This document shows, one piece after another, positions 1 through 37,257 of a stretch of DNA of 37,257 nucleotides. Positions within the stretch are counted from its first letter, which is position 1. Every line of letters begins with the position of its first letter. The notes beneath the pieces were generated by a model. The model saw nothing but the letters and a program-made list of their open reading frames with translations, did no database searches and was not told the origin of the DNA. Source of the stretch: Patescibacteria group bacterium (GTDB lineage: Bacteria; Patescibacteriota; WWE3; UBA101185; UBA10185); the NCBI GenBank assembly GCA_019428825.1, contig JAHYJU010000004.1, positions 1 through 37,257 on the forward strand, written 5' to 3'. Position numbers and translations under genes: made by a program.

Positions 1-258
1 ATAAAGAAAGAAGATATTCCTGAGGAGTTAGAGTTAGGGGATGATTGGTATTGGTTATATTTTAATGAACCACATCTTTTGGTAAACAATTCTCTAGGTA
101 TTCCTATTTATATTGATAAGATGCAGCTGAATCCCCCAATGGATGACTTTTATGATATAGATGAATTTTTAAATACTGACGTGGAGGTTTATGGATATCA
201 AACTTGGGGTTATGCAGAAAGCTCGGTTTTTCAAATCGAAGCTATACGGAAGTATTAA
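1..258 (+). CDS. hypothetical protein, C-terminal part (truncated by window start)
   Basis: Frame 1 is open from base 1 to TAA at 256-258 (IKKEDIPEELELGDDWYWLYF...FQIEAIRKY*). Confidence 0.6.
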   Translation: MKKEDIPEELELGDDWYWLYFNEPHLLVNNSLGIPIYIDKMQLNPPMDDFYDIDEFLNTDVEVYGYQTWGYAESSVFQIEAIRKY

Positions 259-289
259 TTTTATAGTTTATATATTTTTTTAAAATAAT

Positions 290-1030
290 ATGTCTAAAAA
301 TAAAAAATCGAAAGCGTTAAATCAGGAAGCTCCCTTTTTACTTGTGTTTATTTTTGCTATTTTCTTATTCCTCGGCAATCTTGTAATTTTTGAGTACATT
401 ATTAAGAGTGATAGCGGGTTTGTTCTAGGTGTTAGTGACAGACCAGCTAATAGGGGTAGTGATAAAGTGAATCCAGCATCCGCTAAAAAACTTGATACAG
501 TTATTCCCAAAAATACAAAATCTCAGGCCCACGTTCAAAAGGTTAGAGGAGTAGTGGAGAATTTGGGGGAGATTGCTATTCTTGAGGAACAGATGGGAAA
601 TGATGAGGTGAGCACAGAGATTTCTAATGTTGTTGAAGAGATTGAGGGCGTTGCTGTTGATAACGTAGAGACTATTGAGGAGATAGAAGAAAGACCTGCA
701 TGGAAGACTTTTCTAATAGGATCAGATTATAAGAATTTAGGCCAATTGAGAAGTAATTTGGTTCGTACAGATAATCAAATTAGAAAAATTACAATGACTA
801 TGAATAGGGTTGAGGGAGCAAATAGTGATGAAGCTTTGCAAGAGCAATTAGGTGAATTGAATCAAGAAAGAAATAGGATGATGAATATTATAAGGGAAGA
901 AGAACAAAGTTTTAGTTTATTAGGGTGGGTTTTTAGGTTATTGACTGGATACGAGTTAACTGATGCTCAAGTAGAGACAGACCCCATAGAAATTGAACCT
1001 GTTGAGATAGATAATAGTCAGCTGGATTAG
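290..1030 (+). CDS. hypothetical single-pass membrane protein
   Basis: Complete ORF with N-terminal hydrophobic segment (FLLVFIFAIFLFLGNLVIFEYII) followed by a Glu-rich and coiled-coil-like region. Confidence 0.75.
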   Translation: MSKNKKSKALNQEAPFLLVFIFAIFLFLGNLVIFEYIIKSDSGFVLGVSDRPANRGSDKVNPASAKKLDTVIPKNTKSQAHVQKVRGVVENLGEIAILEEQMGNDEVSTEISNVVEEIEGVAVDNVETIEEIEERPAWKTFLIGSDYKNLGQLRSNLVRTDNQIRKITMTMNRVEGANSDEALQEQLGELNQERNRMMNIIREEEQSFSLLGWVFRLLTGYELTDAQVETDPIEIEPVEIDNSQLD

Positions 1031-1107
1031 GCTAGTATAAAAATTTATTGCGAAAAATCTTTGACGGCGCCGATAAAATCGGCGCCGTCTCGATTACTAA
1101 TGTATCT

Positions 1108-1662
1108 TTACTGTGGTATTAAGACAGTATCAATTACATGAATTACTCCGTTTGTTGCTTCTATGTCAGTTATTAGGACTTTTGCGTTATTCATCATAAC
1201 TTCGTTACCTGTAACTTCTATAGTTACTTCGCCTCCTTGTACTGTCTCAGCTGATGTTAGAGTAACTACATCTGCGGCCATTACTTTACCTGCTACCACG
1301 TGGTAAGTAAGTATTGAGGTAAGTTGATCTTTGTCGGCTAAAATTTCATTAAGAGTTTCCTCCGGAATTTTAGCGAAAGCTTCATCTGTAGGGGCAAAAA
1401 CTGTAAATGGCCCTTCTCCTGATAAAGTTTCTACGAGATCTGCCTCTGTTAATGCTGTTACTAAAGTGGAGAATCTTGGATCAGATACTGCTATTTCTAC
1501 AATATTTTGCATGGCTTCTTCAGGCTCTTCGATAGCACGCTCCTGCTCGGGGATAGTTACTGATTCTAGGTCTGCACTATCTTCTCTGTTCATTCCGAAC
1601 ATTAATATACCAACTACAGCCAGAGCCACTATGACTATTGCTATTAAACCTTGTTTTTTCAT
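1108..1662 (-). CDS. fasciclin (FAS1) domain protein, membrane anchored
   Basis: FAS1 hallmarks: [66 protein letters not shown]-terminal TM. SD-like AAAGGGGGTG upstream. Confidence 0.95.
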
Positions 1663-1757
1663 TTTTACACCCCCTTTAAAAATACTAATAAAATACTTTA
1701 ATTGTTCTAGTTTAAATGATTACTATGGGTATTATAGAGGATTTTTCCATTTTTTTC

Positions 1758-1773
1758 TGTTAGCTGGCTAACA
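1758..1773. promoter_or_regulatory. perfect inverted repeat TGTTAGC-TG-GCTAACA, candidate Crp/Fnr-type operator
   Basis: TGTTA-N6-TAACA, the half-site spacing of CRP/FNR-family operators. Lies just upstream of TATAAT (1779-1784) and the Crp/Fnr-family start codon at 1793. Confidence 0.5.
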
Positions 1774-1792
1774 AATGTTATAATGCTTTGCA

Positions 1793-2476
1793 ATGCAGGA
1801 AAAAGTTAAGAAAAAAGTCGATGAATTCTTTTCAGGTTTTTCAAAACTTGAACTGCCTAAGGGTTCTATAATAATCCAACCGGAGGAACCGTTGATTTAC
1901 ATTTACAACTTAGTATCCGGTTATGTTAAATCTTATTCGATTAATGACGGGGGTTTGGAACTTACAATAAACATATTTAAGCCTTATAGCTTTTTTCCAA
2001 TAACAGAGACATTGTCTAACAAGACTAATAGTTATTATTTTGAGGCTGTTACCGATGTTGTTTTGGAAAAAGCACCGACTCATAAAGTACATGAGTTTTT
2101 AAAATCCGATCCCGAGGTTTTATTTGACCTTATAAAAAGAATATCTATTGGTCTCGAAGGTTTTATGTTAAGGACTCAGTATCTAGTTCGATCAAATTCA
2201 ACTCAGAAGGTTGCTTCAACTTTTGTTTTAATGGCTAGAAGATTTGGAGAGACGGATAAAAATAAAAAGGTGAAGATATTACTTCCCCAAACTCATGCGG
2301 ATATAGCAAATTTAGCAGGCGTGTCCAGGGAAACTGCCAGTATCGAAATTAAAAAGCTTGTGGACACGGGTTATATTAAAGTAAGGAAGCAGATATATAC
2401 AATAGAAGATTTTGAAAAACTAAGAGAGTTGTCAACTTTATACTACGAAGACCAACCTTTACCTTTTTCTTTTTAA
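1793..2476 (+). CDS. Crp/Fnr family transcriptional regulator
   Basis: N-terminal cNMP-like beta-barrel (LPKGSIIIQPEEPLIYIYNLVSGYVKSY) plus C-terminal HTH (THADIANLAGVSRETASIEIKKLVDTGYIKV). Confidence 0.92.
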   Translation: MQEKVKKKVDEFFSGFSKLELPKGSIIIQPEEPLIYIYNLVSGYVKSYSINDGGLELTINIFKPYSFFPITETLSNKTNSYYFEAVTDVVLEKAPTHKVHEFLKSDPEVLFDLIKRISIGLEGFMLRTQYLVRSNSTQKVASTFVLMARRFGETDKNKKVKILLPQTHADIANLAGVSRETASIEIKKLVDTGYIKVRKQIYTIEDFEKLRELSTLYYEDQPLPFSF

Positions 2477-2572
2477 CTCGTTGCTATTTCATAGTTTTTT
2501 AAAAAAATTATTTGCCTTAAACATATATTTCTAATATTCTATTGTCAGGTTTAGTAAGTTTAGTAATTAGTT

Positions 2573-2588
2573 TGTAATATTAGTTACA
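2573..2588. promoter_or_regulatory. inverted repeat TGTAA-TATTAG-TTACA upstream of SOD
   Basis: Half-sites TGTAA/TTACA with N6 spacing, 33 bp before the SOD ATG. Confidence 0.35.
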
Positions 2589-2621
2589 TTTATTTTTTCG
2601 ATAGGAAATTATTTTTAAATT

Positions 2622-3218
2622 ATGAAATACACATTACCCGAATTAACATATAATTATGAAGATTTAGAGCCATATATGGATGCTGAGACGGTTAAATTGC
2701 ACCATTCAGTTCACCATGCTTCTTATGTAAATAATGCTAATAAGTTGGTTTCTGATATCGAGGAGGCAAGAAATAGCGGAGATTTTTCAAAAATTAGAGC
2801 CTTATCCTCGTCTTTATCTTTTAATCTTTCGGGTCATTATTTGCATTCATTATTTTGGAGAATTATGGGACCTCCTTCCGGAAACTCGGAGATTGATGGG
2901 GAGATAAAAAAACAGATTGAGGTTAATTTCGGTTCTGTCGATAATTTTTTTAATATTTTTAATACACTTGCTTTAACAGTTGAAGGTTCGGGTTGGGCTG
3001 TTTTGACTTATGATCCTATAAACAAGGATTTGCATGTATCTCAGATTGAGAAACATAACATGCTTGGAATTTCTAATCATGTGCCGATATTAGCTTTGGA
3101 TGTATGGGAACATGCTTATTATTTAAAGTACAAGAGTGATAGAAAAGCTTTTATTGAGGCTTTTAAGAATCTTATTAACTGGGAAGCGGTTGAGAAAGAG
3201 TATTTGAATATTGTTTGA
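2622..3218 (+). CDS. superoxide dismutase (Fe/Mn family)
   Basis: Metal-ligand motifs: HHSVHHASYVNNAN, LSGHYLHSLFW, LDVWEHAYYLKY. Confidence 0.95.
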   Translation: MKYTLPELTYNYEDLEPYMDAETVKLHHSVHHASYVNNANKLVSDIEEARNSGDFSKIRALSSSLSFNLSGHYLHSLFWRIMGPPSGNSEIDGEIKKQIEVNFGSVDNFFNIFNTLALTVEGSGWAVLTYDPINKDLHVSQIEKHNMLGISNHVPILALDVWEHAYYLKYKSDRKAFIEAFKNLINWEAVEKEYLNIV

Positions 3219-3272
3219 TTGATTGTGGCCGGGCATTAGGGAACAAGTTCGAACTACTGTATTAGTATCTGA

Positions 3273-4976
3273 TTACCACGCTCTTCCCGTTACGGCTTCC
3301 AGTACTGCGTGTCTATTGGCTGTTAGTCTTAGATTCTCCATTGATTTCCAGTCCTCAGGGATGCCTTGGACTTCTATCGTTACAACAGGACTGAACGTTC
3401 CGTTTTCAGGATCCTCCGGGTTTGTATCCATTATACCCATACTTATTTTTACAACTAAAGATTCAGGTAAATCTGGGTTTACTGAAAATTTTAACTGACC
3501 GTATTCGCTTGAGTTAATACCTACCCCAGGACCATGGTAAAGGTATTGGTAGTAATCATAAGCATCTTTACCATGTCCTTGTATAGCTCCCACATCTGCT
3601 TTAAACAAAGGAATTCTATTTCCTTCTGAATCTGCTATAAAAGTACCTAGGGCCTCTCCAAAAACGGATGCTGTAAAGCAAGCTCCTTCCCCGTTGGTAA
3701 TGTAACCATCTCCGTGCCGGATGTTTTCATTTTGAAGGTCAGTTTTCGATATGATATCTCCGAATCCAATATGTTGGGTAAAGGACATGTTGTCACCAGG
3801 TTTAAGTTCTACGGTTTTAAATCGCATTGCAGCTTCTGTTGCATTCCATATAAGCACACTGTTTCCATCAGGTGCAGCCCCCTTCCAATAATTAAAGTCC
3901 GTGTCTTTTTCCAAAAATAGAGATAAGGATATTTTTCCTCTTCCATCAACAAGTTCTAATGTGTTAACACCCTCATCCCACTGTGTAGTTAATTCCATAG
4001 TTGGAGTCGGTATAGGTTGTTCTATATTGATGTTGTTTTCTGGCTCAGGCGTTGCATCCATAATTTGACTGTCTGCAATGTTGGTTTTTGCAATATTATC
4101 TTCAGGGATCTCGTTGCTACTTTCGATGTAATCTCCCCCAATAATGGTTTCGGTTTCTACGGCAATTACTTCCGGTAACTTTTCCACTTGAGCTACCTGT
4201 GGTTTGTTTAGTGCCTGTAAGACTGCCTTATTTGAGGATTTACTATTTCTTAAATTTGCAACATAACCCAATGCTATTCCTGCTACTGCCAATGCAGATA
4301 ATGCTCCTGCTACTATTTTTCTTCTTGTTTTTGATTCTAGAGCCTTTTGTGTAAAATTACCTAGTTTTGTTTTGATTTCTCTTAGGATTGATTTTCTTTC
4401 AATTGGGGGTAATTCTTCGGTAACACTTTCTATATCAGCTTCTAAAATTGCATCATTTTCTTTTTGCAGTTTTTCACTAGCTAGTTTTAGTTGTTCATTT
4501 ATTTCTGCTCTTTCTCTTTCAATATTGGTTGCTTCTTCATAAACATCTATCTTTTGATCTGACCTTAATATGTGTGCGTATCTCATCACGTTGGTAGCAG
4601 ACAAATCTCCCATGCCGTAAGCATCAAGATTCATTTGCTTTTCAACCCATGTTCTATGTGCGTTGTAGACTACTTTTCCTCTAACACTCTGTATGATTTT
4701 TACAGTCTCGTTATCTCTAGAGTCAGGGTCGTTGGTGTACAGAACAGATTCTGCTTCCTTACACAGTTCAAGTACTCGTTTAAAGTCACCGTTACTGCGC
4801 GATAGAAACTCTTGATAGACATCGTCTGCAATTTTTCTACCTTGCTTATTAATACGTCCACTCTCAGTTAATACTCCAAATTCCTCAGCAGGAAGCCTTG
4901 AATCAATATTATCAAGCATAAGTGTTGTTTGTGGATTTAATATTTCTTCTCTAGGTACTAACATATTTTCACTCAT
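3273..4976 (-). CDS. large single-TM protein with possible divergent VanW-like C-terminal domain
   Basis: 567-aa ORF; TM (IVAGALSALAVAGIALGYVA). C-terminal MSFTQHIGFGD...NGEGACFTASVFGEALG...YGQLKFSVNPDLPESLVVKI resembles the order of VanW motifs (GGGVCQxSTTLF... DLKFxNxT). Confidence 0.7.
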   Translation of the reverse strand: MSENMLVPREEILNPQTTLMLDNIDSRLPAEEFGVLTESGRINKQGRKIADDVYQEFLSRSNGDFKRVLELCKEAESVLYTNDPDSRDNETVKIIQSVRGKVVYNAHRTWVEKQMNLDAYGMGDLSATNVMRYAHILRSDQKIDVYEEATNIERERAEINEQLKLASEKLQKENDAILEADIESVTEELPPIERKSILREIKTKLGNFTQKALESKTRRKIVAGALSALAVAGIALGYVANLRNSKSSNKAVLQALNKPQVAQVEKLPEVIAVETETIIGGDYIESSNEIPEDNIAKTNIADSQIMDATPEPENNINIEQPIPTPTMELTTQWDEGVNTLELVDGRGKISLSLFLEKDTDFNYWKGAAPDGNSVLIWNATEAAMRFKTVELKPGDNMSFTQHIGFGDIISKTDLQNENIRHGDGYITNGEGACFTASVFGEALGTFIADSEGNRIPLFKADVGAIQGHGKDAYDYYQYLYHGPGVGINSSEYGQLKFSVNPDLPESLVVKISMGIMDTNPEDPENGTFSPVVTIEVQGIPEDWKSMENLRLTANRHAVLEAVTGRAW

Positions 4977-5251
4977 AGTATTTTTTTAAATTCTTTCTTA
5001 ATTACCATCAGTATTTTTTTATTGAAATTTGGAATCTCGTTTTTTATGAGTTTTTGAGCTTTGTCATAATCATCTGTGCTTAGGTATCTGTAAAATTCAA
5101 TTCTTTTCTCTTTGTCTAAGGACTTAAGAATTATGTTAAGTGCAATATTGTCTATTAATTCGTTAACATGGGAGTTTTTAAAATCAACCTCTTGTACTAA
5201 GAGCTCGTGGAGTTTGTTGGAAAGAAGTCTTTGGGCAATATTAATTTTCAT
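4973..5251 (-). CDS. hypothetical protein
   Basis: 92-aa ORF whose stop overlaps the next gene's start; TATAAT-like hexamer (ATTATA on +, 5261-5266) 9 nt before ATG. Confidence 0.6.
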   Translation of the reverse strand: MKINIAQRLLSNKLHELLVQEVDFKNSHVNELIDNIALNIILKSLDKEKRIEFYRYLSTDDYDKAQKLIKNEIPNFNKKILMVIKKEFKKIL

Positions 5252-5323
5252 AATATGAACATTATATCAGTTCGAATTCCCTGATGGCCTGTGTTTGGGA
5301 ATGTTGTTAGAGGAAAAAACCCT

Positions 5324-5343
5324 GGCTGGGGGACAGGGATTCG
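5324..5343 (-). repeat. duplicated tRNA-Gln 3'-end fragment
   Basis: ggctgggggacagggattcg is identical to 5499-5518 (tRNA 3' end plus two flanking bases). Confidence 0.85.
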
Positions 5344-5352
5344 CCCACTAGT

Positions 5353-5392
5353 CCAAATATCTCTACGTCGCTTTGCTCCTAGAGCTATTTGG
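5353..5392. repeat. stem-loop, 12/13 matched arms, downstream of tRNA-Gln
   Basis: CCAAATATCTCTA ... TAGAGCTATTTGG with loop CGTCGCTTTGCTCC. Confidence 0.7.
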
Positions 5393-5449
5393 CTATTGGC
5401 ACGTCTCCTTCGCTACGCTCAGTCCGACATTCTCATCCCTGTCCAAACA

Positions 5450-5495
5450 AAAGTTCCCGCTAACCTTTCATAGACTCAAGGCTAACGGGAACTTT
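5450..5495 (-). terminator. rho-independent-like terminator downstream of tRNA-Gln
   Basis: Arms AAAGTTCCCGCTAACC / GGCTAACGGGAACTTT; on the minus strand followed by TTTTGTTT. Confidence 0.75.
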
Positions 5496-5500
5496 CGTGG

Positions 5501-5571
5501 CTGGGGGACAGGGATTCGAACCCCAATTACCGCATTCAGAGTGCGAGGTCCTACCATTAGACGATCCCCCA
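5501..5571 (-). tRNA. tRNA-Gln (anticodon CTG)
   Basis: Minus strand TGGGGGATCGTCTAATGGTAGGACCTCGCACTCTGAATGCGGTAATTGGGGTTCGAATCCCTGTCCCCCAG: 7-bp acceptor, anticodon loop CTCTGAA, T-loop GGTTCGAATCC. CCA not encoded. Confidence 0.95.
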
Positions 5572-5641
5572 ATAATATAACAAGTAAATAAGTATTAAAT
5601 TTTCAAAAATTGCTAACAAACGTAATTAAATTAAATGAGTC

Positions 5642-5698
5642 TGATCGCAAGGTCCTCGAGCGAAGCGAGACGGTTCTTCCCATTAGACGATTCCCCAA
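5642..5698 (-). repeat. partial tRNA-Gln 5'-half copy interrupted by a short palindrome
   Basis: Minus strand TTGGGGAATCGTCTAATGG...[CGTCTCGCTTCGCTCG]AGGACCTTGCG compared with the intact TTGGGGGATCGTCTAATGGTAGGACCTCGC. Confidence 0.75.
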
Positions 5699-5761
5699 TA
5701 AACAAAACAATTTTACCATTTACCATTTCAACTTTCAGATTTCAGTTGATAAAATACCCCA

Positions 5762-5968
5762 ATGACAGAAAACATTAAAAAAGTAAAAATAAACGAAGAA
5801 AAATGTATAGGTTGTGGAGCATGTAGTATATACGCTCCCGAAGCTTTTGATTTGGATCCCGAAAAAGGCAAAGCTGTAGTAAAAGAAGGAGCAGAAAACA
5901 CAGATGAAGAAAAAATAAAAGAAGCTGCCCAGTATTGTCCTGTTCAGGCCATAGAAATAGAACAATAA
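5762..5968 (+). CDS. ferredoxin, probably single [4Fe-4S]
   Basis: CIGCGAC...CPVQAIE cluster motif in a 68-aa acidic protein. Confidence 0.93.
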   Translation: MTENIKKVKINEEKCIGCGACSIYAPEAFDLDPEKGKAVVKEGAENTDEEKIKEAAQYCPVQAIEIEQ

Positions 5969-6010
5969 CCACCTCTTTATTCATTTTCATTTTCAATATA
6001 CAATACCCTT

Positions 6011-6583
6011 ATGATGCCAGCACAACATAAAGAACAACGAGTAGGTGTATTTGTGGATGTACAAAATATGTATTACTCTGCAAAGAACATCTACGGATCT
6101 AAAGTAGATTTCGGAAAAGTACTTTCCGTTGGTTTAGCAGGAAGAAGGCTTGTACGTGCCTTTGCGTATGTAATTAAAGCTGACGTTGGGGCAGAGAAAG
6201 ATTTTTTTGAGGCTCTTCAAAAAATCGGTTACGAAGTAAAAGAAAAAGATCTCCAGGTATTTTTAGGAGGTTCAAAAAAAGGAGACTGGGATGTAGGTTT
6301 ATGCATGGACGTTGTAAGAATGGTTCCTAAAATAGATGCTATGGTTCTTGTCTCAGGAGACGGAGATTATACCGAGCTTTTAGAGTACGCAAGAAGCCAG
6401 GGAGTCAGAACTGAGATAATTGCATTTGGAAAAACTTGTTCAAGTAAACTTTTTAATGAAGCAGACTATATTTTGGATATGGATAAATCTCCCGAGAAAT
6501 TTTTAATCGGTAAAATATCAAAACCAAAAATTCCATTTATGAGGGACACTAATAAAGATGCTTCTGCTTCAAAAACCGAGTGA
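6011..6583 (+). CDS. NYN (LabA/DUF88-type) domain protein
   Basis: VGVFVDVQNMYYSAK, DVGLCMDVVRM, DAMVLVSGDGDYTELLEYARSQGVRTEIIAF. Confidence 0.9.
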   Translation: MMPAQHKEQRVGVFVDVQNMYYSAKNIYGSKVDFGKVLSVGLAGRRLVRAFAYVIKADVGAEKDFFEALQKIGYEVKEKDLQVFLGGSKKGDWDVGLCMDVVRMVPKIDAMVLVSGDGDYTELLEYARSQGVRTEIIAFGKTCSSKLFNEADYILDMDKSPEKFLIGKISKPKIPFMRDTNKDASASKTE

Positions 6584-8333
6584 GATAATATCAAACTCAA
6601 AATTAAAAAATATTAATCCGCAAAAAGCTAAAAAAATATTAATAATATTCTACGCATTTCTCTTCATGGCAATTTTATATCATTTAATATTTGCCAGAAG
6701 AATAATTCCAGGAGTTAGGGTAGCCGGAGTTAGAGTTGGTGGCATGGAATTTTCTCAGGCAAAGAAAACTTTAGAGAAGAATTTAGATGGTATTGATGGT
6801 GATTTGAAAATGATATTTGAGGATAAAGAATTTTTAATTAGAAAAGAAGATATAGGTTTATCTTATGACTGGGAAAATTCTGTTGTCAGTGCTTTTGAAG
6901 TCGGTAGGTCGGGGAATTTTTTTGTTGACACAAAAGATAAATTTATTGGTCTATTCGGAAGTTTAAATATCCCTGCTTCATATGATTTTGACGCTGATTC
7001 TTTAGGCATGAAATTATCTATAATAAAAAGTGAAATAAATATAGAACCACTGCAGTCAGGAATAGAGTTGATGGATGGGGAGTTGGAGATAATAAAACCT
7101 TATTCAGGCCAAAAGGTAACTGACGAAAAATTATATGAGAAGGTAATATACTCTTTTGATAACATGGATTTTTCAGAAAAAGAAATTCCCGTGAGGGTAA
7201 TTGAACCTGAAATATTTGAAAAAGACATGGAAATGTTTACTAGTGTTGTAGAAGATATTATCTCTGAAAATTTAACTTTAAATTTTGACAAAAAAGAATG
7301 GGTTTTAGGTTCGGAGGAAATTCTAAATTTAATTGGATTCAAAAAAGACGGGAAAAGAGTGAGCATTGTTTTAGATGAATTTTCTTTTGACAATCTTTCC
7401 GATGAAATCGGTATTGAGATAAATGAATTTCCGAGGGGTCAGGTTGTTTCGACAAACGGTAATAAAGTAACTGAATTTAGGATTGTTGGTGAGGGTAAGG
7501 AGCTAGATGTTGAAAAGTTTAAAAAAGATATTACCGATTCAATATTTAATGATAGAAAACCTGTTTCTTTAACTTTAAATCAGGTTACGGATGCTAACGA
7601 CAAAGATAAGTACGGTATTGTTGAGTTGCTCGGGGAGGGAACTTCTCATTTTAAGGGTTCTATACCTAGTAGAATTCACAATCTTACATTGGCGGCTGAA
7701 AATACGAGTGGGGTGTTAGTCCCTCCGGGTGCCATTTATTCAATGAACGACTCGGTTGGGCCTATTGATTATCTGCATGGTTTTCAGTCTGCATACATAA
7801 TTAAAGGAGGAAGAACAGTTCTTGGCGAGGGAGGGGGAGTTTGTCAAACTTCTACAACTCTTTTTAGAGCTGTATTAAATTCCGGGTTACCAATTCTGGC
7901 TAGGTATCCTCATGCATACAGAGTAGGTTACTACGAACAGGATATGCCGGTTGGTTTTGATGCTGCAGTTTTTCAACCTTCTTGGGATTTTAAATTTAAA
8001 AATGATACCAACGCTTACGTTTTGGTCCAAACGTCAGCAAATTTGGAAGAAAATAGCTTAACCTTTAGTTTATATGGTACATCAGATGGCAGGACTGTGG
8101 AGATATCCGACCCTGTTATTACCGGACAAATTCCCCCGCCCGCGCCTTTATACGAAGATGATCCTGAACTTCCTAAGGGTGTAGTTCGTCAGGTAGATTA
8201 CCCTGCTTGGGGTACAACATCTTCGTTTACAAGAACGGTAAAAATGGGTGATAAGGTTTTGTTTACTGACACTTACACAAGTAAATATCAACCATGGAGA
8301 GCAATTTATAAAGTAGGAACGAAAGAGGAGTAG
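6558..8333 (+). CDS. VanW family protein with N-terminal TM and peptidoglycan-binding-like region
   Basis: VanW block LVPPGAIYSMNDSVGPI...GGGVCQTSTTLFRAVLNSGLPILARYPHAYRVGYYEQ...WDFKFKNDTNAYVLVQ. Start overlaps the preceding gene; a slightly later start is possible. Confidence 0.92.
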   Translation: MLLLQKPSEIISNSKLKNINPQKAKKILIIFYAFLFMAILYHLIFARRIIPGVRVAGVRVGGMEFSQAKKTLEKNLDGIDGDLKMIFEDKEFLIRKEDIGLSYDWENSVVSAFEVGRSGNFFVDTKDKFIGLFGSLNIPASYDFDADSLGMKLSIIKSEINIEPLQSGIELMDGELEIIKPYSGQKVTDEKLYEKVIYSFDNMDFSEKEIPVRVIEPEIFEKDMEMFTSVVEDIISENLTLNFDKKEWVLGSEEILNLIGFKKDGKRVSIVLDEFSFDNLSDEIGIEINEFPRGQVVSTNGNKVTEFRIVGEGKELDVEKFKKDITDSIFNDRKPVSLTLNQVTDANDKDKYGIVELLGEGTSHFKGSIPSRIHNLTLAAENTSGVLVPPGAIYSMNDSVGPIDYLHGFQSAYIIKGGRTVLGEGGGVCQTSTTLFRAVLNSGLPILARYPHAYRVGYYEQDMPVGFDAAVFQPSWDFKFKNDTNAYVLVQTSANLEENSLTFSLYGTSDGRTVEISDPVITGQIPPPAPLYEDDPELPKGVVRQVDYPAWGTTSSFTRTVKMGDKVLFTDTYTSKYQPWRAIYKVGTKEE

Positions 8334-8345
8334 TTTTACTCAATA

Positions 8346-8765
8346 TTAATCTTTTGTTTTTTCTATACTTACTATTGTGCTGTTATCCCCCTCTTCTGTA
8401 ATTACTATTGTTACAACTTCCCCTTCTTTTTGATAGGACATGATTATGGTAGAGTCTGTGATTTTCTCACTTACCGATCTCCATCTTTTTTCAGTATATG
8501 AATTTTTATAAAAAACTGCGATATCTTGATATGGCGTTTCTGTTCTGAAAGTTGTCTGTCTTGATGTAGGTGTCTGGTTAGTTCCAATTTTTACTGCATC
8601 TCTGGGATATGGGACATCGTCTGTGTAAATACTGCTAAGTCCTTTTACTTCGGTTATTTTTTTTAATACTTTTGGAGAGTATTTTGAAAAATAGATATAA
8701 GTAAATGTAAAAAGTCCAATTAGAAGTGCAAATGAAAGTATTATTGGTAATGTTTTTTTAGACAT
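8346..8765 (-). CDS. hypothetical membrane-anchored protein
   Basis: 139-aa ORF with N-terminal TM (LPIILSFALLIGLFTFTYIYF). Confidence 0.75.
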   Translation of the reverse strand: MSKKTLPIILSFALLIGLFTFTYIYFSKYSPKVLKKITEVKGLSSIYTDDVPYPRDAVKIGTNQTPTSRQTTFRTETPYQDIAVFYKNSYTEKRWRSVSEKITDSTIIMSYQKEGEVVTIVITEEGDNSTIVSIEKTKD

Positions 8766-8851
8766 TGAGTTTATTATACGTAATTTACTTTTTTACTCCA
8801 AATTTGCTTTAGTTATTTTTTATGTTTTTTGGTAAAATGTGTTAGTTATTA

Positions 8852-8863
8852 GGCCCCATCGTC
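8852..8863 (+). repeat. duplicated tRNA-Glu 5'-end fragment
   Basis: GGCCCCATCGTC is identical to tRNA-Glu 8984-8995 and is fused to a palindromic segment. Confidence 0.8.
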
Positions 8864-8916
8864 CGCCTATGCTATCCGCTTTCGCTGAAGCTACAGCGAG
8901 ACTGGGCTTCGGCGGA
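8862..8916. repeat. palindromic element between tRNA-Glu 5' fragment and intact tRNA-Glu
   Basis: Outer arms TCCGCC/GGCGGA, inner hairpin TCGCTG-AAGCTA-CAGCGA. Confidence 0.7.
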
Positions 8917-8983
8917 TAAATAGTGGTAAATTTATAGAGCTTTTGCTAAATTAGGTATTCATAGGAAATTTATTATTTTTTAT

Positions 8984-9058
8984 GGCCCCATCGTCTAATG
9001 GTTAGGACGCCAGGTTCTCAACCTGGAAACTCGGGTTCGACTCCCGGTGGGGTCACCA
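8984..9058 (+). tRNA. tRNA-Glu (anticodon CTC), CCA encoded
   Basis: GGCCCCATCGTCTAATGGTTAGGACGCCAGGTTCTCAACCTGGAAACTCGGGTTCGACTCCCGGTGGGGTCACCA folds as a cloverleaf; anticodon loop TTCTCAA. Confidence 0.97.
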
Positions 9059-9104
9059 TGAACAGGTTCACCACTGAACGAAGTGAAGTGGTGGTTCTGT
9101 TCAT
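9058..9104. repeat. near-perfect hairpin abutting the tRNA-Glu 3' end
   Basis: Arms ATGAACAGGTTCACCACT / AGTGGTGGTTCTGTTCAT, 16/18 complementary. Confidence 0.8.
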
Positions 9105-9185
9105 GTGATCTCGCAAGGCAGTTAACTAGCTTTAGCTGGTGCGACAATTACGTAGTGAAGCGGAATAATTGCTTTGCGCAGCAAA

Positions 9186-9204
9186 ACTCCCGGTGGGGTC
9201 ACCA
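9186..9204 (+). repeat. tRNA-Glu 3'-end fragment, copy 2
   Basis: ACTCCCGGTGGGGTCACCA, identical to the intact tRNA 3' terminus. Confidence 0.9.
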
Positions 9205-9273
9205 CCCGCCTTCGATAATGCTACGGCGAGGTTGCAGACCTAGATAGAACTTAATTTACCATTTTGGATTCGG

Positions 9274-9289
9274 CGAAGCTTTAGCGTAG
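9274..9289. repeat. dispersed palindrome core CGAAGCTTTAGCGTAG
   Basis: Exact 16-mer also found at 36541-36556. Confidence 0.8.
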
Positions 9290-9293
9290 TTGA

Positions 9294-9310
9294 TCCCGGT
9301 GGGGTCACCA
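9294..9310 (+). repeat. tRNA-Glu 3'-end fragment, copy 3
   Basis: TCCCGGTGGGGTCACCA, identical to the intact tRNA 3' terminus. Confidence 0.9.
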
Positions 9311-9327
9311 CGAAATTTCGCAACTTT

Positions 9328-10665
9328 TTAAAAAAACTCAAAAGATTCCAATATACTATCCGTAACCTTTTCAAAACTCTCACCCGAAATATTATGAATA
9401 GATATAACAAGTACCCTGTTTCTTTCGTTCGTAGGTGTTATATCTACATATATTAGGTCGTTACCTCTCCAGGAGTATCCTCTTAACATTACCGCCTCCC
9501 TGTCCCCGACTTTTACTGACCTTATCTGAGGTTTTGGTGATTGTCCCTTTGTTACTAAATAATCTTCAGATAGTAAAATTTTTTGTGTTTCTAAATAATC
9601 ATTAAAATCCCCCACCTTATTTTCATCTGTAAAAAATGCTATCGCATCCAAATTGTTCTCATTTACATAATTTTCAGGATCTCCAAGTGTCAGTAGTAAT
9701 ATAGGTCTACCAGCCATAGGACCTGTAATATTGCAACATTCGGAATCCAAGCTTCTCGGATATTCGAAGGAAATTTTGAATCTTGTAGATTCGTATATCT
9801 CAGTTGGTCCAAGTTGGTGTGTTTCGGGATAGAATTTCACCGATCTCACTATGTCCTCAGTTTCTGCTTTGTAAAGTTGTCTATATCCCAAATCCCCCTT
9901 AAAAATTTGTGCAAATTCATAATTCAACCCGTTTTTTACTACATATGTTACTACATAATCAGCGCCACAGTTTTTAACCTCAAAAGTTCTTCCATCTACA
10001 CTGTCAATGTTAGTTCCTTGGGTATCAGTAATTATAGTAGTTTCCGGACACTCTATAGCAAATACATCTTTTTTTACCTGAGCTATTTCGTCAATTTTTC
10101 GAAGAGAAGTGGGGAATATTGATATTCTAAATATGTAGCCTTCTGTTAAAGAATCTAAACTAGTATTTTCACCTTCATTATTCTTGTCATAAATTACCTC
10201 AATTTTTTTTGTTAAATCAGAAAGAACGAAATTTTCATAAAGCGATGCCTTACCTAAATATTCCAGAGATATTTTAAATTCATCACTTTTATATTCAACT
10301 ATATTTTCGGGGTTTAAATTCTCTTCCGAACCATTGTTATAATTAATTTCAGGTTCTGCAACTTTTGGTATTGGTTTTACGAAATATCTTTTGTAAAAAC
10401 TAACCGCAGATGGGGAGATTGAAATTGTTAATAAGGCAATAATGACTAACCATGCAATAGATTTAAAGCGTCTTTTTTTCCTTTTTATCTCTTTCTCTTT
10501 TGCTTTTATATCGATTATTTGATTGAGCATTGGATTAGCATATTTATCAGAATCTTGCTCTTTAAGTGTGTTTTTTTTAATATCCCCAGGTTTCGATTTC
10601 AAGGCACCCACAGCACCCAGGTTCTCATCTTGAGGTTTCTTTTTTTTGAATAAGTTCAAAGGCAT
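9328..10665 (-). CDS. hypothetical membrane-anchored extracellular protein
   Basis: 445-aa ORF; single TM (SIAWLVIIALLTISISPSAVSFY) after a basic cytoplasmic stretch. Confidence 0.8.
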   Translation of the reverse strand: MPLNLFKKKKPQDENLGAVGALKSKPGDIKKNTLKEQDSDKYANPMLNQIIDIKAKEKEIKRKKRRFKSIAWLVIIALLTISISPSAVSFYKRYFVKPIPKVAEPEINYNNGSEENLNPENIVEYKSDEFKISLEYLGKASLYENFVLSDLTKKIEVIYDKNNEGENTSLDSLTEGYIFRISIFPTSLRKIDEIAQVKKDVFAIECPETTIITDTQGTNIDSVDGRTFEVKNCGADYVVTYVVKNGLNYEFAQIFKGDLGYRQLYKAETEDIVRSVKFYPETHQLGPTEIYESTRFKISFEYPRSLDSECCNITGPMAGRPILLLTLGDPENYVNENNLDAIAFFTDENKVGDFNDYLETQKILLSEDYLVTKGQSPKPQIRSVKVGDREAVMLRGYSWRGNDLIYVDITPTNERNRVLVISIHNISGESFEKVTDSILESFEFF

Positions 10666-10691
10666 ATATAAATAATAACACGAGCTTTTGT

Positions 10692-11285
10692 TTAAAGTCC
10701 CAAGAGCTCGGAGTTTTCTTGCATTGCTTTTAGTGTAATTTCTACAAATTTTTCAGGTACAATTCCAACTTTTTCTTTGCATTGAAGAATTTGTTCACGC
10801 TCTACGGCTTTTGCGAATTCTTTTTGTTTGAATTTTTTGAAAATACTTTCTGTATTAACTTCTGAGAGTTTTTTATTCGGCATCACAAGTGCGATAGCTA
10901 CTATAAAGCCTGTGAGTTCATCACAGCATTCCAAAGTCCATTCCAGCAGAGTTTGGGGTTCTCTTATCTTAGTCATTTTGTAGTTGTGAGTTTGAAAAGC
11001 ATTTAACATCTCTTCGGGAATATCGTAATCTTCTAACCAGCTTAGGAGTTCAAAAACATGCCTATCCGGGTTATCCGTAGTTTTTTCCCAGTCGGCATCG
11101 TGAAGTATTCCTACAATTTCCCACTGTTCTTTTGTTAAACCTCCGACTTCTCTTCCTTCGTTCATAAAAAAGTCATAAAACTCCGATAAAGTTTTTCCTA
11201 CCGCATAGCAGTGCTTACGAAGGTTTTTGTTCTGCATATTTTCATGAAGAAGTTGCGTTGCTGATTGTATGTCTAGTTTTTTCAT
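10692..11285 (-). CDS. HD-domain phosphohydrolase
   Basis: RKHCYAVGKTL...VGILHDADWEK...TNYKMTKIRE-type HD-domain pattern (HD dyad in GILHDADW). Confidence 0.85.
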   Translation of the reverse strand: MKKLDIQSATQLLHENMQNKNLRKHCYAVGKTLSEFYDFFMNEGREVGGLTKEQWEIVGILHDADWEKTTDNPDRHVFELLSWLEDYDIPEEMLNAFQTHNYKMTKIREPQTLLEWTLECCDELTGFIVAIALVMPNKKLSEVNTESIFKKFKQKEFAKAVEREQILQCKEKVGIVPEKFVEITLKAMQENSELLGL

Positions 11286-11296
11286 AGTTTGGTTCC

Positions 11297-11345
11297 GGGC
11301 TCAGCCCTAGGCTGAGCCCTAGGCTGAGCCCTAGGCTGAGCCCTG
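11297..11345. repeat. 12-bp self-complementary tandem repeat array (GGCTGAGCCCTA)
   Basis: Three units at 11310, 11322 and 11334, preceded by inverted GGGCTCAGCC; arms GGGCTCAGCC/GGCTGAGCCC. Confidence 0.9.
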
Positions 11346-11424
11346 GAAATTTTCAATAGTTAATAATATCAAGTTTGTTATAGGTATCAAGAAAAAGGGT
11401 TTGGTTCCGGGCTGAGCCTGGTGA

Positions 11425-12927
11425 TTATTTCAAACCGTAGATTTCTTTATTAATACTGTCGACATCATTTCTGAGTTGCGTGAATGGAACACCCTCTCTT
11501 GCCGTAACATCTTCCAAGAACCAGAAAACTCTTTCTGAGTGTCCGTATCCGCAGGTCGGGGGCATACCGTATTCAAGCATTTCCACAAAATCAACATCCA
11601 TGAACTGTGCTTCTGCATCACCCTCGTCTCTTTTATCTTGTTGTTCTTTAAATCTTTCAAATTGATCTATTGGGTCATTGAGTTCTGCAAAACCATTTCC
11701 GAGCTCACTTCCTGCCATTATGGGATGAAATCTTAGCGTTAGTTTAGGATTTTCAGGATGTTCTTTTGCAAGTGGCGATAGTATCTTAGGTTCGTTTACT
11801 ACCATCATCGGTCCGCAAATATTTTTCCTGGCTTCTTTCCAAAGATGATCTATTCCCCTTTCAACTGTTAGTTTTTTTGGTAGATCAGCTCCATTTTTTG
11901 TTAAAGCTTTTTTAACTTCTTCAATATTTGTATCAAATACATCAACTCCATAATTTTCTTTTATCAATTCAGAGTAGTCTTTAATTTCCCATTCTTTAGA
12001 CAAATCAACATCAAAACCTCTCATGTGAAAAGTTTGTTTTCCATATACTTTTTGAGCTACATATCTGAACAGATCTATTACAAAATCCATACCTTCTTTA
12101 TGGCTTGCATATGCCCAATAAAATTCCATAGCGATGTGTTCGGGTAGATGCTCGTCTGATAAACCTTCATTTCTAAATCTTGGTCCTATTTCGTAAACCT
12201 TTTCATAACCCCCTCCTATAAGTCTTTTTAGATAAAGTTCTTGAGATATTCTTAAATAAAAATCTTGATCCAGTGCATCCATGTGAGTAACAAACGGGTT
12301 AGCATCAGCTCCTCCGGGTGTATTCTCCAGAACAGGGATGTTCATTTCCAAAAATCCTTTTTCCTTGAAAAATTCGCGATGGGCTTCCCAAAATTTTGCT
12401 CTTCTGATAAATCTTTGATAAACATCTTCGTTTAGGTTTGTATCTATATATCTTTTTCTTAATCTTGATTCTTTATCTTTGAAACCGGTATGTGGGTCGG
12501 GTAAAGGTCTTAGTGCTTTTGTAAGAATTCTTATTTTTTGGATTTCAACGGATGTTTCACCTGTTTTAGTCTTTGTGACCCTACCTGCTCCTTCAATAAA
12601 ATCTCCGGTGTCTAAAAGTCCCAAATCTTCAAATTTTAATTCACCTTTTGCATAAGCCTGTTCTGTTAAATTATCTTCTTTTAGATAAAGCTGGATTTTT
12701 CCAGAAGCATCTTTTACATCAATAAAACATAGAACGTTGTGGGATCTTATTGAAAATATTCTTCCTGCAACTACTACCTCCTTACCTTCAAATTCTTCAA
12801 AGTTTTGAGTAATTTCAGAATTTAAATGAGTTCTACCGGATTGTGCGGGGTATGGATTAACGCCCAATTCTTTTAACTTGTTTAATTTTTCAATTCTTAT
12901 ATCTCTGTATTCTTTGAGAGTTGCCAT
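11425..12927 (-). CDS. lysS: lysine--tRNA ligase, class II
   Basis: Class II motifs FRNEGLSDEHLPEH and GCGHSERVFWFLEDVTAREGVPF-like C-terminus, N-terminal OB fold; full length 500 aa. Confidence 0.95.
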   Translation of the reverse strand: MATLKEYRDIRIEKLNKLKELGVNPYPAQSGRTHLNSEITQNFEEFEGKEVVVAGRIFSIRSHNVLCFIDVKDASGKIQLYLKEDNLTEQAYAKGELKFEDLGLLDTGDFIEGAGRVTKTKTGETSVEIQKIRILTKALRPLPDPHTGFKDKESRLRKRYIDTNLNEDVYQRFIRRAKFWEAHREFFKEKGFLEMNIPVLENTPGGADANPFVTHMDALDQDFYLRISQELYLKRLIGGGYEKVYEIGPRFRNEGLSDEHLPEHIAMEFYWAYASHKEGMDFVIDLFRYVAQKVYGKQTFHMRGFDVDLSKEWEIKDYSELIKENYGVDVFDTNIEEVKKALTKNGADLPKKLTVERGIDHLWKEARKNICGPMMVVNEPKILSPLAKEHPENPKLTLRFHPIMAGSELGNGFAELNDPIDQFERFKEQQDKRDEGDAEAQFMDVDFVEMLEYGMPPTCGYGHSERVFWFLEDVTAREGVPFTQLRNDVDSINKEIYGLK

Positions 12928-12952
12928 TGCCTAATTTAAGCACATTATGGCT

Positions 12953-13423
12953 TTAGTATTCAATCTTTAAAATTGTGTAGATGAGTTTTCCGACAGGGGC
13001 TTCAAACTCTACCTTCTCACCAACTCTTTTTCCAAGTAATGCTGAACCAAGAGGTGATTCATCTGATATTTTCTTAGCCACAGGGTCAGCTTCAGGTCCG
13101 CCTACTATAAAGAATGTATCTTCTGCACTCTCCATGTGAACGGTTACCCTACATCCAACACCTACCATATCCCCTGATTTTATTTCGGAGATTTTTGCAT
13201 TCTTAACAATGTCCTCCAATTCGGCAATACGCCCTTCAACGTAGGACTGTTCTTGTTTAGCAGCATCGTATTCGGAGTTTTCAGAAATATCACCCATTTC
13301 ACGGGCGCTCTGAATCCTTTTTGCTACTTCAGGTCTTTTATTCTCAATGAGATCTTTTAACTCATTCTTAATTTTTTCTAGACCCTCTTCTGTTAGTAAT
13401 AAACTATTATCTTTGTGATTCAT
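12953..13423 (-). CDS. greA: transcription elongation factor GreA
   Basis: LTEEGLEKIKNELKDLIENKRPEVAKRIQSAREMGDISENSEYDAAKQEQ...SPLGSALLGKRVGE. Confidence 0.97.
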   Translation of the reverse strand: MNHKDNSLLLTEEGLEKIKNELKDLIENKRPEVAKRIQSAREMGDISENSEYDAAKQEQSYVEGRIAELEDIVKNAKISEIKSGDMVGVGCRVTVHMESAEDTFFIVGGPEADPVAKKISDESPLGSALLGKRVGEKVEFEAPVGKLIYTILKIEY

Positions 13424-13507
13424 ATTTTTTGTGTTCGTGTTTTAAATACTCCAATCCTTCAAGAAGGTATATATTCTATAAGGTATTGGGGTCCTAAAAC
13501 TAAAAAA

Positions 13508-13528
13508 TTCCCCGAAAATCTTGGGGGA
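13508..13528 (-). terminator. terminator-like hairpin in the greA 5' leader (candidate attenuator)
   Basis: Minus strand TCCCC-CAAGATTTTC-GGGGA-ATTTTTT between a predicted promoter and greA. Confidence 0.5.
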
Positions 13529-13547
13529 CTTCGTACGAACAAAGGTA

Positions 13548-13576
13548 TTTTTATCATATGTTGGAACGTGTGTCAA
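13548..13576 (-). promoter_or_regulatory. predicted greA promoter
   Basis: Minus strand TTGACA - 17 bp - TAAAAA. Confidence 0.55.
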
Positions 13577-13665
13577 ACGGGAGTAGGTTTGTATAAAATT
13601 TATTGCAGCAATTTAAATTCTTATATTTAGTTACCACAAAGGGGTTTGTATGAGATATAATACAT

Positions 13666-13938
13666 ATGGATGATAGAGATTTAATAAAAGCCAGGGAATA
13701 TGTCAAACTTAGGCCTTATCTTGTTTGGAGTACTAAAAATTATGAAGGTTTATCTCCTGAGGTTATTGTTGAAAGTATTTTAAACTATGGAGATTGGAAT
13801 GATTTTTTGTTTATTAAGGATTTGTTCGGAGTTAAAAATTTGAATGATATTTTTGAAAAGATTTTGAAAAAAAGAAGAGTGAATTTACGTCCCCAAACTA
13901 TTAATTATTTTAAGTTGTATTTTAATAAATATGCATAA
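13666..13938 (+). CDS. small protein resembling those encoded just upstream of AbiEii-type nucleotidyltransferases (DUF6922-like?)
   Basis: 90-aa ORF ending LRPQTINYFKLYFNKYA, overlapping the AbiEii-like remnant that follows; TATAAT 4 nt before ATG. Confidence 0.5.
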   Translation: MDDRDLIKAREYVKLRPYLVWSTKNYEGLSPEVIVESILNYGDWNDFLFIKDLFGVKNLNDIFEKILKKRRVNLRPQTINYFKLYFNKYA

Positions 13939-14236
13939 TGAGATATCGAGTGATGTTCTTACACTCGGTGCTATGAAAGCTTTTGCATTAGGCAAAAGAG
14001 CTAAATGGAAGGATTATGTTGATTTGTTTTTTATTTTAAAAATCCATGACATTGGTGAGATTGTAAATAAGGCAAAATAAATATTCGGAAATGAGTTCAA
14101 CGAGAAGCTTTTTAGGGAACAACTTTGCTATTTTGATAATATTGATTATAGTGAGGAAGTAAGTTTTGTTGACGATAATTTTGTATCTGACGAGGAGATA
14201 AAAAAGTTCCTATCGGATATCTCTTTACAGAATTAA
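13931..14236 (+). pseudogene. AbiEii/type IV TA nucleotidyltransferase remnant (N-terminus missing, in-frame TAA)
   Basis: Single-frame translation MHNEISSDVLTLGAMKAFALGKRAKWKDYVDLFFILKIHDIGEIVNKAK*IFGNEFNEKLFREQLCYFDNIDYSEEVSFVDDNFVSDEEIKKFLSDISLQN*. Confidence 0.75.
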
Positions 14237-14467
14237 GATTAACAAAAAAATTTATTCAAAGGCGTGTTGCTTCATATTGAATTCATATTCTTATAGAATA
14301 ATTATGGGTTAGGGTATTTGACTTTTTTACTTAAAAAATGTACAAATACTTCATCCCAGCCCATTTGCTGGGTGATTTTGTCTATGTACAAAAAAACTAA
14401 CGTAATAAATTTAATAGAGGTTATTTAATTTCTGCACTTGTCCTGCAGATATTTTTAAAAATTTCTT

Positions 14468-17400
14468 ATGAAAAGATTAAGAAAAATGAAAGTCCACGTA
14501 AATAAAATTTTCGCGTATTTCTCTCTTGTTTCGATGTTAACAAACACACTTGCTCCCTTTGCAGCTATGTTACCTGTGTATGCATATGCAGAGGATACAG
14601 GTGCGCCTGTTGAGGAGGTTGTTGTTGAAAATACAGAGACAGATGTGTCGGAAGAAGCCGACACTTCAAGTGCAGCAGATGGACAAGATCTGACTGTTGA
14701 GGAAGAGACAAATGAAAATGAAATAACCGAAGAAGCTAACGTGGAGGCTTTGGAGGAAGAAGGACAAAATCAGGAAGATTTGGGAATATTACCTGAGGAA
14801 AATGAAGATCCTGAAGAAGTTGCGGTTGATCCCGAAGCTCCCAGTATTATAGAGGGAGGCGGGGTTTCCGATTATAATCCTTTTAATGATATTGATGATG
14901 TTGTAGAAGTTTCTGAAATTCCTACTCCTGTAGAAGAGCCTATTGCTGAAGTTGAAGAAACTATAGAAGAGGTTAAGGAGTATGAGTTTTTACAAGATGG
15001 TGTTGAGATAGTAAATAGTGAAAATGATGATTGGAGTGTTGATGGGGAAGTTGCAAAGACTGTTGAAAATGTGAAGGTTGGAGTTAAATATATTTTCCCA
15101 TTGGATGAAGATGTTTCGGTTACTTTTACAAAATTACCAATGTTAGATGAAGATAGATCTACTTTAAGGATTGAAAGAGTTAGAGTAGAGGATTTAAATT
15201 TACCTGAAGAATTTAAAACTGATGCTGAATATGCTTTTGATATTACAACGGATATGGAGAACGGAGAGTTTGAGTATGATTTGACTTTGCCTAAGCCGGA
15301 GGGTGTGGAGGCGGAGGTTGTTTATATTGAAGAATCTATCGAAGAAGTAAAGAGTGGTGTTGAAAGTGAGGATATTAAGAAGGTTGAGAAAGATAAGGTT
15401 GGACAGAAAGAGGGTAGTGTTGAGGTTGAGGGTTTGGATCATTTTACTACTTTTATTGTCGCAACATTTAACTCTGCTACAAATGTCCCTTCTTCTGTAA
15501 AGCTTTATCAGTGGGAAACTAAAGATTCTGGTAAATGGATTACGGGGAACTTAGGAACTTCAAACTCAGATTATAGGGAAGGTGAGGTTGTACCCTTTCA
15601 GTTAGAGATTGGTAAAGTATCTACAGCAAACAATCCCTATAAATTTTCTGTGTGTAGAGATTATGAGGATGGTGATAAAAGAGGTTACTACCAGTTAATG
15701 ACTTATGATTTGAACATAAACCCAATTATTGTTGGTAGTATTGATTATTCAAATGGGCCTTTTAGTGGAACTAATGTTACGAATATTGAATTCAATGAGG
15801 TTGGTGGAAGGGGACTTTGTGCTTCTGGCGCCAGAGAAACTCAAGTGTATTTTGATGTTATAGAATCAACTAAAGATACTTATGTTTATTGGGGGGGTCA
15901 GCTTGCATCTCCTGTAGATGTAGATGTTGGTCTAGGTAACGGTTCCTCTCAATATACAGGTGCAAGTTTACACATGAAACTTCTTTCTCCTAATAAAGAT
16001 CTTTCTATAAACCCTTCAGGTATTATAGAGTTGGCTACAATTACAGTTACCAAAATAGTTGATGAGGGTGAGGCATTACCTTCTGAATGGGGTTTTACTA
16101 TTGATCCTAACCCAAATAATGAGTCCGAACCAAAATACCCAGGAGTAAACAGCGATACTGTAGTTTTTGCCGGTCTTTCAACCGGTATTTATACCATTGA
16201 GGAGTCCTTTGTAGAAGGATACTCGTTTTATTCTGGTTCTGGAACCAATTGCACCTTCGACTCTAACGGTTTAGCTACCGCTACAGTTTCTGAAGGAGTA
16301 GACGCTACCAATGCTAACTGTATCTTTACTAACACACAGCAGTTGGCGGAAATTAATGTTGTTAAATCGTCTACAACAACAAGCATTACTTTTGCAGATC
16401 AGGTAGTTCCTTACACTTTCACAGTCACTAATCCAGGCAACAGAACATTAACCGGTGTTACAGTTACAGACCCTATGTGTGATAAAGATACATTAATTTT
16501 TGTGTATGGGGATACAAATGCTGATGGTGAATTACAGACTGATGAAACTTGGATTTATGCTTGTAATCACACAGTAACTCAAACCGAGATTAATGCGGGT
16601 GGATATCTTTCAAATACAGTAACTGCGGATTCAAATGAATCTGATGAAGATACTGATAGTTTTGATATTCCTATTAGTCAAAATGCAAAACTTTCAATAG
16701 TTAAAACTGCATTACCTACAACTTATTCAGCGGTAGGAAATGTTATTGATTACAGCTTTTTAGTTACAAACTCAGGAAACGTGACAGTAGTGTCACCGTT
16801 TACAGTTACAGATGACAAGGCAACAGATGAGTCATGTCCAGCAACTCCAACTAGTTTAGCTCCAGGAGAATCTATAACTTGTACTGCTAGTTATACAATT
16901 ACTCAAGCTGATCTAGATGCAGGTTTTGTTACAAACGTTGCTTCAGGTCATGGTTACTTTAATGACACTCCGGTTAATTCTCCAACTGATACTGAGACAG
17001 TTAATTCTATTGCAGGAAAAATAATCATAGAGAAACAAACATTACCAGATGGTGAAACTCAGAAGTTTGAATTTACACCAAGTTGGGATTTAACAAATAA
17101 GTACTATCTCATTGATGGGCAGGAAAATATTAGTAATTGGTTAGTTTCAGGCACTTATGTCGTTTTTGAACAAACTCTTGGTGGTTGGGATCTAACTGAT
17201 ATTAGTTGTTCTGTTGTTAATCCTACTACAGGAGGTCAGAGTACCTACAATGGGAATTTATCTTTGGATACTGTTAGTATAAGTTTAGTTGCTGGTGAGA
17301 CAGTAAAATGTGTGTTTACCAATACAAAACTAGGTTCAATATCCGGTATGAAATTTGAAGATGTTGATGGCGATGGTAACTATGATATACCAGAAGGAGA

Positions 17401-20356
17401 TATAGGTCTTGGTGGTTGGACAATCAAGCTTAGTGGAACAGATATGGGTGGTCAAATAGTAAGTTCAACTGCAATAACCGCAGGGGACGGTTCATTTAAT
17501 TTTATCGACCTCTTACCTGGTGAATACACTGTTTGTGAAAATCTGCAACTGGGTTGGATACAGACATGGCCTAGTAATGGGGCACATGATTGTGGCGATG
17601 GAACCTATGGACATCGTGTAGTCTTAGGAGCGGGTGATGTTGTTCCAAATCGTTTGATTGGTAATTTTAAATTAGGCGAAATAACAGCATGTAAATATGT
17701 GGACTACACAGGAGATGGTAATTACCAACCACATGAAGACGTGGCTCTAAAAAACATTAACTTTAATCTATACAAATCAGGTGAGGGTTGGGAATATGTA
17801 ATGTCTAATGAAACAGGTGCTAACGGGTGTGTGAAATTCCCAAATTTAGAGGCTGGTCAATACAAGCTTGAGGAGGATTATACTGATCCTGATCTTGATG
17901 GTTACTACCCAACAGATGGGGTAACCGAATATGATGATATTTGGATATATTCTGGATCTGATGAGACTAGAAGGTTTCTTAACGCTAAGTTTAGAACCAT
18001 CTCAGGAACCAAATTTAATGATCTTAATGGAAATGGGGTTCAAGATGTTGGAGAGTTAGGACTAAAAGGGTGGACAATATATATTGAAGGAAATACCAAT
18101 GGGCAATTTGATCCTGGTGAGATATATACAGTTACAGATCAAGATGGATATTATGAATTTACAGGCTTAGTATCAGATTCTTACAGGGTAGCCGAGCATA
18201 TGAGCTTAGCTCAAATTAATGATGGGTGGGTACAAACCCTTCCGGAAGCAGGTTATTACGATATTGATTTACATATTGAAATAACTTCTTTTGATAATGA
18301 CTTTGGTAATGTTCAATTGACAGATGTTCACGGTTATAAATGGGACGACCAAAATGGTAATGGTTACAGAGATTGTAATGACGGTGGTGAATTCCAATTG
18401 TACCCGGTGCAGTATTGTGAAGATTGGGCCGAACCTTTGTTGCCCGGTTGGACAATTAATCTATATGAGTGGGAAGGTGAGGGATATAGTCCGGTTCCTA
18501 TAAAAACGATGGTAACTAGCAGTGACCCTGCACATTTTGGTTGGTACTGGTTCGAGGGTCTATTCCCCGGGAGATACTTAATATGTGAGGTAAATCAATC
18601 AGGGTGGGATCAAACTTCCCCAACAAATGAGATGGATAACTGTCATGAGATTGATCTCCCCAGTGGTGAGGGAACATGTACTTGGAATAGGACCGACAAC
18701 GCAGTTGTATCCGATCAAATGTGTAACTTCGGTAACCAATACATCGAACCCGAACTCTCCATAGCAAAATGGAACGATTCTACAGAACCTGAGGAGATAG
18801 ATAACGAAGTTTTGTTCACTATAAGAGTTACCGCACACAAAAATGAAGTAAAAGATGTCTATGTATACGACCTATTCTCAGAGGGATTTGATTACGTATC
18901 AGGAAGCTGGACCGCTAAATCTAACGATGGTAGGGATTTAAAGGCTTTAGGAATTACTTTAGAGCCTGTATACGCCTCACCCGCTGCTTGGTACTTGGGT
19001 GATCTAAAAGGGGATGAAGTTGTAACCTTAACTTATCTTGCTAGAGTAACCGAGGATGTCGAGCCAGGTATATATAAAGACCTAGCTTGGGCACAAGGAG
19101 AAAGCAGATACAGTGAAGTTTTGGGATACTCCGAACCCGAGGGTTATGTAAATGATACCTTTGTTGGTACAGAAGTAGAGGTTGTTGTAGACCCCGACCC
19201 ACTAAAAACAAAAGTAGATGTAAAAGAAGAAGGCGAAGTATTAGGAGTTGCTATACTTCCCGCTACGGGAGCCAGAACAATTTGGTTAAACATAGTAGCA
19301 ACACTAGCTTCAATCGGAGGATTATTACTGCTCGTAGGAGGTTTAGGAATAATGTTTAAGAAAAAAGAAAAAACAATCAAAAAAGGTAAAAAAGTACTTT
19401 TAGGACTACTTACCTTTGGATTCTTCGCTCTATTTAGCTACAAAGTATATGCCGCAGGTACGGTGGTAAGAATTAGTCAACCGGAATCTCCCGCATCATC
19501 GGAATTTAACTTAGTATTTGTTGCAATGGACATAGAAGACAGAACCATGCAAGCAAAATGCTACGTTCAAAAGCCAGGCAGTGTTTCATTCACAACCTTT
19601 GGTTCTGCAATAACAATCGACTCAGGTGATAGCGGAGACTCCAGGACATGTTTAGTAACAGAATCAGTTCTAAGCGGTGACGGAGAATACAAATTCAAAG
19701 TTGGAGTAGTTCCTGGTAGTGATTCCGAAGTTTTCTCCAACGAAGTAACTGTTGATTACGACGGTGATGGTCCTGATAGACCAAAGTACATTGAAAAAGA
19801 GAAAAAATCAGATTGTAAGTATGAGATAAAAATAAAAACAGCCGATGACGGAGAAACTTCCTATATCAAAATTTACAGAGATGACGACAAAGAGATAGGC
19901 ATAAACGATTCAAACAAAATAAAAACAAAAACCATAGGACCTGATGACAAATACGAATTCACTGATGAACTCTATGGAGGAGATTGCGGTAAAACATGGT
20001 ATTACGCAGTAGTTGCATTTGATGATGCAGGAAATGCTTCAAAACCAAGACCTGAAACAATTACAACAACCACAACAATTACCGAAGAGGAAGAAGTTAC
20101 CGAAGCAATAGTAGTTGAAGGTGCCGGAGGAATTGGAGGAGAAGGCCTGGCCGGTGAAGGAGCAGAAGGAGTCGAAGGTGAAGAGGGGGCCGAAGCAATT
20201 GATATAGAATTTGGTGAAGGTGAAGACGGCGAAGTTCTTGGAGAAGAAACTTCCGAAGCAGTAAAAACTCTCACTAGATCTCCTTGGTTCTGGATTGTTT
20301 TAGCAGGTTTAGGTATAGTAATCATTGGTGCAGTCAAGAAATCTAAAAAAGCGTAA
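14468..20356 (+). CDS. giant surface protein: signal peptide, acidic region, DUF11-like and SdrD-B-like repeats, internal LPATG, second exported domain, C-terminal TM
   Basis: VVPYTFTVTNPGNRTLTGVTVTD / VIDYSFLVTNSGNVTVVSPFTVTD (DUF11-like); SISGMKFEDVDGDGNYDIPEGDIGLGGWTI, TISGTKFNDLNGNGVQDVGELGLKGWTI (SdrD-B-like); LPATGARTIWLN...FKKKEK at 19256 onward. Confidence 0.93.
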   Translation: MKRLRKMKVHVNKIFAYFSLVSMLTNTLAPFAAMLPVYAYAEDTGAPVEEVVVENTETDVSEEADTSSAADGQDLTVEEETNENEITEEANVEALEEEGQNQEDLGILPEENEDPEEVAVDPEAPSIIEGGGVSDYNPFNDIDDVVEVSEIPTPVEEPIAEVEETIEEVKEYEFLQDGVEIVNSENDDWSVDGEVAKTVENVKVGVKYIFPLDEDVSVTFTKLPMLDEDRSTLRIERVRVEDLNLPEEFKTDAEYAFDITTDMENGEFEYDLTLPKPEGVEAEVVYIEESIEEVKSGVESEDIKKVEKDKVGQKEGSVEVEGLDHFTTFIVATFNSATNVPSSVKLYQWETKDSGKWITGNLGTSNSDYREGEVVPFQLEIGKVSTANNPYKFSVCRDYEDGDKRGYYQLMTYDLNINPIIVGSIDYSNGPFSGTNVTNIEFNEVGGRGLCASGARETQVYFDVIESTKDTYVYWGGQLASPVDVDVGLGNGSSQYTGASLHMKLLSPNKDLSINPSGIIELATITVTKIVDEGEALPSEWGFTIDPNPNNESEPKYPGVNSDTVVFAGLSTGIYTIEESFVEGYSFYSGSGTNCTFDSNGLATATVSEGVDATNANCIFTNTQQLAEINVVKSSTTTSITFADQVVPYTFTVTNPGNRTLTGVTVTDPMCDKDTLIFVYGDTNADGELQTDETWIYACNHTVTQTEINAGGYLSNTVTADSNESDEDTDSFDIPISQNAKLSIVKTALPTTYSAVGNVIDYSFLVTNSGNVTVVSPFTVTDDKATDESCPATPTSLAPGESITCTASYTITQADLDAGFVTNVASGHGYFNDTPVNSPTDTETVNSIAGKIIIEKQTLPDGETQKFEFTPSWDLTNKYYLIDGQENISNWLVSGTYVVFEQTLGGWDLTDISCSVVNPTTGGQSTYNGNLSLDTVSISLVAGETVKCVFTNTKLGSISGMKFEDVDGDGNYDIPEGDIGLGGWTIKLSGTDMGGQIVSSTAITAGDGSFNFIDLLPGEYTVCENLQLGWIQTWPSNGAHDCGDGTYGHRVVLGAGDVVPNRLIGNFKLGEITACKYVDYTGDGNYQPHEDVALKNINFNLYKSGEGWEYVMSNETGANGCVKFPNLEAGQYKLEEDYTDPDLDGYYPTDGVTEYDDIWIYSGSDETRRFLNAKFRTISGTKFNDLNGNGVQDVGELGLKGWTIYIEGNTNGQFDPGEIYTVTDQDGYYEFTGLVSDSYRVAEHMSLAQINDGWVQTLPEAGYYDIDLHIEITSFDNDFGNVQLTDVHGYKWDDQNGNGYRDCNDGGEFQLYPVQYCEDWAEPLLPGWTINLYEWEGEGYSPVPIKTMVTSSDPAHFGWYWFEGLFPGRYLICEVNQSGWDQTSPTNEMDNCHEIDLPSGEGTCTWNRTDNAVVSDQMCNFGNQYIEPELSIAKWNDSTEPEEIDNEVLFTIRVTAHKNEVKDVYVYDLFSEGFDYVSGSWTAKSNDGRDLKALGITLEPVYASPAAWYLGDLKGDEVVTLTYLARVTEDVEPGIYKDLAWAQGESRYSEVLGYSEPEGYVNDTFVGTEVEVVVDPDPLKTKVDVKEEGEVLGVAILPATGARTIWLNIVATLASIGGLLLLVGGLGIMFKKKEKTIKKGKKVLLGLLTFGFFALFSYKVYAAGTVVRISQPESPASSEFNLVFVAMDIEDRTMQAKCYVQKPGSVSFTTFGSAITIDSGDSGDSRTCLVTESVLSGDGEYKFKVGVVPGSDSEVFSNEVTVDYDGDGPDRPKYIEKEKKSDCKYEIKIKTADDGETSYIKIYRDDDKEIGINDSNKIKTKTIGPDDKYEFTDELYGGDCGKTWYYAVVAFDDAGNASKPRPETITTTTTITEEEEVTEAIVVEGAGGIGGEGLAGEGAEGVEGEEGAEAIDIEFGEGEDGEVLGEETSEAVKTLTRSPWFWIVLAGLGIVIIGAVKKSKKA

Positions 20357-20381
20357 AAAAACCGAAGATATTTATGTAAAA

Positions 20382-20993
20382 ATGGTGAGGCTAGGGCTAC
20401 TTTTAGTAGCCCTAGCCTTCTTTGGTGCTTTAATAATATTTTTCCCCGTAATAAAAAAAGAAATATCGTATAGATTCAACAAACCCGATGAAAACATAGA
20501 TGTAGCAAGCTCTGAGCTTGATTCTATGAGGTTTTTTGGCCAGGATAACGTTATAGTCGCTGAAGACCCTCTTTTTAGCATAGTGGTCCCTAAAATAGGG
20601 GCAAATTCAAAAGTAATCCCTGATGTAGATCCATATAATTCAAAAGTTTATCAGGTAGCTCTTACAAAGGGAGTAGCTCATGCAAAAGGAACTGCGTACC
20701 CCGGAGAAAGAGGAAACTCATTTTTATTCGCTCACTCATCAGATAATTTCTATAACGCAAACAGATACAATTCGGTTTTTTATCTTTTAAATAAAATAGA
20801 AATCGGAGATATTTTTTATTTAATTTACCAAAATCAAATATTCAGATATAAAGTAACCGAAACATCAGTAGTAAAAGCAGATGCAGTAGAGTACATGTCC
20901 GAAAGCAATGAAAAAATCGCTACTCTAATGACCTGCTGGCCCGCAGGAACAACCATAAATAGGTTAGTGGTAGTTGGTAAGTTGGTTGAATAA
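20382..20993 (+). CDS. sortase family protein
   Basis: N-terminal TM; catalytic-type blocks RGNSFLFAHSS (His), IATLMTCWPAG (Cys), TINRLVVVG (Arg). ORF opens at 20325, but Met at 20382 is a better start (avoids overlap). Confidence 0.93.
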   Translation: MVRLGLLLVALAFFGALIIFFPVIKKEISYRFNKPDENIDVASSELDSMRFFGQDNVIVAEDPLFSIVVPKIGANSKVIPDVDPYNSKVYQVALTKGVAHAKGTAYPGERGNSFLFAHSSDNFYNANRYNSVFYLLNKIEIGDIFYLIYQNQIFRYKVTETSVVKADAVEYMSESNEKIATLMTCWPAGTTINRLVVVGKLVE

Positions 20994-21053
20994 TATTCTC
21001 CCCCATAGATATTATCGGTAGCGAATTATCTCGTTATCCTGTAAAATTTTCTT

Positions 21054-22328
21054 ATGCCAAAAATAACAAACGTAACCCCGGGCTCTGACCTTGAAAATCT
21101 AACAAATGGCCAGCCCGATAATATCTCCGATACAAAATCCGAATTTGAAAAAACCGTTCTCAAAGAAGAACCTAAAAACATAATTCCAAAAAAGAAAGTA
21201 ATGCATTTTATGTCAAAAACAGGAAATAAAAAACAAAAAAAACTACTAATAATATTATTTTCCGTTGTAGCTGTTCTATTTTTACTATGGTTAGTTTTTG
21301 TAAAATTTGGAAAATTTGGATTCAAAAATATAAGTCCTTTAGCCTCCGACCCCCTAGCAGGGTTAGGTCCCAGAATAATCTCTGAACTAACCGGAGAACA
21401 ATTCAAGGAAGAAGAGGCAGGTTCCTGGGTTAATCAAAGGCCTTTCGGTGTAATGATTAACAACCATGTTGATGCCAGACCTCACTCAGGTCTTATATAC
21501 GCTGACCTTGTTTACGAAATAGTTGCAGAGGGTGGTATAACAAGATTTTTAGCATTTTACCTAACAAATACTCCGGAAAAGATTGGTCCTGTAAGAAGCA
21601 CCCGCGAATATTATTTGGTTTTAGTTAAGGAACTAAGTGACGCGATGGTAATGCATATTGGATACTCACCTCAAGCTTTAGTAGCTATTGATACGTGGCC
21701 TGTGAGGAGTTTATTTAGAGGAGGTTGCGAATCTTATCCCGGTTGTTCATGGAGAGATAATCCAAGAAATGTAGCCTACGAGCATACAGCATATGTAAGC
21801 GGAGTTAAACTTAGAGAACTTGGTGTCGACCTTGGTTGGGAAGGTAAAGGTGACATTCGTGTTTATACTTTTAAAGATGACGATGATAAATATGCAGATA
21901 GACCACCTGCCGGTAAAATATCCATAGATTTTTGGTCCAAAGGAGCTTACTCCAGTATTTTTGATTATAACGAACAAAATAATACTTACTTAAAATTCAC
22001 AGGATATGATTCAAACGATAATCCCATACCACATAAAGACCAGGAAACAGAAGAGCAGGTAGAAGTCAAAAACTTGATAGTACAATTTGTTTCAGAAGTA
22101 GGAATAGCCGGTGATGACAAGGGAAGATTGGATTACCAACTCGTGGGTAGCGGGCAAGCCTTTGTTTTCATTGACGGAAAAGTTGTAGATGCTACATGGA
22201 GTAAGGCAGATAGAGATGATAGAACACTATTTTACGATACAAGCGGAAATGAGATAGAGTTTAATAGGGGTAAATTTTGGATAGCTATAGTACCTGACAG
22301 AAACGTTGACCAAGTGGTCTACAACTAA
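21054..22328 (+). CDS. DUF3048 (YerB-like) protein, membrane anchored
   Basis: RPFGVMINNHVDARPHSGLIYADLVYEIVAEGGITRFLAFY...KIGPVRSTREYYLVL pattern; single TM. Confidence 0.9.
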   Translation: MPKITNVTPGSDLENLTNGQPDNISDTKSEFEKTVLKEEPKNIIPKKKVMHFMSKTGNKKQKKLLIILFSVVAVLFLLWLVFVKFGKFGFKNISPLASDPLAGLGPRIISELTGEQFKEEEAGSWVNQRPFGVMINNHVDARPHSGLIYADLVYEIVAEGGITRFLAFYLTNTPEKIGPVRSTREYYLVLVKELSDAMVMHIGYSPQALVAIDTWPVRSLFRGGCESYPGCSWRDNPRNVAYEHTAYVSGVKLRELGVDLGWEGKGDIRVYTFKDDDDKYADRPPAGKISIDFWSKGAYSSIFDYNEQNNTYLKFTGYDSNDNPIPHKDQETEEQVEVKNLIVQFVSEVGIAGDDKGRLDYQLVGSGQAFVFIDGKVVDATWSKADRDDRTLFYDTSGNEIEFNRGKFWIAIVPDRNVDQVVYN

Positions 22329-22408
22329 GATAAAACATATAAAATATATATAAAAAATGTATAATAGGTACAAGGTTTAATTCTTTACCAATCTGCCCGG
22401 AATAATTT

Positions 22409-22990
22409 ATGCTAAACAAAATATTAGTATCTGAAGTAAGGGTAAATATTTTAAAATTATTGCTCATGAACCCAAAAAGAGGTTTTCATATTAGGGCTAT
22501 TGTGAGGCAGGTAGGTGCCGAGATAAATGCCGTGAGAAGAGAGCTTGATAATCTTTTTGACATTAATCTCGTAACGAGAAGGCAAAGTTCTAATAAGATT
22601 TTCTACCAAATTGAGACCACACACCCGTTTTATTCTGATCTTTTATCTTTAGTCACTAAAGAAGATGGTATAGGTGCCGAAATTATAAATAAACAAAAAC
22701 ATTTAGGAATTGTCGAATACGCGGTGTTATCTCTGGCTTTTTTAAGAGGTAGAAAATCAACCGCTTTGGATGTTGACCTGTTCGTGGTTGGTAATGTAAA
22801 TTTAGATGTTCTAAAAAATATAGTTATGGAAGAAGAAGCAAAAATGAACAGAGAAATAAATTATTCAGTAATGACTTTAGATGAATTTATGTCCAGAAAA
22901 AGAACAAATGACCCATTTATTTATAGAGTTTTAACTCAAAGCAGAACTATGCTCATAGGAGATGATGAGAAGTTCTGTGCTGTAGTTTAA
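22409..22990 (+). CDS. winged-helix domain fused to degenerate nucleotidyltransferase-like domain
   Basis: wHTH SEVRVNILKLLLMNPKRGFHIRAIVRQVGAEINAVRRELDNL followed by LSLAFLRGRKSTALDVDLFVVG. Confidence 0.7.
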   Translation: MLNKILVSEVRVNILKLLLMNPKRGFHIRAIVRQVGAEINAVRRELDNLFDINLVTRRQSSNKIFYQIETTHPFYSDLLSLVTKEDGIGAEIINKQKHLGIVEYAVLSLAFLRGRKSTALDVDLFVVGNVNLDVLKNIVMEEEAKMNREINYSVMTLDEFMSRKRTNDPFIYRVLTQSRTMLIGDDEKFCAVV

Positions 22991-23006
22991 ACAACTGTGT
23001 GTAAGA

Positions 23007-24350
23007 ATGTCCAAGAACGAGACCTTTAAACTTTCATTAATCTCCATAATTTTCACAATCTCTTTATTGATATCTTTACCCTACATCCCCATATCTGTCG
23101 ACTCTTCTTTATTAAGAATAGAGACCCAATTAGGTGGTTATGAAATTACAATCCCTCAAAAAGACGGAGATAAAGTAATCGACCTTAAAGATTTTAAAAA
23201 AAGCAAAGAAGTAGGTGAAAGCCAGAAAATAGTTTTGAGCTTGCAAGATGAAAATATGCAAAATAGAGAAGAAGTTTTGCCCTCCTTGATTTCAACAATC
23301 GAAAGAAGATTAAACTTAGCAGGAATATCAGATTTTCAAACAGGTCAGGAGGATGAAAATTCCCTGTATGTAATTATTCCCCAGCATGAATCCTCAGAAA
23401 GAGTATCTAATTTAATTTTAGGCACCGGAAGGGTAAGTTTTAAAAAGGTAAAAAATCCCGATGAGTGGTCTCAAGAAGAAATAGCAAATTTTTATACCGA
23501 AATTGACAGGTGGGAAGACACAGGCATAACAGATTCAGATATGACCGGATTTTTATACACAGTAACACCCACAGGCGAATCTTTATTACAGATATCATTT
23601 ACTAATGAAGGTAGGGAGAAGTTTTATAATGAAGCTGAAAAAAATATTGGGTTACCGATTGGGATGTATATAAACGATTACGAGTACCCACTACTTATGC
23701 CGGTTATTTCAGAAAATATTTTAAATGATCGTAACTCTGACCCCGGTATTTCAGGTAACTTTCCTCAGCAGGATATTAATGACTTAAATCTACAGATTAA
23801 AAATCCCCTTCCTGTTAGGTTAAGTCTATTAGAAACTTTAATTATGTCTTCATCAATGGGTTCAAACTTTATTTATAGTTACCTCACTGCATTCTCAATT
23901 GGTTTAACTATTGTCCTTGCCTTTTTTGTAATAAAATTCAATCTTTTAGGTTTAACTTACGTTTTATCACTAGCCCTCTCACTACCTTTATTCGCCGCCT
24001 TTTCAAAGATAATGCCTATACCCATAACCCCCTCTTACATATCGGTGTTAATTCTCGTAACGGGAATAATGACTGTGGTTGGATATACTGTCTTAAAAAG
24101 TATTGTGGAAAACACTAAACAGGAAAAACCATTCGATTATGCCCTTTACCAGACATTTGGTAAAGATAAGGGTAAGTTTTCAGCATCTTCAATTTTGGTT
24201 TTTTTCGTTTCTTTAATACTTTCTTTTATTCTTACCGGAAGTGCAAAATCATTTATGTCAGAGTTATTCTCAGGCATGCTTGTTGTAATTTATTTCTACA
24301 CACTGGTTTTCCCCTCAATAATCTTGTCTTTCGGAGGATATAAAAAATGA
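23007..24350 (+). CDS. divergent SecD-like membrane protein
   Basis: SecD-like order: N-terminal TM, TIERRLNLAGISDFQTGQEDENSLYVIIP, ...PVRLSLLETLIMSSSMGSNFIYSYLTAFSIGLTIVLAFFVIKFNLLGL, multiple TMs. Confidence 0.75.
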   Translation: MSKNETFKLSLISIIFTISLLISLPYIPISVDSSLLRIETQLGGYEITIPQKDGDKVIDLKDFKKSKEVGESQKIVLSLQDENMQNREEVLPSLISTIERRLNLAGISDFQTGQEDENSLYVIIPQHESSERVSNLILGTGRVSFKKVKNPDEWSQEEIANFYTEIDRWEDTGITDSDMTGFLYTVTPTGESLLQISFTNEGREKFYNEAEKNIGLPIGMYINDYEYPLLMPVISENILNDRNSDPGISGNFPQQDINDLNLQIKNPLPVRLSLLETLIMSSSMGSNFIYSYLTAFSIGLTIVLAFFVIKFNLLGLTYVLSLALSLPLFAAFSKIMPIPITPSYISVLILVTGIMTVVGYTVLKSIVENTKQEKPFDYALYQTFGKDKGKFSASSILVFFVSLILSFILTGSAKSFMSELFSGMLVVIYFYTLVFPSIILSFGGYKK

Positions 24351-24901
24351 ATATTATGGAAAATATTATAAATCCTATCAAACCACATATAACCATATTA
24401 GGCGTGACCATTGTATCTATTTTCATTCTTTATTCACTTATTTTCGGTGACAGTCCCAAGAAAGCTATTCGTAAATTAAGATGTTCTTTGATATTAAGTC
24501 TTGTATTCAATGTAATATTCTTTCTTTTTTTGTCGCGTTTTCTTACCCGTTTCTTTGATAATATCACCCCTGATTTTGAAATAATTGCCTTCTCGTTTTT
24601 AGTTGTTCTTACCCTCGTAGTTGGATTGAGAATTGTTTTGGAGATTAATAATCTTTTGCCAAAAACAAAAAGAGGGGGTGACGTTAAGGAACTTTATAAG
24701 GAAGTATCCCAAGATATGTCCACATTCATATTTGACATTTCCTTGATATTTATTTCTCTAATAATACCCACCCATATTCTAGGTAACGGTTCTTTAGATG
24801 GGCTTATGTTATTGCTTTTTCTATCTGTTCTAATAAATTATTTTACTTTCTCTATCCTTTTTTCAAAAATTCTAGACATTACTGAGAAAATTTTTGAGTA
24901 A
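24347..24901 (+). CDS. polytopic membrane protein, candidate reduced SecF-like partner
   Basis: 184-aa ORF with several TM segments, ATGA overlap with the SecD-like gene. Confidence 0.6.
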   Translation: MNIMENIINPIKPHITILGVTIVSIFILYSLIFGDSPKKAIRKLRCSLILSLVFNVIFFLFLSRFLTRFFDNITPDFEIIAFSFLVVLTLVVGLRIVLEINNLLPKTKRGGDVKELYKEVSQDMSTFIFDISLIFISLIIPTHILGNGSLDGLMLLLFLSVLINYFTFSILFSKILDITEKIFE

Positions 24902-24934
24902 TCATCCCGTACAAAATATTGGTAATATAAACCT

Positions 24935-26566
24935 ATGTATAAATGGAATATCCTTGGAAATTATGATCCTAAAAAAGAAATATCTGTGTCTGTCCTTGAG
25001 AATAGGGGAGTTAAGGACATTAAGGAATTTCTACATACCCCTTCTTTAAATAATTCTTTTGCAGATTTTCCTGCTCAATTTGTAAAATCATTATCAAAAG
25101 CAAAAGAAATAATTACAAAAGAAATGAAAAGTAAAACTCCCGTTCTAATATATGGTGACTATGATTCTGACGGTATAAACGCTACAGCTATTTTGTACAA
25201 TTTTTTTAAATATGAAAAAGGTTACGAAAACACCCACTATTTTATTCCCAACAGATTTGAGCATAGTTATGGTCTTTCAAAAGAAGCAATCGATGAATCT
25301 TTGAAGATTTTTAAAAAAGATGAAAAAGTACTTTTTATCACGGTTGACGTGGGTATAACAGCTGACGAAGAAATTTCCTACATTAAAGATTTGGGTCATT
25401 CGATAATTCTTACGGACCACCATCAAAAGCCGGAAAATACTCCCAAAGCAGATTGTCTGGTTTGGAGCGATAAAGTTTGCGGTTCTGTTGTATCGTGGGT
25501 TTTGTCTAAGTTTTTAGGTTCAAAAAGTAAGGAAAGTATTGTAAATGCTGCAGTTGCAACTGTTACTGACCTTATACCCCTGAAAGGTTTTAACAGAGTG
25601 GTTGTGAAAAAAGGCTTGGAGGTTATAAACTCCGAGCCCCCTGTTTGGGTAATAAAGTTACTTGAGGCTTCGGGTGTAGAAAAAAACAGAGAAATTACCG
25701 CATACGAATTAGGTTGGGCGATTGGGCCTCGTCTAAATGCTTCGGGAAGACTTCAAAGTTCTGAGGATTCAATCCGCTTATTGACTCAAAATGACGATAA
25801 ATTATTGGAGAAGCTCGCTGAAAATCTTAATTCAAAAAATATTGAAAGACAGGAAAAAACGTTGGAAATGTACGATATGGCATCCGGTGTAGATGAAAAA
25901 AACCTCCCCAAAATTATTTTTTCTTCTGATAAAAAATATCACGAGGGGGTTATTGGTTTAGTTTCTGCAAAATTAACTCAAAGATACTATCGCCCGTCGG
26001 TTGTAATTTCTCTTGACGGTGGTTATGGGAAAGGCTCTGTAAGGTCTATTCCCGGGATAAATATTATTGAGGTTTTAAGAAAATTTGAGGACCTTTTTGT
26101 TGATTTGGGGGGTCACCCTATGGCGGGTGGTTTTACAATAGAGGAGAAAAATATTCCGGAAATGGAGAAAAAAGTTTCAAGATATATTGAAAAAGAATTT
26201 GATGAGGATGTTTTTGTTCCGGTTTTGAATATTGATCTAAAAATACCCTCTGAAATCATTAATATTAAAATTTTGGACGAAATAGATAAGTTAAAACCTT
26301 TTGGAATGGGAAATGATCAGCCTATATTATTATCCGAAGGTTTGGGTGTGGTAAGTTGCGATATAATTGGAAAAGACAAAACCCATTTGAAATTGAAGTT
26401 ATTTGATGGTGATAGGTATCAAAAAGCTGTTTTTTTCGGCGGGGCAAGATTTGAAAAAGAGTTTATTACAGGTGAAAAAATGGATATCGTTTATACATTG
26501 AATAAAAATGAGTACAATGGTAATACTTACGTTGATTTGATAGTAAAGGATTTTCGAAAGGTTTAA
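24935..26566 (+). CDS. recJ: single-stranded-DNA-specific exonuclease RecJ
   Basis: DHH/DHHA1: YGDYDSDGINATA, ITVDVGITA, ILTDHHQKPE, GPRLNASGRL, GLGGHPMAGGFTIE-type DHHA1 block. Confidence 0.93.
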   Translation: MYKWNILGNYDPKKEISVSVLENRGVKDIKEFLHTPSLNNSFADFPAQFVKSLSKAKEIITKEMKSKTPVLIYGDYDSDGINATAILYNFFKYEKGYENTHYFIPNRFEHSYGLSKEAIDESLKIFKKDEKVLFITVDVGITADEEISYIKDLGHSIILTDHHQKPENTPKADCLVWSDKVCGSVVSWVLSKFLGSKSKESIVNAAVATVTDLIPLKGFNRVVVKKGLEVINSEPPVWVIKLLEASGVEKNREITAYELGWAIGPRLNASGRLQSSEDSIRLLTQNDDKLLEKLAENLNSKNIERQEKTLEMYDMASGVDEKNLPKIIFSSDKKYHEGVIGLVSAKLTQRYYRPSVVISLDGGYGKGSVRSIPGINIIEVLRKFEDLFVDLGGHPMAGGFTIEEKNIPEMEKKVSRYIEKEFDEDVFVPVLNIDLKIPSEIINIKILDEIDKLKPFGMGNDQPILLSEGLGVVSCDIIGKDKTHLKLKLFDGDRYQKAVFFGGARFEKEFITGEKMDIVYTLNKNEYNGNTYVDLIVKDFRKV

Positions 26567-26569
26567 AAA

Positions 26570-27862
26570 ATGGAAAGAACTTATATTAAAGATTTAAAAG
26601 AAAAAATTGGTGAAAAGGTAAAAATAAATGGTTTTGTTCAGGCTATCAGAGATCAGGGAGCTATTAAGTTTTTTGTTGTTAGAGATGTGACAGGTACTGT
26701 TCAAATTGTTATTTTAAAGGGAGCCGGTGGGGTTTTTGAGGAAGCCGGGGAGGTTTCTTTAGAGTCAGTGGTTTCTATTGAAGGTTTGGTCAAGGAAGAG
26801 AAGCAGGCTCCCGGAGGTTTTGAGATTCAAGCCGAAAATATGGAAATTCTTTCCAAAGCTGAGCCCGAGCTTCCTATTCCAGTTATTGAGGAAAAAAGCG
26901 GAGAACCTACTGATATTTCAAAGCGCCTTGATTGGAGATGGATAGACCTTAGAAAAGAAGATAATTTAAAGATTTTTAAAGTTTGGACAGAGTTAGAAAA
27001 GGGTTTTCGAAAATATTATGATCAAAAAGGTTTTATTCAGATATATACCCCTTCTTTAATGGGTACGGCCAGCGAAACCGGTGCGGATGTTTTTAAAATG
27101 GGGTATTTTGAGGGAGAAGCATATCTTGCTCAATCACCTCAATTTTATAAGCAAATGGCACAGGCATCAGGATTTGAAAAAGTTTTTGTTATGGGACCCG
27201 TTTTCAGGGCTGAGCCCTCATTTACTTCCCGTCATATGACTGAGTTTACGGGTTGGGATTTTGAAATTTCTTATATAGATTCTCATGAGGATGTAATGGC
27301 CGAAGAGGAAAAACTTTTAGTCTCTGGTTTTAAGCAGGTAAAAGAAAGTTTAGGTTTAGAAATCGAAATACCTTCAATTCCTTTTCCAAGAATTTCTATG
27401 GAAGATGCAAAGGATAAACTATCTAAAGCGGGGATTAAAGAAGGCAGGAAATATGATTTAAGTGGAGAAGAGGAGATTGAACTAAGTAAAATAATAAAAG
27501 AAGAGACCGGACATGATTTTGTTTTCGTTACTGATTGGCCGGTTGAAGCAAGACCTTTTTACCACATGAGATATGAAGATAAACCAAATCTAACTAAAAG
27601 TTTTGATCTTTTATATAAAGGTTTAGAAGTTACAACCGGTTCCCAAAGAGAGCATCGATATGACGTTTTAATATCCCAAGCTAAAGATAAGGGAATGAGT
27701 ATAGAACCTCTTCAGGATTATCTTAATTTCTTTAGATACGGGTGTCCTCCGCATGGAGGTGTAGGTATAGGACCGGGCAGGTTGGTAATGAAGATGTTGA
27801 ACATTCCAAGTGTCAAAGAGGTGACTTATCTTCCTCGTGATGTAAAAAGGTTGAAACCGTAA
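26570..27862 (+). CDS. aspS: aspartate--tRNA ligase, archaeal/eukaryotic-like type
   Basis: QSPQFYKQMAQASGFEKVFVMGPVFRAEPSFTSRHMTEFTGWDFEI; 430 aa without the large bacterial insertion domain; GVGIGPGRLVMKMLNIPSVKEVTYLPRD. Confidence 0.93.
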   Translation: MERTYIKDLKEKIGEKVKINGFVQAIRDQGAIKFFVVRDVTGTVQIVILKGAGGVFEEAGEVSLESVVSIEGLVKEEKQAPGGFEIQAENMEILSKAEPELPIPVIEEKSGEPTDISKRLDWRWIDLRKEDNLKIFKVWTELEKGFRKYYDQKGFIQIYTPSLMGTASETGADVFKMGYFEGEAYLAQSPQFYKQMAQASGFEKVFVMGPVFRAEPSFTSRHMTEFTGWDFEISYIDSHEDVMAEEEKLLVSGFKQVKESLGLEIEIPSIPFPRISMEDAKDKLSKAGIKEGRKYDLSGEEEIELSKIIKEETGHDFVFVTDWPVEARPFYHMRYEDKPNLTKSFDLLYKGLEVTTGSQREHRYDVLISQAKDKGMSIEPLQDYLNFFRYGCPPHGGVGIGPGRLVMKMLNIPSVKEVTYLPRDVKRLKP

Positions 27863-27871
27863 GGAAAATTA

Positions 27872-28909
27872 ATGGTTTTGGGTTTAAGTATATCAACTAC
27901 AAGAAAGATACTTCTTGTTTTTATTGAGATAGCAATCAAAATCCTTTGGGTTATTGATAAGATAACGAGTTTAGATTTAAGATACATTTTCAAAACAATT
28001 TTTCGATCTTTTTTACTTTTCATACCTATTTCTTTTTTTGTTTTTTTGGGATATTCGTATTCAACGGAGTACTTACATAATACTGCAGTAGCGATTTTAG
28101 TTCCCGATTTTATATCAACAGGTCAAAATGAAGTGATAGTGTACCCGAAATTGGTTGGTTCTTTTCCTGCACCCGAAATAACAGCAAAGTCTGCGGTCGC
28201 AATTGAAAGAGGTAAAGGAAGGATGTTATTTGAAAAAAGTCCTTATGAAAAATTAGCTCCGGCTTCTACCGTAAAATTAATGACTGCTCTTGTTGCCTTG
28301 GATATATATGATGTTGAAGAGGTGCTAGAAGTTCCTGAAATTTGCACTCAGGTAGAGGGTACTAAAGCATGGTTTCCTGCAGAATCTAAATTTAAAGTTA
28401 AGGACTTGATAGAAAGTATGTTAATAGGTTCGGCAGGGGATTCTTCCTGTGTTTTAGCCAATTCAAAAATAAGTGAAAAAGAATTTGTAGATAAGATGAA
28501 TGAAAAGGCTGTTGAGATTGGTATGTCTTCGACTTATTTCTCAAATCCGATAGGACTTGATAATGTAAACGGAGGGCACTATTCTTCAGCTTACGACCTC
28601 TACCTTTTATCCGTTTATGCAACTGATGTTTTAGAAATAAAAGAAGCCGTTTCAAAAAAAGATTTTATACTCTCTTCAATAGGCGAAGATTACAAGGTTT
28701 ATCTTCCTAACACAAACCGTCTTTTACGCGAGGTTAATAATTCAATTGGCATAAAGACAGGTACTACTTTAGGCGCCGGTGAGGTTTTGATATATGAATA
28801 TGCCGATGATGTTAAGGATATTATTATTGTGGTAATGGGTAGTAAAGACAGGTTTAATGATACTAAAGAGGTTTTATACTGGTTAGATAGAAGTTACTCT
28901 TGGAATTAG
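27872..28909 (+). CDS. D-alanyl-D-alanine carboxypeptidase-like serine peptidase (S11)
   Basis: SxxK in APASTVKLMTAL, LIGSAGDSSCVLAN, KTG in GIKTGTTLGAG. Confidence 0.9.
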   Translation: MVLGLSISTTRKILLVFIEIAIKILWVIDKITSLDLRYIFKTIFRSFLLFIPISFFVFLGYSYSTEYLHNTAVAILVPDFISTGQNEVIVYPKLVGSFPAPEITAKSAVAIERGKGRMLFEKSPYEKLAPASTVKLMTALVALDIYDVEEVLEVPEICTQVEGTKAWFPAESKFKVKDLIESMLIGSAGDSSCVLANSKISEKEFVDKMNEKAVEIGMSSTYFSNPIGLDNVNGGHYSSAYDLYLLSVYATDVLEIKEAVSKKDFILSSIGEDYKVYLPNTNRLLREVNNSIGIKTGTTLGAGEVLIYEYADDVKDIIIVVMGSKDRFNDTKEVLYWLDRSYSWN

Positions 28910-28920
28910 CAGGGATTAAA

Positions 28921-30069
28921 TTATTGAGCTTCTGAATCGTTGCCGGATACATATTCCCCTGTAATAGCCGGAAAATATATCACAATATCTCCTCCCTGAG
29001 AGTTTCTTGAAGAATAAGTTCCGGAAAAAACATATATTGGTTGAAGATATGTACGATAATTTGGGTTTTCATAGTATGCTAGATAAACATTATCAATAAA
29101 TATTTTATCAACTTGAACAGGTGAGTAGTTTTCAAAAGGATTAAAGTCTCTGGGTACGATGCTTGTAATAACTCCATTCCCCTCTCTTACCATCTTCCAA
29201 GCTTCGTTAACTGTTATTATTGGGTATGTTGCTTTTGACACAGTATCAATCTCCCAATAATCCGCTTCAACTAAGGGGTTATTTAAGGGGTCAGATTTAT
29301 TACCACGGGGAGGATTTCTTACAACAACTCTTAATAATCCTTTTGACGAATCGGGGCCTAATATTGGATATTTATCTATTGATCTATAAAAATCTACCAA
29401 AGCTATTTGAGCAGATCTTGGGTATTCGGTATATTGAACCCTTGTTCCGGCATAGTAACCAAGTTTAACTGTTTGTGTACCTGTTGTATATAAATCATCG
29501 TTAAATCTGAATATTGATAATAATAGGTTTTTTGATATCTCTATAGCAGATTCTTCATTTATTGACCCCGGTTCAAAGTTTGAGCTTTTTCCATTTAAAT
29601 TTGTATTTAGAACAACTTTCCTACTGTTAACATCTATTGTTAAGTTACTTGATGTTGCGGAGTTTCTCCACTTATAAACGGTTCCCTTTAAATCAGATAA
29701 CAAATCTTTTTGAGTAAAACCCAGTTTTTCAGCGTCTGCTATAGCATTATTACCTGCCAGGTAGGAATATTGCTGAGGTTTAAATTTATACACCGTCATT
29801 TTATCGGGTAGGAATTGAGGTAATTTTGCGTTAGGTGTATCCAGAATTATTTCCATCATTTGTTGGTTAGATATCCTTTTTTGGATAAACTCGAGTTGCT
29901 CCATTTGGCCATATATTGGGTTTGGTGGAATACTCCTTACAAATATCAGTCTTATCAATGCAATTGAGCCGGGAAATATTATTAAAGTTACAATATAGTA
30001 AGAGCCTACAAATAAAAATAGATATTTGAAAACCTTTTTAACATAGATAGCAGTTTTAGTTAGATTCAT
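28921..30069 (-). CDS. hypothetical membrane-anchored protein
   Basis: 382-aa ORF with N-terminal TM (YLFLFVGSYYIVTLIIFPGSIALI). Confidence 0.8.
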   Translation of the reverse strand: MNLTKTAIYVKKVFKYLFLFVGSYYIVTLIIFPGSIALIRLIFVRSIPPNPIYGQMEQLEFIQKRISNQQMMEIILDTPNAKLPQFLPDKMTVYKFKPQQYSYLAGNNAIADAEKLGFTQKDLLSDLKGTVYKWRNSATSSNLTIDVNSRKVVLNTNLNGKSSNFEPGSINEESAIEISKNLLLSIFRFNDDLYTTGTQTVKLGYYAGTRVQYTEYPRSAQIALVDFYRSIDKYPILGPDSSKGLLRVVVRNPPRGNKSDPLNNPLVEADYWEIDTVSKATYPIITVNEAWKMVREGNGVITSIVPRDFNPFENYSPVQVDKIFIDNVYLAYYENPNYRTYLQPIYVFSGTYSSRNSQGGDIVIYFPAITGEYVSGNDSEAQ

Positions 30070-30168
30070 CGATTTAATTTTAGCAGATACATCAAATTAT
30101 TCCGAGAAGATAGTTTTGTATAAAATTTTTAGTACTAAGGCTAATAATTTCGTGATAAAATCCAAGAT

Positions 30169-31620
30169 ATGAAGATAAGAACAAGAATGGCGCCCAGTCC
30201 CACAGGAGAGCTTCATGTGGGAGGTTTAAGAACCCTACTATACGATTATGCTTTGGCAAAGAATTCAGGAGGAGAATTTATTCTAAGAGTTGAGGATACT
30301 GATCAGGAAAGATATGTTGAAGGTTCAGTTGAAAGAATGTTAAAGACTATACGAGATTACGGATTAAATTGGGATGAGGGTCCCGAGGTCGGTGGTCCTC
30401 ACGACCCCTATTTTCAATCACAAAGATTAGATATTTATAAAAAATACGCTCTTGAATTAATAGATAAAGGTAATGCTTACTACTGTTTTTGTGACCAGGA
30501 AAGATTGGAGAATTTAAGGAAAGAGCAGAGGGGTAAAGGTATGGTAACAAGATATGACAAGTTTTGTTTGGGTTTAAGTAGAGAGGACGTAGAAGAAAAT
30601 TTGAAAAAAGGAAAACCTTACGTTATTAGGTTAAATGTTCCTGCAAATGAGAGTATTGATTTTGAGGATATGGTACTGGGTAACTTGTCTTTTCCATCCG
30701 ATGATATTGATGATCAGGTTTTGATAAAATCAGACGGATTTCCCACATACCATATGGCAGTTGTGGTTGATGACCATCTTATGGGAATAACCCACGTATT
30801 ACGAGGTAGGGAATGGCTACCTTCTACCCCTAAGCATGTTTTACTTTACAAATATTTTGGTTGGGAAGTGCCTAAATTTGTTCATTTACCGTTATTAAGA
30901 GAGTCCGACAGTACTAAAAAATTGTCAAAAAGAACAGGGTCGGTAAACGCATCAGACTTTTTAGCAGAAGGATATTTACCCGAGGCGGTATTGAATTTTA
31001 TTATGTTTTTAGGATGGAACCCCGGGACAGAGAGAGAAGTATATTCTCTGCAGGATTTTGTAAAAGATTTTTCAATTGAAAAGATACAAAAATCCGAAAT
31101 GGCCGCTTTTGATAGACAAAAACTTCTGTGGTTCAACGGTCTTTATATTAGAAATATTTCGTTAGAGGATTTGTGGAGTAGGATTGAAAAATGGAATCAA
31201 GAATATCTAAAGAAACCTATTTTTGATAAATCTACAAAGGAATACAATCTCAAAGTATTAGAGCTTGTTAGAGAACGTATGAAGAAGCTTTCTGAGTTTA
31301 ACGACCTCGTCTCATATTTTTATGAAAGACCCAAAGTAGATAAAAAATTGGTTGAAAAATTCACCGGAAATATTGAAAAGGCCCAAGAAATAATTAAGAA
31401 TTATTTAAACATCTACGAAAATATTTCTAATGAAAATTGGAATATTGGATACCTTGATGAGCTATCTCATGAGGCTCTTGAAAAATTTTCATATAAGCCA
31501 AAAGAAGCCTTTATGACAATAAGATATGTTGTGACAGGTTGCGAATCTACCCCACCTTTGTTTGATGTTTTAGGACTTGTCGGAAAAAAAGAGACGATAG
31601 AAAGAATGAAGAAATTCTAG
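30169..31620 (+). CDS. gltX: glutamate--tRNA ligase
   Basis: RMAPSPTGELHVGGLRTLLYDYALA (HIGH-type), DSTKKLSKRTG (KMSKS-type). Confidence 0.96.
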   Translation: MKIRTRMAPSPTGELHVGGLRTLLYDYALAKNSGGEFILRVEDTDQERYVEGSVERMLKTIRDYGLNWDEGPEVGGPHDPYFQSQRLDIYKKYALELIDKGNAYYCFCDQERLENLRKEQRGKGMVTRYDKFCLGLSREDVEENLKKGKPYVIRLNVPANESIDFEDMVLGNLSFPSDDIDDQVLIKSDGFPTYHMAVVVDDHLMGITHVLRGREWLPSTPKHVLLYKYFGWEVPKFVHLPLLRESDSTKKLSKRTGSVNASDFLAEGYLPEAVLNFIMFLGWNPGTEREVYSLQDFVKDFSIEKIQKSEMAAFDRQKLLWFNGLYIRNISLEDLWSRIEKWNQEYLKKPIFDKSTKEYNLKVLELVRERMKKLSEFNDLVSYFYERPKVDKKLVEKFTGNIEKAQEIIKNYLNIYENISNENWNIGYLDELSHEALEKFSYKPKEAFMTIRYVVTGCESTPPLFDVLGLVGKKETIERMKKF

Positions 31621-31686
31621 CTATTATAACGTCGTAAAATCTAGAGATTTACTATCCTTTTCTCTATTCTTAATAGAATATTGTAG

Positions 31687-31714
31687 TTGATAAAAAATCC
31701 AACACTGATAAAAT
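31687..31714 (+). promoter_or_regulatory. predicted recA promoter
   Basis: TTGATA - 16 bp - TAAAAT, followed by AGGAGG SD before ATG 31746. Confidence 0.5.
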
Positions 31715-31745
31715 CAAATTAACAAATTTTTATAGGAGGCAAAAA

Positions 31746-32855
31746 ATGGCAGCAAAAACATCCTCAAAGTCTAAAGAAATTAAAGATAAAGATCCCGTTC
31801 AGAAAGGCAAGGACCTTGCTTTAAAAACGGCTATTGACCAGATAGAAAAAAATTTTGGAAAAGGGTCAATAATGAAGCTTGGCGGAAGCGTCGGCGAGAG
31901 ATCTATCCCGGTTATACCAACCGGTTGTATCGCTCTTGACATTGCACTTGGGGCAGGTGGTGTTCCCCGTGGAAGAATAGTAGAGATATTTGGTCCCGAA
32001 TCTTCCGGTAAAACCACATTAGTTCAACACATTATTGCAGAAACTCAAAAATTAGGTGGGACTGCCGCTTTAATAGATGCAGAAAACGCCTTCGATCCCT
32101 CGTATGCAGAAAAGACAGGTGTTGATGTTGAAAATCTTTTAGTTTCCCAGCCTGATACAGGTGAGCAAGCTTTGGATATTGCCGAAACTTTAATAAGGTC
32201 TAACGCAGTTGATTTAGTGGCAATAGATTCGGTTGCGGCACTAGTGCCTCGGGCGGAGATTGAAGGTGATATTGGTGATAGCCACGTAGCTATGCAGGCT
32301 AGATTGATGAGCCAAGCGCTGAGAAGATTGAGTGGTGCTATAAGTAGGTCCAAGTGTACGGTAATTTTCACAAATCAATTGAGGTCAATGATAGGTGTGA
32401 TGTTTGGAAATCCCGAAACTACAGCAGGTGGAAAAGCTTTAAAATACTATGCTTCAGTTAGGATAGACATAAGAAAAATCGGAAGTTTAAAAAAGGGTGA
32501 CGAGTTTTATGGTATCAGGGCTAGAGCAAAAGTTGTAAAAAATAAAGTAGCCCCACCATTCAGATCAGCGGAATTCGATATTCTTTTTAATGAGGGAATA
32601 AGTAAGGAAGGTAATTTAATAGATGTAGGCGTTGATTTGGATATTATAAAGAAAAGCGGTTCCTGGTTTGAGTATGATGGGGAGAAAATTGGTCAAGGTA
32701 AGGATGCGGTAAGACAATATCTAAAAGAAAATCCAAAAATAAGTGCGGATATAGAAAAAGGTATAAGAACTGCAGTCAGACAGAAAAGTGAAATACCATT
32801 GAACATTGGGACCGAGGAAACAGAAAAAACGTCCTCACAAGACACTTCCGAGTAG
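31746..32855 (+). CDS. recA: recombinase RecA
   Basis: Walker [61 protein letters not shown]. Confidence 0.98.
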
Positions 32856-32868
32856 TAAAATAATAGTA

Positions 32869-33378
32869 ATGGAAATAAATAAAAAAGAAGAAGTTTACTC
32901 AAAAGTTTATGTGAAGGTATTGAACTTTTTGTCTTTTAGTCCAAGAAGTAGAAAAGAGGTTTTGGAAAGAATAGACAAATATTTCTCAAAAATAAATTTC
33001 CCGTCAAGGGAAAAGGATGAAATTAAAAAAGATATCATATCCAATCTGAAGAAAGATGGTTATCTAAAAGAATCAAATGACAGGGACTTCTCTATCTTAT
33101 ACATTGAGGGTTTAAAGAAATCGCGGAAACCTTTTAACAGTTTAAGAATATCTCAATTTCTATCAAAAAAAGGAATTTCTAAGGATTTAATAAATGAGTT
33201 GGTGAGAGATTTGGATCAGGATTCAATTTATGAAAGTGTGCTTAAGGATGCGCAAAAGAAGCTTAGGATTTTAAAAAGTGGGGATGCTTATTCAAAAAAA
33301 AGAAAGTTAATTAGTTACCTTTATAGAAAGGGTTATCCCTACGATGTCGTTAAATCGGTAGTTGACACTTTAACCTAG
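32869..33378 (+). CDS. recX: regulatory protein RecX
   Basis: VYVKVLNFLSFSPRSRKEVLERI..., KLISYLYRKGYPYDVVKSVV; follows recA. Start at 32869 preferred over the 32806 ORF start. Confidence 0.85.
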   Translation: MEINKKEEVYSKVYVKVLNFLSFSPRSRKEVLERIDKYFSKINFPSREKDEIKKDIISNLKKDGYLKESNDRDFSILYIEGLKKSRKPFNSLRISQFLSKKGISKDLINELVRDLDQDSIYESVLKDAQKKLRILKSGDAYSKKRKLISYLYRKGYPYDVVKSVVDTLT

Positions 33379-33470
33379 TTGCAATAGAATCTGAGTGTGG
33401 AGTTTGCTATGAAAAAAGATCTTTCGTTTACAAATATGAATATTTTTTGTTTTTATAACGATATAAATCG

Positions 33471-33488
33471 GGTGTAAACACCTTTTTT
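33471..33488 (+). terminator. short terminator-like hairpin after recX
   Basis: GGTGTAAACACC followed by TTTTTT. Confidence 0.5.
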
Positions 33489-33561
33489 AAGCAATTCCCA
33501 AATAATTTATTTAAACCTTAATGCTAGGTTGATTTTATGGTTAATATGGAGGTAACTGAAT

Positions 33562-35133
33562 ATGGAAATAATATATATCGTTCTTATTGTAACGGCCTTT
33601 CTGGGTATATCCGGAGGCTACGTTTTTTATTCTAAAAGAAAGGATTCCCCTCAAGAAAATAATAAGGAATCCCCTAAACCTGCAGAGCAGGAAAAGAAAT
33701 CCCCTGCAGTTCAGATTGATGTGGACAAAGAATCTGTAGTAATAGAAGCCAGATCTAAGGCAAAGGATATCGTCTTTGAAGCAAAAGAATCAGCTTTGGA
33801 TATTCAATCAAAAGCTCAGGACCAAGCACGTAAGATAAAAGAGGAAGCTTTGGAAGCTGAGAGAAAAGCTGCATTATTTAAAGCTCAAGTTGATGCGAAA
33901 GCTAAAGAATTGGAATCTAAAGCAAAAAGTTTAGTTTCAATCAAAGAGAACTTAGAAAAGAAACAGGAAGAAATTGAAAATTTTCACAAAAAACAACAGG
34001 AAGAGATAGAGAAAATAGCTTCTATGTCAAAGGAAGAGGCTAGAGAAATAATTCTTAAGAATTTGGATAAGAATTTAGTAGAGGAAAAGGGGAAAAGAAT
34101 ACGTGAGAAAGAAGAGGAAATTAGAAAAGAATCTGAAGAAATGGCCAAGCAAATACTTATGGAGGCATTGGAGTTTGGTTCTACCGATATAGTTATTGAG
34201 CATTCTACATCAAAAGTAAAACTTCCTGACGAAGAGTTAAAAGGAAGGATTATCGGAAAAGAAGGTAGAAATATTAGAACCTTTGAAGAACTTACAGGTG
34301 CTGATCTAGATCTTGATTCTTCCCCCGGTGATATTATTGTTTCCTGTTTTGATTCTGTTAGAAGAGCTGTTGCTACTGCCGCATTAGAAAGATTAGTTGC
34401 AGACGGTAGGATTCAACCTGCGAGAATTGAGGAAATAGTTGATCAAACCAAAAAAGAGATGGATAGTATTATGTACAAAGCGGGAGATAGTTTGTGTCAT
34501 AAATTAGGTTTATACAATATTCCCAGAGAACTTATTCAAATACTCGGAAGATTTAAATACAGATTTTCTTATGGTCAGAACATGTTGGAGCACACTATGG
34601 AGACTGCAAGAATTGGGGTGTACATTGCCGAGGAAATTGGAGCTGACATTGAAACAGTAAAACTCGGTTGTGTTTTTCATGATATAGGAAAAGTATTGAC
34701 CGACCAGGATGGTTCTCATGTCGAACTTGGGGTGGAACTGCTTAGAAAATATAAAATACCTGAAGAAGCAATAAAATGTGTTGGTGAACATCATGACGAT
34801 AGACAATCTACAATAGAATCGGCTATAGTGACTTTAGCTGATCATGTAAGCGGAGCAAGACCGGGTTCCCGAGGCGAGGATTATGAATCTTACGTAAAAA
34901 GACTTAAAGATCTTGAGGAAGCGGCAATGTCCTTTGATGGTGTTGAGAAAGCATACGCAGTATCGGCCGGGAGAGAAGTTAGGGTATTTGTTAAACCTGA
35001 AAAAGTAGATGATTATTCTACGGCTCTATTGGCAAAAGATATCGCTAGAAAAATAGAGCTTGAACAGAACTACCCGGGTGTAGTAAAAGTAATAGTAATA
35101 AGAGAGACTAGAGTTTCTGAGACCGCTAAATAA
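33562..35133 (+). CDS. rny: ribonuclease Y
   Basis: N-terminal TM, coiled coil, KH (LKGRIIGKEGRNIRTFEELTGADL), HD (VFHDIGKVLTDQ), C-terminus YPGVVKVIVIRETR. Confidence 0.97.
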   Translation: MEIIYIVLIVTAFLGISGGYVFYSKRKDSPQENNKESPKPAEQEKKSPAVQIDVDKESVVIEARSKAKDIVFEAKESALDIQSKAQDQARKIKEEALEAERKAALFKAQVDAKAKELESKAKSLVSIKENLEKKQEEIENFHKKQQEEIEKIASMSKEEAREIILKNLDKNLVEEKGKRIREKEEEIRKESEEMAKQILMEALEFGSTDIVIEHSTSKVKLPDEELKGRIIGKEGRNIRTFEELTGADLDLDSSPGDIIVSCFDSVRRAVATAALERLVADGRIQPARIEEIVDQTKKEMDSIMYKAGDSLCHKLGLYNIPRELIQILGRFKYRFSYGQNMLEHTMETARIGVYIAEEIGADIETVKLGCVFHDIGKVLTDQDGSHVELGVELLRKYKIPEEAIKCVGEHHDDRQSTIESAIVTLADHVSGARPGSRGEDYESYVKRLKDLEEAAMSFDGVEKAYAVSAGREVRVFVKPEKVDDYSTALLAKDIARKIELEQNYPGVVKVIVIRETRVSETAK

Positions 35134-35169
35134 ATTTTTCTGATTAATAATCAGAAAAGGAGGTGAAAA

Positions 35170-35382
35170 ATGTATTACATTTTAGCTGCTACTTTTGCGC
35201 TTTTGATATTTGTTTTGTTTATAAAAGCTTTGGGAGCTGTTCTAAGGGGAATACTGACCACTGTATTTTTAATTATAATAGTTGTTTCGGTGATAATTAT
35301 GTTTAAATCCTTAAATGAGCCCGTGGAACTGTTCGGTCTTTACCGAGTAGAAAATTTTGAAATTACAAAACACTTTGAGTAA
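35170..35382 (+). CDS. small two-TM protein
   Basis: 70-aa ORF with strong SD (AAAGGAGGTG) between rny and ymdB. Confidence 0.7.
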   Translation: MYYILAATFALLIFVLFIKALGAVLRGILTTVFLIIIVVSVIIMFKSLNEPVELFGLYRVENFEITKHFE

Positions 35383-35394
35383 TTTTTTAATAAT

Positions 35395-36174
35395 ATGAAA
35401 ATACTTTACGTTGGAGAAATTGTAGCAAAGCCCGGTAGGGAAATTGTTGCGAAGTTTTTACCTGAGATAATTAAAGAGCATAAAGTTGATATTGTTTTTG
35501 CAAATTGCGAAAATTTATCCGGAGGCAGAGGTATCACCGAAGATAAAATAGAGCAGATGAGGATCGTGGGTATAGACTACTTCACAAGCGGGGAGCACAT
35601 TTTTCACCAAAGAGGCCTAGAAGATTTTATAGACAACGTGCCCGTTGTAAGGCCTGCAAATTATCCTGAAGGCACTATCGGTGAAGGCTACAAAATTATT
35701 GAGACGGGAAAAAACGGAAAAATACTTTTGATAAATTTAATTGGTTTAACTTCGATTGGTGGAAAGAATGCTTTTTGTGATAATCCTTTTCATAAAATAG
35801 ATGAGATTTTGGAAAAAACAAAAGATGAAAATGTAGATGCGAGGATTGTTGATTTTCATGCGGAAGCTACGAGCGAGAAGTATTCTATGGGTTTTTATCT
35901 TGATGGTAGGGTAGATGCAGTAATAGGTACCCACACCCATGTTCCGACATGCGATAATATGGTTTTACCCAAAGGAACATTGTATGTTACTGATGTAGGC
36001 ATGTGTGGTGCAATAGACTCCTCACTGGGTGTAAAGGCTGATATAACAATAAAAATGTTCTTAACGGCCATGAATCAACGTTTCGAGTGGGAAAGTGCTG
36101 GTAGAAAAGCTTTTCGAAGTGTATTATTAGATTTACAAGCAAAATCAATTGCTAGGATAGATAAAATATTATAA
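35395..36174 (+). CDS. ymdB: YmdB-family metallophosphoesterase
   Basis: ILYVGEIVAKPGREIV, VFANCENLSGGRGIT, DVGMCGAIDSSLGV. Confidence 0.94.
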   Translation: MKILYVGEIVAKPGREIVAKFLPEIIKEHKVDIVFANCENLSGGRGITEDKIEQMRIVGIDYFTSGEHIFHQRGLEDFIDNVPVVRPANYPEGTIGEGYKIIETGKNGKILLINLIGLTSIGGKNAFCDNPFHKIDEILEKTKDENVDARIVDFHAEATSEKYSMGFYLDGRVDAVIGTHTHVPTCDNMVLPKGTLYVTDVGMCGAIDSSLGVKADITIKMFLTAMNQRFEWESAGRKAFRSVLLDLQAKSIARIDKIL

Positions 36175-36176
36175 GT

Positions 36177-36190
36177 TGCCTGACCAGGCA
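36177..36190. terminator. small hairpin between ymdB and HU gene
   Basis: TGCCTG-AC-CAGGCA followed by GCAATTTAATT; weak. Confidence 0.3.
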
Positions 36191-36221
36191 GCAATTTAAT
36201 TCCGAGAGGGGGTGTTAATAA

Positions 36222-36494
36222 ATGACAAAAATAGATTTAATCGCAAAAGTTGCAGATGTTGCAGGGATGACAAAAGTCGATGCAACAAAAGCTGTTGACG
36301 CAATCTCAGCTTCAATCGAAAAATCCCTATCAAAAGGTGAAAAAGTAACATGGACAGGATTCGGTACATTTGAAGTAAGATCCAGAGCCGCAAGAATGGG
36401 AAGAAACCCTCAGACAGGAGCACCTCTACACATCGCAGCAAGCAAAACCCCAGCTTTCAAAGCAGGTAAAAGCTTAAAGGATGCTGTCAAATAA
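36222..36494 (+). CDS. HU-family DNA-binding protein
   Basis: [28 protein letters not shown]...[34 protein letters not shown]. Confidence 0.97.
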
Positions 36495-36506
36495 GTGATT
36501 TGATAT

Positions 36507-36524
36507 TTGTACAACGTTGTACAA
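36507..36524. promoter_or_regulatory. perfect 18-bp palindrome TTGTACAACGTTGTACAA
   Basis: Direct reading; two TTGTACAA half palindromes separated by CG, 12 bp after the HU stop. Confidence 0.5.
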
Positions 36525-36526
36525 CA

Positions 36527-36569
36527 AGAAGCTCCCTCGCCGAAGCTTTAGCGTAGGCGGGGAGCTTCT
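36527..36569 (+). terminator. long hairpin after HU gene containing the dispersed palindrome core
   Basis: AGAAGCTCCC(T)CGCC ... GGCGGGGAGCTTCT, loop GAAGCTTTAGCGTA; only a delayed T-rich stretch follows. Confidence 0.7.
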
Positions 36570-36674
36570 ACGTTCGTTATACTTTTTCGTTAGTATTTAA
36601 ATTTTCAAATAATGATATACTTCTAAGCCTTTATATTTTAAAGATTTTTAACAAAGTGATAAAATAACACCCGT

Positions 36675-37257
36675 ATGGCAACCGCAAAAGATTATTATGA
36701 AATATTGGGAGTGAAAAAAGAATCCACTCTCGATGAAATAAAAAAATCATACCGAAAGCTCGCAAGAGAGCATCATCCTGATATGGTAAAAGAGAGTGAT
36801 AAATCTAATGCCGAAAAAAGGTTTAAGGAAATAAACGAGGCCTATCAGGTTCTAAGTGATCCCCAGAAAAGAAAAATGTATGACCAATTCGGCACTGTGG
36901 GTTCGGATTTTGGCCCTGAAGGTTTTTCAGGTTCTTCGCAAGGTGGTCAGTGGGGTCCTTTCAGTTATACCTACTCAAGCTCGGGCGGGAATCCATTTAG
37001 TGAGAACGGGGAGTTTGACCCCTTTGATATTTTCGAAGATTTTTTCGGCTTCAGAGGTTTTGGTTCAAGAAGACCTAGAAAAGGTAAAAACCTATATTAT
37101 GAAATGAGGCTGGAGTTTAGGGATATTATTTTTGGGATTGAAAGGGAGATTAATGTTGAGAGTGGAAAGGTTAAAGTAAAAATACCTGCCGGAATGAGAG
37201 ATGGTATGGAAATCAAATTCTCAGGCAAGGGTATGCCCGGTCCCGACGGTGCCCCTA
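36675..37257 (+). CDS. dnaJ: DnaJ-family chaperone (truncated by window end)
   Basis: [36 protein letters not shown] (HPD), GF-rich region, C-terminal domain begins; ORF continues past the window. Confidence 0.93.

Follow-up and report, generated by a model that had tools for sequence, protein, structure and literature searches.

The closest described counterpart of the arrangement reported here is the RtT RNA of the tyrT repeats of Escherichia coli (Rfam RF00391, sRNA rttR), tandem repeats downstream of a tRNA gene that end in the tRNA 3' end up to CCA. Each repeat starts with the reverse complement of the tRNA end, GGGGAAGGAT, followed by GAGAA; at tyrTV the order is GGGGAAGGAT, GAGAAG, an inner part and then AATCCTTCCCCCACCACCA. 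In older work, an rtT RNA derived from the tyrT transcript was found to affect the stringent response. Other known systems offer partial likenesses. Integrative islands of serine or tyrosine recombinases insert at tRNA 3' ends, restore the gene and duplicate the tRNA end as a direct repeat; REP/BIME palindromes are small and intergenic, with GAGCGAAGCGAG-type hairpin modules; and integron attC sites vary in sequence while keeping a folded structure whose outer arms pair.

The window analysed here is the whole 37,257-nucleotide stretch of contig JAHYJU010000004.1 from a Patescibacteria genome of the WWE3 lineage. Its tRNA-Gln(CTG) gene carries a ∼175-bp unit with no gene on its 3' side (family A) and a second unit on its 5' side. 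Family A has the RtT layout, with an arm (X') complementary to the tRNA end, GAGAA and finally a tRNA 3' end, all downstream of the tRNA, and shares with it the register of helix P1 and the occurrence of tandem repeats. However, the inner part differs, RtT being without GGGGTCGA...GTGACCGA, and RtT was found only in E. coli among 14 named control genomes, at tRNA-Tyr, whereas family A sits at at least 27 tRNA species across Patescibacteria. The RtT covariance model scored 16 bits on the window unit and 23 bits on the best unit tried, below its cut-off of 45; the match to the window unit is full-length, on the same strand and the only resemblance found in Rfam. A search of 37 Patescibacteria genomes gave three RtT matches at E≤1, two of them family A units; one match (genome G029), having no tRNA, was taken as chance. 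We treat family A and RtT as the same kind of element, with family A not a member of RtT. The downstream element belongs to a previously unlisted family of structured elements which no Rfam family fits, and a search of the available literature for tRNA-flanking repeats in CPR genomes returned nothing.

The remaining systems differ more. The units have no integrase and cargo between att repeats, are about 175 bp long and have a conserved fold and a tRNA-matched inverted arm, while the islands found nearby are separate. Unlike REP/BIME palindromes they are fixed to tRNA T- and D-loops, with an arm that depends on the host tRNA and no Y1 link; Y1_Tnp was not found in G003, G022, G023, G024 or G025, all of which have several units. 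The alignment contains no GTTRRRY core of the attC type, its invariant 3' side being GTGACCGA, most genomes encode two Xer-like tyrosine recombinases and no other integrase, and the arms copy the tRNA, unlike those of attC. Rfam scans gave no group I or II match, and the intact tRNA usually lies upstream of the unit, against a self-splicing intron.

The tRNA-Gln(CTG) locus

The features of the locus, all on the minus strand, are given below in the direction of the tRNA.

5710..5738, minus: promoter-like site CTGAAA-17-TAAAAT before the displaced 5' fragment (promoter scan and relatives)
5680..5697, minus: displaced tRNA-Gln 5' end, acceptor 5' strand and D-arm (repeat comparison)
5646..5679, minus: core of the 5' unit, GAAGAACCGTCTCGCTTCGCTCGAGGACCTTGCG, with a palindrome (also at Gln-TTG, Asn and in relative G009)
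5639..5645, minus: inverted D-arm strand copy ATCAGAC, one mismatch to ATTAGAC (inverted-arm comparison)
5572..5638, minus: new leader of the TTTTTGAAAATTTA... type before the intact tRNA-Gln (type common to other 5' units)
5498..5571, minus: intact tRNA-Gln(CTG) with encoded CCA (ARAGORN; Rfam tRNA, 55.7 bits)
5445..5498, minus: terminator-like hairpin directly 3' of tRNA-Gln, arms 5478-5498 and 5447-5467, then TTTTGTTT (inverted repeat)
5435..5444, minus: X' arm GGACAGGGAT, reverse complement of the tRNA-Gln T-stem/acceptor 3' strand (sequence, fold and covariation in 62 units)
5329..5443, minus: three-way-junction element, family A (covariance model R1, 47.5 bits, E 4e-11)
5429..5434, minus: junction J1/2, GAGAAT (alignment; GAAT invariant in the training alignment)
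5353..5392, minus: stem-loop, upper part of helix P3 (fold)
5323..5343, minus: displaced tRNA-Gln 3' end, T-loop to CCA, CGAATCCCTGTCCCCCAGCCA (21/21 identical to the intact gene)

On the 3' side the tRNA-CCA is followed by the terminator-like hairpin, which a strict terminator scan did not pick up, and then by X', GAGAAT, the core and CGA plus ATCCCTGTCCCCCAGCCA. The original prediction had proposed an exact 20-nt copy of the tRNA 3' end at 5324-5343; the copy is indeed exact, over 21 nt. The X' arm pairs with 5331-5340 in the predicted fold. The window's copy was absent from the training set of R1, whose E-values are rough owing to a short calibration. The stem-loop pointed out at 5353-5392 is likewise real, and belongs to a larger fold that is more stable than its shuffles by 5.3 sd as RNA and 5.2 sd as DNA.

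The 5' side mirrors this plan in the D-arm: the displaced 5' end is followed by a hairpin core with a palindrome, an inverted D-arm strand, a new leader and the intact tRNA. A 5'-half copy split by a palindrome had been described here. Both the 18-nt 5' copy (one mismatch to the intact tRNA-Gln in its first 16 positions) and the palindrome (CTCGAGCGAAGCGAG, 5655-5669; one occurrence in the window at ≤2 mismatches, 0.01 expected) hold up, but a palindrome lodged in a 5' half is an incomplete account, as the palindrome is the tip of the core, beyond which come the inverted D-arm copy and the new leader. The flanking AAGAACC/AGGACC, earlier read as a possible degenerate target duplication, proved to be part of that core: at Gln-TTG, Asn and Arg-TCT the same core has AAGAACC...AGAACC on either side of its hairpin. 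Other cores follow the same 5' plan at Ala, Val and Ile of this genome and in G015 and G016; the 5' units use several unrelated cores. Inverted-arm length is 8.1, versus 6.1±1.4 for fragments of other tRNAs. The 5' hairpin of the window is no more stable than its shuffles.

The relatives clarify which parts are ancestral. Orthology of tRNA-Gln was taken from a syntenic NYN-domain gene (window 6011-6583). Seven genomes (G007, G003, G017, G025, G005, G001 and G002) have apparently empty sites on both sides, and in G008, where only the upstream side was read, that side looks empty too. The 3' unit is present at the orthologous tRNA-Gln in this genome, G009 and G023, while in G024 inserts of 3.6 and 1.4 kb are each followed by CAGCCA, hairpin, core and tail. 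The promoter-like site at 5710..5738 is a single scan match where 0.8 are expected by chance, its support being conservation: it matches the TGGTAAAAT motif that precedes the intact tRNA-Gln in insert-free relatives. In those relatives TGGTAAAAT stands just upstream of the intact tRNA, and in the window it stands upstream of the displaced fragment, which indicates that the ancestral 5' end survives as the displaced piece and that the insert supplied the new leader.

A second tRNA locus with the same pattern had been claimed, and tRNA-Glu(CTC) at 8984-9058 is indeed similarly built. Two additional copies of its 3' end come after it (9188-9208 and 9294-9314), carrying different hairpin cores, and a short 5' fragment lies ahead of the gene near 8858. 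At Glu(CTC), at Glu-TTC and inside the Leu-CAA unit, a second type of hairpin, CAATTnCG...GCAAAA, is inserted between GA and the tail. The CCA of tRNAs or of displaced tails is also where a REP-like palindrome, CCACCCGCCTTCG...CTACGGCGAGG, begins (Arg-GCG, Arg-TCG and Glu; locus L040 3050-3090, L047 near 6900 and window 9205-9240).

Conserved fold and tRNA-matched arm of family A

The alignment of 22 units supports a three-way junction made of P1 (X' with the tail), P2 and P3, in which GAAT, GGGGTCGA and GTGACCGA are invariant. Covariation is pronounced across P1, P2 and P3, with 101 two-sided changes versus 34 in shuffles and a score of 0.367 versus 0.141 (none of 500 shuffles as high); structures slid along the alignment scored 0.05–0.09. 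The covariation is strong on the sense strand and includes G-U pairs, and the J1/2 and J3/1 strands covary as well (TC/GA, TT/AA or GA/GA).

Across 62 distinct units, 7.0 of 12 positions of X' pair with the unit's own tail, compared with 5.19±0.16 when tails are shuffled, and the unbroken run from the junction averages 4.7 versus 1.25; these shuffles ignore relatedness among the units. tRNA position 59 pairs with the last base of X' in 59 of the 62, with AT, GC, TA and CG all in use. Displaced tails match their intact tRNA at all 18 nt in 51 of 56 units, representing 27 tRNA species, and this identity extends to unpaired parts of the tail, whereas the cores differ strongly. Pairing and tail identity together indicate that both are maintained, with selection, conversion or renewal at insertion as the possible causes. 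In a single case (Lys-CTT, L077) X' fits the tail of the intact tRNA better than the displaced one.

Occurrence in the genome and in Patescibacteria

The genome of origin is an 842-kb assembly with 45 tRNAs, and the stretches around these tRNAs were read. A 3' copy lay within 450 bp of 17 of the 45 (15 after removal of adjacent intact tRNAs; 0.42 expected) and a 5' copy within 300 bp of 11 (10 after the same removal; 0.36 expected), the expectations coming from cross-tRNA controls. The 3' layout recurs at Gln-TTG, Ile, Asp, Lys (2), Ser-CGA, Arg-TCG, Leu-CAA and Pro-GGG, and at each of these loci X' matches the tRNA of that locus. The Pro-GGG unit (L043, contig C71) and its tRNA are 1.8 kb apart, with a predicted ORF of 451 aa between them. 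A search of the genome with R1 returned ten matches, all at tRNA ends, including the window's copy. Together with the empty orthologous sites in relatives, this strongly supports the proposal that tRNAs are targeted rather than flanked by chance. The competing expectation, that comparison with relatives would reveal decayed full tandem tRNA genes, found no support: conserved cores of unrelated sequence stand where a decayed tRNA body would follow the displaced pieces, and the tails are undecayed.

Beyond this genome, the exact core pattern matched 11 of 27 family genomes, one of them probably by chance, and the reversed pattern matched none of the 27. R1 matched 14 of 45 genomes of the class and, at E≤1e-5, 44 of 380 Patescibacteria genomes; of 22 new loci sampled, 17 directly follow a tRNA on the same strand. 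tRNA-linked units occur in named Moran-, Nomura-, Adler-, Berkel- and Peregrinibacteria genomes. The R1 matches of G036, with no tRNA nearby, are likely chance, and matches in actinobacteria and Dehalococcoidia were set aside as chance on the same ground. Presence is patchy, G007 and G008, of the same genus, having no units. Tandem 3' units were seen at Tyr (L094) and Gly (L072). The Gln-TTG unit of this genome and the Gln-CTG unit of G009 have terminator and core in common, which indicates that the block moves between isoacceptors. The viral contigs searched contained no units, so phage carriage was not seen. An assembly artefact is unlikely, since several unit-bearing relatives are complete or curated (CP006914.1, MEWB01000001.1).

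Origin and significance of the units

The explanation we regard as probable, if only just, is that these are tRNA-targeted, non-autonomous insertion units with a selected fold, two of which sit at tRNA-Gln, in the T-loop and in the D-loop. The 3' unit would have entered the tRNA at the T-loop, leaving the old tail after the core to pair with X' and close the fold, and the 5' unit would have entered at the D-loop as its mirror image. Each insert would replace a tRNA end together with its terminator or leader; the new end that comes with the insert, bringing a terminator or leader with it, would let the gene survive. Units may be moved or copied in trans by machinery acting on folded single strands, RNA or ssDNA, and selection would keep the pairing of X' with the tail either because the fold is the recognition structure or because the pairing keeps an extra tail harmless. 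We infer both the movement of the units and the way in which the arm comes to match each tRNA. X' could be templated at insertion or selected afterwards; snap-back copying at insertion would give short perfect arms.

Against the insertion reading we count that no unit has been seen moving, that the 5' cores are several and unrelated, that the window's 5' hairpin does not exceed its shuffles in stability, and that X' is often imperfect, with a mean of 7/12 positions paired. No transposase, integrase, reverse transcriptase or nuclease was found tracking the units across genomes, and large serine recombinases track them only loosely. RVT_1 and Y1_Tnp do not co-occur with the units, and a reverse transcriptase or Y1 transposase was rejected as partner on that basis. 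Two other inserts were noted at tRNAs. What lies between tRNA-Gly(CCC) and two displaced tails at locus L091 (G009:C2:1-5000) resembles a diversity-generating retroelement, with a reverse transcriptase (PF00078) and two similar proteins whose C-terminal stretches differ; the one of the two that was scanned matched no Pfam family. At L040:1001-1351 (contig C4 of this genome) a GIY-YIG nuclease ORF (PF01541, E 7e-15) lies behind tRNA-Ser(GCT) and before a displaced 3'-end copy, a possible homing-type insert.

The main rival, which we hold to be rather unlikely, takes the 3' unit for the gene of a functional small RNA of the RtT kind, made from the tRNA transcript. X' and the tail would then pair into a minihelix that resembles a tRNA and ends in CCA, the core would be the working part, tRNA-processing enzymes would release the product and copies would spread between tRNAs by recombination. 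The strong sense-strand covariation with G-U pairs argues for it, as do tails that match the tRNA even where unpaired and the E. coli rtT, which has the same layout and is annotated as a small RNA; an ancient, frequently lost functional RNA would likewise account for a fold conserved between candidate phyla. Yet the tRNA and the unit are often separated by a terminator-like hairpin that leaves no space for a promoter, presence is patchy even within one genus, and the mirror-image 5' units are left unexplained.

It is improbable, and was already disfavoured, that the units are inactive remains of integrative islands or of decayed tandem tRNA duplications, with the core as a leftover attachment site. 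Large serine recombinase islands do occupy the same tRNA 3' ends, and some lie between tRNA and unit. However, where an island has inserted, a short, separate piece of tRNA end precedes the terminator and core, which implies that islands entered tRNAs already carrying a unit and so came after the units; moreover, folds and tails are not decaying, and in most genomes the tyrosine recombinases are limited to a pair, probably XerC/D. The kilobase distances between several units and their tRNAs at first favoured the core as attP arm of such islands, an idea rejected on account of the same separate short tRNA end. As to the islands themselves, those at L101, L099, L152, L164 and L150 sit at tRNA 3' ends (Pro, Lys, His and Glu) of WWE3-type genomes; their recombinase gene runs antiparallel to the tRNA and overlaps it, except in L150, where the overlap is with the displaced tail. 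Least credible is the notion that repeated tails are kept as decoys taking integrative elements in place of the tRNA, for although a G022 serine recombinase gene sits in a displaced tRNA-Lys tail and not in the tRNA, and inserts follow displaced tails at G024 Gln and G009 Gly, islands are also found in true tRNAs (G003 Pro, G009 His, G015 Glu and Lys) and both core and X' pairing would go unexplained.

Returning to the insertion units, a broader version is possible but tentative: that tRNA-parasitising mini-elements are widespread in Patescibacteria, inserting in T- and D-loops with an arm templated on the host tRNA, for example by snap-back synthesis, with the E. coli tyrT repeats as a distant or fossil case. 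If this is true, every copy would be custom-fitted to its own tRNA. The present results make the long-standing oddity of E. coli tyrT/rtT a possible example of a general arrangement in which a structured element makes its closing helix with the neighbouring tRNA's own sequence. The covariance model and the dozens of loci with empty and filled sites turn the matching of the X' arm to each tRNA into a testable question. They also bear on how tRNAs are annotated and islands mapped in Patescibacteria, whose genomes commonly contain displaced tRNA ends.

Follow-up and report, generated by a model that had tools for sequence, protein, structure and literature searches.

Islander-type tDNA islands and prophages split a tRNA or tmRNA gene, restore it with the insert and leave a displaced fragment to mark the far end. 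Regenerated gene and displaced fragment form their signature; up to 19 islands occur per genome, and 5' fragments in 159 of 3919 islands (PMC4383910). Stem-flanked loops suit tyrosine recombinases according to a review of archaeal integrases, and rebuilt bacterial tRNAs keep their original promoter with very few exceptions (PMC8371274). tRNA fragments arising from integration are already known (PMC9897764). The units described here follow the same split-and-restore layout, share T-loop and anticodon-loop crossovers with the islands and likewise form tandem arrays. Unlike the islands, they measure ~90-200 bp rather than kilobases, contain no integrase gene and reach 20 of 46 tRNAs in one genome. 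Their 5' fragments are nearly as common as 3' fragments, again unlike those of islands (159/3919; PMC4383910).

Similarities extend to other systems. Integron cassettes share with the units small size, direct tandem arrangement and an imperfect inverted repeat that matches the crossover core and forms a branched hairpin. The core of the units, however, is tRNA sequence rather than RYYYAAC/GTTRRRY, their platform is a tRNA gene, and both an integron integrase and an ORF are missing. CTXphi-type phages have no integrase of their own and use a folded, forked single-stranded hairpin as attachment site. Host Xer would likewise suffice for the units, although these target tRNA genes rather than dif and lack phage genes, and their use of Xer is only conjecture. 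REP, REPIN and MITE-like repeats resemble the units in being short, palindromic, non-coding and dispersed, and an insert beginning CCCGCCTTCG... is of that sort; the units, in contrast, need no RAYT and are position-specific in tRNA genes, which are rebuilt. Tycheposons and tRNA-carrying phages are large elements with genes. They offer a parallel to tRNA-Val(TAC) of a relative, where carried tRNA sequence takes over from the resident gene. No description of gene-less units of this kind was found in the open-access literature searched. The units work like tDNA islands crossed with integron cassettes, and are members of neither because integrase and core boxes are missing. We favor, as reasonably probable, their interpretation as miniature integrative tDNA-targeting cassettes with a folded attC/CTXphi-like site, mobilized in trans.

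The window, by which we mean the whole 37,257-nucleotide stretch analyzed, is contig C64 of source genome G000 (842 kb, 71 contigs, 46 tRNAs). The initial annotation had described a tRNA-Glu at 8852-9310 among fragments of its own ends and palindromes; every piece was recovered to within 1-2 bases. The array (8825-9310) reads as follows.

8825-8851, plus strand: ancestral tRNA-Glu promoter region TTTTTTGGTAAAATGTGTTAGTTATTA, matched to congeners and now upstream of the displaced 5' fragment
8852-8863, plus strand: displaced tRNA-Glu 5' end, nt 1-12, GGCCCCATCGTC, an exact repeat of 8984-8995
8864-8914, plus strand: palindromic body of the tRNA-Glu(CTC) 5' unit, read from the sequence; a shorter homologue lies in the tRNA-Glu(TTC) 5' unit (L054)
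8915-8983, plus strand: AT-rich region, presumed site of the unit-supplied promoter from its position and its absence from relatives; promoter function is inferred
8984-9058, plus strand: intact tRNA-Glu(CTC), CCA encoded (ARAGORN and Rfam RF00005, 63 bits)
9057-9105, plus strand: terminator-like hairpin just 3' of CCA, with 19-bp arms, 84% complementary, seen in the sequence
9106-9141, plus strand: body of the first tRNA-Glu(CTC) 3' unit, homologous to the tRNA-Glu(TTC) body
9142-9144, plus strand: start of the first displaced 3' end, CGA, tRNA nt 56-58
9145-9186, plus strand: 42-bp nested palindrome interrupting the first displaced 3' end at tRNA position 58/59, with homologues in tRNA-Glu(TTC) and tRNA-Leu(CAA) units at this very point
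9187-9204, plus strand: remainder of the first displaced 3' end, CTCCCGGTGGGGTCACCA
9205-9293, plus strand: second downstream insert, with palindrome CCCGCCTTCG... at 9205-9235 and a right palindrome from 9266
9294-9310, plus strand: outermost displaced 3' end, TCCCGGTGGGGTCACCA

We assign the hairpin at 9057-9105 to the start of the 3' unit, by analogy with the arrangement elsewhere. Starting at C56, the first displaced 3' end covers 21 nt and is split by the 42-bp palindrome, a feature that the initial annotation did not mention. The 17-nt sequence TCCCGGTGGGGTCACCA occurs exactly at 9042-9058, 9188-9204 and 9294-9310, the second copy matching over 18 nt (9187-9204), and the 16-mer CCCGGTGGGGTCACCA has these three tRNA-Glu(CTC) sites as its only exact occurrences genome-wide. 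A left palindrome related to CCCGCCTTCG... is also found directly 3' of CCA at other tRNAs; this insert is a third, more MITE-like kind. Elsewhere in the window, a hairpin AGAAGCTCCC...GGGAGCTTCT (36530-36570) has a palindrome, TCGCCGAAGCTTTAGCGTAG, near-identical to one in the tRNA-Glu array, and looks like a dispersed palindrome serving as terminator. Tandem 12-bp repeats (GGCTGAGCCCTA) make up a palindromic block that lies between two genes at 11287-11418, its left part being repeated at 11399. At 14468-20356, a 1962-aa ORF with SdrD-B, SpaA and DUF11-type domains encodes a large surface or adhesin-like protein.

The window's only other tRNA, tRNA-Gln(CTG), has the same architecture, which was missed in the initial annotation.

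5680-5697, minus strand: displaced tRNA-Gln 5' end TGGGGAATCGTCTAATGG
5639-5679, minus strand: body of the tRNA-Gln 5' unit, with tRNA nt 11-18 repeated in inverted orientation at its end, GATCAGAC
5498-5571, minus strand: intact tRNA-Gln(CTG) (ARAGORN and Rfam)
5448-5497, minus strand: perfect terminator-like hairpin 3' of CCA
5330-5444, minus strand: tRNA-Gln 3' unit with a three-way-junction fold, matched by covariance model R1 (E 2.4e-4)
5323-5343, minus strand: displaced tRNA-Gln 3' end, exactly 21 nt from C56, CGAATCCCTGTCCCCCAGCCA

The left stem of the 3' unit, GGACAGGGAT, is complementary to tRNA nt 59-68. The 5'-unit body belongs to a family that recurs at tRNA-Gln(TTG), tRNA-Asn and tRNA-Arg(TCT).

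End fragments of this kind were sought at other tRNAs and in relatives, and were found in G000, in relatives and in closed genomes. The flanks of all 46 G000 tRNAs were scanned for copies of each tRNA's own ends, which lay beside ~20 of them. Under stringent thresholds, 14/46 tRNAs had a 3' copy (score of at least 14, within 700 bp) and 12/46 a 5' copy (score of at least 12). These are not chance matches, because a swap control, with the ends of other tRNAs compared to the same flanks, gave just 7/2070 for 3' and 12/2070 for 5' ends. Among 21 tRNAs sampled in G002, of the same genus, 3' copies occurred at 7 and 5' copies at 5. Units were also present in G009, G005 and G011 of the same family. 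Own-end copies were detected at none of the tRNAs of congeners G001 and G003 (0/50 and 0/49), assemblies of few contigs. A motif of the commonest body picked out candidate division WWE3 (Katanobacteria), including two closed genomes: chromosome CP006914.1 carried 3' copies at 11/45 and 5' copies at 3/45 tRNAs, and RIFOXYC1_FULL_40_10 had four of each at its 48 tRNAs. Misassembly is excluded, with the same units at the same tRNA positions in closed, curated WWE3 genomes and in independent assemblies. As a separate observation, the start of G000 contig C27 and the end of C49 (L054, L006) both terminate within tRNA-Glu(TTC) 3'-unit copies. This array probably broke the assembly, and the two contigs may be joined.

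A covariance model of this commonest (type-1) body matched 12/48 genomes of the class, of which eleven belong to a single family. The 24-base motif also gave many matches in Streptomyces, Gemmatimonadetes and others, taken as chance matches in high-GC sequence. Among the tested motif matches outside WWE3, the model matched only one Saccharibacteria and one Parcubacteria record, with a single type-1 match each, both adjoining tRNA-Glu. The Saccharibacteria locus (L271:6600-6850) contains a decayed tRNA-Glu copy with its T-arm apparently interrupted by a type-1 body, next to an intact tRNA-Glu. In the Parcubacteria locus (L297:2126-2481), the hairpin 3' of tRNA-Glu includes an inverted copy of the gene's own 3' end (TGAGGTCAC...GTGACCTCA) and is followed by two bodies in tandem. 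A type-1 unit was also seen at a tmRNA 3' end, with a copy of that end (L352, G046:C5, near 15232-15326). At three further loci (L357, L359, L362) no intact tRNA accompanies the unit: ahead of the hairpin stand only the final 7-11 nt of the tRNA 3' end, as would result from loss of the tRNA body.

Breakpoints were confined to few positions. Of 55 displaced 3' ends across genomes, 31 were exactly 21 nt long (C56 of the T-loop to CCA) and 13 were 19 nt long (from A58); four measured 42-43 nt and started in the anticodon. The crossover of 3' units lies between GTGAC and CGA. Displaced 5' ends stop near nt 13, 18-21 or 34-35, with peaks at 13, 18 and 34-35 nt. The break thus falls within the D-arm, D-loop, anticodon loop or T-loop, from where the fragment extends to the mature end. 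Units measure ~90-200 bp (93 nt for the type-1 fold), the distance from CCA to the copy is usually 120-150 bp, and genes are absent apart from one GIY-YIG case. The 5' units mirror the 3' units: a displaced end is followed by a hairpin body, an inverted copy of the last nucleotides of that end, an AT-rich stretch and the new 5' end. At tRNA-Gln(TTG), the loci of G002 (L112, G002:C53) and G000 (L042, G000:C65) have an identical terminator-like hairpin and stem and completely different bodies, as if hairpin tips had been exchanged.

Type-1 3' units fold into a three-way junction with a basal stem in which the displaced tRNA end pairs with its own inverted copy, and two hairpins with conserved internal loops. 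In an alignment of 21 distinct units (28 pairs), 89.8% of cells paired, compared to 76% after shuffling and 28-39% after sliding. Covariation was evident from 83 double-change cells against 25 +/- 4 in shuffles; opposite tRNA position 59 alone, five pair types were seen. G-U pairs made up only ~2%, from which we weakly infer that the fold acts as single-stranded DNA rather than RNA. An inverted copy matching at least 8/9 was present in 10/30 5' units versus 13/754 controls. The same test was weak for all 3'-unit families pooled (10/55 vs 41/2100), leaving a clear signal only in the aligned type-1 family and the 5' units. By the standard of integron attC sites, a folding inverted-repeat core with the crossover at one end, the units satisfy fold and core pairing; recombination is not shown. 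Rfam (cmscan of unit-bearing loci) returned tRNA, weak tRNA-related matches and tmRNA only, with no known RNA family for the body.

The fold could nevertheless serve RNA instead of DNA. Covariation, and breakpoints at loops and mature ends that resemble tRNA cleavage fragments, would suit a process at the RNA level, in which reverse transcription of such loop-cleaved fragments precedes their integration, or the folds function as structural RNAs. We give this scarcely any credence, since reverse transcriptase genes are absent from both closed unit-bearing genomes and present in unit-free congeners, and since the units hold promoter-side sequence absent from any mature tRNA.

The direction of insertion was examined through flanking sequence. 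The 80 bp upstream of the displaced tRNA-Glu(CTC) 5' fragment match the region upstream of tRNA-Glu(CTC) in G001 and G003 (z 7.0 and 8.3, 0/200 shuffles), whereas the sequence upstream of the working gene shows no match to these regions (z 0.3 and -1.1). Judged by this comparison with congeners, the ancestral promoter adjoins the displaced 5' fragment and not the working tRNA. The tRNA-Gln(CTG) flanks lean the same way. At tRNA-Arg(CCT), the closed genome G019 carries a 141-bp insert that is absent from G009, whose tRNA is identical, and the sequence after the displaced CCA matches that 3' of the G009 tRNA. A 108-bp 5' unit at tRNA-Val(TAC) of G019 is likewise absent from G009. In such empty/filled pairs the displaced fragment keeps the original flank, and therefore the insert supplies the working end. 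Several pairs favor the working-gene side instead, partly because the relative keeps a decayed unit, as at tRNA-Asp in G002 and tRNA-Ser(GGA) in G019.

The tRNA-Arg(CCT) insert and the position of the ancestral tRNA-Glu promoter bear out the core of the initial annotation, namely that small palindromic units without genes integrated repeatedly and the tRNA was regenerated each time. Sequences after successive CCA ends are mostly unrelated, and plain duplication of tRNA plus spacer applies to a few recent arrays only (Val-GAC, Ala-GGC, Gln-TTG, Glu-TTC at contig ends). The initial placement of the insertions at tRNA ends does not survive: the insertion points lie within tRNA loops, except for the CCCGCCTTCG... 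insert directly after CCA. The proposed REP/MITE-like character stands in its MITE half for that insert; the REP/RAYT half fails, with Y1 transposase absent from several unit genomes and the main bodies being branched, conserved folds.

Some inserts also differ from the gene they entered. At tRNA-Val(TAC) of G002, displaced halves GGGTCCG... and ...CGGACCC ACCA flank a different working gene, GGGCGAT...ATCGCCC, and joined together the two halves make a valid tRNA-Val(TAC) by ARAGORN. The same locus in G000 contains layered older 5' halves. The displaced half at tRNA-Thr(CGT) of G002 retains the relatives' acceptor strand GCCAGAG, and the working gene has GCCGAAG/CTTCGGC, with both strands changed. 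A one-base difference at tRNA-Lys(CTT) of G019 has the same sense. A scan for further nested whole-tRNA insertions like Val-TAC returned that locus only. By the Islander standard, then, the units have a regenerated tRNA and a displaced fragment of the same gene in direct orientation. The fragment on the original flank and the absence of the insert from relatives are also met, with some comparisons ambiguous. The missing tRNA part supplied by the insert is foreign sequence at three loci and an identical copy at others.

These loci bear on whether the displaced ends are mere target-site duplications. An unknown transposase making a staggered cut between a tRNA loop and the mature end would duplicate 13-43 nt on either side of a MITE-like element, which would explain the matching end on homologous bodies and the identity of most displaced and working ends, and likewise predicts a displaced end with its original flank. 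We consider this unlikely without dismissing it. The working sequence departs from the ancestral fragment at Val(TAC) and Thr(CGT), both in G002, and at Lys(CTT) in G019; for Val and Thr the change affects both acceptor strands. These differences argue against simple target duplication there. Comparison of displaced and working genes argues instead, at least at these three loci, that the element brings tRNA sequence. Duplication lengths (13, 18-21, 35, 19, 21, 43) also vary in a manner unlike one transposase, classical terminal inverted repeats are missing, and no transposase family was found that tracks with the units. Elsewhere the displaced and working ends mostly do not differ, and for those loci target duplication therefore cannot be excluded.

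The mover of the cassettes was sought among known gene families. G000 has only two Xer-type recombinases, both outside units, and between one and four tyrosine recombinases, chiefly the same two Xer-type proteins, were present in the relatives searched, with or without units. No integrase gene lies inside the units. G000 has no IntI-type integrase; its two recombinases scored 127.8 and 45.4 bits against a cut-off of 265. Y1_Tnp (RAYT) was not found in unit-bearing G002, G009 or G011. As candidate movers, RAYT/REP, reverse transcriptase, GIY-YIG and a dedicated integrase were rejected, as none of them, nor any other gene family searched, tracks with the units. Circular or free forms of the units were not seen. 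A phage or plasmid source was also rejected: phage matches were to tRNA-Glu itself only, plasmids gave nothing, and viral contigs contained no unit, the single match there being a high-GC chance match that lacked the fold. Separately, a frame-broken reverse-transcriptase gene lies beside repeated variable-looking segments and a GIY-YIG ORF in G000 (L163, C1:23319-25800), and resembles a diversity-generating retroelement.

At tRNA-Ser(GCT) of G000 (L037:9160-9601, contig C4), a 338-bp unit has a GIY-YIG nuclease ORF flanked by palindromes and ends in 17 nt of displaced 3' end, a possible autonomous homing form. This insert, together with GIY-YIG genes adjoining tRNA-Gln in other WWE3-class families, would be expected if the units were GIY-YIG homing elements and their gene-less derivatives, the nuclease cutting a tRNA end that the element restores. 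Such an origin is highly improbable for the units at large, as a long UvrC-like ORF is the sole GIY-YIG match in unit-rich G009 and G002, and the T-loop bodies are unrelated in sequence to the GIY-YIG insert. Another source could be ordinary integrase-bearing tDNA islands that lost their interiors and kept their att sites. Regenerated gene and displaced fragment follow the same logic as in Islander islands (PMC4383910), and T-loop and anticodon-loop crossovers are already known sites (PMC8371274). Random deletions, however, would not leave a uniform short length and a conserved structure across tRNAs, genomes and classes, and a full-length island was seen at none of the loci. Given also the Islander maximum of 19 islands per genome and the scarcity of 5' fragments (159/3919 only; PMC4383910), we regard island remnants as very unlikely.

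In the cassette interpretation that we prefer, gene-less units, normally of ~90-200 bp, would target tRNA genes and tmRNA, inserting at a fixed loop position: D-arm 13/14, D-loop ~18-21, anticodon loop 34/35, or T-loop 55/56 or 57/58. Insertion would split the gene and push one original end outwards with its flank. An upstream unit would supply promoter and 5' end, and a downstream unit the 3' end with CCA and a terminator-like hairpin; anticodon-loop insertion could bring a whole tRNA. Later insertions into the restored gene would build arrays and nested layers of fragments. The fold, with tRNA core and inverted copy as basal stem, is predicted to serve single-strand recombination in the manner of integron attC or CTXphi attP. 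A tyrosine recombinase, possibly a host Xer protein, would act on it in trans.

Genome comparison establishes presence and absence in relatives, clean insertion and a displaced end that keeps its flank. It also establishes that breakpoints are fixed, that sequence is imported at three loci and that the fold covaries. Action of a tyrosine recombinase in trans on a folded attachment site is an inference from architecture, namely loop breakpoints, a core paired with its inverted copy and direct arrays; the enzyme is unidentified and there are no recombination data. Several findings count against the cassette model: no gene tracks with the units, free forms and viral or plasmid copies were not seen, the fold could serve RNA, and several empty/filled pairs favor the working-gene side. 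Near-identical bodies are also found at different tRNAs, each with the right end, for which ordinary attP specificity offers no explanation, and the fragments lack a shared 7-bp overlap at their start, unlike classical tyrosine integrase sites. Only tentatively would we go further and propose a distinct class of mobile DNA: gene-less tRNA cassettes with a single-strand folded site drawn from a host tRNA arm, able to enter through any tRNA loop and to replace promoter, terminator, either end or a whole tRNA. Mobilized in trans by a housekeeping recombinase, such cassettes would keep reassembling the tRNA genes of these bacteria from interchangeable parts.

tRNA genes are usually regarded as stable targets with their own promoter. 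Here nearly half of those in one genome have been broken and restored; some gained a new promoter, and a relative has some that contain foreign sequence. In these genomes, tRNA ends, promoters and tRNA-like fragments are easily misannotated. The units also offer a natural test case for the action of host Xer-type recombinases on folded single strands at tRNA genes. If the interpretation is true, these small-genome candidate-phyla bacteria would possess a mobile system having no gene of its own.
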